Below are positions 1-64,000 of a stretch of DNA of 64,000 nucleotides, piece by piece. The notes beneath the pieces are model-generated. The model saw only the letters and a list, made by a program, of their open reading frames with translations. It was not told where the DNA came from and ran no database searches. The position numbers and the translations under genes were made by a program. Numbering within the stretch: the stretch's first letter is position 1; every line of letters begins with the position of its first letter. This DNA is from Antedon mediterranea (taxonomy: Eukaryota > Echinodermata > Crinoidea > Comatulida > Antedonidae). The stretch lies in the NCBI RefSeq assembly GCF_964355755.1, contig NC_092671.1:39139304-39203303 (forward strand), read 5' to 3'.

Positions 1-150
1 AGTTCAATCCTGACCTAGTGCCAGGGTTGTAAATAAACTCACGACTCTTTCAACTTCACTTCATAAGCCTCAAATGAGACTTTAAAGTATTACTATAAAT
101 TATTAAATAGTTTATCCATTCTGTTACTGGCGAGTTACTGGATAGTGAAC
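1..150 (+). mobile_element. tRNA-derived SINE (family S1), head cut by the window edge
   Basis: Starts inside the B-box-like part (gttcaatcc) and continues through a body (tgccagggttgta, acgactctttcaac, tagtttatccattctgt, ggcgagttact) that is shared in reverse at 23250-23455 and in part at 15172-15275. Confidence 0.65.
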
Positions 151-340
151 ATCTACATCAAATCTTACATAAAATGTACAAATATTATTATACAAAACAA
201 CATACATAAACATTTTTTCGCAGAATTATTTAATGCAATTAATATTTGCTTTTACAATTTGAAGTGTGTAAATTCACATCGGTTTTATTTTTGCTTATTA
301 TCAGTTAAAAGGATCACACAAAGACATAGTGACTTAACAA

Positions 341-781
341 TTGACATATGGCTGTATGATAGGCATGTCATGTAGCTGCATGATAGGCGTGTCATGTAAG
401 TGACATATGGCTGTATGATACGCATGTCATGTAAGTGACATAGCTGCATGATAGGTGTGTCACATGACATATGGTTGCATGATAGGTGTGTCATGTAAGT
501 GACATATGGCTGCATGATAGGTGTGTCATGTAAGTGACATATGGCTGCATTATAGGCGTGTTATGTAAAGCGTGGTTCCCACTAGAACGTAACGCAAGGA
601 CGTAAACGCAACGCAAGCGTTTTAACCAATGACAAGCAAAGTTATAGACAGTTAGCAATCACAAGCGAATAAGCCATCACTTGTGATTGGTCAATTCACT
701 TGCGTTGCGTTACGTCCTTGCGTTGCGTCGCTAGTGGGAACCACGCTTTAGTGACATGGCTGCATGATAGGCGTGTCATGT
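341..781. repeat. Tandem repeat of about 35 bp, split by a family B element
   Basis: Imperfect units built on gacatatggctgcatgat and aggcgtgtcatgtaagt fill 341-565 (about six) and resume at 751-781. The interruption 566-750 is an inverted-repeat element inserted into the array. The short ORFs read across these units are artefacts of the repeat. Confidence 0.85.
566..750. mobile_element. MITE family B, copy 1 (intact)
   Basis: Perfect terminal inverted repeats, TAAAGCGTGGTTCCCACTAG at the left and its complement at the right, with inner arms (cgtaacgcaaggacgta / tacgtccttgcgttgcg) also pairing. It carries no ORF. TA at both ends fits a TA target. Related diverged copies lie at 9944, 42662 and 51547. 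Confidence 0.85.
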
Positions 782-857
782 GTTTTGGGAGGGAGGGGAA
801 TATGTCATAGACATGGCACCAATGGCAGATTGTGATTTAGCTATCTTATCTTTTTCC

Positions 858-3800
858 TCAATAAGCATCAGTTTTTTTCACAGTCTCATCTTCATCTTCT
901 TTTGTCTCATCACCAACTCTCTTTTCAGAATCTTCCTTACTGCTCTTATCATCCTTTTCCTGTTCTTCTTCCCTTGAGCTGGTTTGTTTAGTTGTGTCAT
1001 CATTCATACCATCTTCATCTTGGCAAGGTAATTCTCCAGAAGGACTCAGAACAGGTGGTTTGTCATCATTTTCCAAATCTAAACAAAAAGAAACAATTAT
1101 TTAACTACAAATCAGTATTACATGGGATGTGTAGTTTGTTCTGTTAAAGGTCTGGCTACACTATCAAACTTTATGTGACAAAAAAGTATGATGTGCCCAA
1201 ATTTGGTGGTGATATTAGGGTTAGGGTTAGGGTTGGTGGTGATATGCCAAAATATGGTAGTGATATGACATCATCATGTCCATATATGGGCACATCACAT
1301 GTTTTTGTCACATAAAGTTTGATAGTGTAGACAGAGCTTAAGAAGAGCTTAATCATATTGATATTTTTAATGATAGACTTGGTTATTTTAAGAGGACGAT
1401 TATGTGTTCACTTCTTGAACAGCCTGCATAACCTGTTTGATTAATATAAATTTTAAATCGAAATTGTTTATGGCATGCCGATATATGTTATATATATATA
1501 TATTGTTAATATTATTGTTATACGTTTTTGATGTTGTATTGTTTTATGTTTCAAACCTGTTAGTGGCGGTATTTATCGCTGTTGGTTTTGACTGAATAAA
1601 ATAAAATAAAATTGGTTCAAAAGTTGGCTTTCGTGTCCAAAACAAACTAGATTTAGTAAATATAGATTTATCTAGATATGAATACTATAGAGAGTCTGTT
1701 GTTGACTGAGCGGAGCATGTGAAGGTTACTTACCCGTTTGTGGATCTTTTGTGTCTGCCATTTCAGAACACAAAGCTGGTGGAGGAGTCTCCACTTTAGA
1801 AGGCGTTATTTCCGAACCCTCTTCCATCGGTTCTTGATCTCCATTCTTCTCTGTCTCTTTTGATGCTTCTGGTGAGTTTTTAGAAGCTTCGACAGAACTC
1901 TCAACCGTGGATTCTGATACCAGATCACGATCACGTTCAAGTTCTCCTGTCTCCTCCTCTGTCCTCATGCCAACAATTTTAGTGGTGTCTGCTCCTTCTG
2001 ACGTGCTCTGATCGTTATTGGTGGTTGGTTGAGAAGTTGATGGCTCTGGAGGGAGTTGTGGAGTTGGCTGTGTCACTACAGGTCGCGGATTCATAAGTGG
2101 AAAGATTGTTGGTGGCATTTCAGCATAAATTTCATCCCACTTAATGTCAACCTTCTCTGCACACAACTGAAAGCATAGTAATATTGCTTTAATGTAGAAA
2201 ATAAACACTAGTATTGTAAGGTTTGTAATTCCTAATAAAACATCAACAATTAGGGGAAAATGGCAAAATTTATCAATTGAAGACATTTTTACCTTTTTTA
2301 TTGATTCATGCCATTCACCGCTATTCTCTTTAAATTTGCGTTTCTTTTCTTGGAACTTTTCTTCTATTTGCTGGAGTTCGCCTTCAAGTTTTTTCTAAAC
2401 AAATCAAAAATAGAATGAGAAATTATGAGCAAATATTACTTACACAAAAGATGAGCAAAATTCTGATACTCTGATATTACTAAACTTATTAAACAATATT
2501 GTATACTGTATTATGACCAAATATGGTCACAGCGGAAATTAAATTTGTCAAGAAATCGTAATCTCAAAAGCAAAACACTCTTAAGCTCTGTTCACTATCA
2601 AACTAGTTTGTCCCTAAATATGGTAGTGATATGCCACATATATGACATCATCATGTCTATATATGGGCACATCACATTTTTTTGTCGCATAAAGTTTGAT
2701 AGTGTAGACAGAGCTTAACCCTTAATATCTTGACAATTACCTGATGAAGTATGAGAGACTTGACTTGTTTTTTAAGAATATCCATCCTGTTCTCTGTGAT
2801 CACTGACCTAGGATCGGGAACAGCTATGTCACTGAATATTTCGCCAATGAGTCGATGGTTGCGTTGATAACGTGCTGTTGCTACATGTTTCACAGAAAAA
2901 CCATCGTCTTGATCTAAGATAGGAAAATGAAATTTTAAAATGCAATGTTTTTAATATACAAGTTTTTGTATAGCGCCGAATTCCAACAAATCTTTCATTT
3001 TGCGTTTGTTTAATCCTGTCACTGTCAGTTTGTTTAATCCTGTCACTGTCAGGTTTGTTAATCCTGTCACTGTCAGGTTTGTTAATCCTGTCACTGTCAG
3101 GTTTGTTTAATCCTGTCACTGTCAGGTTTGTTAATCCTGTCACTGTCAGGTTTGTTAATCCTGTCACTGTCAGGTTTGTTAATCCTGTCACTGTCAGGTT
3201 TGTTAATCCTGTCACTGTCAGGTTTTTAATCCTGTCACTGTCAGGTTTGTTAATCCTGTCACTGTCAGGTTTTTAATCCTGTCACTGTCAGGTTTGTTAA
3301 TCCTGTCACTGTCAGGTTTGTTAATCCTGTCACTGTCAGGTTTTTAATCCTGTCACTGTCAGGTTTGTTAATCCTGTCACTGTCAGGTTTGTTAATCCTG
3401 TCACTGTCAGGTTTTTAATCCTGTCACTGTCAGGTTTGTTAATCCTGTCACTGTCAGGTTTGTTAATCCTGTCACTGTCAGGTTTGTTAATCCTGTCACT
3501 GTCAGGTTTGTTAATCCTGTCACTGTCAGGTTTGTTAATCCTGTCACTGTCAGGTTTGTTAATCCTGTCACTGTCAGGTTTGTTAATCCTGTCACTGTCA
3601 GGTTTGTTAATCCTGTCACTGTCAGGTTTGTTAATCCTGTCACTGTCAGGTTTGTTAATCCTGTCACTGTCAGGTTTGTTAATCCTGTCACTGTCAGGTT
3701 TGTTAATCCTGTCACTGTCAGGTTTGTTAATCCTGTCACTGTCAGGTTTGTTAATCCTGTCACTGTCAGGTTTGTTTAATCCTGTCACTGTCAGGTTTGT

Positions 3801-6800
3801 TAATCCTGTCACTGTCAGGTTTGTTAATCCTGTCACTGTCAGGTTTGTTAATCCTGTCACTGTCAGGTTTGTTTAATCCTGTCACTGTCAGGTTTGTTAA
3901 TCCTGTCACTGTCAGGTTTGTTAATCCTGTCACTGTCAGGTTTGTTAATCCTGTCACTGTCAGGTTTGTTAATCCTGTCACTGTCAGGTTTGTTAATCCT
4001 GTCACTGTCAGGTTTGTTAATCCTGTCACTGTCAGGTTTGTTAATCCTGTCACTGTCAGGTTTGTTAATCCTGTCACTGTCAGGTTTGTTAATCCTGTCA
4101 CTGTCAGGTTTGTTAATCCTGTCACTGTCAGGTTTGTTAATCCTGTCACTGTCAGGTTTGTTAATCCTGTCACTGTCAGGTTTGTTAATCCTGTCACTGT
4201 CAGGTTTGTTAATCCTGTCACTGTCAGGTTTGTTAATCCTGTCACTGTCAGTTTGTTTAATCCTGTCACTGTCAGTTTGTTTAATCCTGTCACTGTCAGT
4301 TTGTTTAATCCTGTCACTGTCAGGTTTGTTAATCCTGTCACTGTCAGGTTTGTTAATCCTGTCACTGTCAGGTTTGTTAATCCTGTCACTGTCAGGTTTG
4401 TTAATCCTGTCACTGTCAGGTTTGTTAATCCTGTCACTGTCAGGTTTGTTAATCCTGTCACTGTCAGGTTTGTTAATCCTGTCACTGTCAGTTTGTTAAT
4501 CCTGTCACTGTCAGGTTTGTTAATCCTGTCACTGTCAGTTTGTTTAATCCTGTCACTGTCAGTTTGTTTAATCCTGTCACTGTCAGGTTTGTTTAATCCT
4601 GTCACTGTCAGGTTTGTTAATCCTGTCACTGTCAGGTTTGTTAATCCTGTCACTGTCAGGTTTGTTAATCCTGTCACTGTCAGTTTGTTTAATCCTGTCA
4701 CTGTCAGGTTTGTTAATCCTGTCACTGTCAGGTTTGTTAATCCTGTCACTGTCAGGTTTGTTAATCCTGTCACTGTCAGTTTGTTTAATCCTGTCACTGT
4801 CAGGTTTGTTAATCCTGTCACTGTCAGGTTTGTTAATCCTGTCACTGTCAGTTTGTTTAATCCTGTCACTGTCAGGTTTGTTAATCCTGTCACTGTCAGG
4901 TTTGTTAATCCTGTCACTGTCAGGTTTGTTAATCCTGTCACTGTCAGGTTTGTTAATCCAGTCACTGTCAGGTTTGTTAATCCTGTCACTGTCAGGTTTG
5001 TTAATCCTGTCACTGTCAGGTTTGTTAATCCTGTCACTGTCAGGTTTGTTAATCCTGTCACTGTCAGGTTTGTTAATCCTGTCACTGTCAGTTTGTTTAA
5101 TCCTGTCACTGTCAGGTTTGTTAATCCTGTCACTGTCAGGTTTGTTAATCCTGTCACTGTCAGTTTGTTTAATCCTGTCACTGTCAGGTTTGTTAATCCT
5201 GTCACTGTCAGGTTTGTTAATCCTGTCACTGTCAGGTTTGTTAATCCTGTCACTGTCAGTTTGTTTAATCCTGTCACTGTCAGGTTTGTTAATCCTGTCA
5301 CTGTCAGGTTTGTTAATCCTGTCACTGTCAGGTTTGTTAATCCTGTCACTGTCAGTTTGTTTAATCCTGTCACTGTCAGGTTTGTTAATCCTGTCACTGT
5401 CAGGTTTGTTAATCCTGTCACTGTCAGTTTGTTTAATCCTGTCACTGTCAGGTTTGTTAATCCTGTCACTGTCAGGTTGTTTAATCCTGTCACTGTCAGG
5501 TTTGTTAATCCTGTCACTGTCAGGTTTGTTAATCCTGTCACTGTCAGGTTTGTTAATCCTGTCACTGTCAGTTTGTTTAATCCTGTCACTGTCAGGTTTG
5601 TTAATCCTGTCACTGTCAGGTTTGTTAATCCTGTCACTGTCAGGTTTGTTAATCCTGTCACTGTCAGTTTGTTTAATCCTGTCACTGTCAGGTTTGTTAA
5701 TCCTGTCACTGTCAGGTTTGTTAATCCTGTCACTGTCAGTTTGTTTAATCCTGTCACTGTCAGGTTTGTTAATCCTGTCACTGTCAGGTTTGTTAATCCT
5801 GTCACTGTCAGTTTGTTAATCCTGTCACTGTCAGGTTTGTTAATCCTGTCACTGTCAGTTTGTTTAATCCTGTCACTGTCAGTTTGTTTAATCCTGTCAC
5901 TGTCAGGTTTGTTTAATCCTGTCACTGTCAGGTTTGTTAATCCTGTCACTGTCAGGTTTGTTAATCCTGTCACTGTCAGGTTTGTTAATCCTGTCACTGT
6001 CAGGTTTGTTAATCCTGTCACTGTCAGTTTGTTTAATCCTGTCACTGTCAGGTTTGTTAATCCTGTCACTGTCAGGTTTGTTAATCCTGTCACTGTCAGG
6101 TTTGTTAATCCTGTCACTGTCAGTTTGTTTAATCCTGTCACTGTCAGGTTTGTTAATCCTGTCACTGTCAGGTTTGTTAATCCTGTCACTGTCAGTTTGT
6201 TTAATCCTGTCACTGTCAGTTTGTTTAATCCTGTCACTGTCAGGTTTGTTAATCCTGTCACTGTCAGGTTTGTTAATCCTGTCACTGTCAGGTTTGTTAA
6301 TCCTGTCACTGTCAGGTTTGTTAATCCTGTCACTGTCAGGTTTGTTAATCCTGTCACTGTCAGGTTTGTTAATCCTGTCACTGTCAGGTTTGTTAATCCT
6401 GTCACTGTCAGGTTTGTTAATCCTGTCACTGTCAGGTTTGTTAATCCTGTCACTGTCAGTTTGTTTAATCCTGTCACTGTCAGGTTTGTTAATCCTGTCA
6501 CTGTCAGTTTGTTTAATCCTGTCACTGTCAGGTTTGTTAATCCTTTCACTGTCAGGTTTGTTAATCCTGTCACTGTCAGGTTTGTTAATCCTGTCACTGT
6601 CAGGTTTGTTAATCCTGTCACTGTCAGGTTTGTTAATCCTGTCACTGTCAGGTTTGTTAATCCTGTCACTGTCAGGTTTGTTAATCCTGTCACTGTCAGG
6701 TTTGTTAATCCTGTCACTGTAATGGGTTTTGTTCTGTTTATTTGTATTGTATCAACATGTTTTTAGTTGACGAAATAAATCAAATGATGATAAATGTGAT

Positions 6801-8248
6801 GCAGTAGTAAAAGCCAAGTACCATCGTCGTCTTCAGCGGGCTGTATACTCATCCTTGCTTCAGGTCTTTGCTGCACTGGGTCATCAGATTGATGTTGAGC
6901 TGCAGACAAAATTAAAAATAAGACACAAAATATATATTTTTTAGTACTGTACATTATATTTCATAGAATTTACGGTATACTGAATTGTATACCGCACAAA
7001 AACTTAAATAGTACTGTATACAATTATGAAGAACTATATTTTCTTTAGTAACTTTTCAATTAAAAATTGTGTTTTATTACCTTTAGTTTTGGCAACGACC
7101 CAAGCCTGGTAGGCGGATGAGTTATGATAAGCCTTTATTGCTAAGTTATAATCAGCCTGAAATTATAAAAATCTATAATAATTAATATATGGGAATGAAA
7201 TTTCATATGCTGGTAAAAAATATAAATGTTGAATTTTATGCTGTAAGTTTGTTTAAAAATTAAATTTTAATATATATTTTATAAATCATCCCATTGATAC
7301 TGAACTATAGCCTTTGTGATAAAAACAAATAACATTTAATTTTATGATGATGTTTGTTAACCTTTTCACTTTCATATTCATCAACATAAACTTGTTTTGC
7401 GTCCTCAGATAGTTCTCGCCACATGTGTCCAATAACTTTGCCAATCTCCCAGAGCTTCATCTCAGGGTTTTCTTGTTTTACCTTATCCCAGACACTACGA
7501 CTATATCGCATGTAGGGCATAAGGGGTTTCTCTGGCGGTTTGGGTTGTTTTGGCATTCGACTGTCATATCCCTTTTAAAAGAATAGAAACAATTAGCATA
7601 ATAAGGACTAATAATAATAATAATAAATATAGCAATATAATAAAATATACGATATATCATAATTATATGGATGTTTTAAATTTAAAATACCTTTGATCGG
7701 GAACCAGCTGGATGAGTTCCAATCAAACCAGGAGAGCCATGACCTCCCTGTCTCCCAACTGAAAATTAAAAACAAAACAAAATTTACTAATTTAAAATAA
7801 CTAAATTTTTGAAGAACAATAATCATTCTCTTTTAATTTATTTAAATTAAATCAATCTAGGCATAGGCAAGCTACTGTACTGTCCTATCTATCAGTATCA
7901 TATCATTAATTATATCATTTTTTTTAATCCATTAATTAATATTGACTTCCAAGAAATTAAAGGAAAAAGAAATTTAAATCTAATTCAACTGTTAAATTTT
8001 GGGCTTAATTAAATCATAGCTAGGCTAGGCACAATCTTATCGAGCTAGGCCTAGATGCAAACGATCAATAACAGAAGGCACGGCTCATTAGCCGGCCGTA
8101 GCCGTGCCTTCTGTGAGGCCGGTAATTCCTTGTCTGAAGCGCGAGAAGGATGGCCAAAATAGATCCCAGGAATACACATTTTATACTCATGTAAAATCTT
8201 TAATATCAACAAGAAATTAGCTAATACATTACCTGATCGTCTATGCAT
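858..8248 (-). CDS. SMARCE1: SMARCE1 (BAF57), HMG-box subunit of SWI/SNF chromatin remodelling complexes
   Basis: Nine coding exons on the minus strand: 8233-8248, 7691-7758, 7362-7571, 7081-7156, 6822-6899, 2741-2913, 2293-2394, 1734-2166, 858-1078. All borders are GT-AG, the phases join, and the sum is 1,377 nt (458 residues plus stop TGA; human protein 411). The HMG box lies at about residues 38-107 and includes [20 protein letters not shown] and [12 protein letters not shown]. After it come the family hallmarks MSIQPAED and [13 protein letters not shown], a Lys/Glu/Gln-rich coiled coil (about 180-241), then a Pro/Ser/Glu-rich acidic tail (241-458). The family binds DNA and architectural sites in the nucleus as part of BAF/PBAF; that role is known from other animals, not visible here. 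The first coding exon has only 16 nt (MHRRS); its ATG is the first one fitting the phase of the next exon, so the start is the least certain part. The intron 2914-6821 is almost entirely a minisatellite. Confidence 0.95.
1145..1341. mobile_element. MITE family A, copy A1, with a telomere-like insert
   Basis: Left end resembles the family A terminus (ctacactatcaaac), right end gtttgatagtgtagacagag is exact. Between the two usual 'gtgatat' units are three TTAGGG in a row at 1215-1232. It lies in the last SMARCE1 intron. Confidence 0.85.
1347..1614 (+). mobile_element. LINE 3' end, 5'-truncated (family L1x), plus orientation
   Basis: Encodes the last 26 residues of a non-LTR reverse transcriptase-type ORF (ends [13 protein letters not shown], stop at about 1428), then a 3' UTR finishing in repeated 'aataaaat'. 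The same end, much longer, occurs in reverse at 10727-11330. Inserted in the last SMARCE1 intron, opposite in sense to the gene. Confidence 0.75.
2581..2718. mobile_element. MITE family A, copy A2
   Basis: Ends ttaagctctg and gatagtgtagacagagctta; internal parts aaatatggtagtgatatg and atgacatcatcatgtc. The left terminus has lost 'tctac'. It lies in the SMARCE1 intron 2395-2740. Confidence 0.85.
3003..6720. repeat. Large 24-bp minisatellite filling a SMARCE1 intron
   Basis: About 155 head-to-tail units, each made of CCTGTCACTGTCAGG and a TTTGTTAAT-type spacer. Variants are 22-25 bp long and differ mainly at the spacer (gtttgtt, tttgttt, gttttt). Since 24 is a multiple of three and the unit has no stop in several frames, ORFs approaching 1,000 codons appear on both strands; they are not genes. 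Variant units recur every 3 or 4 units, and a stretch around 4430-4680 matches 5750-6000 at an offset of 1,320 bp (55 units), so blocks have been copied within the array. The intron (2914-6821) contains almost nothing else. Confidence 0.97.
8071..8114. repeat. Perfect 15-bp hairpin in SMARCE1 intron 1
   Basis: Arms acagaaggcacggct (8071-8085) and agccgtgccttctgt (8100-8114) pair without mismatch around a 14-nt loop that itself contains the palindrome gccggc. GC-rich against an AT-rich background. The role is unknown. Confidence 0.8.
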
Positions 8249-8477
8249 GTTTTAAAGTGCTTAACTCTTCAAAAAAAATTTATAAATGTGTAAAATCTGA
8301 CCAAAAATAGGCCTCTCCAGGCCTAGACAACAAAAACTGAACAAAGAAACATTGAAGCCGATGTTAAAACACGGAATGCATCAAACACCGGCGGTCCAAA
8401 ATTGGTGACTCAACCAAAGAACTTATAAAAAGCTCGGTTACAAAATGTAGAGGTCCGAAACAATAAATACAAATGAA

Positions 8478-8932
8478 TTGCTGAGGCGAGCTTTATATTT
8501 AAATATTTCAGATTTAATTACCGTATTTAATAATTAGGTATATACATATACAATATTTCTACATAACCTAAATATAATAGTTTTCATTTCTTTGATTTAT
8601 TTATTGAAATAAGTAAATACACAAACAGTATTTGAGAACTTTTTATTTTATGTCCTGATTAATATTAATTTTAATAATGCTAAATTTGAATAAATAAAAA
8701 TGAATGCTGCTGAGGCGAGCTTTATATTTAAATATTTCAGATTTAATTACCGTATTTAATAATTTAGTATATACATATACCTGCATATACAATATTTCTA
8801 AATAATCTAAATATAATAGTTTTTATTTCTTTGATTTATTTATTGAAATAAGTAAATACACAAACAGTATTTGAGAACTTTTTATTTTATGTCCTGATTA
8901 TATTAAATTTAATAATGCTAAATTTGAATAAA
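8478..8932. repeat. Two-copy tandem duplication of about 225 bp
   Basis: Copy one from 8478 and copy two from about 8704 both begin tgctgaggcgagctttat and run through tttgatttatttattgaa and aacagtatttgagaac to aatgctaaatttgaata, with few differences, including an extra ctgcatatac in the second copy. No coding potential. Confidence 0.88.
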
Positions 8933-9273
8933 GAGAATGCATGAAGCATTACAAAATTATGATACAACAAAAACTCATTACAGTACTTTACAATTTTCTG
9001 AACACAATCTGGGCTCAATCGTGAATAGCACAACTTGTTGGCCTATAGTTAACATTTCAAAATGCCAAGTAAGATTTTAATAATTTTGCATTAATATTTA
9101 CAGTAGTACTGCAGGCCTACAGAAAGTTGAACAAACTAGAAAACAAAAAATGTCATTTATTTAATCCTTTTAAAGATAATAGCTAGGATACCAAATTCAT
9201 TAAAAATTAAAACTATACTGGAAGAACCTGAGTCCTGAGAGTGAAAGGCAATAATCAATGGCAATCAACCTGC

Positions 9274-9900
9274 TTAATGAACCAACACGGTAATACATAA
9301 CTTGAGCTACCGTTAAAGATGTATTGTCCCTTTGACTAATTCCCAAAAAATTTTTTTTTTTTTATTTCGAAAAAAAGTGGGTCATTTTGAAGTATCATAA
9401 TAGTTATTAACTTTCACATAAAATTAGTAAAAAAAAAAATAATTTAACCGAAATACAGATGTTTTTTTGTTCAAAAAATAACTTTGACTTCCAGTCAAAG
9501 TTTTCAATCAAAACATATCCCATAATGCAATGCACTTGTTTGGCTACTCTGTTTGCATAATCATAAAACTTCCTCGCGATCTGTGTGAAAACACCTTCTC
9601 AACCGTGATGAGTTGTAAACAATCCTAATTAGCATCATGCATAATGCATACTCATGGTTTGAAATCTTTGTTTACTTTCGCTTGCGACGATTTCTCAGAT
9701 GAAATGTAATCTAATTAATTTACCTGTTAATTACGTAAACTGTTGTTTTTGGCTCGAATTTTCGACTTAAAGTGAATAACTTTAATATTACTTTGGTATG
9801 GCCAATTTAAATTTAGAATATTTTTTTTTTCCTTTTTTGTGTTTCAAGGGACAATACATCTTTAATGAACCAACACGGTAATACATAACTTGAGCTACCG
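9274..9900. repeat. 39-bp direct duplication flanking a family C element
   Basis: The 39-bp stretch from ttaatgaaccaacacgg to cttgagctaccg stands at 9274-9312 and again at 9862-9900, identical. Between them is the family C element. The second copy starts with the element's own TTAA flank, so an older tandem pair was probably split at the TTAA of the joint. Confidence 0.88.
9313..9865. mobile_element. MITE family C, copy C1 (TTAA-flanked)
   Basis: Termini agatgtattgtccc and gggacaatacatct form inverted repeats, flanked on both sides by TTAA (9313-9316, 9862-9865). This target is typical of piggyBac-like elements. About 545 bp, no ORF, so it would depend on a transposase elsewhere. Further copies at 46975 and 54895. 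Confidence 0.85.
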
Positions 9901-9943
9901 TTTCTAATCAAAGAACTATTTTAATCTTTTGTTCTGCATTCTT

Positions 9944-10083
9944 GGGCTTGGTTCTCAGGATGCAAAGCAAGGACGTAGAAGCAATGCAAACCTGTCGACC
10001 AATCACAAGCGATAGTCTAATAATTCCATCGCTTGTGATTGGTTAAATCCCTTATGTTGCGTCTCTAGTGGGAACCAACCATA
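9944..10083. mobile_element. MITE family B, copy 2 (diverged)
   Basis: Contains gcaaggacgtagaagcaatg, aatcacaagcgat, atcgcttgtgattggtt and gtctctagtgggaacca in family B order, with a degraded left end. Confidence 0.7.
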
Positions 10084-10584
10084 AGCCTCATTTTGCTATG
10101 AACAAAAAAATACAGCACTAACTGAATGATTTTTAACCATTTTACTATCTACCGGCCTACCCCCGAAAAAATGTGAAAATCAGAAAACTTAATTCAGATT
10201 TGTTTATTGAATTAAAACATGGTCACTTATTTACTGTCTGTTTATAAAGTCATGTGATGTTGAACACCCAATCAGTGCACTGCATTGGATGAATATAAAG
10301 TATAAATTCTGAGATTTAAAAGCAAGCATTTTAAGCCGCATAGTGTTACACAATCATTAGGTATCAATACTGGACAACTGAATAAAAATGTGTTGTGTTG
10401 GACTAGTGCAAGGCCACAGAGAGGTAAAAATTGACGAGGCAAAGATGCTTTAAATATAATTATTAATATAAAATTATTGATGCCAGATCAGTGTGCTGAG
10501 GAATTTAATTAGGGTGGGTGATGAAAATTGGAAATTGAAGACGAGGCGCAGTCATGCTGGCTACAGCCCTGTAGTGAGTGAGGT

Positions 10585-13500
10585 TTAGTATGTTGCTTCA
10601 TTTGTTTTAACTTGCAAACGATACTTGACAATCTTGCCTGTAAATCTGTGAAGAAAGGAATAAACACACTATAAACCAAGTCACTTTTAAAAATGAAATA
10701 AGAACAATACATATTTTTATTTTATTTTTATTTTTTTATTTTATTCAATCAAAACCAACAGCGATAAATACCGCCACTAACAGGTTTGAAACATAAAACA
10801 ATACAACATAAAAAACGGTTAACAATAAAATACAGATAAAATATATATATATATATATAAAACATAGATTGGCATGCCATAAACAATTTCAATTAAAACA
10901 GGTTATGCAGGCTGTTCAAGAAGTGAACACATAATCGTCCTCTTAAAATAACCAAGTCTATCATTAAAAATATCGATATGATTGCTATTTAGATTATTAA
11001 ATGTATAAGGTAGTCTATGAAAAAGTCCCCTCTTAGTACAGTCGACACGGCTAAAAGGAATATGCAATAAATGTCTATTTCGTGTACGACCAGGAACATT
11101 TAAACTAAATAGTGAAATTAATGAACAGTCATATTTAGAATTTAAAATATTATATAAAAAAACCATATCAGATATCGTTCGACGATTGCTGACAGAATCA
11201 ATGGAAAAGGCAAAATTAACACAGTTATAAGACAGGAATCGAACAAACTTCCGTTGAACAGTGTCGATTCGACGGGCCTGACATGGAGAAATTGAATTGA
11301 AAATTGCGGAACAATATTCAAGGTGAGCATGAGGTGTTCCTTCCCTTTACCAATTTTGCTGATTTCTGACCATCATTTTAGGGATTAAGGTCTAGGACTG
11401 TTAATTGCATTTTAATTGGATTACGATAATAGCTTGTTTAGATTAGGAAGTTTATTGCTTAAGCAAGGTCAGCTAGTGCTCTCTACCAAGTAAGCTGGAA
11501 CTACTTTCTAAATTCATTAGCTCTGGTGTTATGTTTGTATTATAGGATTTCTTTTTCTACTATAATAATATGTGCTTTATTATAATATATATATATGTAC
11601 AGTATTGTCACCCAAAAACATGAAAAATGAATATTTTATTTATTTTTTAAATACGCAATTTTGCAGATGCAAAAAATGTTTTCTCTTTAATAAAAAGGTA
11701 AATTCAATCAAAAACCATTGACTTTCAGTCAATTTGATTTTTTTTTTCTATAAATTGTTTTTTTTTTATCCAATTTTTGGTCAAAGTAAATATCTTATGG
11801 GACTACATACACCTCCTTGGCAGAGATAAAATATTGTCTTGAAAAAGTGAATAAAATATTGAATATGTTATTGTCATTTATAGGTATTTCAACTCCTAAT
11901 TAAAACATTTTTCTACCAATTGCAATTTTCTACCCAATTGAAACATTGTACTATCCATTTTTTTTAGCTTTCATGCTAGCCAAATCAGGGGCGTTTCGGC
12001 CTATGGACGATTCGTCCCGAGACGTTTCGGCCCACTTTTTTTATGTCGAAACGTCAAACTTTTATAATTTTAAGCAGAACAAAATTGTATGTATAAAATT
12101 TTATTGCCGATAACAAAACTGTGTTTTATATTGTTTATATCCAGACGTAATTAAAATTATAAATTTAATTGCCACCGAGCAAAATTGTAGTGTAGGCTGA
12201 GGCTAGACCCTAACTAATCCGTCCAAGCTACGCCCGCCTCACTCATCGGCCATCCATGGTCCGCCGTCTCTCGATCGACTCATCTATCCTACCGCGAGAG
12301 AAGCATGATGTTGGTCTCAATTATTAGTCTTAGATTATTAGTTTGAAAACAGCTTAGGGCATTTCTTAAGTGATTTTTTATTCAACGTATTCTTCCTTGA
12401 TGAATCCTTTGCCCATTGCTAGGCTGTGTAAATCAGTAATTAAAGTTGTGATGCGAAAAGTGTGTGTAATTATTCCACAGGTAAAACAAATAGGCATAAG
12501 AAACCAATCGCACAGGACCTCGTGGTGTGCCGAGGAGAGACTATCTTCTCGAGCGGAAGATCATCGTAAACAAAATTGGTAGAGTCCATTAAGTATGGGG
12601 TTGTTTACTATTTACGAACATATTAAACACGCGCTTCGACCACTGTGTAGGCAAAATATTGATTTTGTTAAATCCCTAAATTGATAATTGCGTATTCTGT
12701 AATCACATGACTGATGATGTAATTCTCAGCGACCTACTAAATGCACATGATTTAATATGTTGGGAAAAAGCTTGCTGTTTATAATGCACATCGTTAACAT
12801 CTATGCTGCCACATGATTCACGGTGCTATTCGCGTTTCTTGGCGTAAATTGGCTGGCGCGTAAATGAAACAATTGATTTTACCAAATTGGTTCCTATTAC
12901 TATTTAGCCGTTGTCGACATAGCGATCGGCGGCTAAGCTAAACTTACACTAGCAAACATTTGCTAGTTTTGACATTTTCAACTACCAATTATCAAGAATC
13001 TACTAGCAAAATGCTAGTTTGCTAGCGTGAATTTCGAGCCCTGTTATATATAAAATTAATACGCCATTCAATCAAGTAAACCATCTACATGCTCTCGACC
13101 ACGTGTACTGTGCAGCGACCACAAATTGTATTTTTTCTTAGCAGCCGCGCGACTCGGTCACTTAATTACGCACAAGAAAAATAGTTCGGAAATTTTATTA
13201 CATCAAAATAAATTAAATCGTTTTTTCTCAATAATTAATATAATCATAATATTGACATTATAATATAACAATATTTACTGCAAAATAACGTGATTTAAGT
13301 GTTACAAATAGATATACTAAAACAGCATTACGTCTTATGTAGGCCTAGTGCATGCATCATCGAGGAATTACTATCACTACGCTCATTGACATGATTGAAA
13401 TGTATTTTAACTTTCTTCTAGCTCCACGTAAACTTAACCGATTTTCACGATTCGAACATGTAAAAACAATATTTTTTTATAATGAATACAACTGTATGAA

Positions 13501-16500
13501 TACTTTTATTTTTTTCTTTACGGAAACATTTATTTTATTTTGTTTGCTATATACACTGTATCTGTTTATCTTGCACTGTCGGACCACAAGCTGTGATTTA
13601 TTGCAACTGGCTCTCGTAAATCGCAGCTCTTTACTTTGATACCAAGGTTAGTTGTCACTAGTGAAAATTGAGGTTGGCCGACCCGCTATAGCTTTATATA
13701 TGACGGGTTAGCTGGTAAAGGGAAGGAACACGGCATGGGACGTATGATAGATTTGTATAAAGATACTTTATACCATACATAAAAATACTTAACCACTGTG
13801 AATAGGTTACAAGACAGTAGGCTATGTATTTGTATATAGTATTATATAAATGCGATTGCAGAATGTTACTTTTTTATCTCAACATTATAGGAATTCATGT
13901 TTTTTATGTGTGTTATTCATTTTATGTAAGTATTTCGATGTAGAGAGCCTCTCGATGGTTTATTTTTATTTATAACTTTCAGGTGATCCTGCATCATTGA
14001 TTTACTTTTGTACTGTTTTTAGTCGCGTGGACGCGACTCTATAGTTCATTATGTCGGTCGGTCGGTCTGTCTGTTGGTCCGGTATCACTATGCGTTTTAG
14101 CACGCGACTTATGGCTGTTGGCCTTGTTATTTCTTACTTTCCACTGTATTTTGAAATTTGGTGCAATAAATGATATGATATTTGTCTATAGGAAAGACAT
14201 AGTAAAGATGCATATACAGTATACATTGTTGTCTATAGTTATTTCTTGTATACAATTACTTTACTAACCGTGAGAAGGAGTTGTCAAAGACCAGAGTGTA
14301 CGTTCCAGCCTGTTTGGTGGTCAATTCACCCTGAATAGCTTCACGATGAGAATTGCACCGACATAGTGGAATCAGCTCCTCTATAGCAGCACCCTCTGAC
14401 ATGCCTTGAAACAGCACAGCAAAAGCGACACTCTGAAAAACAACAAATGTGAAAATTCAACTAGACCATTCAATTCAGCAGTAGTCGTATATTATTGGAC
14501 CAGATTCTGTCTAATTTGGTAGTGAGATAAAGGTTGACTCACGATATCTTATTTTATTTATTTTTATTTATTTTATTCAATTTTCAGGCACAAAAATACA
14601 AAACAACAAGACAGCGGTGCAGCACCCTGAGGATTGCCATGAGTGCAAAGCACTATCGAGATGGCTCTCCATATACTGCACTTCAACACCTTAAAGTGTC
14701 TTTCACACCTGTTCCAGCACGGTTTTGGTCCGGTGAATCGAGCTGGGTGATATTATCGCCCAGTGGCGTAACACAGAGGGCTAAGGCCCCTTGTGAGGAA
14801 CTGCTGTAGGCCTTGGGCGTTTTCGACATATTTAAATGCCTGTTTTTTCCTCAGGACACTGCTCAGGGGCCCCTGCGTTTAGTAAGTAAGCACTCATAGC
14901 CTAGGTGTGAAAAACCCTTAATAAATTTCCCATTGCTGGTATGATATTATTTTTATTTTAACTGAAAAGCATTATAATCAGTTGTTTACCTTCGGACTTG
15001 ATTTAAACTCCCACAAAATGCTTACTCCAGGTTCGTCCACCATGATGGGGATTCCGTGACCAACTCCGGCATCAATGTCAAGTTCAATGAACTCATCAGA
15101 GTTTTCCTCAATATTTGCTACTGTTTTTGTATCCCACATAACCAAACTGTAAGACAGAAAGTCAACATTAGCGTTGTAACGCACAACTCTTTTAACTCCA
15201 ATCCTAAGCCTTAAATGAGACTTAGTTTATAAGCATGATAAATTATTCTAAATAGTTTATCTTTCCTGTAATTGACGAAAAAAAATATTAATTATTATAC
15301 TGGTTTTTCTTATTTATCTGCTTCTTATGCAAATTGGTTGAATTTTAGTAGAACTTTGGCAAATTTGGACACCTACTGTACAAAGCGTCTCCTTATAGGG
15401 TGTCCTATAATAGCTGTTCGATTGGTCTCCTTTTTTTTTCCGTTTTGCAAAATTTTGTTGTTGTTTTTAGTTTCATGGCTGCATTTCTCATGGCTTTCAC
15501 TAGCGCCTTGAGCACTTTGTGGATATGTATGCGCTATAAATCTTATTATTATTATTATTATTATTGCCGTTGATTCATTTCACAGGATAGTGTCCCCTTA
15601 ATAGGTGATCTATAGACTTGACCCAAGTCTGTATTTATGGTCTTTTTTATGTTAGTCCACCAGTTAACGTTTCAATTTTTGTCTGCTCAAGTAGTATACA
15701 TATGAATTTATTTATCTTTTCACTAATATTAAGTAAAAACTCCGTCTGGAACCCAAACTACTGTATAGTAGGTGCTCTACTGCAGTTACCTTTCTTCGTT
15801 AACTGTTCTTGTCTGTGTTTCGTCATCATCCTCAATAACTCTAATCACGCTGATTTCATCCTCACTTATGATTGAGAACTCATCTCCTTCTGCCTTGGTA
15901 GGAGTGCCTGCTGGGGACCTCTGTAGCAATGGTGAATTGGGAACATTCTGAATGTGTTGATCACTGTAAATAAAAATTGGAAGATATTGATTATTATTTC
16001 TAGTGAGTGAGTGGCCGAGTGGTTAAGACAGAAGAACCGTAATTACGTAGTCATAACATTGGCAGGGGTTCGAGGCTCATTCACTTCATGGTTCTGTTGG
16101 TAGAAAGAGTCTTCTCGGATAAGGACCATAAACCGTATGTCCAGTGTACACATCTAGCTCGTGTGCACTTTAAAGAACCTAGTACATCTTTCAAGACGAG
16201 TAGGGGGTTACCCCGGTGTATTAGTACATCACAGCCACTGATCACCAACTGGGCCCTCTGGGAGACCAGTCTTTGAAGAGGTTACCCAGTATAAATATAT
16301 ATTTTTATTATTATTATTTCAAAAATAATTATCAAGGGTGATGGTTGACCTAGAAGCACACACTCTCCTTTTGACAACTGAAAATAAATAAATCTATTTT
16401 TGACAGACTATTAATATTATATGTCAAAGTACCACCACCCTTAAACAAATCTTGGATATGCCTCTATCAATACACAACTTTCAACCAGTTTATATAATAA

Positions 16501-19500
16501 TTAATAATAATAATTAATAATTAATTAATTAATAATTAATTAATAAAGTTTCCATTACACTTTATTTGTTTTTTCCTTTTGTTTCTGATGCAATAATAAT
16601 AATTTTGACTTTTAAGAGCATAATTCATAAAGCCTCTATGTGCTTCACATAAGAATAAAGTAATCCATGAAATAAATAAAATAAAAGAAATTGAAAGGTC
16701 CCATTACATAGTTGGGTACAGTATGTATTGGCCACACACCTTGTGAGAAGACTGCCCCCAATCTCACTCTCAGTCGGTGACTGTTCTTGGTTCTGAGGTG
16801 AATAGTTAGACCTGGCTAAATTATCTTGATAAACTTCTTGTTCACTATAAGTCTTTGTATTGTCTTCACCATCGTCATCGTCGTCGCTCTGGACCAATAG
16901 GGATATGCTATTTGACCTAGGCCCATCAGTCTCTTTGTTATGCTCATGCTTTATAAAACACAGCTCGCAAACTCGAACCTTTTTACTATAAAAAAAATAT
17001 AACAAATATTATATTGGGAATAATTTTGTATTTCTGTTACTAGTAGTAAACATACATTTGGAAGCTTTGTCTACACTGTCAAACTAGTTTGACAAAAAAG
17101 TGTGATGTGCCCAAATATGGTAGTGATATGCCAAAATATGGTAGTGATATGACATCATCATGTCCATATATGGGCACATAGTAGATATTTCGCTCCATTA
17201 TTATTTTGATTTGATGAGTTGATTTGTATTTTTGGCAGAATAAATATTACAGAAACAAAATATAAAACTAAACAAAATGCCAATGGATTCATAATATAAC
17301 CTTACTTGCTAGAAGATGACATCACAAAATGATTAGAGCACTTGCTGCAAAAGATGCGTCCACAAAGTCTGCAATGATGGCGCCGTACTGTCAGACCAAA
17401 CTCTGCATCACATTGCATACAATTAAGAACCTGCAAAACATAATGAATATTCATTAACATGCTGGCTCATGTGTAAGCCCATCTAGTGGCAGATTATTAC
17501 AGAATTAACACATGCATTACTTTTTTACAGCTCTGTCACTACACTATCAAACTTTATGTGACAAAAAAGTGTGATGTGCTCAAATATGGTAGTGATATGC
17601 TCAAATATGGTAGTGATATGACATCATCATGTCCATATTTGGGCACATCACATTTTGTCACATAAAGTTTGATAGTGTAGACAGAGCTTAAGTAACTTAC
17701 ATCCTTGTCTTCTAACCAACGTTCAGATGCTTTTTGTTTCAACATGTAATCTAGTTTCTCTGTTCTCTGCCACAGTGTATCCTTTTCTCTAATACAAAAA
17801 AAAATGTTGTTACAAAATCACTTCAAAACAAGGATTTTCATATGAATGAATAAAAATATTCCAAGCCAGCTCACTTATTTGAACTTGAAAATTGTAGAGT
17901 TGGCCACTAACTTTAAGCTTGTTTACTCAAGTAAAGTAACTGAGAAATTATTACAGATAACTCTCCCAATACCAGACAGCTTTGGACTGGCCAAATATGT
18001 CTGATTTTCTAGAAAGTCTTGTATTCAGAATGTGTTTTTAATGGTAAAAATTAATTGGGGACAGATTGGACTTCAAGAAAAGTCTGGTATTGGAAGAGTT
18101 TCCAGTTTTTTTTAGAGAGTACGGTATTGGGAAAGTTGAATGTACTGTATTACTGGGTTTTATGGTGTAGGTATATTTAAATAAATGTTATAATAAAAGA
18201 TATGAGACCTTAGTAGCTTGATAAGTCTTTTCTTCAAATCTCTATTATCAGTGGTGAGCTGCGTTATGTTTGTTTCCAATTTCACCTCCCTGTCTGTTTT
18301 GTCATCACGAAGAACTTCAAAATCATGCTGTAAAGTTGCGAAATATTATTATACAGTACAAGTATACAGTTCATACATCTTATAAAACATTTATATTTGA
18401 TAATAAATGTACAAATACAATTAAAACCATAATATGATACTTACCCGCAGGTTTGCTGCAGTAGATTTCTCTTGCTCCAGTAATCGGCTTAACTATGTTT
18501 ATGGAGAAACAAAGTTAACGTTAGTAGATTTTATTTGTCAATTAAAATTTATGTTCTGTCAAAAACAATTTAGGAGAAGTCCATATGCACTTCCAGATTT
18601 CCCTAGTCTGGAGTCACAGTATATGATTCTAAATAGCATGACAGAATGAAATGTTTACATAACATACCTCTTGAGACTTGGTAACCGTCACCTCTAGTTC
18701 TTCTTTACAACACACTAACTTGTGGTTTGCAACAGTAAGCTGTCATTGTCAAGAAATATTTTAGAAATTAGAAGAAAATTGTGTGATTGTGCAGAGAAGA
18801 GGACAATTGCATTATGGGTACTGGTGATGTATAACAGTGTGAATGTGCAGAGAAGAGGACAATTGTATTGTGGGTACTCAGGGGCGAATCTAGGATTTTG
18901 ATAAAGAGGGGCCGATATGGGAAAATAATCGTCTAGGGGGGTCTGGCATGCTCCCCTGGAAATTTTTTTTCTAGACGTCCGGAGATAGCATCTGAGGCGT
19001 TTTGGCCAGTCGATTTTTGTCATATAATTATTGGAATATAGTGGGTTTTATTGGTTTTTTGTTGTGCCTAAAGCCTGTTTTCCCGTCGCGAATGTTGACA
19101 CATTTTTTACGCGATCGTTGCTGGGACACATGGACGTAAAGTTTTGCAATACCAAGATCGGTCACATGCAGCCGGGCCCGTGTGAAAATTGAAAAAGTTA
19201 TGGGTTTTGATGCTTCAACCCAGCCAGCCTAGGACATGTTTTTGCTGATATTTTAATCTAGTCTTTACACTAAAGACAAACATTAAATAAAAATTGTTTT
19301 TATATTAAAATTTAGTTTTACTTACACTTGTTATTTTGAAATATCAGACTTTAAAAGAATAGGGCCTACAAAAAACATTGTCGCGTTTAAAAAAATCAAG
19401 AATTGTCAGCGCGTACGTTTTTTTCACAAACAATGATGACGTAATTTATGAACTATTTGATTGGTCAGTCAGTTTTACCGATCTTATCGTTGAACTAGGT

Positions 19501-22500
19501 TTAACTTTTACAAAAAATTGAAGATTTCAACGATTTTTAATGTTGATTTGTACCCCCTTTTCCTGTAAAATCGTGTGTAATGTAAATGTAAATGGGTGCA
19601 TAATATATATATTACAAAAGGGGGGACCGGGGCCGGCCCGGCCCCCCTAAATCCGCCTCTGGTACTGTTGATGTATAACAGTGTGAATTTGCAAAGAGGA
19701 CAATTGCATTGTGGGTACTAATGGTTAATGGGGAGAAAAAGAAAGGTAGAGCCAACTATTTTATGTGATTATCTACCGATTATTATACCTCTTCTGCTTG
19801 TTGTAGACGTCCTTCTTCAAGCTGTCTCCGAACAGTTTCTAGATCAGTCTCAAGGTTGATAACAACTTTTTCTTGTTCTTGTTCCTTTACTTTCAATCTA
19901 ATGATGATTTCTTCTTGTTCTTTGTGTTCCTAATGTTATAAAAACCACACATTTTTTTGTCACGTAAAGTTTGATAGTGTGGACAGAGCTTAGGTAATTC
20001 AGTGCATACAAATCTAAATAATCAAAAGTGTCATTTACCTTCAGGGTGTCTTCGAATTTCATGACATCAGTGCTGGCTTGGAACCTGATGGCACTTAGCT
20101 GCTCTGTCAGACTTTCTAGTTCACTTTTCAAACTTGTACATTCAGATGTTTTATCTGCAAGTTCGTTACTAACACTTTCAAGTGATGTTTTTGTGTTTGC
20201 ATTCTCTTGACTAAAGAATTCAAGACTATCATGCAAGCCTTTAATTTCGACAGCTTTTTCGTCGATAGTTTTACTGTCTGCAACAGCAGAATCACTCCAC
20301 TTCAACAATGCTTCTTTATTTTCAGTTTTTGCTGTTTCTAAAAGTTGTGTAAGCTCCAATATTTCTGCATTTAATGTATCATTTTTATCTTTTATTTCAT
20401 TTCGCTCTTTTACCAACATTTCTGTTTTCTCCGCTAATTCATTAATTTCTTTTTCTGAATTTTCTTTCAACTCTTTTAGTTCGGACTCAAAAGTAGTTTT
20501 CTCCTTTTCTAATGCCATCATGTCTCCATCCATTTTTTCTTTTTCTTCACTGATGGAAATAAACTGGGCTTGTAACATATCAAACTGTTCTCGAAGAAAG
20601 GCCAATTTATCTTCATGTTCTTTTTGTAACGTCTCTTTGCATATTTCAAACTTGTCTTGATTTCCTGCGGTGTCTTCTTGAACTTGAATGACTTCTTCTA
20701 ATGTCTCTTGGATTTCTCTCGTAGTTGCCGATTCCTTCTCCAGAGACTTCTCCATCGCTTCTAAGTTTTTTTCCAATTCATCTTTCTTTTGAATTAGGGT
20801 TTGAACTTGATCTTTAAGATTAGAAATTGATTGTTCTCTATTAGTTAAAGTCTGCACCAATTCTTGTTTTTCTGCTTCAATTGTACTCAACATTTCTGCA
20901 ATGGCTTTTAGTTCATTTTGAGTTTTTGTCTCAGATTCAGTCTGATCCAGCAGCTCTTTATCCTTCTCTTGAAGATGGCATGAAAGAGTTTCCTCTTTTT
21001 TAACAAGATTATCGCAGTCATTTCTAAGAATGATATTTTCTGTTTGTAACTTTGTCAGTTCCTCTTCTTGAAGACACAACTCTTTCTTCTGAACTTCAAC
21101 TGTACTTTGCAAGTTTGAAATTGCACTTTCCTGAGAATCAACCTTCTTGTTAAATTCTTGAACTTGGTCTAACAGGCGTCCAACTTCTTCAGTTTTGTTT
21201 TTTAGAAGTTTTTCCAAGTGAGAACATTGCGATTTTTCAACAAGGATAGCATTATTACTTGCTTGTAGGTTGTCTTTAAGTGTCTTCTTTTCTAAGACAA
21301 TGTTCTGCAATCGTTCTTCAATATCTTTTGGTTCTTCTCTACCATCTACTCTATCCCTATTATCATCCTCTGACATCCCATCCTCTACATTTGAATCAAT
21401 CTGACTGAAAATTGTTTTTAAATTTAGAAGTTGTTCTTTTAATTCTTTAACTTGGATTTCTGTTTGAATTACTTTGCTGGCAAGATCCTCTTTTGACGCT
21501 TTTAATTCACATCTCTCAGTCGAAAGTGTCTTCTTTTCCTGTTTAACATTTTTCAAATCTTCAGACAAGGAACACATGGTTGTCTCCTTCATAGACAGGG
21601 AACTTTTTGTTTCCTCAAGTTTCATTTCCAATTCTTTTTTAGAGTTTTCCAGGATTTCAACCTTTTCTATTTGTCTTCGACAATTGTATTCTAAATCACT
21701 GTTTTTTGCCTTTAGATTTGATACAGAAGCAGATTCTTCTGATAACCTTTGTTCAAGAAGTTCTACTTTACGAGAAAGTTCTTCTTTTGTGCCTTTTAAA
21801 TTTAAATTTTCTGTTTCTACATCATTAACTCTTGATAAAAGTTCATGCACCTTAGTTGCAGAATCAAAATGGCTGGATACCGTCACATTCTTTTCCTCAA
21901 CCATTCCTTCCATTTTTGATAAAAGTCCAATATTTTTCACTTCAAAATTTGCAAGTTTTGATTCTAAATCTGTGATGTTTTCATTCTTTTTCGATACCAA
22001 CGTATTCAAAGATTCCTGATCTTGTGTCAGGCTGGTCACCTGTAATCTCAGACTACCAATAAGCACGTCCTGTTCTGCAATTTGTGACTGAAATTCAACT
22101 TCACTTTTAGAAAAATATTTCTCACGACTTTCATGCTGTTTGTTTAAACATTCGATCCTGTCACATAAATCTGTTTTAATCTGTTCTGCTTCTTTTAATC
22201 TTGTCTGAAATTCTAAATTAATTTGATTCATTTGTTCACCTTTTTTCTGACATTCCATTTCTGATTTTTCTAGCTTGTACAACGTATCTTGTTTAAATCG
22301 TTCAGCGTCTTCTTGAAACCTGCTCAACCTCTCTTCAGTTTCCAAAGCGAGTTTATGCAAATCTTCATTTTCAGTTTCCATGGATAGGATTTGTTGGCGA
22401 AGCTGTCTGTTTATTTCCTCACATTCTTGAAAATCTTTATGAAGTTGGGAATAATAATCTGCCTTAGAAGAGTCCTCTGGGACACTGGTGCTCATGATCT

Positions 22501-25500
22501 CACTTGTAGCCTAAACAAAATAAAAACAAAATGGTCATGTACTCTATCATGTGTATTTTAGGTACCTTCATATTCTGGTTAAATATAATAATATAATTAA
22601 ACTACTATCCGTTTGATGCAATGTTGCAAACCTATGAGCATGAATATATCAGTACAGTCAAAACAGGCCACCAAGAAATCCAGAATAAATTTAAACTAAA
22701 TTCAAAAGCCCAGTATTCTGTATTCACCAATCACACTTAAGTGAGATATTACCCTTAAATATTAAGTATTTCACTTAACTCAATAAATATTCCCCTTCAA
22801 TTGTATTCATTTAGAAGTGTTTCCCTTAGTGTGAATGGTGAATACCGCCACATAAACATTATTATTTTCTCTAATATTAATATCTCTCATATATTTATAT
22901 TTAGGTTAATTTCGATTGAGAAAACAAACCTGAGAGCTGAGACTGTTCATGCTAGTGGTCCTACTGGGTAGTTGCCACATCTGAGAGCCGTGGCTGAAAG
23001 TCTTTCTGGCAAATGTCGGCCACGCAGCATCAAGGTCATTTCCCGTTGGTGACAAATCAAATTGTACCTCATTCAGATCATAAAAGTCATTTATCAACAA
23101 TGATGACAGTTTTGGATTCATGAGAAGTGATTTCGGTGAGTACCAATCACTAGAAATATAAAAAAAGTACTTAAAATTAATTTAAAAAAACTTAAATTTA
23201 CTCAATATAATTATTATATATACATATATTGTTTATTTTATTTCTTAATTTCATACACATCCAACAGTGAGTAACTCGCCATTTACAGAATGGATAAACT
23301 ATTTAATAATTTATCGTGCTTATAAACTAAGTCTCAGGCTTAGTGAGTGGAGTTGAAAGAGTCGTGAATTACAACCCTGGCACTAGGTTAGGATTGAACC
23401 CTGGACTTTGCGATTGGAAGCCAAGCATGTTAACCACCTATCTACAGCTTCACTATATAATAATAATAATAATAGTCTGTTCTTATATAGCGCATAGTAC
23501 AGTAGATAATGGAGGTTTATGATATAGATCTTTAAATATTATACCTTGTAACTTTTCTCTTGGATAAACATTGTTGAAGTGTGTCAGCTAGTCGTTGATG
23601 TACCAGGCAGTAACGAATAAAAGCACGCCCTCTCCCAAGAGATGTCCGAACCTGTTACAGAAATGGAGAAAGTTAAAATATCAAAATAGCAGCCTGTATA
23701 AACAAAAGCCTACCATTGATGTAGCCACAAAAAAGTGGTGTGGTTTTTGCAAGAAATGTTAACAATCTTTGTTCAAGCCAATGAGTTGTCAAAGATAGGC
23801 CCTCAGTGAAAAAGTGGTTGAAACCTTACGGACCATACTGGTGGCTACAGCCTGCATATAGTTATCTTAATGGAAATTGTAGATAGTACCTCTGACATTG
23901 CTTTAACAAACTTGATGCCATCATTCAAGCCTTTCGTCTTGCTTAGACATTCAACATAATAATCCCAGTATTCTTTTTTGGATCCCATTAACGAATATCG
24001 AACTGAAAAATAATAAGTAATCATCAATAAACTAAACGCAAATAATATCCTCACAATAAAAAAAAATGTGAAGACATGGTCAAAGTGAATAACTATTTAT
24101 ACAAAATAATTGTAAAAATTAATTTTTCAGGGAGACAGTATATCTTTAATATTTCACAAAACCACAACACAACAATGAGATAATTAACATAAAGTAATAT
24201 ATTAGTAATTAATAATTCTGCTTTTATCATAGTTTATTATGGGCTCCGTGGAGACCATCAAAAATTGCACAGGGACGGTATTTCACATCTTCTGTGCGGG
24301 GTATTGGGATAAGTTTTCAACTAGCAATAATCACGCCTCGGATAAACCTCATTGGCTATGATATCGCCTCTGCGCAAAGATGCCTAACAACCTGAAGAAA
24401 GTGTAATATGTACTGCCGAACCATTCTCTGCACATTGGTGTCATAAAACATACCAACAACATATTCTTATTGTCTCATATAATTGGTTATTTAATATCAT
24501 TATTATTTTAAATTCAATGAAAATCTTAACTAACCAACGTTATCTTATCCTAAATCAATATTTTATATTACTATTATTTTAATGAAAACTTAATTTTATC
24601 TACTTATGAATATTCAATAGGAGTAGTTTGTCAATAGAGGGCGCTATGACAATTTACTGCAAATTATCAGCTTTTTGTTATTCCTAACTAATTCAAGGAC
24701 AATATTAAATATACTATGTTATAGTTAAATTAAAACAGCTGGTGTTAGGTTCAAATCCTGTAGCAGTCTTTGGACTTTCAACTGGAGAAGTACACAAACC
24801 AATATTTTAAACTGTTATTAAATTAAAACTCACTTTTAAATTCGCCCTGCATAAGATACTCCAAACGTGAACAAAACTTTTGTAGCGTGACCGAGTCATC
24901 CGTAATTGGATATCTATTTTCATCAAACTCATTCTTTAACTCTTTAACACAACCTGTGAATTTATAGTATATAATATTCATTTTATTGTATTTTTAAGAT
25001 AACAACAAAAAAATATTCAGTATATTAAATTATCATTATAACTAAAAATAATGTTGCTGATTTATTAAATAAATTAATCAAATTTAGTTAAATTATAACA
25101 CTGGTCTTAAATTTAATATTTTCAATATTTAAGCAACAAAAGTTATAAATATAAGCTAATAATAAGCTAAAGCTTTGTCCACACTATCAAACTTAAGCTC
25201 TGTCCACACTATCAAACTTAAGCTCTGTCCACACTATCAAACTTAAGCTCTGTCCACACTATCAAACTTAAGCTCTGTCCACACTATCAAACTTAAGCTC
25301 TGTCCACACTATCAAACTTAAGCTCTGTCCACACTATCAAACTTAAGCTCTGTCCACACTATCAAACTTAAGCTCTGTCTACACTATCAAACTTAAGCTC
25401 TGTCCACACTATCAAACTTAAGCTCTGTCCACACTATCAAACTTAAGCTCTGTCTACACTATCAAACTTAAGCTCTGTCCACACTATCAAACTTAAGCTC

Positions 25501-25934
25501 TGTCTACACTATCAAACTTAAGCTCTGTCTACACTATCAAACTTAAGCTCTGTCTACACTATCAAACTTAAGCTCTGTCTACACTATCAAACTTAAGCTC
25601 TGTCTACACTATCAAACTTAAGCTCTGTCTACACTATCAAACTTAAGCTCTGTCTACACTACCAAACTTAAGCTCTGTCTATACTATCAAACTTAAGCTC
25701 TGTCTACACTATCAAACTTTATGTGACACAAAAAAATGTGCCTATAATATGGACATGATGATGTCATATCACTATCGTATTTGGGCACTTTTTTGTCAAA
25801 CTAGCTTAAGAAAAAACTTTATTCAGTAGTAAATAAAAATTCTATTAAATGTGCAAATTAAATAATTATAAACTAGATTCCATACTTTGTAAATCCTGCA
25901 CTACTTTTGGTGCTTGGTGGTCCTGTGCGGCCAT
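10585..25934 (-). CDS. FYCO1: FYCO1, RUN-coiled coil-FYVE-GOLD autophagosome/late endosome transport adaptor
   Basis: Seventeen coding exons, minus: 25886-25934, 24834-24953, 23890-24002, 23545-23651, 22930-23149, 20039-22510, 19789-19929, 18668-18739, 18445-18492, 18209-18327, 17701-17788, 17306-17430, 16740-16985, 15790-15963, 14990-15146, 14269-14432, 10585-10645. They total 4,476 nt (1,491 residues plus TAA; human about 1,478). RUN domain residues about 40-170 ([30 protein letters not shown]). Coiled coil about 205-1175, mostly one 2,472-nt exon. FYVE about 1176-1240 with WLED, RRHHCR and RVCELC all intact, so PI3P binding is expected. A LIR core, FSII followed by acidic residues, sits at 1336-1339 (15867-15878). 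GOLD domain about 1367-1491 ([28 protein letters not shown]). In vertebrates FYCO1 joins LC3, PI3P and Rab7 on vesicles to kinesin. The last exon lies behind a 3.6-kb intron; its short coding part ([13 protein letters not shown]) completes the GOLD fold. Some introns carry mobile elements within 10-30 bp of splice sites. Confidence 0.94.
10727..11335 (-). mobile_element. LINE 3' end, 5'-truncated (family L1x), minus orientation
   Basis: Read on the minus strand this holds the C-terminal end of a non-LTR retrotransposon ORF: an upstream frame-shifted piece (11142-11330) and an 87-codon piece (10903-11166) with [20 protein letters not shown] and the end [13 protein letters not shown], followed by a 3' UTR with an (AT)n run and a T/A-rich tail. 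It lies in the last FYCO1 intron in the same sense as the gene. The ORF is broken by a frameshift. Confidence 0.78.
11340..14268. other. Remainder of the last FYCO1 intron
   Basis: Beyond the elements listed, it contains a short 'gtttcgg' rich piece at 11990-12055 (gcgtttcggcct, gagacgtttcggccc) and a hairpin at about 14022-14037 (gtcgcgtggacgcgac) followed by gtcggtcggtcggtc, both probably old transposon pieces. No exon with a supported splice frame was seen. Confidence 0.5.
11600..11810. mobile_element. Probable degraded MITE family C piece
   Basis: Starts agtattgtcacccaaaaaca, like the inner end of family C, and finishes at ggtcaaagtaaatatcttat. Both ends are weak. Confidence 0.4.
14575..14885. 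mobile_element. Unclassified transposon remnant in a FYCO1 intron
   Basis: After a run of 'ttttattta' words, 14590-14885 has less AT-rich sequence with cagtggcgtaacacagaggg and cctcaggacactgctcaggggcc, similar in style to ends of cut-and-paste elements. Class not determined; the 91-codon ORF over it is not conserved-looking. Confidence 0.35.
15172..15275 (+). mobile_element. SINE family S1 body fragment
   Basis: Shares aactcttttaactcc, gacttagtttataagca, gataaattatt and aatagtttatc with the copies at 1-150 and 23250-23455. It begins about 25 bp from the acceptor of FYCO1 exon 15 (exon edge 15146). Confidence 0.65.
15505..15566 (+). mobile_element. SINE/LINE-type 3' tail with (TTA)n
   Basis: The pattern gcgccttgagcac, then gcgctataaatc and repeated tta resembles the tails at 23458-23505 and 58998-59075 (both reversed). 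Only the tail of the element can be seen. Confidence 0.5.
16003..16310 (+). mobile_element. tRNA-derived SINE (family S2), copy 1
   Basis: The head tggccgagtggttaagac matches a class II tRNA A box and ggttcgaggctc a B box. The body has ctcggataaggaccataaac and ccagtgtacaca, caccccgg-like gggttacccc, and an A/T tail with tta repeats. Copy 2 is at 48040. It is in FYCO1 intron 13. Confidence 0.75.
17062..17180. mobile_element. MITE family A, copy A3 (right end lost)
   Basis: Left end aagctttgtctacactgtc; two internal units (aaatatggtagtgatatg); ends at tatatgggcacat without the right terminus. FYCO1 intron. Confidence 0.85.
17529..17691. mobile_element. MITE family A, copy A4, next to a splice donor
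   Basis: Both termini are present (agctctgtcactacactatc and gatagtgtagacagagctta). The right end stops 9 bp from the FYCO1 exon edge at 17701; the intron in the gene sense therefore begins gtaagttac and runs straight into the element. Confidence 0.88.
17952..18149. mobile_element. MITE family G, copy 1
   Basis: Ends tacagataactctcccaata and tattgggaaagttgaatgta with inner gaccagac-type arms. A better preserved copy is at 50220. TA flanks fit a pogo/mariner-like source. Confidence 0.7.
18781..19725. repeat. 62-bp tandem repeat interrupted by element H
   Basis: Units with gaggacaattgcattgtggg and gatgtataacagtgtgaat occur twice before 18878 and again after 19662. The element H insertion sits at gtact within the second unit. 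Lies in the FYCO1 intron 18740-19788. Confidence 0.82.
18879..19661. mobile_element. DNA transposon family H, non-autonomous, about 780 bp
   Basis: Termini CAGGGGCGAATCTAGGATTT and the reverse of CAGAGGCGGATTTAGG form imperfect inverted repeats; gtact on both sides (18874-18878, 19662-19666) is a likely 5-bp target duplication. The inside has no long ORF. Termini of this type are common in hAT-like elements, but 5 bp is not the hAT length, so the class is open. Confidence 0.7.
19945..19992. mobile_element. MITE family A, copy A5 (right half only)
   Basis: cacatttttttgtcacgtaa followed by agtttgatagtgtggacaga, with nothing of the left half. It lies between FYCO1 exons 6 and 7. Confidence 0.8.
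23250..23455 (-). mobile_element. tRNA-derived SINE (family S1), best copy
   Basis: Read on the minus strand: tRNA-like head with an A-box-like gtagataggtggttaac and a B box ggttcaatcc, then the S1 body to ggcgagttactcactgttgg. A tail with tta repeats and atagcgc lies beside it at 23458-23505. FYCO1 intron. Confidence 0.7.
24079..24152. mobile_element. MITE family C fragment
   Basis: catggtcaaagtgaataact and gacagtatatctttaa are one end of family C. Confidence 0.55.
25170..25719. repeat. 22 exact 25-bp tandem units made from the family A terminus
   Basis: Each unit is AAGCTCTGTCYACACTATC followed by AAACTT, with no indel across 22 units (25170 + 25n). Units 1-8 are tgtcc, units 14-22 are tgtct, and 9-13 are mixed; single changes mark units 1, 20 and 21. 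The array runs directly into the rest of a family A element (25720-25809). It lies in FYCO1 intron 1. Confidence 0.95.
25720..25809. mobile_element. MITE family A, copy A6, body beside the terminus array
   Basis: Continues from the last array unit as tatgtgacacaaaaaaatg, then gacatgatgatgtcatatc and ttttttgtcaaactagc. The right terminus is reduced to cttaag: the core gatagtgtagacagag is missing. Confidence 0.88.
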
Positions 25935-26100
25935 TTTGTTTTACTTCTTTAGAAACAAGTTTGGAAAAAGGAGACAATCAAACTTTCTTCACTAATCACA
26001 TTCTGTTCTGCAGGCCTATATCAATTAAGAAAGAGCGTTATTAACAAACCAACTTGTGGATTGCTACACACCTTCTACCAGCCAGCATCTTTTAATGCAA
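25935..26100. promoter_or_regulatory. FYCO1 5' flank
   Basis: Sequence upstream of the FYCO1 ATG at 25934. No clear TATA box or other site; a non-coding first exon farther up cannot be excluded. Confidence 0.3.
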
Positions 26101-26545
26101 ACAATATCATTATCACTGATTCAATATAAATTATTAATGACACCTTTACAAACGCATTAATGAACATAACAAAAGTATTATAGGCGATCACCTAAAACAA
26201 CATGGCATAACTGGTGATATCTCAGAATACTTTAGAGTCTTATCTAAATGCAACAATAAGTTTGATTGCCTAATTAAGGAGATGTTGTGGATCAAAGAGA
26301 TAAAACCTACACTCAATAAACAATCGGATTCCATCAAAGCTAAATTGTTTATCTAACTCAGTAGGAGGAGCTAATTACTTAATTAGCCCCAAATTAGCAT
26401 TTCCTGTCACCAACTTTGGTGCTTAGTGCACATAATTATTATTGTTTTGTATTCACTTGATCTTGAAAATGGTTCTATGATGGTACCGAAACGTCGATCT
26501 CTCTTTTTGTCATTAAATTTTATATTGAAATTATTAATTAATGCT
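26040..26545 (+). mobile_element. Penelope-like retroelement, 3' end with endonuclease C-terminus
   Basis: The frame 26183-26356 reads GDHLKQHGITGDISEYFRVL and continues to CLIKEMLWIKEIKPTLNKQS, DSIKAKLFI, stop. The pattern 'kemL-Ik-lkP-LN-Q-DSI--Kl' is the C-terminus of the GIY-YIG endonuclease part of Penelope-like elements. It is followed by a 3' UTR with gatggtaccgaaacgtcgat, also typical of that group. Strongly 5'-truncated and dead. Confidence 0.75.
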
Positions 26546-28505
26546 GAAAAAATGGCCAACCCATGCTTTCATAAATGATAAATAAATGCCCACCTACCCA
26601 TATTTTAATATTAGATGATTAACGATATACATAAATTTTAAAAATGTATTGATGTAGCGCATCTAGCTTTAAATCATAATTAGAAGAACATTATAATTAA
26701 CTAATAATCATTAAACATCATAATAATATTTTTTACCATCACTTTACAAATCATGATGATGGAGAGATTGATTGATGAAGGAAAACAAAAAAATGCATAT
26801 ATATATTATAAATATTAATTATCCTACAGACTAACTAACCTCTCTCTAGAAAGAAGGCTCTAGGCCTATAGCCTATGCCCTAGGAGGCCTAGTTTTTGCA
26901 GAATATTCGGATCATTCTATCAAAAGCAGCCTACTAATACTATATAAGGCTAAGCACAAACACTAAGCTGCCTACACTGTGAAATCAGGGAGGTGATTAT
27001 TTTTTCACCTCCCTGGTTAAATCCCTCGAATCAGCCCAGCTGGGTCTCTATTCTTTAGGCCCGGTTTGGCAGGTTTGGCCTGGATCTAGCCTAGCTAGTG
27101 TTAGTGGGCTGATGCGGGCCTGCATTATTATCCATCATCAGACCAAGTGTAAACTAAAATGGGCCTAGGACTAATGAATTACACCTAATGGATACAATTG
27201 ATGGTTTAACTAACTTATGAATGTAAATAAACAATTTCGGATATAATATTTACGTAATTTTTTAAGGTTAGTAGAAGGAAAACAGCATAAATCGGATGTT
27301 TTGAATTCGACGCGAGATAAACATCATCAATAATATGGTTCGCGTACTGACATGGTCATGTGATGTCCCGAGGATGGGTGGTGGTGTGTGTATGATGTTG
27401 ACGTGACAGATATTATTTGGACAATGAATCTACATACACGATTGGATTGGACAGTATTATATACAATTAGTAATTTTTTCATACCTCCATGATTCGATGA
27501 TGGCATACATCATCATGATATTCAGCTAATAATAATCTATTTATTCACTAACTTATAAATATTGTGTTGTCCCCCAAAACATGAAAATAAATTCGAAAAA
27601 AAAAAAGATTCACTTTTTTCGCGCCGCGGCTCTAGCCAGCTATGTCCCAGGAGGACACATTCATTAATAAGCTGTTTCATAGCGGTAGCTTTAGTATCTA
27701 AGGCTGACAGTTTTGTGAATTTGGAAACTCGAATATAATTTATAGGTAGCTGCTGGATCCAAAAAACGTCTGGGAGAAGAGAGTCTATATGAAAGCCTTT
27801 GCTGATAATACAGTATTATTGAGATGTAGACGGAAATCTGTAAAATCTTGATCAATAAATAATAACTTCGTTTTTGCTGTCAACCAGGCCGGTATTATAA
27901 TAAGTCACTGTCAAATAATCATTCGATAATGGTCAAAACTTTATTTTGGCTCTGTCAACATAAAGGGAGGTATATTTACAATGACTTTCTTTGACTGTCA
28001 ATCTAGGCCAATGTTATAATAATACGCCGTCAGATATTAAATCATTGAAACAGTCCTCGTAAATTTTTTTGTTGGTTATCAGATGCCGTGGGGGGTCCAA
28101 TCAATTATCGTCAGAAGGTGAACAATCAGTCTAGGTAGCAGCAGCAGATTATTAGGAACGCCTGCTCCATTAATTAATCCAGAAAAAGGTTTGTACATTA
28201 TCTATTTGTTTATTAGCTTTCTCCTAACACAATTATATTTTCTTTAAAAAAAAGGTTTTATAAGTGGTTTCAACATTTATGATAGTAAATGTCACAGTTC
28301 TGTGTCTGGACGCAAGTTCATAGACCTACTAGTTATATTATTCATATTAACTGATACTTACTCTTCATTTACCGTAAAGTTCAGTTTTAATGAAACATAT
28401 AATATAAATTGGCTTCGTAACAATTAATTAGTTTTGAAAAGGTTAGTTTTTTGGTGATAGGTGAAAATGACATGTAACTTCGTAATCAATTTATTTTTTT
28501 TGTAT
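26546..28505. other. Intergenic sequence without recognised gene
   Basis: AT-rich with many 'aggcctag' words (26870-27120) and a family C fragment at 27560-27610 (tgttgtcccccaaaacatga). Nothing else supported. Confidence 0.5.
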
Positions 28506-28870
28506 AAAGGCCCAATTACACTATGACGATAACGACGGACGATAAATATATAGCATGCATTTTTTTTACATAAACCAAAAGAAATTAGAAAGGTTTTCGT
28601 TCTAGACCTATAGGATAATCATTTATGCTGTCTTTGATAAAAATAATGTTTTTCAAATTCCAATCAAATGACGTCATGATAAATAAAAACAATAAAATCG
28701 CTGTATTGTCACGATATTATTGGTCTTACTAATCATGACGTCATTTGATTGGACGTGTGAAAATATAATTTTCATCAAAGGAATTGTTTATATTTCTTTT
28801 GGTTTATGTATTAAAAATGCACATTTGTCTATTTATCGTCGATCGTTATCGTCCTAGTGTATGGGCCTTA
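28506..28870. mobile_element. Inverted-repeat element family D, about 365 bp
   Basis: Left end taaaggcccaattacacta, gacgataacga; right end tcgttatcgtcctagtgtat, gggcctta. Inner arms also pair (acataaaccaaaagaaat / atttcttttggtttatgt; caatcaaatgacgtcatga / tcatgacgtcatttgattg), so the whole element can fold back. No ORF. Confidence 0.85.
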
Positions 28871-28917
28871 TGCTGTAAATGTTCAATTAATTGATCATTC
28901 CGATTTTATTAGTTGGA

Positions 28918-28955
28918 CCATAGAGATATTATAGTTCACTATAATATCTCTATGG
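28918..28955. repeat. Perfect 17-bp palindrome with 4-nt loop
   Basis: Arms ccatagagatattatag (28918-28934) and ctataatatctctatgg (28939-28955) around ttca. Flanked by gttgga on both sides (direct). It is just beyond element D. Confidence 0.85.
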
Positions 28956-29131
28956 TTGGACTCTTGCACAGTTGCTGTTTAATCGTTGTTGTGTAATATC
29001 ATTTCGAACCATATTAAAATCATAAAGAGATTCATATTCCTTAACATGTGGCTGTGCATGGAAGTCTGGTCTACACAAACTCGGCCCCGGGCCTGAAAGT
29101 GTTGGTGAATTCATAATTGTACTTAATATTA

Positions 29132-29235
<104 letters not shown>

Positions 29236-29269
29236 TATTATTATACAATTGAAAGCAAAACCCGTTGAA

Positions 29270-30720
29270 TCTCAAATCATTAGGACTAGAAATTTGGCTT
29301 ATCAATCAAATAAATACTTTCGTTCAAAATGAAACTCCAACCTTTCTAATCAAAAGATTGAACTCGAAAACGGACCGTTTTTTTTAATTGGGTATGTTGA
29401 AACATTTCAATATTCATTTAAAAAAGTACATTAATTATGGTATTGATCAGTGGCTGTAGAGGCGTAAAAACCCTCGGTCAATATCATGTAAAATGCACTG
29501 TGGAAGGGTCATTATTAAGACTGCAAAATTGGGCTTATCAACAAATAAATACTTTCGTTCAAAATGTAAAATCAAGGCTGAAAAATTGGGCTTATCAACA
29601 ACAAAATATTTTATTATTAGACGCGATAACATCAAGGATAATCAGTATAATTATTAATATAGCCACTGTTACTAGTTTTATTCTACATGCTAAAGTAAAT
29701 AAAAATCCACTAGAAAACAAGCAAGTCTGAATGTTATGCTTATTAGCCATGTTATGTTTGTTACTGTAGGCCTATGATTGTTTGTAATGTCCACATATTA
29801 TTTCCTTGGGCATATCCATAGTGTATCACTCACAAAAAAGACGTGTGAGGTTCTTTCTTTAGATTTTGAAGAATGATTTGTGTTACAGGTTGACACAAGA
29901 GTCAAATGCTCAAGATATCGGCTAACGCCATGGGACCCTTGGCTTATCAATGAATAATAAATACAGTACTACTTTCGTTCAATTGAAATCGGAATCTGAC
30001 CGTTTCATTAAATTGGGTGTGATTAGGCCTAAACATATAAAAATTTATTAAAAAGGTACAATAAAAACAAATGCATCAGAGGCGTAAAGAACCCACGGTC
30101 AATATCATGTAAAATGTATATGGTATAAGCACTTTGGAAGGGGTCATTGTTATTAAACTGGAAAATTCGGCTTATCAACAAATAAATACTTTCGTTTAAA
30201 ATGTAAAATAAGACTGCAAAATTGGGCTTATCAACAAATAAATACTTTCGTTCAAAATGTAAAATAAGACTGCACAATTGGGCTTATCAACAAATAAAAT
30301 ACTTTTTTTTTCAAAATGTAAAATTAAGACTGGAAAATTGGGCTTATAAACAAATAAATACTTTTTTTCAAAATGTAAAATTAAGACTGGAAAATTGGGC
30401 TTATAAACAAATAAATACTTCCGTTCAAAATGTAAGAAAACATTTTTTAAATATAATCCTTAAGCTCTGTCTATACTATCAAACTAAATATGATGTGCCC
30501 ATATTATTTAGACATGACGATGTCATATCACTACGATAATCGGGCATATCACTACCATATTTGGGCACATCACACTTTTTTTGAAGTCGGAATTGGACTG
30601 ACGCGATTGATTTAATTGGGTATTTTTATTAATGTAATGATTCATTAAAAACTATAATACCGATACGCGTTTGGTATTGATCAATGGTGCAAAAAACCCT
30701 GAGAAATAATGTTATAACGC
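29270..30720. repeat. Nested repeat block: 52-58 bp units inside a larger duplicated segment
   Basis: Units with gggcttatcaacaaataaat and actttcgttcaaaatgtaaa occur at 29280, 29520, 29578 and 29938, then as five tandem copies at 30160-30432. A larger segment with ggcgtaaa and ggtcaatatcatgtaaaatg is present at 29450-29520 and 30070-30140, and part of it at about 30670-30710. No coding potential. Confidence 0.8.
30461..30583. mobile_element. MITE family A, copy A7 (right end lost)
   Basis: taagctctgtctatactatc at the left; catatcactaccatatttgg and gcacatcacact near the right; terminal part absent. Confidence 0.82.
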
Positions 30721-31228
30721 GATTTGGTGATAGCTTAGCAATAATACAACCCATATACTATTATTATAAATACCTATTACAAATCCATTCATATAACTTT
30801 TCATCGCGAACCAAAAATGTATAAATGATATTCTACAGACAGTAATTATATATTCAAAAGCCATATTATTATTATTATCAATACCTAAATGCGATAGTAA
30901 TAACCACATAAACATACATTATTCCCAATACAAGTGTGTGCGTTTAATTCTAGAAAGAAACAACTGTGCTGACAGGCCAATGACATAAATCACAAGTAAA
31001 GTCCCAATTGTTCACTTGCGTTTTGATTGGCCGACCTATTATATTAGATTAATGAAGACTGTTCTTACAACTGTCCAGTCAAAAAGTTACGCGGCGTTTT
31101 TTGTAAGAAATATTTCTTGTTTAGCCTGAAACCATGAACATTAGACTATATGATTTTATACAGCTAATTTACCAAAAACCAATTTTCCTCTTTTCAATTA
31201 GTTATATCCGGTTAACATAAACTTGTTT

Positions 31229-31345
31229 TCAATCCAATTTTTGGGCAAAGTTTTTATTAAACTATTATATGAATAAAATGGCCAAGTCAACAAAAAATTT
31301 CAAAAAAAATTATTTCTTCAGGAGGACAATATCTTAGTGTAGTAC
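31229..31345. mobile_element. Probable MITE family C fragment
   Basis: Contains caatttttgggcaaag and ggaggacaatatctta in family C order, diverged. Confidence 0.4.
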
Positions 31346-33988
31346 TTTGTATACTTGTTTGTTCACAAACGAATGTCTACAATTTTCAAGTTTAAATTAT
31401 CATAGGAATTTTTTCCTCAAATATTGTATACCTATCATATACGTACGTCTGTACTAACAGGCCATGCTTATTGGTTTTCAAGAAAAGGTGATACTTTATT
31501 AACGATGTGACATTGTTTATTGTACCAACTGCTGGGTTGAAACTGAACTCATCATAGAACCACACTTTGGTCTAAATTTCCATTTTGAAAATGATGGCTG
31601 AGACTATCGATGTACAAAATAAAGTATGATGCTGTTTATTTAGAAATAATGACAATAAGGACAATATATTAAAAATCAAGTTTAATGTTAAAAAGAACAA
31701 CTCCCTGGATGTGCTACAACAACTGCATTCTAGTCTACCACTCAACATTAAGAAAATATATATTCATAGCAACAATCAACATGTTGCAGAATAAAAGATG
31801 TATATGTACAGTTTAGTCTACATTCATATACAGTACAAGACTCCCCAAGTTATTCATCTACATTTCTATACAAAACTCCCCAAGTCACCATTATTATATA
31901 AAAATTCATTTAAAGCAGGTTAATCTTACAATACTGTTATGGAATCAAAAGCAAGTTAAGGTGTCCACTCAATTGCACTAATATACTTTACAGTGTGAAT
32001 GTTAACGACAGACAACCACCCCGTCAATAAATGGTATAGTCGGGACGGCTGCTGGATTAAATACAAATTGTATAAACGAAATAGACTATGAATATGATCT
32101 TTACTTGAAGAATAAGAATGTAAAATTGAAATCGTTGACCTAATTAACACACAGGTTTCAACACAGAGTCACTTCATGATCATCAATCATCAAAAGCAAC
32201 CAAGTACATTCAAGCTAGTTTGTCTAAACTATCAAACTAGTTTGACAAATAAAGTGTGGTGTGCCCAAATAATAATGTTAGTGATATGACATCATCATGT
32301 CCATATATGGGCACATCACATTTGTAACATAAAGTTTGATAGTGTAGACAGAGCTTAAGCAACCATTATGGAATATCTATCACAAACAATTGTGCATACT
32401 TATACAGTACTATACTTTACAAACAATATTGTCAATCTTATTATAAATATTGTAGAAAACAAAAAATATACCGTTAAAAATATTAAGCATGCTTACGTAC
32501 GAGACTACAGAAGGAAACTACTACACAAGGCATAGAAATACATTATTTGCATGTAATTATCAAGGTCAAAGTTCATATTGCAAATACAAATAAGTTATTA
32601 GTGCGACATAAAAATGTACAAAATCCAAGTCAATAAAATCTCATTCATAAATAAATTGCAATGATTTTATATTTCTTTCACTACATTTAAACTAAGACTA
32701 AGAGACATTCTACATAGGTAATTATTATTTAAAAAGCAGAAATGTTAAAGGCCCACAAAACCGTTTGGGTAATGTATACAAAATGTGGTCTCTTTATTTA
32801 GTACTGCATTTTGTAATAAATAATAATCAGTTTATCTTATTGTTCAAATCAGTTATTGTCATTTCTGCACCAATTTCTTTTCTTGGAAAATTTGTTCTCA
32901 ATAATATACACAAAGAAAATAACACTAGAATAAAGAACCAAAATTCACTTTCATTTAGCTAATAATGTTTCAGCAGAGAAATTCTCAGTGTGAAAGCGAC
33001 TTGAGAATGTGATATAAAATGAAGTAAGCTATTACTACCTGTACAGCATAGATGATACTCAACCACTATTTAAGGTTGCTAACAAATATCTACATTTTTA
33101 AATTTCAGTGCAAATGTGTACAAATACATACATTCTTAATATTTTACATCTTTACAAATCAAATATCATAAAAGCCTCTTGATTAAATGACAAATGTCAT
33201 CCTTTTTTTTGTTTAAAATATTGTCAAAATGTAAAATTCTCATTTAAAGGTCTATCATAATTTTTTTTTTTACAAAAACATTCTTAAAAATCTATATTTA
33301 CTTTATATTTTTATGAATTTTCTGTCAAGCCGATTTTGCGCAGAAAATAGTCTTTTGGCAAAATTTATTTCAGAAGTTTGATGTGTAAACAAATCTTAAG
33401 ATGTTTTAATGTAATTTTCTTGTTTTATTTCTTATTAAAATTATATAATGGTGTAATTAATTTTTGTTTTAAACTGGAATTTCATATTTTTCTTTTCTAA
33501 TTCAGCACTCTTTAGTATAGATTACTAGACTACAAATACATTGAAAACATGTTTGTATATAGTTTGGTCCATCTGAATAAAACAGCTATAAAAACTTATA
33601 AGCAACACTGTATTCCAACACTGTATTCCAACACTGTATATCAATAACCACATTTTAAAGATTCATGTATTTACTAGAACATACAATATAAATAATTGTC
33701 TTTTGGAAGAATGAAAATATAGATATAAAATATTGTAAATAAGATAAATAATAGAAATTAGTAAATTGCTAAAATTTTAAGTAAGATTTGTTAATAAGCA
33801 AGTTTATTGCGTATTGAGGCATACAGATGTTGGAACGCTAACCCATATGAGAAAAAGTTTAAAAAAATATACAATTATCTATGAGTGTGCTCATATTATT
33901 AAAAAATATTAAACTTTTTATGGGTATCTGAAATATGGTTCCTGATGACTGGCCTTCTCCTCCATGATATTGTTATTGTTACCAAGCA
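31346..33988. other. Region downstream of the CNTNAP-like gene
   Basis: AT-rich, probably includes its 3' UTR and polyadenylation site, which I cannot place. One family A copy at 32212. No ORF that looks like a gene. Confidence 0.45.
32212..32358. mobile_element. MITE family A, copy A8
   Basis: Left end is diverged (agctagtttgtctaaactat); right end gatagtgtagacagagctta is exact. Confidence 0.85.
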
Positions 33989-34132
33989 TAAAGCTCTGTC
34001 TACACTATCCAACTTTATGTGGCAACAAAATGTGATGTTCCCATATATGGACATGTTGATTTCATATAACTACCATATTTTGGAACATCACACTTTTTTG
34101 TCAAACTAGTTTAATAGTGTAAACAGAGCGTA
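33989..34132. mobile_element. MITE family A, copy A9, in the CNTNAP-like 3' UTR
   Basis: taaagctctgtctacactat at the left and aatagtgtaaacagagcgta at the right. It starts 48 bp past the stop codon of the gene, so it is very likely transcribed in the 3' UTR. Confidence 0.85.
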
Positions 34133-34179
34133 AAGCTTGTCCCTATTTTTTTCCCTAAGTATTCCCTGTATTACCAATT

Positions 34180-37100
34180 CTATAAGTACCATTCCTTGCG
34201 ATCTGATTGGTGGTTTGGGTCAGACGCCCTCACAGCAGCGTCGGCGTCCTCGGCTTCTGCTACCCCTTTATCTTCATTCGTGTGATATTCTCCACCGTGT
34301 CGGTTCATGTAACGACCAATGATAAAAAGCATTACAAACAGCGCGATGAATAATACTAATATAACAACTAAAATACAAAAAAAAATATAATTAATTATAA
34401 TATAATGTAATAATATTACATAATAGTTTTAAATCATAACTAAAGCTCTGTCTACACTATCAAACTAGTTTGACAAAAAAAAGCGTGATATGCTTAAATA
34501 TGCTCATATAGGGCAGTGATATGACATCATCATGTCCATATATGGGCACATCACATTTTTTTGTCACACAAAGTTTGATAATGTAGATAAGTTTTCACAG
34601 TAAACAATGTGATGTTCTTGAATTACCCTATTTCATGTAGTTAGGTTCAAAAACCTATACAAACATATACAGTACTTCTCTAAAGCTCTGTCTACACTAT
34701 CAAACTTTATGTGACAAAAAAATATGATGTGTCCATATATGGACATGATGATCACATATCACTACCATATAGTGTAGAGAGCGCTTAGGTTTAGTACAAA
34801 TATATAGAAAATGAAGTAGATGTTTAAAACATGAATATAAATCTCAAGACAGTTTTGTTTAACATAGGCTCTAGAAATATCTGGGTTGAGAATAGGACTA
34901 TACTTGAATCAAGCATGGGACTATACTTGAATCAAGCATGGGACTATACTTGAATCAAGCATGGGACTATACTTGAATCAAGCATGGGACTATACTTGAA
35001 TCAAGCATGGGACTATACTTGAATCAAGCATGGGACTATACTTGAATCAAGCATGGGACTATACTTGAATCAAGCATGGACTATACTTGAATCAAGCATG
35101 GGACTATACTTGAATCAAGCATGGGACTATACTTGAATCAAGCATGGGACTATACTTGAATCAAGCATGGGACTATACTTGAATCAAGCATGGGACTATA
35201 CTTGAATCAAGCATGGGACTATACTTGAATCAAGCATGGGACTATACTTGAATAAATCACAGAATAACTTACATGCTATAGATGCTTTATCTCCAGTTGT
35301 TTTGATTGCAGCTACTGAAGGCTGAGCTGGTTCTTGTGTACTGTACATCTGGTAAGTAACATCAGGGTATGGTAATCTAGTAGTTGGGGGCAGTGTTGCT
35401 CCTTCAACTCCGCAACTTGACTCAACCACCACACCTCGCATGGTTATTTCAGGTGGTTGGTTACCGGGGTCGAACATCTTCAGAGGATAGAAGTTGTTGA
35501 AACGAACCCTAGAGATGCAGCCTATGAATTTATCAATTCCATCTGTAAGGAAAAATGTGAATTCAACCATAACGGCAACAAGAAAACAAATATTGAAAAT
35601 AGAAAATTATGACTTGTCATGTAATAAGACTTTGTTTATTATGTAGAGCATCTTGTGTATGTGTTTGTCTTGTGAACAGGATTACCAACTTTAAGAAGGA
35701 TAGTGAATGAATTCGCTTATGGTTATCCTTGGCAATTTGCCTAAATATATAAACAAACAAATAAATGAGTGAACTAACCTGGGCTGCCAATAGAGATCAT
35801 AGATGGACTTCTGAATGTGGTGTCTGTGAGTGTGAAGGTCTGCATCTGTGGTGACGTTTCATCAATCTGCAATACAATATATGAAAATAAATATAATAAA
35901 CATAATGTATGGGTCTTGGATCCATGTTTTCTTTTACTGACAATTTTCTCGGACTTAATAATTCTGATCAAGTGACCTAATACCACTTCTCTTCTTCCTT
36001 AATACTTTTATTTTATTTATTTATTTATTTATAAACTTATTTTACATGGATGACATTTTCATTAAAAATAATGTTCTTACAAATGGTCCATGATTAAAGA
36101 AATGCATGCATAATACTCAGTGAATAGTCATAAGAATACAAAACATTTTGTTGTTGTTTTAGATTATAGAAAGACATACAAGAACAATTACATTTTAAAT
36201 ACAGATACAGAATTAATAATAATAAACAGTTAAGTAAGTACATCGCAATTACACAGGTTCTCAAGTTGAGGTTTCTATTTAAATACATCATTTTTGTTGT
36301 GTTTTGTATTTATATTTAAACGCATTGTAAGAGGTCGCTTCTTGCAATGATACTTACCATCATTGAAAATTCATTGCCTTCTCGTGTTACCATGACTACG
36401 TGGTGGTTACCATCTGCGTAACTTCCGACATCTTCCGTAATCTCCCATGAATCAACGCCAGAAACGAAGCTGAACTGAATTGCACCTAGGGAAGGAAATC
36501 AGATAATAAATCAGAATTAGAAATAGAATATAATGAAGGGACTTTTAAATGCAGTAGTATTTCTTAAATTAGACAAATCCGGTTCTCTAATCTTTCTTTT
36601 CATTCAGGAATGGAATCTGAAATATTTGTTTTTTCTCTTTTTGCTATTGATATTAATAACTTCTTATTACCTTATTGTTATTTTAAGGGTCTTGGCTTAA
36701 AAGCTTGCTTACTTTGAGTTCCCTTTTACTGTACATAACTATTTCAGGACATATTTGTACATATCCTTAGTTTTATAGAATAAATTGATTTTGATTGATT
36801 ATGACTTGTTTATCAGTACAATACACAATCTAAATATATTTGTTGTAATCACACGTAACAGGGTAATTTGGTCCATCAGTAAAAACAATGGCATCTTTTA
36901 ATATTCCTCAAGTTTTGGTAATCCAGAAATCAAAATTTGAATGTTAACATTTACATTGATTTCAAGATATTAGCAAGTTAAAATACCTTCTGAATTGAGT
37001 TTGATCTCCATGTAACTTTCGCCTGTACTTGAATCAACACGAAGGATACGCCCCTCTGTGTTCTGTGTGGTTGAGAAGCCAGCCTGGATGACGTCCTTCT

Positions 37101-40100
37101 CTGTATCTAACGACTCTTGGCTTGGTATCATGTAACTGACCTCCGAGTTATCGGCAAGGTCAACCCCAACCTCTGAAAGATGAATGTTTTTATTGTGTGT
37201 AGACAGAGCTTTAGTTTAAGTTTGCATAGTAAACAATGTGAGGTTCAAAAACCTATACAAACATATACAGTGACAAAAAAATATGATGTGTCCATATATG
37301 ATATGTCATATCACCATATTAAGGCATATCACTACCATATTAAAGTATATCACTATCATATTAAGGCATATCACTACAATATTAAGGCATAGCACTGCCG
37401 TATTAAGGTATATCACTACCATATTTGGGCACATCACATTTTTTTTCTTTTCATTAGATTTCACAGCTTATTTAGCTATACCTTGAGTGCATATTTTTCC
37501 AGCATATGCAGTCTTATCACAGTCACACTCAAAGGTAGAATACATCTCCATACACACACCACCATTCATACAAGGTTTGGCATCACAGTGACCAGTGCAT
37601 CCTTCCACAACGTAATACGCATTCCTGGACGCTACAACCATGTCCATTGTTTTGCCGTTCATACGCAATGTACGCATGCATCCAACATAGCCTTCGGTCT
37701 GACTGGCTGTTGAACCTACAAAAAAAGTGATAATTGTATATTATATGAAGTCTGTTGTTGTTTTTGGAGTTCCTAATTACCTCCGCCAAGGAGGTTATGT
37801 TTTCACCCCTGTATGTCTGTGAACAGCCTGGAGGCCACAGTTTTTATCCGATTCTAACCAAATTTGGACACAATGATCTATGGCCAAAAAGCTCAGACGA
37901 GTTCGAATTTGAGGGAGAAAGGTCATAGGTCAAGGTCACAACTAACAAAAAACTATTTTACTGCCTAGATACCACAGTTTTGATCCGATTCTCACCAAAC
38001 TTAGCCACAATGATCAATGACACATCATATAATTGTGGTTAAATTTTGAAGGGTCAGGGTCAAAGATCAAGGTCCACAAAAAAAAAAAAAAAAAAAGAAA
38101 TAAAAAAATAATTAAAAAAAAAAAACCCTCAGTGGGACTTGAACCAGCGATCTCAACTGTGAGAGGCTGGACACATAACCATTACACCACACTGTCATCC
38201 ACAACTTTGTAGTGTGCAGTTAACATATTTACACTTAGAACTAATAAAAAAAAATGTAAAAAAAAATATATTCAGGGGGAATTTTATGTGGGGGAATTTT
38301 ACAGTAGGCGGAGGTTTTGTAATATTTATGTTTTATTCACTACAAGCTGTGCTTTTATTTAGGCTCCAATTTTTTAAAGTTATTAGTAAAGTGAAATGAA
38401 ATGTCTGGATAGTAAGACTATGATGAATGCAATGCATTATGGGTTACTTGGAGACGACCTCATGTTTGGTTGAATGAATGCAAATAAATACACTATAGTT
38501 ATAGATTAACTTGATTATTGTTAATTGTTGTATTTAAATGTGGTATGTTTAAATATGGTAAGAAGATATAACAATATTTATTATTATAAATAAACAAACA
38601 AGCAAATTATTATTTAGTTTTAAAAGACGATGAATGATTAAATAATGAAATTGACATACCTACAAATAAAGTACTACGATGTAGATTAAAGTGTACATTA
38701 CGATCATCATACAGCATTGATTGCGTTTTACCATTAGCGCCATCAATTTCCATAAACATCTCCAACGGGTCCATCTCAATAAAAACACGATGCCATTTAT
38801 TATCCGTCAGTTCTTCAACGGTGGAGGTCCGTATGGAGTTCATTCCCGCGCCGTAGTCGAGAGAAAACAACATCTCTCTGTCGCTAGTTAGTTCCAACTT
38901 TAAGTAATCTACCTTATCTTTGTGAATTGCATGAAGTAAGACGACGGGATACACTGTGGTCTTGAATTCAAGATAAACGTCAAATCCACTTTCTACGGTG
39001 AGTTCAATTTCAAACTTTAGATTTGCTTGTGGATCTCTAAATGAAACAGCACTTTGAACTGAAGAAAAATGGCAAAACAAAGCATTACATCACAATTTAT
39101 AAAATTTGTAATTATTAGTATAATATACAGTACATATAGAAGACATAAACCAAAAGTAAACACAAATGATGCATAGGCATTTTATATCCAAAAAATAATT
39201 AATTTGCCATATTTAAAAATAATATAGACAAAGTTTGTTTTAAAAATATACTGAAATTGTTTAGACAAAATCTACTGTACAACACTCGACATAAAGGGAA
39301 CTTTACACTATTTTAGTTAATATACAATATTTCCATTTACCCATTGAATTTGAGTATTATGTAGCAAATCTAAAGCTCTGTTTACACTATCAAACTAGTT
39401 TGACAAAAAAGTGTGATGTGCACAAATATGGTAGTGATATGTTTAAATATGGTAGTGATAATACATCATCATGTCCATATTGGGGCATATCACATTTTTT
39501 TTGTCACATAAAGTTTGATAGTGTAGATAGAGCTTGAGTAACAAAAGAATTCTTACTTTCACCATTACAACGCAGAGGATCAAGTGTGTGGAAAGCTAAA
39601 GACTGATCACCCTCCAAGCCACCGAACCTAAGCTGTGCAACAGGTAGGAATGGTTTCTGAGTCAAAAGACCGGAATCCTCTCTTTCGCTAGCATCATTAA
39701 TGTCACAATTACACCACTTATCAGTGTTGTCACAGTTTCCTTCAATTCCACAAGCGCACTGAAACAAAATGTATTCAAATTTGCTTAAGTCCTTTTCACA
39801 CTAAGGCAATCTCACAGTGTGTGTGTGTGAAAGAACCTTATAATGATCTAAATAAGGTACAATGAATGGTTAGTGATATAACAGACACAGCAACGTGAAA
39901 ATAATCAATTGGATTGTAGCTATAGAAAGAAAGTATTTTAAAATGATTTCAGTGGGTTTATTATACCTTCCTAGTGCCTGGGCCAGCACCTCCCCAATAG
40001 TCCATCTTCTCTCCAGTGCTAGACACCCACCAACCATACTGAGGTCCATCTGAGAGAAAATGTGAACAAAACAAATTAAAATAAGAGACAAGATTACTTC

Positions 40101-43100
40101 TAGGTTGGTCCTCATTTTATGCTCTGTATTATTTGTATGGCATTTGATAAAATAAATGTTTGTTGAATTTGAAAGATAAAAATATGCAGTATGCAGCTAC
40201 TGGTATAAATTTGACGTATCGCAATTTTTGTGTGTTTGTTAATGGAATGTTTCAAGTGCGTCATAAAAAGTTTGGTTTGTCAGTATTGACTTATTTAAGC
40301 TCTGTCTACACTATCAAACTAGTTTGACCAAAAAAAAATGTGATGTGCCCAAATATGGTAGTGATATGATATCATCATCTCCATATATGGGCACATCACA
40401 TTTTTTTTCACATGAAGTTTGATAGTGTAGACGGATATTTAGTCTGGTATGTCAGTTCTGCCTATTGTTTTACTCCACACTTGTACTTACTTGGGGAATT
40501 AAGCAACCTTGCTCGTTTACATCGATACTTAATATACTGTTCGCACTCTTCAGCCTCGGACACCATCTGTCGTATCTGATCCATGCTCACGCCGTTGTAG
40601 TCTATTTCACGTTTGTACGAGCCGGCTTCCACTGATCCCATTACTTGGATCTCAGCTTCCGAATTGTGGTTCAACTCTGTCCAAACCATGTCTTCTGAAG
40701 AAATTAACAATTGTAATCAGGTATAAGTAATGAACAAAAGTAATTCTAATTCTTATTATTGAACTCATTAAAAAACAAAGTTGACAAACACACGCAAACA
40801 AACATGAGAGAAGCGGCACCTTACGATTTTAAAAACTCATTGCCTCTTATCTTTACTAAAGGTAAGAATTATTAATGGTAATGCTGATTGCTAAAGTTTA
40901 TATGCACAATTATTTATATATTATTATTAGAATTCTCTTTACCATACTATATGTACATCTTAATTGTCATAGATTATGTTTATGTATCTTTCTGGTGGGT
41001 AAGCCTTAAGGTCTTTGAACTTATTTGCCCACCAGACAAACATCTCTCTTTAAAAAACTCATTGCCTCTTATCTTTACTAAAGGTAAGAATTATTAATGG
41101 TAATGCTGATTGCTAAAGTTTATACACACAATTTTTTTATATATTATTTTTAGAACTCTCTTTACCATACTAATGTACATCTAATAATTGTCATAGATTA
41201 TGTTTATGTATCTTTCTGGTGGGTAAGCCTTAAGGTCTTTGAACTTTATTTGCCCACCAGACAAACATCTTTCTTAAATGTAAAATGTTTATTGCAATAT
41301 AATTATTTTATTAATAATGTGTGGAAATCAATAAAATAAAACAGGTCAGGGTTGGCAAAATTCACTATTATTATGTCAGTTATAGAAGTGTATAAATGTA
41401 ATTGTCATGATATCTATATACCTTCAAAAATGCATGTAACCAAGAAAGGTTCAAGAGGCCCACTGCCGTCAACATCAATCAACTGGGTACCACTACTGCC
41501 TGATGTACGTTGAACTTCTCCACATGATCTCTTCCAAAGAGCTGTAATACATTTATAAAATTTACACTACAAAACAACTTATTTAACTTGTCAATAAATT
41601 GTAAAGTTGTATTCATTGAATCATGAAAACACGCCAGAATGTTTTATAGTAAAGTGACAAAAAAGATAAAATTCCATAAATTTACCTCTGTGACAGGTAC
41701 TCCCAACATAACCAGAGGGGCAATTACAGCTGAATCCAGCCCATGATGCCTGGCAGACACCACCATGCTCACATGGATTAGGGCTACACCTGTAAACAGA
41801 AATTGATTTTAATTATTTTTATATCATACAGGATGAACAATCACAGACAAAAACAAATGTAATCATTTGCATACTACCAGGGATAGGCCTGTAAATCTTT
41901 TAGAGGGGTCCCCTTAACCAATAATCAATCTTCTAAACCTCTGTTTACACTATCAAACTAGTTTGTGCCCAAATATGGTAGTGATGTGCCCAAATATGGT
42001 AGTGATATGACATCATCATGTTCATATGTATGCACATCACACATAGTTTGATAGTGTAGACTGAGCTTAAAAGTTTGTTGTTACTTGTTTTAGACTTACC
42101 AGTCAACCATTCCACATGTGTTGATCTCTACCCCTTCATTCTGAACAGATGTCAACGCTTGGAAGTTAATCATGCTCCCACCAATCATAAGATCCAACAT
42201 ACAGCCCAGGAAACCAAGACTATTTTCATCTTTGCCTGCAAGAACAGTTGATTTGATTAGTTGAACATACATTCTTATTTATTCTATTTGTTAGTATGGT
42301 GTTTTTTGGTATTTTTGTTTATAAGATGGAAGAAGAAGAATTTCATCAATGAATCTCAATCTAATGTGCTTTGACAATACTATAGTAATCTTAACTTTTA
42401 CAAAATTCATGAAAATTCAGGCATGATATAGAAAAATAATAGAAAATATTTACCACTTCCAAAATAATATCTATTCATGGGTGTTATAGAGACTTGCGTA
42501 CTGCTACGGAAGTCATCCACCATAAATTGAACATCGTCATTTACCATCTTCACCTCAACACTGTGCCACAATCCATCATTAATAGCAGCACCTAAAAACA
42601 AATACACGTTTACTTGTTCAATATTAAAACTGTGATCTTCTACTTGTAAAGCTGTCAGGTCTTAACCTTGGTTCCCACTAGGACATAACAGTATACTGAC
42701 CAATGACAAGCGACAGTTCGAACAATCCATCGCTTGTGATTGGTCAACTCACTTACGTTGTGTTACGTCCTTGCGTCTTTAGTGGGAACCAAGCATTAGA
42801 TAATATTATATTCGAACTGATCATCAGATAGCCTTCTAACAGTAATTGAGGAGTGGCTTGGATTATCTCACTTGGCCAGTATGCTCTGGTGGTATATTTT
42901 GCTTGGCACGATCAATTTGATTCCCTTACAATTTGTTCACGACGGCAATAAAATGTGAATAATATGGTTGCCATTTTTAAACAATAGGGACAATCAATAC
43001 TGATATCTGGTAATACAGAATAAAATATTAGTCAATGTATTGTGACACCATCCTAAATGATTTACTGAATGTTACAAGGTGTGATTGGGCCAGGACGTGT

Positions 43101-46100
43101 ACTATTTGTAACCTAAACCTCTATCAAACTTTATGACAAAAAAAAATGTGATGTGCCCATATATGGACATGATGATGTCATAAGCACTATCATATTTGGG
43201 TATATTACTACCATATTTGGGCACATTACACCTTTTTTTTGTCAAACTAGAATATAAATCAAACTAGTTTGATAGTGTAGACAGAGCTTTAGTTTCAACA
43301 ACGCTTTTGAGTATTTAACTGACCATCGCTGTATATTGGAATACCGCTGGCTTCATCACCAATTTGGATCTTGAGAACACCCTCTTGAATGAGAACTTGG
43401 AATGCTTCTCCTGTAAACAACTCATTGTACATCAGCACTCCTCTTGTTTCATATGTCCTGAACTTAAAACTCACACTGAAAAAGAACAATAAATACCAAA
43501 AGATGGAATGTACCATTATCTGATAGGGGTGTTTCATAAATGTTATATATTCAAGTTGTAGCTCTCTTCTCGGAGAACAGGCCAATTTCGGTTTAGCCAG
43601 GTAAGCTAGGCACAAAATGATGCCAATGAACTATTTTTTGATAATACAAACTCCTTGGTATTATCATTATGTTTTTGATAAATAATATAAACAGGAAAAT
43701 GTATATTAAGAATTTCAATTATCAAAATCCTGTAATATACTTACGTGAGGCCGTCATCGTTGTCCAGAACCAGTCTTGACTCATGAGTTGGGAACGACGC
43801 TGGTACCATGACCTCGCTGGTACATGAGAAGGTCTGTCCGTTATGCACTTTAAGACGTGGGTTACCTGGCTCCATTTCAACTGTGCTAATCACATCAAAT
43901 TCGCTATTGAAATTCATATTTTGTAAACAGCCCTTAAAGTTCAGGTCGGGCATGCCATCCTCTCGGTAGATCCCAGGTCTGTAAAAGTCTGGTGTACCGC
44001 CGAATGTTATCTAAATTTAGATTTTTGAGTTTTATTTTAATTTATTTTACAAATTGCTAGCAATACATTTCATATTCAGCAGTAGATTATATTTATATGT
44101 TATCTAAATTAGGATTGAGTTTTATTTTCAATTTATTTTACAAATTGCTGGCAATATTATTAACTTCCCAAACACTGTAAATCCATATTGTTATATTATA
44201 TAGGAACAGATTCTGTTAGTTCATGTATGAAAAAACATTGCCTGTCCGACACGAAGGTCAACAGGGTCCTTTAATAATGGTTATACCATTGCTTACGGTC
44301 TTCAGCTATATCTCTTGACTAGATACAGTTGCTAGCAATACATTTTACTTTTTCAGTGCTAGTTTATCTATGTCTGTTTAGTTGTTTTAATTTGTTATTT
44401 ATAAAACTTGCATAAAAAAAAACTCAAACCTCTCTATCTAGGTCAATCCGTGAGAAAATTCCATTACTATGACCATGGATGTGAATGGAGTCGAGATCAA
44501 CCTGAATGGCCCGTCTTTTGCGGTAATACTTTACGCGATGCCATTGATTATCATCAAGTAGTCCACCTATTAATAAAGTGGTATCACCCGCTTCGTCAGT
44601 CGTACTTCCTAAAAGATGAAAATGTTACAGGAATGACTTTGTTTACAATTTTAAGCATGATGAACGTAATGGTGTTGTTTCTAAAGCTCTGTCTACACTA
44701 TCGAACCAGTTTGACAAAAAAAAATGTGATGTGCCCATATAAGATAAGATAAGATAACTTTTATTGATCCTCAACAAGGAAATTCATTGCTCGTCATAAT
44801 AACCAAGAAAACACAATAAAAACAAATATAGCATAAAACCATTCATATAAAAACATCTAAAAAATTACAAGATAAAATTATCTTCTTGACTTCCTGTTGT
44901 ACTGGATGATACCGGAGGGAATAAAGGATTTAGCAAATCGATTTGTTTTCACACTGAGGAGCCTCAATCTACCACTTGGATTAAGTTGGTCTATGATCAC
45001 TTTGTGGAGAGGATGAGAGGCATCCGACTCAATGCGTTCGAAATCTTTCTGGAGGTGTTCTAGGTGCACATCGGTAAAGGAAGGCAGTTCCAGACCAATC
45101 ATTTTATTTTATGGACATGATGATGTCATATCACTACCATATTTAGGAATATTACTACCATATTTGGGCACATCACACTTTTTTTTGTCAAACTGGTTCG
45201 ATATTGTAGACAGAGCTTTATATGAAGTTCAGGTTACAAAAGCAATAATTATTATTAGAACTAAAGAAAATGATAATTATCTGATAGCTTATTGGAATTA
45301 ATGTTTATTTCTCTTGACAATAAACTAACTGCAACGACCTGCTTCAGTTATATCTACATATATTTTGTGAAGGATAAAGTTAAATTTTAATAGAATATCA
45401 GCGCAAAATAATTCATAAATTCAGTCGTTTTCTCCTGACAATAGTTGATTTATACATAAATATTGTGAAATACAATTTACATGCATTTCTCTTGTCTTAT
45501 TTATAGACATCATATAATGAAACTAACGAGCCTGAAATAATGAGCTGCTGATATTGTGTGATGTTTGTAAGATGACATAATGACGCAATTCAAATGAATG
45601 TGGTATGTACCTATGTGAAGCATTTTATATAGTAAAACATGTAAGCATGACAGGTATGAAATACCAAAGATGACTAGATACAGTGTTACATTTGTTAGTG
45701 TATATATGATGTTAAGATGACTAGATACAGTGTTACATTTGTTAGTGTATATATATGATGTTAAGATGACTAGATACAGTGTTACATTTGTTGGTATATA
45801 TATGATGTTAAGATGACTAGATACAGTGTTACATTTGTTGGTATTATGATGTTAAGATGACTAGATACAGTGTTACATTTGTTAGTGTATATATATGATG
45901 TTAAGATGACTAGATACAGTGTTACATTTGTTAGTGTATATATATGATGTTAAGATGACTAGATACAGTGTTACATTTGTTGGTATATATATGATGTTAA
46001 GATGACTAGATACAGTGTTACATTTGTTGGTGTATATATATGATGTTAAGATGACTAGATACAGTGTTACATTTGTTGGTATTATGATGTTAAGATGACT

Positions 46101-49100
46101 AGATACAGTGTTACATTTGTTAGTGTATATATATGATGTTAAGATGACTAGATACAGTGTTACATTTGTTGGTATATATATATGATGTTGAAAATGTGTT
46201 TTGTTGTGTTTGTTGCTTTCTTGTAGATGCTTTAATTGATTTGTGAAATGAACTTTTTAATTTTTTTTAATTTTTGTGCTCTGTTTTAGGTTAACCCACT
46301 AGCATAGGTGTTTAGCACCACATTCACATTTATAAATATTTAAAGATTTATTGACAAAATTATATGTATTAATTGTTGAAATTAATAAACAACAACCATT
46401 TAAACAGGAATGGGGAGGTCGGCAAAAATAGGAATTGGAAACTGGGTGGTTACCATAAACTGGAATATGGGGTCGGTCTAAACAGAAATAGAGAGAGGTT
46501 GGCTAAATATACATGAATATCTTATAAAATGTTCAATTTATTATTGAGCCAGCAAGCATGATCTATTTATTATTATTATTTAAATAACTAAACAGCATTT
46601 GTGATAGAAAATGTTAAAAATTGGCTGAGCACTATGGGATAAATAAAACCTACCTAGGTTGAGATTAACCATGAGTTGTCCTCTGACAAGCTGGAAGACG
46701 AGGTAGTCGCTCTGGGTGCCATACCCAGCCATGATCACACCGTTCGCTTCAGTGGTTCGGAAGCGAAACGTAACATGCCATTCGGTCTTGTCTATACGAT
46801 ATCTTCCTTTCTCCACGTTGTACGATATATAATTTGATCCATCGAATGATGCAACACTTGGATCTATAAATATTAAATTAGGTGGTGGGATTACAATATA
46901 CTATAGCTTGGGATTATACAGTAACTCTATGAAATTAAACCAATCTTCAATATAAACATATTCTCCAATCTCATTTAAAGATATATTGTCCCACTAAAAA
47001 AAAAAAGCTTTTGTCAAATTTGTTGGTGAATATGCCATTTTAATGTCATGTAATAGTTATTCACTTTGACCAAAAAACTGGATCGAAAAAAAAAATTATT
47101 TAACTGAAAAAATGTAATTTAAAGCAACAAATACTTAAATTGGCTGTGTTTTAGGTTAGGTTAGGTTTCGTTTGTCTTTTTATAAGTTTTTTTTCAGAAT
47201 TGAATAACTTTATTAAACTGCAAAATAGCCTAATTAAAGTCTGATTTTATTAATCTTTATTTTTCATGTTTTTGGGGGATAATACATCTTTAAAAAATGA
47301 ATGATGTATTGAAAAATTCAACACAAAAGAGGAAGAACTGAAAAAAATATAAAATGTCTTGCTTTATATTTGATACTGATATTTATTAAATCTGCTAAAA
47401 AAAGACACTATTCCCTACACAATGCATTCTTAATAGACAGTTACAGATCATATTACTTTCTCTAAAAATAGCTACCAGCAGTGAAATTGTTTATGTCATT
47501 AAACAAAAAATTTTTAAATAATGTGAATAAAAATGTTTAAATATGTTACTTTACCAGCTAAACATCCATAAAATTCAACACATTACTCTCACTACAAATA
47601 GCTAACACAGTGAAATTGTTTATGTCATAAAAACAAACAAAAAATATTAAAAATTAAATAAAAATTGTAAAAAGTGTTACTATACCAGCTAAACATCCAT
47701 AAAATTCAACACGCATTGAGAAACGGTTCTTCTTTAATATTGGATTAAGTCGTACATATCGAGCAAAAATGTCTGGATTTAATTTGTTCCTGTTCACGCT
47801 GTCACTATCAGAATTACCATGAAATTTCTATAAAGATAAACAAGTTTATCATTATTTGAAAGTTCAAGAAATGAGAGGAGAAAAAAAAGGGATTGACAAT
47901 GCTGACAAGAATGGTAATAAAAATGGTGATGAAAATTCCAATGATGCTGTTTAATTAATAAGCTTTCACAAAAATGTCAAATACTTTTTCATTACAAGCT
48001 TCATATACCAAGAGAACGCTTAGTCTGTCAAAATAGTTATAAAAAAGTGAGTGAGTGGCCAAGCAGTTAAGACAGTGGAACCGTAATCCAGCCACAACAT
48101 CAGCAAGGGTTCGAGGCTCACTTGCTCTGGCGGTAGAACAAGTTTTCTCGGATAAGGACTATAAACCGTAGGTCCAGTGTACACACATTGTTCCTGTTCA
48201 CTTTAAAAAACCTAGTACATCTTTTCTTTTTTCAAGACGTGTCTGTAGGGGTTACCCCCGAACTAGTTCACACACAGCCACTGTGTCGTGGATAGATGAG
48301 ACAGCGCCTTAAAATGGCTGCACTGACATGACGTGACCTTAGGGGAAAAGCATGTAGTTAAAAAGTATAACGTCAGAGTCCACATCGCCATGAGCAATGA
48401 TCCATTCATTGGAATTTGGTGCTTTACAAGAACTCATATTACTTATATTCATTTTTCATAATTTTGTTTTAGCTGTCATAAGGGGAGAGTTTGATAGAGT
48501 AGAGAGAGCTTAATACTCATCCTGGATCTGCCTCTGTAGAGTAAATTAATAGTAGTACAGTACTGCAAGTGCTTTCTTACGTGTACGCCTTAGATATGTA
48601 TTATGTATATTACATACTACAGTATACTGTATCTTGTTATTAATAGCACAATATAATGGATTTTCAATAAACGTTCAAGGTTGAAAACATCAACCGATAT
48701 TTAAATTGCTAAGACAATTTGCGAAAGATAATTGACTTCACGAAAAGCTGACAGTTAATTTTGCCGAGAATGAATGCAATCCTCTAAGTCTGTAATGACA
48801 TTTGGTTTACTGAATGGACCATTTACCTCCAAGGCATCAGAAACTAGGCCTAAGCTATTCAACTGTTACTTGTAGTTGTAGTTTCAAAGGGTAATACTTT
48901 ATTGGCACTTTCACTTTCCAATGATTTGTTAATGTATAAAGCTCTGTCCACACTACTATCACATTAGTCCAAGACAAAAAAGGTGTGATGTGCCCAAATA
49001 TGGTAGTGATATGCTTAAATATGGTAGTGATATGACATCAGCATGTCCATATATGGGCACATCACATTTTTTTACATAAAGTTTGATAGTGTAGACAAAG

Positions 49101-52100
49101 CTGTAGGATCAGTTTCTATTAGTATTACCATAAACTTTTTACCTAGAAACATTATGTATACTGTTCAAGATATTACATAATGTGACATGTGATCGTGGTA
49201 ATCTGTATATTGGCGCAGTTTTAACTTTGAATATCATCAACATCATCATCATCTTAATTGCTAGTCACGTTTGTTCGCTACTCTGTACATTTTTGAGCAA
49301 GCAAACCGCATTGTTTATGTAAATTCATTACAAATTTTAGTCTGAAGAGTATTATAAAATCATGTCAGAGAGACACACACTAGATATTTTATCTGTTTTA
49401 TCAAATAATAGCTTTACAGTTATTACATTGTATTTATGGCAGGTCCAAGCTATTGTATCATTTGTGATAACAAATTCATCTTAGTCCAATTAAAGGCAAA
49501 GCTGAAAAGTTATATTTTATTTACCTAATTTTATTTTGCGAGTATTGAAATGATTGATTTATACACAGTACAACAAATACAAAAACCAAAAATCACACTA
49601 AAATAGGATTTTCTGCCATTTAGTGAAGAGATTTGATCGTACCAGGTACAGTAGTTCATAGTACTGTACACCTAACAAGATCATTTTTACTATTCACAAC
49701 TATTAATCTAAAACACAGACATACTAAACAATGCTTAATCACTTTAATAATTCTCAAAATAGTCAATAATATTGATTATTATATTTGAAAACATTTAAGT
49801 GATAAATGAGTGAATGTCAAAGTGCTATCCTTGAGACGTTGCATTTGAATTAGTGATTGTGAAATTGTATTTCTGTTGTTGAAATCTATGAATAAATTAT
49901 GTAATATTTGAATAATTAGGAACTAGGGTGCTGTGTGTAACAAAACAGTTGGTACGGAATATAGTGTGCACCTAAAAAGGTGCTTGTGTTTAAAGTACCT
50001 AAAGTGCTATTTATTTTACTACAGTTTAATATAAAATGTTTTTTATTATAATGGGGAGAAAGGGTGGGGGGAGGGGGGGGGGGGTATGTTGAGATAGAGA
50101 TCAGCTATAGAAAATTGTCTTTTTAAATTTAGGATTTAGTGTGTACTGTACGTCATTATTTCATAAAATGGATGGATGTAGACTTATTTCTAAAAACTTT
50201 AGTTACAAAAAAAAATTGATACAGTTGACTCTCCCAATACTGCGCTCTTTGAAAACCGGAAACTCTCCAATATCTGACTTTTTTAAATTACCAAAAACTC
50301 CCAAATTCATTTTTACTATAGAAACACATTCCGTAATACCAGAATTTCTGGAAAACTAGATATATTTGGTCAGCTCAAAGGAGTCCGGTATTGGGAGAGT
50401 TGACTGTATTTAACAATTGAACAAATGACAGATACAATCAATGAAAAGCTGAATGACAGATAGGGTTGTTACTACAAAAAAGCACATTGTGTACAAGTTC
50501 ACACTGACAAACAAAAAGGTTAACAAATAAAATTACCCGTTCAACTCCATTTTGTATATATGTTTTAAACGATGACTCATCAGTTCTGTTGCTGTACAGT
50601 ATTTTGTACTCTGTCACCCACTCCTCACTGTCATACCGTCCTTGCGTAGCTACTTCTGTGATCCGACTGACTTCTCCAAGATCCACCATCAAGTACTGGT
50701 TGCTGTCATCACTGCCAGCAGTCCAGCCTCCCTCTCCTGATGAATAAATAAATAAAAATTATATTTTGAGATTGAGTGAAAGCTTGAGCCTATTATATAT
50801 ACAGGGTACATGCATTTCTGTTAAGCTCTGTCTACACTATCAAACTAGTCTGACAAAAAAAGTGTGAAATCATGACAAAATATTGTAGTGATCATGCCCA
50901 AACATGGTAGTGATGACATCATCATATATGGGCACATCACATTTTGTTGTCACATAAAATTTGATAGTGTAGACAGAGCTTTAAAGCATATTGCATATTA
51001 CAGTTTTCGATGTTATGGATAGCTCTTTGAAAAAGAAAAGGATACAGCCTCTATTGTTTAACATTTATTATTTCTTAATAGACAAATTTAATTTTAGAGC
51101 CATGTGCAAAAATCTATTGAACAACTCCGTCATATAATTATTTTCTAACTAGAGTGGGAAAAATCTTAAAGGGACTAACAACGGCGGCACAGTGACTCAT
51201 GGCAAAATAATGAATGAAATCATAATACAATAATGGAAGGTTAATCAATAACTTGGATTATTGACAAAATGAATGCATATTAATTGAGTTTGAATCCCAA
51301 ATGAATAATTACATTAATTTCATTTATTAAATTTATGTTCTGTATTAACAAATAGCACTATTTAATCTAACTGATATAAATCAATTACCATAATTTGTTA
51401 CTAATAGTTAGATAATTGCAACTATATATTAAAGCATACACATTTTTGAAAATAAATACAATTTGTAAGTCTCAAACTGTTTAACTGACTTTGATGATAA
51501 TTTTTAGATGATACTTATAGTTATACTACTTATATACTGATACTAATTAAAGATTGGGTCCCACTTGGACGCAATGCAAGGACGTAGGCCAAGCTTAAGT
51601 AATTTGACCAATCATGAAAAAATAGATCATTCGAGGTCTCGCCTGTAATTGGTCAACTTGCGCCTATCTTGTGTGTCTAAGACCGTGTTCGTACGGCGAT
51701 TGAAATACACGTTTATTTGGTTTTTACCCTTAGGGTAAAACCCATACGACGTTCGTACGAATAAACAAAGTACCGGTAAGCTGACACGAAACCAATTAAG
51801 ATCGGAATTCTTAGGTCAAAAAGCGCCCTCTGTGCGTCGACCCATATCAATTGACATGGCGTGTTGACAAATTCAACTGGATATTGCATGTCGTTTCGCG
51901 CGCGAATCGTTCGATTATTATTTTTCAATCGACAACCAGACCTATATATTTATAATACATCGAATACAATTTACTTTTTAAATAAATAATGATCGAAAAT
52001 CCTGCTAACGTATGTTGTTTGTTGACCACGTGTATTTATCGTGCGAGCCGAACTATTGTTGTGGAAATTCCATTTAATGTACACGCACTGTACCCCTCTT

Positions 52101-55100
52101 GTAAAAATCACCACGTGTATTTATCGTTCGAGCCGAACTATTGTTGTGGAAATTCCATTTAATGTACACGCACTGTACCCCTCTTGTAAAAATCACCACG
52201 TGTATTTATCGTGCGAGCCGAACTATTGTTGTGAAAATTCCATTTAATGTACACGCACTGTACCCCTCTTGTAAAAATTACCACATGTATTCATCGTGCG
52301 AGCCGAACTATTGTTGTAAAAATTCCATTTAACACGCACTGTACCCCTCTTATCGTGCGAGCCGAACGGTTGATGTGGTAATTCACAGACACCAGGCTAC
52401 CACAATACAGAACTCCCTGCCGTTACATGTACATTATAAGCCACCGATTCGCAAGTTCAGGTCACCGGAAAAAAAACCAACGAGTTGATTATTTATATAT
52501 AATTTTACAAAACAATAGATATACATTCGCATTAACGAAAAAGAACATTTTAAACAATAATTGTTAAACAATCAGAAAGCTTATTTGAGGTCGCGATTTG
52601 ACATGACCCCGTTAACGCTTGATTAATTATACCCCGAGGCAGCGTGTAATTGGAATGGGATTGAAATAACCAGTAAAGTTGGTGGATTTTTCGTCCAGAT
52701 GGTTTTCTAATTTTTTATAGCCAGAGGCGTAAGTTAATTGCCACACGCGACCTCACAGTTGGAAGTACACGGTAGTTTCAGTCCCGTCCGAACGGGCCCT
52801 AAGTGTGAACTAAGAATAAGTACAGTACTGTACCAAGTACAATCATCTGATCATAGAATTGGTATCTTCATAAAAGATTATATAAAGCTCTGTCTACAAT
52901 ATAAAACTAGTTTGACAAAAAAAGTGTGATGTGCCCAAATATGGTAGTGGTATGTTTAAATATGGCAGTGATATGACATCATCATGTCCATGGGTACAGT
53001 AAATCACATTTTTTTGTCACGTACAGTAAAATTTGATAGCGTAGACAGTGCTTTAGTCACTAGATGTATCCACTCTTTATATCATAAGAGTTTTTTTTTA
53101 ATGAAATTTACATTTGAATGAAAAGAGCAATATAAAACTGACTATAAGAAATTTTATGTATAATCAATTTTTACTATGTCAGTAGTTAGAAAGTACATTT
53201 ACCGTCTTTCCAGTGAAGTCGTGCATACTCTGGCCCTCGTAACGATGACAATGATGATGATGCGGTGATCATGTCACGATATATAACACCAGTTTGCATG
53301 CCAAGTGGAGCATTGCAAGTTGCTAAAAGAAAATATTGAAATATTTTAAAAAATTAACCTACTTACTGTATACTCTTAGACTATACTTTTCTGTACAATA
53401 TACTAAAGCTCTGTCTACACTTATCAACATTTATGTAACAAAAATGTGATGTGCCAATATGTTCATGATGTCATAGTTTAGACAGAGCTTTAGACAGATT
53501 GATATACTACTGCATAAATTATTTATTTTCAAAATACTCTATCAATTTTCATTCATATCCAACAGCAGGGAACCTGCCAGTTACAGAATAGAACAAGATA
53601 TTAAATTTGGCGTACATACACAATTATTATTTTTTTGAATTTAAATACATTCTGGTGAATATTATGCAAAGTACTATTTAATGAAACACTACTTTGAAAT
53701 GGATGTACTGTACATAACCCCTTCTTCAGTCAGGTACCTATATCAGGGCAGTAGCCACCAGTACGGTTGATAAGGTTTCAACCTGACCAGTTTTTTACAG
53801 AGGGGTCTTTCTTTGACAACCCATTCGTGGCTTGAACAGTGATTGTTCCATTTTCTTGTGAAAACCACATCACTATAATTCAAAGGTAGAACAGAGCCCT
53901 TACTGATTGGTCTACTCTCTTGTGTATTAGTTGATGTCTACTTTCAGTGAGTCTGGTTTTAAGAATAAAACGATGCCTTTGTTAAATTTTATGACAATTT
54001 ATAGATGTGTGGGTCTCTATAGTAAATCATTTGAAATTGTAGAAATGGATTAATAGGAATAATGTTTTTTTAAACTAACTAACAAAAAATGCCAGTTAAT
54101 TGTATGAAAATGTATAAGTCTACAAGTAGTACTGTACTGTCTGTCTTAGCTATTCCTTTCTGAATTTGAAAAAAACAAACACATGGTATTTAAATGTACT
54201 GGACTGTAAAAATGTTGACAGTATGTTACTTTAAATCTTAAATGTATCAAAACAACATTTATTTGTTATTTGAAAGAAGCTTGAATTAATTAATTTTGCA
54301 TGGTGTGAGCATGGAGCTACTGTATAGCCCATGGTGTAAGAGTAATATACAGTACTGTACACTGCACCAGACAGACATGGCAAATAGAGTTAGTAACGGA
54401 TGGATGCTTTCTTCACATTGCAGCCATTTTGCTATCTTTCCATTTAAATTATTGAAAATCAATTTCATATCTGTGTTTCATTTCATGATTAAAGCAGCAT
54501 TTATTGAAATACATAGATGTTTTCATACAGAACAAAATAACTTTTTATCAACAATAAAACAGTCGTTAGAGTACACTGTATATTTTTTATTTCATTCATT
54601 TTTGTCTCCATAAAAATACAAGTAAACGTAGATAACAACAAGAAAACATCACACAAAACCAGGCAGAGAAAAAAAGCGAACCTAATCACTATCTAGTAGG
54701 TCTCCTATTGCATTGATTGTATAAAAAAACATTTAGAATAACATTTGTAAAAACATTAAAAAGGCATAAAGTAAATAATATATCAAAATAAATTAAAATA
54801 TATTTGTACTGTACTGTAGGTGTACTGTACACCAACCAAGATACAGTCACCTGTATAATAATAATATTATATTCTGTCATACTGTACAGAAGCATTAAAA
54901 GATGTACAGTATTGTCCCTCCTGAAAAAATAGTTCTTTAAAACATTTTTGTTGACCATTTCATTTTAATGTAACATAATAGTTATCCACTTTGACCAAAA
55001 ATTGGATCGAAAAAAAATGTATTTACTTGAAAAAAAATGTAATTTAAAGCAAAAAAATGGTAAAATTGGCTGCCAGCCAATGGATTTTTGGTTGAATTTT

Positions 55101-57702
55101 AACATTTATTTTGTCATTTTATAAGTGAAAACATATTTTTTTTTTTCGTTTTTTTTTCTATTGAAGTAATTAACTTGATTAAAACTACAAAATAACATAT
55201 TCAAAGTCTAATTTAATTAATCTTCATTTTTCATGTTTTTGAGGGACAATACATCTTTAATATTATACCCTAGTGTTGTTACAGGTAGTAATAACAAATT
55301 TAAAAGATTTGAAATAAGTTTGATAAGATAAATTAAACATGAATCAAACGAAGAAAGCATACAGTTAATGTAATCAAACTGCAAATGTATGATAATGTTA
55401 AAAATGCGTGTGCGTATTAGAATTAAATGCTTGCGTATGATGTGCGTCATGTCAAGCTGTGTACTGTGTACATTGAAGTAAATCACAATAATTTTCAAAA
55501 TGTTCAAATAATCGGAATATTCTTAAAATACTAAAAAAACTTAAAGAATATTATGGTAATATTATGCGTTACCTATCTTAGATTAATATGAGATCAGTAC
55601 TGGAGTACAGTAATTTGTTTTTGATGTTAATCTGACATTTCAAATGAGAAATATTTGATGGAAATGGACTATTAACTAGAAATGTAATTCACTGAAAGTA
55701 CATCCTTTCACTCCGAGTTTGATTATCATCAATCATTGGAAAAAAGACAGTTTAAATTTGTAATAATAAGGTTTTACTTTTATCAGCTAAAATTAAGACT
55801 TACTAGAATATTATTTTTTTTGGGATCCTGCATGTGAAAAGACACTTGTTTTCTTCTAGCTCTGTCTACACTATCAAACTGTATGTGACATAAAATGTGC
55901 ACATATACTTGATCTTGATTGAATAATTGATAAACTCCAACTGGAATATCACTCAATGTGTGAGTAGAGGTTGAGGAGGGGAGAGCTAATCATAGATTAG
56001 TTTGGAGAACGTTTTAGTGATAGACATGATCATATCACACATATTTGCCCATATGATATCACTACCATATTTGGGAACATCACACATTTTGTCAAACTAG
56101 TTTGATTAGTGTAGACAGAGATTAATACAGGATCTCCAAAAATAGTTTTTAAAAAAATGTCTTAATTATATTTTATGTATTTTTATTTTGCCATTGAAAT
56201 TAATAAATGTTCTTGAATATAATAATTAATATATGAACTAAATTTATAATGCTATAGATGATTCCTTATATTAAAAACAACATTCTAAAAAATTGGGTTA
56301 AAATAAAAAAGTGCTCCTTTCATTATTCAAGCAAAATTCATAAGAATTTCTCAGGGATATTATTAAGATATGAAATTGAATGAAAATTGATGTCTTATGC
56401 CGATTACTGATTGTTTAACCCAGGAAAATTAACCAACTTTTTTTTCTTCTGCAAATAAAAAAAGTTGATTAATTATAAACCAACGCCCACTGTTACTCTA
56501 TTGGTCCCATGTGTTAAGAACAAACTTAATGATTAGTAAGTAGCAAGCTCAAATGAAATGAATACTAATAGCTGTTATTGCTATATTTAGATTAATTGGA
56601 AACAGATATCTCCCACACAAGTTTAACCTGGCTGGTTTCAGCACAGTAAGCACAACTCACATTGATTATCTGGGAATCAAGCGCCTTTTTAGCGCTTTGT
56701 TACAGATCAATAATTATAAAACAAATATTATAATCCAGAATAATCATTTTAATTTGCTATAATAATTTACAAATCAATAACTGTACTCTGGTGCTGCATA
56801 GTCTAATGTGCTCTTTTATGGATTTCTTTCAATTAAATTAAATATGTATTTACAGTACCACTAAAAGTAAAATTTAAATAACATTAATAGGAAAGAGAGG
56901 ATCACTAATGTTGCAGTCTATTAATTTAGGTTTTTTATAAAAAAATAAATCTTTTTTATTTATATTTATAATATAACATTTTATTATTAATAAATAATAT
57001 TATTATTAATTATTATTAATATTACTTGCATTATTTATCAATGTAGCAATGGATATTAATAATTATATCTTAAGTAAGGTTTTATCGAGCTTTACTTTAC
57101 TGAAATACTTTACTGCTCAGTTTCAAATTTTCTTTTGAGTCTTTTGATTCAATCTGGCCAAGAAAATTCTTGCGTAATTTTAAATTGTGCATAAAAAAAA
57201 AGCTACATAGCTACTTCGGGCCTCGAACAATTATTTGATTAAAGTTATCAATATGACAGATCAAATTCAAACCTCTTTTTTTTTAGATCTTCTTATTTAT
57301 ATGAATACGAGTAAAGTTTTTGGTTTTACTTGCTTAGTATTATAGGCGTAATTGTAAGTTTAGTGGAATTTACATTAATCTATCTAGACCTACCCCAATT
57401 GTCACAAATCTAGGCCAGTCGGGACTTCCTCTCAATTGACAATAGTCATTTCCTGACATTCCACCTGTAGGGCAACCTCTCACCTGCTTCCTGGCTCAGA
57501 CTAGACAGACTAACTAGGGCCTATAGGCCTAGATCGCAAGGTAGGCCTAACGGAAACGGGCTACTTCATATACTCAGATCCGATTTCAAATACAATAAAT
57601 TGAAAGAGAGTGATACTTACTATCTGCTTGAGATTGTTTAACGATTAAACTTGCAAACAAGGCGATCAAAATCTGTTTAAATTGCATTAAAGTTAGCTCC
57701 AT
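34180..57702 (-). CDS. Contactin-associated protein / neurexin-IV-like transmembrane adhesion protein
   Basis: Twenty-two coding exons, minus: 57621-57702, 53203-53322, 50537-50736, 47686-47827, 46654-46863, 44430-44608, 43745-44010, 43324-43475, 42454-42591, 42100-42235, 41686-41789, 41422-41541, 40491-40694, 39967-40049, 39557-39758, 38660-39058, 37482-37715, 36987-37172, 36358-36485, 35779-35866, 35273-35542, 34180-34367. Total 3,831 nt, 1,276 residues plus TAG, with every phase joining. Order: signal peptide (1-25), discoidin F5/8C (about 30-178), laminin G 1 (about 182-360), laminin G 2 (about 375-540), EGF (542-577), fibrinogen-like segment (578-710; [10 protein letters not shown]), laminin G 3 (about 780-940), EGF 2 (about 955-990), laminin G 4 (about 1000-1150), one membrane helix (about 1215-1233), short cytoplasmic tail. 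This order is diagnostic of CNTNAP/Nrx-IV. The tail has the juxtamembrane [13 protein letters not shown], like the protein 4.1-binding motif of the family, and ends KEWYL. The family works at septate or paranodal junctions. Which vertebrate CNTNAP it matches cannot be said, so no symbol is given. Confidence 0.94.
34441..34590. mobile_element. MITE family A, copy A10
   Basis: taaagctctgtctacactat at the left; right end degraded to gataatgtagataag. In the last CNTNAP-like intron. Confidence 0.85.
34681..34787. mobile_element. MITE family A, copy A11 (internal deletion)
   Basis: taaagctctgtctacactat left; right end agtgtagagagcgctta joined directly to the internal tcactaccatat. The segment to its left (34595-34680) is duplicated at 37214-37275. 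Confidence 0.82.
34895..35254. repeat. 23-bp minisatellite, about 15.6 units
   Basis: Units of gggactatacttgaatca plus agcat, nearly identical; one unit lacks a g (about 35078). The array ends about 18 bp from the splice donor of CNTNAP-like exon 21 (exon edge 35273), so it opens the last intron. Confidence 0.95.
36540..36805 (+). mobile_element. Possible retroelement 3' end
   Basis: Ends tagaataaattgattttgat, tgatta, the kind of short tandem tail seen at LINE 3' ends. No coding part seen. Confidence 0.3.
37194..37447. mobile_element. MITE family A, copy A12, with internal 21-bp unit amplified
   Basis: A right-terminus piece gtgtagacagagcttta at 37197, then the segment shared with 34595-34680, then gacaaaaaaatatgatgtgt and six units of catattaaggcatatcacta type, ending gggcacatcacatt. 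The unit is a variant of the internal 'accatatttgggcatatcac' unit of the family. Confidence 0.82.
37778..38100 (-). mobile_element. Widespread 'nggcggaggt' repeat element
   Basis: Minus strand reads gtgaccttgacctatgacc, ccaaatttggttagaatcgg, and ends ccttggcggaggtaatta. I recall this type of sequence from many aquatic invertebrate and fish genomes, but do not know a firm class name. An A-rich stretch (38079-38123) joins it to the tRNA-like head that follows. Confidence 0.5.
38124..38200 (-). mobile_element. tRNA-like sequence (A and B box), SINE head rather than a tRNA gene
   Basis: Minus strand: gtggtgtaatggttatgtg (A-box-like) and ggttcaagtcc (B box) at tRNA spacing, but the T-stem pairs poorly and the acceptor stem is not convincing. 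It sits in a CNTNAP-like intron beside the element at 37778. Confidence 0.6.
39371..39536. mobile_element. MITE family A, copy A13
   Basis: taaagctctgtttacactat left, gatagtgtagatagagcttg right, two internal units. Its right end is 20 bp from the edge of CNTNAP-like exon 15 (39557). Confidence 0.86.
40296..40441. mobile_element. MITE family A, copy A14
   Basis: ttaagctctgtctacactat left, gatagtgtagacggatattt right. The right terminus has a small change; it lies about 50 bp from exon 13. Confidence 0.86.
40828..41279. repeat. Two-copy tandem duplication of about 225 bp in a CNTNAP-like intron
   Basis: Both copies have aaaactcattgcctcttatc, aatggtaatgctgattgcta and tttctggtgggtaagcctta, gcccaccagacaaacatct. 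They differ by few substitutions and indels, so the duplication is recent. Confidence 0.9.
41934..42070. mobile_element. MITE family A, copy A15
   Basis: taaacctctgtttacactat left, gatagtgtagactgagctta right, two aaatatggtagtgat units. Confidence 0.85.
42662..42798. mobile_element. MITE family B, copy 3
   Basis: ttaaccttggttcccacta left and tagtgggaaccaagcatta right; inner gaccaatgacaagcgac and tcgcttgtgattggtca pair. Confidence 0.85.
43114..43291. mobile_element. MITE family A, copy A16 (left terminus shortened)
   Basis: Left end taaacctctatcaaact lacks the gtctacac core; right end gatagtgtagacagagcttt is intact. Two units of atttgggtatattactacc type. Confidence 0.83.
44682..45220. mobile_element. 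MITE family A, copy A17, split by a LINE
   Basis: Left piece 44682-44740, right piece 45111-45220; joined they restore the usual cccatatatggacatg. Both arms carry the same changes from the family consensus (left cgaaccagttt, right aaactggttcg), so the arms still pair exactly. Confidence 0.9.
44741..45110 (-). mobile_element. LINE 3' end, 5'-truncated, nested in copy A17
   Basis: Minus strand encodes about 70 residues ending a non-LTR retrotransposon [23 protein letters not shown] and [17 protein letters not shown], stop at 44878. Its 3' end is a short tandem atctt repeat (aagataagataagata on the plus strand), typical of CR1/L2-group tails. No clear target duplication. Confidence 0.8.
45667..46188. 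repeat. 48-bp minisatellite, 11 units
   Basis: Units with gatgactagatacagtgtta and catttgttagtgtatata, agatgttaa; length varies at the (TA)n part (gtatatatatgatg, gtattatgatg). In the intron between CNTNAP-like exons 5 and 6. Confidence 0.95.
46975..47293. mobile_element. MITE family C, copy C2
   Basis: TTAA-agatatattgtccc at the left, ggggataatacatct-TTAA at the right; inner tagttattcactttgacc shared with copy C3. Confidence 0.82.
47453..47710. repeat. Tandem duplication that copied the 3' edge of a CNTNAP-like exon
   Basis: About 120-130 bp units: tagctaccagcagtgaaattg at 47470 and tagctaacacagtgaaattg at 47599; the second unit ends in the true exon 4 edge and donor (47686), while 47560-47582 repeats accagctaaacatccataaa, attcaaca, including the splice donor. 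Only this last part of the exon is copied. Confidence 0.82.
48040..48320 (+). mobile_element. tRNA-derived SINE (family S2), copy 2
   Basis: gtggccaagcagttaagac, ggttcgaggctcac, ctcggataaggactataaac, ggtccagtgtacaca match copy 1 at 16003 in order. Confidence 0.75.
48321..50219. other. Intron sequence of the CNTNAP-like gene
   Basis: A family A terminus fragment at 48487-48512 (gtttgatagagtagagagag), one full copy at 48937, a G-run at 50070-50090. Nothing else supported. Confidence 0.5.
48937..49105. mobile_element. MITE family A, copy A19
   Basis: taaagctctgtccacactac left, gatagtgtagacaaagctgt right, two internal units. Confidence 0.85.
50220..50408. mobile_element. MITE family G, copy 2 (intact)
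   Basis: Perfect 21-bp terminal inverted repeats (tacagttgactctcccaata and reverse). TA at both ends. No ORF of its own. Confidence 0.85.
50821..50984. mobile_element. MITE family A, copy A20
   Basis: ttaagctctgtctacactat left, gatagtgtagacagagcttt right. Confidence 0.87.
51547..51685. mobile_element. MITE family B, copy 4 (diverged)
   Basis: gggtcccacttggacgcaat, gcaaggacgta, gaccaatcatg and gtaattggtcaact in family order; right end lost. Confidence 0.6.
52024..52366. repeat. 85-bp tandem repeat, about four units
   Basis: Units with accacgtgtatttatcgtgc, gagccgaactattgttg, ttccatttaatgtacacgca and ctgtacccctcttgtaaaaa; the last is shortened. ORFs over it are repeat artefacts. Confidence 0.93.
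52883..53055. mobile_element. MITE family A, copy A21
   Basis: taaagctctgtctacaatat left, gatagcgtagacagtgcttt right. Confidence 0.85.
53404..53492. mobile_element. MITE family A, copy A22 (shortest, 89 bp)
   Basis: taaagctctgtctacactta left, catagtttagacagagcttt right, with most of the middle gone. Confidence 0.82.
54895..55260. mobile_element. MITE family C, copy C3
   Basis: TTAA-aagatgtacagtattgtccc left, gagggacaatacatct-TTAA right. Confidence 0.82.
55857..56125. mobile_element. MITE family A, copy A23, with about 110 bp of foreign sequence
   Basis: tagctctgtctacactatca left, tgattagtgtagacagagat right; between gtgcacatatac and gacatgatcatatcac lies unrelated sequence 55915-56020. Confidence 0.8.
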
Positions 57703-58010
57703 TTTAATCGTTTTATCAACTACCACACCGCCGCGGCATCGCTACTTTCCTTTTTTCTCTATTGTGATTTTACCTTTCCCGACAAAAAATCAACCAATCA
57801 TCAAACAATACGACATACGCCAAACAGTCTTGAGAAATAGGTGGCGCTATTCCACATGTAATTGTACAGCAGAGGTTTGTTTTGAAATTCATTTTTGATT
57901 GTTGTTATTGTTAAAATTTATATTATTTGTGTGTTTTATCACAAAGCAAAACAAGTGTTTCGTGTTTTTAAATGACTTTTCTCTCCATCTAGATCTATAG
58001 TTTTTGTGAA
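57703..58010. promoter_or_regulatory. Head-to-head promoter region between the CNTNAP-like gene and TPK1
   Basis: Only 308 bp separate the two start codons, so both 5' UTRs and core promoters must fit here unless an upstream non-coding exon exists. It is less AT-rich near 57720-57740 (ccgccgcgg) than the surroundings and has a CCAAT-type word at about 57790 (aaccaatcat). No TATA box is convincing on either side. A shared promoter is an inference from spacing. Confidence 0.6.
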
Positions 58011-59909
58011 ATGTCTTCCAGTTTAACGCATGCAGCAAGCATATTTAGGCCTTTAAATTTTTTAGAAAAAGATGATGGTAGGTAGAGCGTACATACATTT
58101 TTAGGACTGTCCCTTTTGTATTGGACGATATTAAGTAGATTAGCAATCAATTTATTTCCAAGAATGGAAAGATGTTATTTATTATGTACAGTGGCTTGCG
58201 TTTTACTTAATTGGGTAAAATTACAATTTCTATTTTTTCTTATGTAGTCGCAAACTATGGTTTGATTCTGCTGAACCAACCAATGAATGATTTAGTGCCA
58301 AGGCTTTGGAAGCAAGCTGTATACAAAGCATCAGTTGATGGAGCTACAAATTATCTATTTCAGGATCAACATTTTAAAGAGTATATAAATTGTTTATTTC
58401 ATTATTTTCAATATCATCTGCCAATATATTATACATATTCGTAATACTCATTCTATTGTTCAGTTTCGTTCCAGATTTGGTTTCTGGAGATTTTGATTCA
58501 ATAAATAAAGATGTTCTGCAACACTACAAAGACATGGTGAGTTAAATATGTGTATCTATGTATATGTTTGATTAAATATAACACTAGTAATAACAACAAC
58601 AATAAAAATGTCTTTCTTTATTTCTGTAGGGATGTGAAATTGTAGAAACTGAAGACCAGAATGAAACAGATTTTACAAAAGCCTTAAACCTTGTACTGCA
58701 TCGCCTTAAAGAAAAAAAAATTGAAGTAAATATTCTGGAAGATTTTGCACGCTAGAATTGAATAAATGGTTAAAACCTGTAATTTGGGACCCGCAAAAAC
58801 CCCCCACACACACCAGGCGCCCCCCCCCCCCCATTGACTAACTCCAAATCAGAGGATAATTTTGTTCTACAAAAAAAAAAATTAGCTCAGCGAATTTCAG
58901 TTTTGATTGCTATTAGAAGCATTTTGTTTACCATTTTTGTTTTCACTGCCCAATGACAAAAGTAATTTGTATGTTAGCATCTGATCAGCGGTATAAAATA
59001 TCATAATAATAATAATATAACAATTTATAAAGCGCACATATCCACTAAAGTTCTCAAGGCGCTAATCACCAAATATGATTAGTAGCTCAACAGAATAGCA
59101 GATGGTTTTTGTTTTTGTCTATGCAGGTTGAGTACATAGTAGCATTGGGTGCTTTAGGTGGCCGCTTGGACCATACATTATCTAACATAAACACATTGTA
59201 CACGGCAGCACAAATAACCTCTACACCGGTATATCTCATAGGACAGGAATCTCTTGCCCTGCTTCTCAATACGGTATGTCCATCAATTTTAATAATGATG
59301 TAAAAATAAATAAAAAGCATAAAAATAATAATAAAAATAACAAAATAATAATATAAAGAAATTTAAAAAATCCAATCAAAACTAAACCCAAAACCAGCTG
59401 TGAATAATGCCACCACACCGACTAGTTCTATGATAATCAACATGATGATTGATAACACGTAAAGATGAAAATGTACTTTGATAGAAAATTTAACAGACAG
59501 CTGCAAAAATAAGAGGCTATCAGAATTTTGTATCATGACATCTCTTTTTATTTACTATATTCATTATTCAACTCTGGTGTGCTAATCTGGTAAGGCTCTG
59601 TACTTCTGGCTGATGTGTGTTTGTAGAGGGCCTAATCCAAAATTCCTCAGTAAATAATACGTTCTCTTACAGGGTAAACATACCATTGAGGTAAACACTG
59701 GCTATGAGGCCGAATGGTGCGGTCTAATACCAGTAGGTCAACCTTGCCAAGATGTAACTACCACAGGTCTAAAATGGAACCTGACCAATCAAAAACTTGA
59801 ATTCGGAGGTTGCATCAGCACATCGAATACTTTCACAGAAGAACAAAAATGTGTGACTGTTGACACTGATGAACCATTATTGTGGACGATGGGAATAAAG
59901 ATGAAATAA
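58011..59909 (+). CDS. TPK1: Thiamine pyrophosphokinase (TPK1)
   Basis: Six coding exons, plus: 58011-58077, 58248-58380, 58464-58536, 58630-58725, 59127-59273, 59673-59909; 753 nt, 250 residues plus TAA (human 243). The enzyme transfers pyrophosphate from ATP to thiamine, giving thiamine diphosphate in the cytosol. Visible family motifs in order: [15 protein letters not shown], the nucleotide/metal site [36 protein letters not shown], then the thiamine-binding C-terminal part with CGLIPVGQP and [11 protein letters not shown]. The usual DGGAN near the N-terminus reads DGATN here, a mild change. The first exon ([12 protein letters not shown]) is less conserved; the ATG is the only in-frame start before it. 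The last 14 codons and the stop are exactly duplicated in tandem just downstream (59910-59954). The gene is divergent from the CNTNAP-like gene and convergent with SEC61G. An AATAAA at 60234 may end the transcript. Confidence 0.95.
58998..59075 (-). mobile_element. SINE-type 3' tail, reversed
   Basis: ataataataataatataaca, ttataaagcgcacatatcc and caaggcgctaatcacc; reverse of the tail at 15505. TPK1 intron 4. Confidence 0.5.
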
Positions 59910-59954
59910 ACTGATGAACCATTATTGTGGACGATGGGAATAAAGATGAAATAA
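59865..59954 (+). repeat. Exact 45-bp tandem duplication over the TPK1 stop codon
   Basis: Unit 59865-59909 (actgatgaaccattattgtg to aagatgaaataa) encodes the last 14 residues and TAA; unit 59910-59954 is identical. As the stop is inside the unit, the protein is unchanged and the second copy is 3' UTR. Confidence 0.97.
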
Positions 59955-60233
59955 TGTTATGGGAACGGTAGAATTTAAATGTTTTTTTTTATTTAAAAAA
60001 CAAATCGTATTATTAAGCCAATAATTTAATTATTCTCATTTTTATTAATTTAAGTTTGTTATGGGTATAACTTTGTATTTTTTAACACTTTTCAACTTTT
60101 GTATTGTTTTAGTTACTGTACTTAGTTTACTTCAAATTTTTTTTGGTGTTTTTTTCTTGTAAATAGTTTTGTATACTAAAAACAGCCTGGTTAAAAATAC
60201 TATATTATTAAGTGATCAAGTTTTCCGTTTTCA

Positions 60234-60239
60234 AATAAA
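60234..60239 (+). terminator. Candidate polyadenylation signal for TPK1
   Basis: AATAAA about 325 bp after the TPK1 stop, followed by T/A-rich sequence (ttattattatt). This is the best-placed signal on the plus strand before SEC61G, but it is a common word in such AT-rich DNA. Confidence 0.4.
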
Positions 60240-60424
60240 GTTATTATTATTAAATAAAATAATAATAAAATGCTAAGACAATGTGCAGGGTATTAAAGTA
60301 ACTTATTGGGATAATGTATTATATATGGTGTAATAAATTATATTTAATATTTATTAATCGGCTTATTGTCTATTGTTTGAAGGTTTGCATGACGAAATCA
60401 AATGTTGCATGTGTGTAAAGCCTA

Positions 60425-60687
60425 TGTGAAGTCTACACTATCAAACTGTATGTGAAAAACAAATGTGTGCCCATATATGGACATGAACATCATCACTACC
60501 ATATTTGGGTACATCACTACCATATTTGGGTATATCACTACCATATTTGGGTAGATCACTACCATATTTGGGTATATCACTACCATATTTGGGTACATCA
60601 CTACCATATTTGGGTATATCACTACCATATTTGGGTATATCACTACCATATTTGGGCACATCACTACCATATTTGGGCATATCACAG
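60425..60687. mobile_element. MITE family A, copy A24, with nine 21-bp units
   Basis: Left end gtctacactatcaaactgta; then nine units of atcactaccatatttgggta type (60497-60685), period exactly 21. Right terminus missing. The 'PKYGSD' and 'YHIW' ORFs are read from this array. Confidence 0.92.
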
Positions 60688-61061
60688 ACTCTCATTGTAG
60701 CAAAGAAACTGACAAATAATGACCTGTTCAGTTTTAATATCTCTTTAATAACACTCAAAATATTTTAGTTAATTCTTATTAATACATGTTACCAAATTTA
60801 ATATATTTGAAAATGTGATTATTTGCAAACATTCTATAAAATGTCTTGCAAATAACCAAAATCTGACAATGCTGTTATGTACAATTTCTAAATGAAAAAT
60901 CAGTTGAAGAAATCTTCAATTCATCCTAAGTTGTAGTGTCACCATATCCTCTTAGATTTTACATTTTTATCAAAAACAAGTTGTGTTACTAAAAAGCGGG
61001 CCATTGTCATTTTATTTGTTGTAGTTCGTACAGTTAATTTGCAGTATATTGTCTGGATGTA

Positions 61062-61892
<831 letters not shown>

Positions 61893-62057
61893 TTTAAAAA
61901 GGTTGACTTACAGTGTGCGATAAATAATGAAACAATCTAAAAAAATGAGTTTATATTAGAAATTAAATACTGTATAACCATGAAACAAATTAACAATTAT
62001 TATTATACCTGTATTTAATAATAACTATTTTAAAACTCTAGTCTAGGATAATATATT
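61893..62057. promoter_or_regulatory. SEC61G 5' flank
   Basis: About 165 bp between the ATG and the family E element. A splice-acceptor-like stretch just before the ATG (minus strand) suggests a possible 5' UTR intron, in which case the promoter would be farther right. Confidence 0.3.
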
Positions 62058-62838
62058 CGCCGTGGTTAGGATTCCGGCACCGGAACTCAACTACCCACCG
62101 TTAGGGAATCCGACACGATATTGCGCATGCCCAGAGCTCTGGGAAGTGAATTATAGCTTGCACAAATACTAGTGCCACACACCACACCACCACCGAGAGT
62201 CGGAGTGTTATAGGGATTTACTGTAGCCTAGATAGTCGAGTCGTTGCGCGAGCGAGAGATGGATGAAACTTGGCCTATGCCATACATGAATTTAATAATT
62301 AAAATACGACTACGCCACGCGTTAAAATAATTATAATGATATTAAAAAAAATCAGTATCTATCTAAGAATCGTAATGCTGTTTTTAACGTTGCGACCCCG
62401 AATTCCCGAACAGTTTTTTCACATCCACGCGGTGGCTGCCGTCAACAAATCAACTTGTGATTGCATGTTATGTACAGTATATTATGCGTTATGAAAAATC
62501 ATAAAACTAGTCATGTAATTATATAATTCATAATGATATGAAGTTTATATATGAATGTTCAAGCAACCACTTTTTAATTACAAAATAAATAGGCCCACTA
62601 GTCACGTCTAACTGGTAGCCCTAGCCTAGATTAGTGGATCCCGTATTAGTAGGCATATAGGCTAGTTCGCCGTGTGGCGCAGCTATGAAATGATCCATCG
62701 CTGTATTGTCAAAGAATTGGTATAGTATGGATGAGTCGCCGATTACCTCGCTCTGGGCATGCGCAATAGCGTGTCGGATTCCCTAACGCTGGGCAGTTGA
62801 GTTCCGGTGCCGGAATCCTAACCACGGCGTAATATATT
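62049..62838. mobile_element. TIR element family E with 9-bp target duplication (Mutator-like)
   Basis: The element 62058-62829 (772 bp) starts cgccgtggttaggattccgg and ends with the reverse; inverted repeats run about 85 bp with mismatches (gcgcatgcccagag / ctctgggcatgcgc at the inner edge). taatatatt stands exactly on both sides (62049-62057, 62830-62838). Long repeats plus a 9-bp duplication point to a Mutator-like source. No transposase ORF. Confidence 0.85.
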
Positions 62839-62842
62839 AGGC

Positions 62843-63714
62843 CTAGGGTAGATGTACCAGACCTCGGCAATGTGCCAAACCTCGTTTGTTGTATTTGTAT
62901 TAGTTATAATTAATTAAATAATTGATATTTTTTGTTTATCTTAACGTATAATATACTTTATTTATAGGTGGTAAATATAAACCACCGATCGTTTACTAGA
63001 CACCAGCGAAACATGTCTGCCAGTAGCCATAAAAACTGAAACCTGAAAACCGGAAGTGACATTTCAGCAAAATAGACCAATGAGCTAACACGTGACTGTT
63101 CCATTTAAAGTTCCAGGGCATGAAAAATTACACACAAGGGACACGTCTGGGATTGAAATAGGCTCCTACTGTAGTGTATCAACATTCCAGAATATTCCAT
63201 TTTCAAACCAATGAAAAAATATAGGGTTTATGAGGGGTGTTAAGATGTTTGGTTGATAATTAATGATATGTGCAAGACTTCGGCACCTAACGGAAATAAC
63301 TAATTAAATTATTATTAAATTTTATTTAAAATATAATTGTTGGTAAAATAAATTTAATATTGCTGTTTTTTGACTCATTTATTTCACATCTGGCCATGGC
63401 TAGGCCTAGCCTAGCTAGGCCTGCTATTTCATCGACGATCGATTGCGCAATCGCTCGCGCGTAATTCCAGGGCTTGCTTGGGCAGCGTATGCCGAGGATT
63501 GGCAGACACATGCCGAGGTTTGGTAAATAAATAAAAAACACATTTTTTATTATTGTTTGTTAATTATAAATATTTATTTGATAATTCACACTGTATTTAC
63601 TACTTATATAAATACTAAAAACTTTACCAAAAAATATTTTGTGATGCTTTTAAAAAATACACTTAAATAACGAATTTCCCTGTAACCTGCCGAGGTCTGG
63701 TACATCTACCCTAG
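62843..63714. mobile_element. TIR element family F, 872 bp
   Basis: Terminal inverted repeats of 27 bp, ctagggtagatgtaccagac at the left (to 62869) and its reverse at 63688-63714. The inside repeats a ccgagg/cctcgg word several times (62865, 62880, 63491, 63513). Only 4 bp separate it from the duplication of family E. No transposase ORF. Confidence 0.85.
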
Positions 63715-64000
63715 TTATTACTTGATTTACTTGATGTTGAGACTTATAAAGCCATAGAATATTAATTAATACTATTGCCTATCGAACCAGTTAGGTCTAA
63801 TGGGCTCTGGGTGCAACCAAAAAAGAATATAGTTCTAGTAATATCAAATAAATTCAGCAGTCTATTCTAGGCCTAGCTAGCATCAACCACGTCATCTATC
63901 CATGTCCATTGTCATGTCGTACAGCAGCAGCAGCAGTCGGTGAGCTAGCGTCGGTTTCAAGCTTAAACACAATCACGCAATAACAAGACTTAATTGCACT
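63715..64000. other. Unassigned right edge
   Basis: AT-rich, with a short cag repeat (63921-63935). No gene seen. Confidence 0.4.

Follow-up and report, generated by a model that had tools for sequence, protein, structure and literature searches.

Genes and features at the locus

The window (the whole stretch of 64,000 nucleotides analysed here) carries a FYCO1 gene on its minus strand. Two minus-strand RUN pieces, joined by hand, match the RUN domain of FYCO1 in the solved structure 7bqi at E 5.7e-22; the second piece alone scores just under the 22-bit cut-off of Pfam RUN (20.3 bits, E 6e-4). A tandem array of transposon termini lies approximately 180 bp 5′ of the exon-like stretch that includes the first piece, in non-coding DNA of this gene. 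The earlier note had placed it in a FYCO1 intron: the gene is confirmed by the RUN match, and the intron is likely. The features concerned are the following.

19898..22510, minus strand: long ORF, coiled-coil-like (weak hits to coiled-coil families), assigned to FYCO1 by its position
22906..23181, minus strand: ORF that includes the second RUN piece of FYCO1
24823..24993, minus strand: exon-like ORF, including the first RUN piece used in the FYCO1 query
25168..25170, no strand: left target-site duplication TAA
25171..25806, plus strand: MITE copy A6, with an expanded left and a truncated right terminus
25170..25719, plus strand: 22 tandem 25-bp units AAGCTCTGTCYACACTATCAAACTT, terminal inverted repeat (TIR) plus 2-3 bp
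25720..25802, plus strand: single-copy MITE body (TATGTGACACAAAAAAATGTGCC...), right boundary set by eye
25803..25806, plus strand: remnant of the right (B) TIR, 4 bp, 19 bp missing
25807..25809, no strand: right target-site duplication TAA
1148..1338, plus strand: family copy whose two single termini are both of A type, TAA/TAA
33992..34130, plus strand: family copy with single termini, TAA/TAA; one-hairpin fold, z -7.63
61241..61380, plus strand: family copy with single termini, TAA..TTA; one-hairpin fold, z -7.40

The array (25170-25719) has a period of 25 and 22.0 copies with 98% matches and 0% indels (TRF), and 22 of the 51 matches of the 25-mer in the window at up to 3 mismatches make up the array, compared to 0 in 100 shuffles; the 22 indel-free tandem units reported earlier are thus borne out. 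The unit length of 25 bp given for the TIR holds for the unit, i.e. the TIR plus 2-3 bp, the TIR proper (AGCTCTGTCTACACTATCAAAC in this MITE family) being 22-23 bp long. At position 11 of the 25-mer, which is TIR position 10, the units spell CCCCCCCCTCCTCTTTTTTTTT, with 11 C units and 11 T units in 6 runs (runs test, p 0.0073). C-type units are outer and T-type units inner with a mixed zone between, in agreement with the tgtcc and tgtct blocks from which block growth had been proposed; CCT is present twice consecutively in this pattern. Three singleton variants occur, in units 1, 20 and 21.

Element A6 is flanked by TAA on both sides and the array lies inside these target duplications. Its right terminus is short by 19 bp, consistent with the core loss noted before, and the element end, formerly drawn at 25809, is refined to 25806 with TAA beyond it. 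This is the only family terminus in the window to have expanded in tandem. With head-to-tail units in the range of about 10-100 bp the array is a minisatellite, probably born in place from one MITE end as the earlier note supposed, and nothing seen suggests selection for a function.

The family comprises 12,924 exact TIR cores in the host genome of 354 Mb. Its members are short, lack an apparent gene, carry TIRs and occur in many copies, as MITEs do. Non-array terminus pairs in the window lie 83-191 bp apart, with TIRs of 22-23 bp. Target-site duplication is evident as TAA/TAA at A6 and as identical TWA in 9 of 23 non-array pairs, a count that takes in the last unit of L079; 4 of the 23 show TAA..TTA and 10 are of other kinds, of which 5 are L079 units. 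PIF/Harbinger (Tourist-like) MITEs are recognised by a 3-bp TWA target duplication and by an autonomous partner that has a DDE_Tnp_4 transposase and shares the TIR. The outward flank consensus over 38 termini is CTWA, but of the 13 pairs flanked by TWA at either end, the 4 with TAA..TTA display a pattern that a 2-bp TA duplication would give too. Folding of the MITE as a hairpin leaves unpaired bases near the inner edge of the TIR, with other unpaired patches elsewhere too. In the genome 150 matches to DDE_Tnp_4 (Harbinger-type) transposases were scored, many without stops; the family TIR (up to 7 substitutions) was absent from approximately 2 kb on each side of the 4 of these 150 loci examined. 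Repetitive TIRs are a family trait of Galileo and Foldback in Drosophila. Long TIRs made of tandem repeats are no such trait here, since a single terminus is tandem in the window and units are locus-specific in the arrays read. Exact patterns gave 0 matches in genome_contigs and viral_contigs, as expected of collections holding bacterial, archaeal and viral sequence.

Tandem termini across the genome

The assembly search for arrays of this terminus that the earlier note had proposed was positive. At least 26 loci in the host genome, including the window, carry three or more tandem termini, with periods of 25 to 92 bp. Locus L048 is counted among these 26, outside the list of 25 arrays; L059, L060 and L064, with two termini and a spacer not periodic with the flank, were taken as neighbours, and L043 is a single MITE, so that none of the four counts as an array. 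Arrays read contain 3-39 units, the longest TIR array having 39, of mostly locus-specific sequence, and are therefore not satellite DNA in the sense of long arrays of one repeat family. These further arrays rule out one event peculiar to FYCO1. The description of the locus as unusual is not supported for this genome, given 26 loci with at least three tandem termini, several with host flank in the unit, and other minisatellites as abundant as 6 arrays of five or more copies per random 80 kb.

In seven loci (L045, L049, L052, L055, L058, L065 and L067) the spacer is host DNA adjoining the element. No common word above 12 bp was found among 19 spacers compared, which indicates separate origins rather than the copying of a single mobile array. 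The unit junction of the window array occurs exactly elsewhere only at C1:38509859-38510054 (8 times) and C1:38732985, and with one mismatch at two further sites, while several arrays share a period of 25-26. In L040 most units have an altered outer end (TTAATGTCTG), yet approximately 30 units formed. C/T variation at TIR positions 9-10 recurs within independent arrays, and could arise by error-prone synthesis at one pause site.

As a control, a 19-mer from the interior of this MITE, present in 4,663 exact copies, was searched at spacers of 1-31 only and forms tandems at 9 loci, with at most 3 exact copies in each; TIR arrays with spacers of 1-30 are found at about 11 loci on C1-C3, which hold roughly one third both of the genome and of the 12,924 cores. 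Per exact copy, then, the interior 19-mer is tandem about as often as the TIR, so that the TIR is set apart by array length and breakpoints, not by birth number. By hand arithmetic, a random model predicts approximately 20 (about 7-43) TIR-bearing arrays of at least five copies genome-wide, and on C1-C3 approximately 7 compared to 11 seen, no clear excess. The TIR as an enriched seed thus shows no demonstrated excess over chance, within the wide error of an 80-kb sample. That sample, the first 20 of 80 drawn positions on contigs C1-C11, each cut from 10 to 4 kb and drawn with assumed lengths for C6-C9 and C11, holds 8 arrays of at least three copies, 6 of at least five and 3 of at least nine; corresponding numbers for the window are 11, 8 and 5. 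The genome is rich in minisatellites.

Reconstruction of units and breakpoints

At 18 loci the unit was predicted from the single-copy flank, TIR and body, duplicated in place. The predicted spacer agrees with 0 mismatches for flank spacers in L049, L052, L055, L065 and L067, and also, a weak test at spacers of 6-7 bp, in the window, L039, L041, L044 and L068. One mismatch was found in L045, L053 and L061 and two in L058, such that all seven flank-spacer loci are rebuilt with 0-2 mismatches. L050 scored 0 mismatches and was left unused because one unit was missed by the script. Reconstruction fails for L046 (8 mismatches), L056 (9) and L063 (14), the latter two having indels, and the present left flank accounts for part or none of the spacers of L046, L051, L054 and L057.

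The inner breakpoint lies within 5 bp past CAAAC in 10 of 15 A-end arrays with spacers of at least 20 bp (expected 2.75, p 4e-5). The same holds in a strict set (6/8, p 9e-4), with B ends added (10/18, p 3e-4), and for arrays from the fully listed part of C1-C3 only (6/9, p 1e-3). Remaining inner breaks among the 18 arrays are found at 7-8 bp (3) and 10-52 bp (5). In B-end arrays (L048, L054, L062) the inner break is at +7 or deeper, one search pattern having itself required +7. Since search patterns required the whole TIR within the unit, breaks inside the TIR were invisible, and the 0-5 bp peak may be one side of a broader peak. Breakpoint values were entered by hand from locus readings, those of L047, L056 and L063 after aligning with gaps or by eye, and the inner offsets of L046, L051, L057 and L066 are relative to the family's usual body.

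The outer breakpoint coincides with the element end to within 1 bp in 7 of a set of 15 arrays (window, L039, L041, L042 by eye, L044, L045, L049, L052, L053, L055, L058, L061, L065, L067 and L068, with two units each in L044 and L068; L040, L046, L047, L050, L051, L056, L057, L063, L066, L094 and the B ends are outside this set). Microhomology of 2-6 bp marks the junction in L041, L049, L052, L055, L058, L065 and L067 (Fisher p 0.003 over 8 loci); it is 1 in L039, L044, L061 and L068, and 0 in the window, L045 and L053.

Origin of the arrays

On balance we favour template switching at the TIR edges as the source of a tandem duplication that then expanded in the ordinary way. Repeatedly in this genome, the stretch that was duplicated runs from the outer end of the element, or from a point some 10-50 bp away in host flank, through the TIR, and its most frequent end point is close to the inner TIR edge (CAAAC|T). 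The window data fit cuts at the element end (TA|AAGC) and after CAAACTT, giving a 25-bp unit with no microhomology. Replication or break repair would stall at the TIR edges, perhaps owing to the one long hairpin into which the MITE folds, with its unpaired bases near the inner edge, to cutting of the outer edge by transposase, or to both. After copying flank and TIR, the new strand would slip back to a short matching stretch and copy both again; the first dimer would then enlarge in multi-unit blocks through slippage or unequal exchange, and this would produce the C/T zoning.

A transposase could also supply the trigger: after an excision break, repair from the sister would copy flank and TIR, abort at the TIR edge, and re-invade upstream or rejoin the cut end, doubling the terminus, with repeated cutting driving growth. 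This is a version of the favoured explanation, and the odds assigned to the two overlap; taken by itself it is a tentative proposition. In 7 of 15 arrays the outer breakpoint lies no more than 1 bp from where the element ends, the site at which a transposase would be expected to cut; several junctions have short microhomology, and 150 DDE_Tnp_4 matches, many without stops, were scored in the genome. However, the TIR was found at none of the 4 of these loci examined, L040 reached its 30 or so units with most outer ends changed, and arrays unrelated to the MITE also become long. Insertion of the element end into its own TTA just inside the TIR was rejected, as it predicts a CAAACTTTAAGC junction with period 26, which L039 and L068 have and the window (period 25) lacks, and it leaves the flank spacers inexplicable.

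The TIR might instead be a mere passenger, minisatellites arising everywhere and some including one of the 12,924 cores by chance, with breakpoints of no meaning. Random sequence and the window both hold many arrays (6 and 8 of at least five copies), expected and observed TIR array numbers are of the same order by hand arithmetic, and the random sample even contains a whole MITE with spacer in approximately 6 tandem copies. We nevertheless consider this unlikely in view of the skew in inner breakpoints (p between 1e-3 and 4e-5, depending on the subset), the outer breakpoints at the terminus (7/15), and an interior 19-mer that never exceeds 3 exact copies. Descent of the genome copies from one expanded, foldback-like element, the array being mobile with its MITE, would agree with an array within the TAA duplications of its element, with the common period of 25-26, and with the spacers of L046, L051 and L057, which resemble the present left flank only partly or show no match to it. 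It is improbable, as the 19 compared spacers differ between loci, the flank supplies the spacer in seven, the exact window junction recurs at only two C1 sites plus two one-mismatch sites, and no spacer was seen to be shared by two loci that differ in their target duplications. An assembly artefact is very improbable: the 26 loci vary in periods, spacers and variant patterns, and the window array has its own internal C/T zoning.

On many separate occasions, element ends have thus been duplicated head to tail, frequently along with neighbouring DNA, and these loci show the birth of tandem repeats, supporting the earlier suggestion that they may reveal how arrays start. The first step of a tandem repeat is usually lost after array growth; at several of the present loci, flank, terminus and element body still adjoin the array and so allow reconstruction of the single-copy ancestor. 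Many apparently independent births share one terminus, so that breakpoint position and microhomology become countable, and the first step of satellite birth becomes testable in one genome. More speculatively, family termini may be built-in fragile sites (hairpin edges or transposase cuts) that reproducibly start duplications capturing host DNA, and hence a generator of locus-specific minisatellites.

Comparison with known systems

No report of locus-specific minisatellites made of flank plus TIR was found in a literature search, which does not prove their absence; several partly similar systems have been described. The TIR-220 satellite of Tetris, a foldback element of Drosophila virilis with repeats of approximately 220 bp within long TIRs, one repeat family of which is amplified, likewise represents satellite-like arrays of tandem repeats from the TIR of a non-autonomous DNA transposon, as far as the cited excerpts describe it (PMC4079207). 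In contrast to Tetris, the TIR here is 22-23 bp, single copies are usual, and the arrays seem to have arisen one by one, several of them taking host flank into the unit. Xstir and Xmix of Xenopus similarly combine MITE, tandem array and MITE-plus-array composites in one genome; according to the passages of the reviews cited (PMC12628747, PMC9659126) the repeat there is shared and MITE-derived, whereas spacers here are locus-specific, with host DNA in seven. Variable arrays also occur inside miDNA4, a Tc1/mariner MITE with satellite in Xenopus for which microhomology is invoked in copy-number change; in that account (PMC12628747, in part) the satellite lies inside the element and is regarded as captured, whereas here the terminus itself is within the unit.

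Coral CMITE arrays, MITEs in tandem ascribed to replication slippage, consist of whole elements in the part of the report cited (PMC2872659), unlike the termini seen here; L079 is of the whole-element kind. Internally repetitive TIRs are described for Galileo and Foldback of Drosophila (cited in part, PMC3573991), unlike the present family with just one terminus in tandem in the window. Pack-TIR gap filling, or FoSTeST, shares TIR elements, template switching and short microhomology (there 1-36 bp, median 2 bp) with the process proposed here. As described in the sections cited (PMC8277862), other genomic DNA there enters the element and breakpoints lean to the interior, whereas duplication here is local and tandem, with breakpoints near the TIR edges.

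The array in the window and its gene

The earlier note had described 22 phase-perfect units of 25 bp at the left of MITE copy A6, and a damaged right terminus. Both features are borne out: tandem-repeat finding and a 25-mer search recover the units with zero indels, and 19 bp are missing from the right terminus of an element that has kept its TAA at both sides.

25170-25719: array of 22 tandem 25-bp units
25171-25806: MITE copy with this array as its left end, TAA at either side
60492-60685: second tandem array of the window from the MITE family, a 21-bp core repeat grown to 9.2 copies in a MITE that has one end decayed (60425)
3004-6720: about 155 tandem copies of a 24-bp unit that does not visibly resemble the MITE terminus
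34895-35253 and 45667-46189: further arrays, illustrating, with that at 3004-6720, the minisatellite richness of the region

At one site of the unit, C in the outer units gives way to T in the inner ones across a mixed zone (runs test, p 0.0073), and within that zone, in units 7-12, CCT occurs twice in succession. This zoning, already noticed on first reading, is consistent with growth by multi-unit blocks, as had been proposed. Two joined pieces on the minus strand match 7bqi (E 5.7e-22), and the second piece alone matches Pfam RUN slightly below the cut-off (E 6e-4). On this similarity the gene around the array is identified as FYCO1; this part of the note's placement of the array in a FYCO1 intron stands, and an intron is its likely position.

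The MITE family

The terminal inverted repeat (TIR), whose exact core occurs 12,924 times in the genome, is common to both ends over 22-23 bp, past which A ends (CAAACTTTATGTGAC) and B ends (CAAACTAGTTTGAC) can be told apart. The outward flank consensus is CTWA (n=38 termini). Among 23 non-array pairs from the window and the other loci read, TWA is identical at both sides in 9, TAA..TTA occurs in 4 as against none with TTA..TAA, and 10 are of other kinds, tandem units of one locus (L079) supplying five of these 10 and one of the 9. Such flanks would fit PIF/Harbinger-type insertion with its TWA target, but may instead reflect duplication of TA. No autonomous partner was found at the 4 of 150 transposase loci inspected. 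In folding predictions, two single elements each form a single long hairpin (z -7.40 and -7.63), in which some bases up to about 6 bp from the inner edge of the TIR (CAAAC) and at a few other spots stay unpaired.

Tandem termini across the genome

Searches for two successive termini found 264 junctions where the spacer is 1-30 bp long, enumerated fully for contigs C1, C2 and C3 to 38.5 Mb, and 168 where it is 31-60 bp, enumerated fully as far as 4.4 Mb of C4; some of these 168 junctions skip one unit of a short-period array. Exit patterns added five loci (L061, L065-L068), and a B-end pattern detected more arrays on C6 and C9, outside the 26 loci read. The assembly search proposed in the earlier note was therefore positive: at least 26 loci, the window counted (a set of 25 arrays plus L048), carry three or more tandem termini, so that the view of such a conversion of a MITE end into an array as unusual is not supported for this genome. 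These loci hold 3 to 39 units, with periods of 25-92 bp, most commonly 25-26 and 47-51 bp.

Other arrangements were also seen. In the random 80 kb sample, a whole MITE with a spacer of about 48 bp forms some six tandem copies of period 208 (L079:1960-3140). The period-92 array L094/L095 (C1:1406562-1410627) has a spacer beginning with an inverted TIR remnant, as if the MITE body had been deleted, leaving a TIR-TIR palindrome that was then amplified; a junction at C11:1834045 resembles this type. TIR arrays at L054 and L057 have no directly adjoining MITE body, and have possibly lost their parent element.

Origin of the units

The unit is approximately the TIR alone in the window and at L039, L041, L042, L050 and L061; among the remaining arrays, some have units combining the TIR with DNA from outside the MITE. 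For 18 loci, a single-copy locus was rebuilt as flank, first terminus and body, and we asked which tandem duplication of it yields the observed unit. Spacers of flank DNA were predicted exactly at L049, L052, L055, L065 and L067, with one mismatch at L045 and two at L058; short spacers, a weak test, exactly in the window and at L039, L041, L044 and L068, with one mismatch at L061; and the interior spacer of L053 with one mismatch. Prediction failed at L046 (8 mismatches, about half of the spacer unaccounted for) and, when ungapped, at L056 (9) and L063 (14), where gapped extension recovered the flank as spacer source. The matches indicate that several loci are in-place tandem duplications across the border between element and host. 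The spacers of L046, L051, L054 and L057 are explained partly or not at all by the present left flank, and at L047, L053, L058 and L062 the unit extends far into the element. Comparison of 19 spacers found no common word longer than 12 bp, those of 11-12 bp being element interior, which argues that the arrays were born separately and did not spread.

If duplication at a fixed period were random, the inner break would be spread evenly over the available slack. Of 15 A-end arrays, 10 have it within 5 bp of the TIR inner edge (expected 2.75, p 4e-5), as do 6/8 of a strict set (p 9e-4), 10/18 with B ends added (p 3e-4) and 6/9 arrays solely from the fully enumerated part of C1-C3 (p 1e-3); breaks within the TIR were undetectable, since the search patterns demanded all of it. 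The other 8 of the 18 break further inside, five of them at 10-52 bp. In 7/15 arrays the outer break coincides with the end of the element to within 1 bp, against a crude null uniform over 0-50 bp. In L040, about 30 units mostly have the outer end TTAATGTCTG and not TTAAGCTCTG, so an exact element end does not seem to be needed for growth. Microhomology measures 6 bp at L055, 5 at L065, 4 at L052, 3 at L041 and L067, 2 at L049 and L058, and 1 at L039, L044, L061 and L068; the window, L045 and L053 show none. Pooling the 8 long-spacer loci that are free of indels gives p 0.003. By eye, 10 bp are common at the L063 junction (AACTTTATGT). The loci named show both that a tandem duplication took place and where it broke.

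Do termini seed arrays more often?

The host genome is rich in minisatellites: the random 80 kb holds 8 arrays of at least 3 copies, 6 of at least 5 and 3 of at least 9. From this sample and the TIR count, a hand estimate gives about 20 TIR-bearing arrays of at least 5 copies expected genome-wide (about 7-43), and the 11 TIR arrays on C1-C3 are of the same order as the roughly 7 expected. A control 19-mer from the MITE interior (4,663 copies) is tandem at 9 loci, with 11 junctions, and thus per copy no more rarely than the TIR. A higher birth frequency at the TIR is therefore unsupported. None of the 9 control loci exceeds 3 exact copies, and what stands out for the TIR is breakpoint position and array length, not birth frequency.

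Variation at TIR positions 9 and 10

Two adjacent TIR positions vary in independent arrays: position 10 is a T/C mixture inside 5 of 25 arrays (window, L039, L040, L045, L046) and position 9 a C/T mixture inside 3 (L049, L053, L094), every other position being mixed in at most 2. C at position 10 is scarce outside arrays (1/54 termini, with T at position 9 in 5/54; up to 12 of these 54 belong to the whole-element array L079), and was counted by eye in 4 of about 48 among the exact-core matches listed, two arrays excluded. Either arrays form preferentially on C-type termini, or the site mutates while arrays grow.

A possible mechanism and its relatives

We favour template switching at the TIR edges, which would produce a tandem duplication, followed by its enlargement through ordinary block expansion. 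Its trigger, which we infer, would be either the stalling of a fork on the hairpin of the MITE or DNA breakage by a nuclease or a transposase. Relatives of single steps have been published: template switching in Pack-TIR elements, with a median microhomology of 2 bp (PMC8277862), the TIR-derived satellite of Tetris (PMC4079207) and, according to reviews, TIR- or MITE-derived satellites in Xenopus (PMC12628747, PMC9659126). Unlike these cases, the A. mediterranea MITE has had many apparently independent births of arrays at one short terminus, and several of its units contain locus-specific host DNA.
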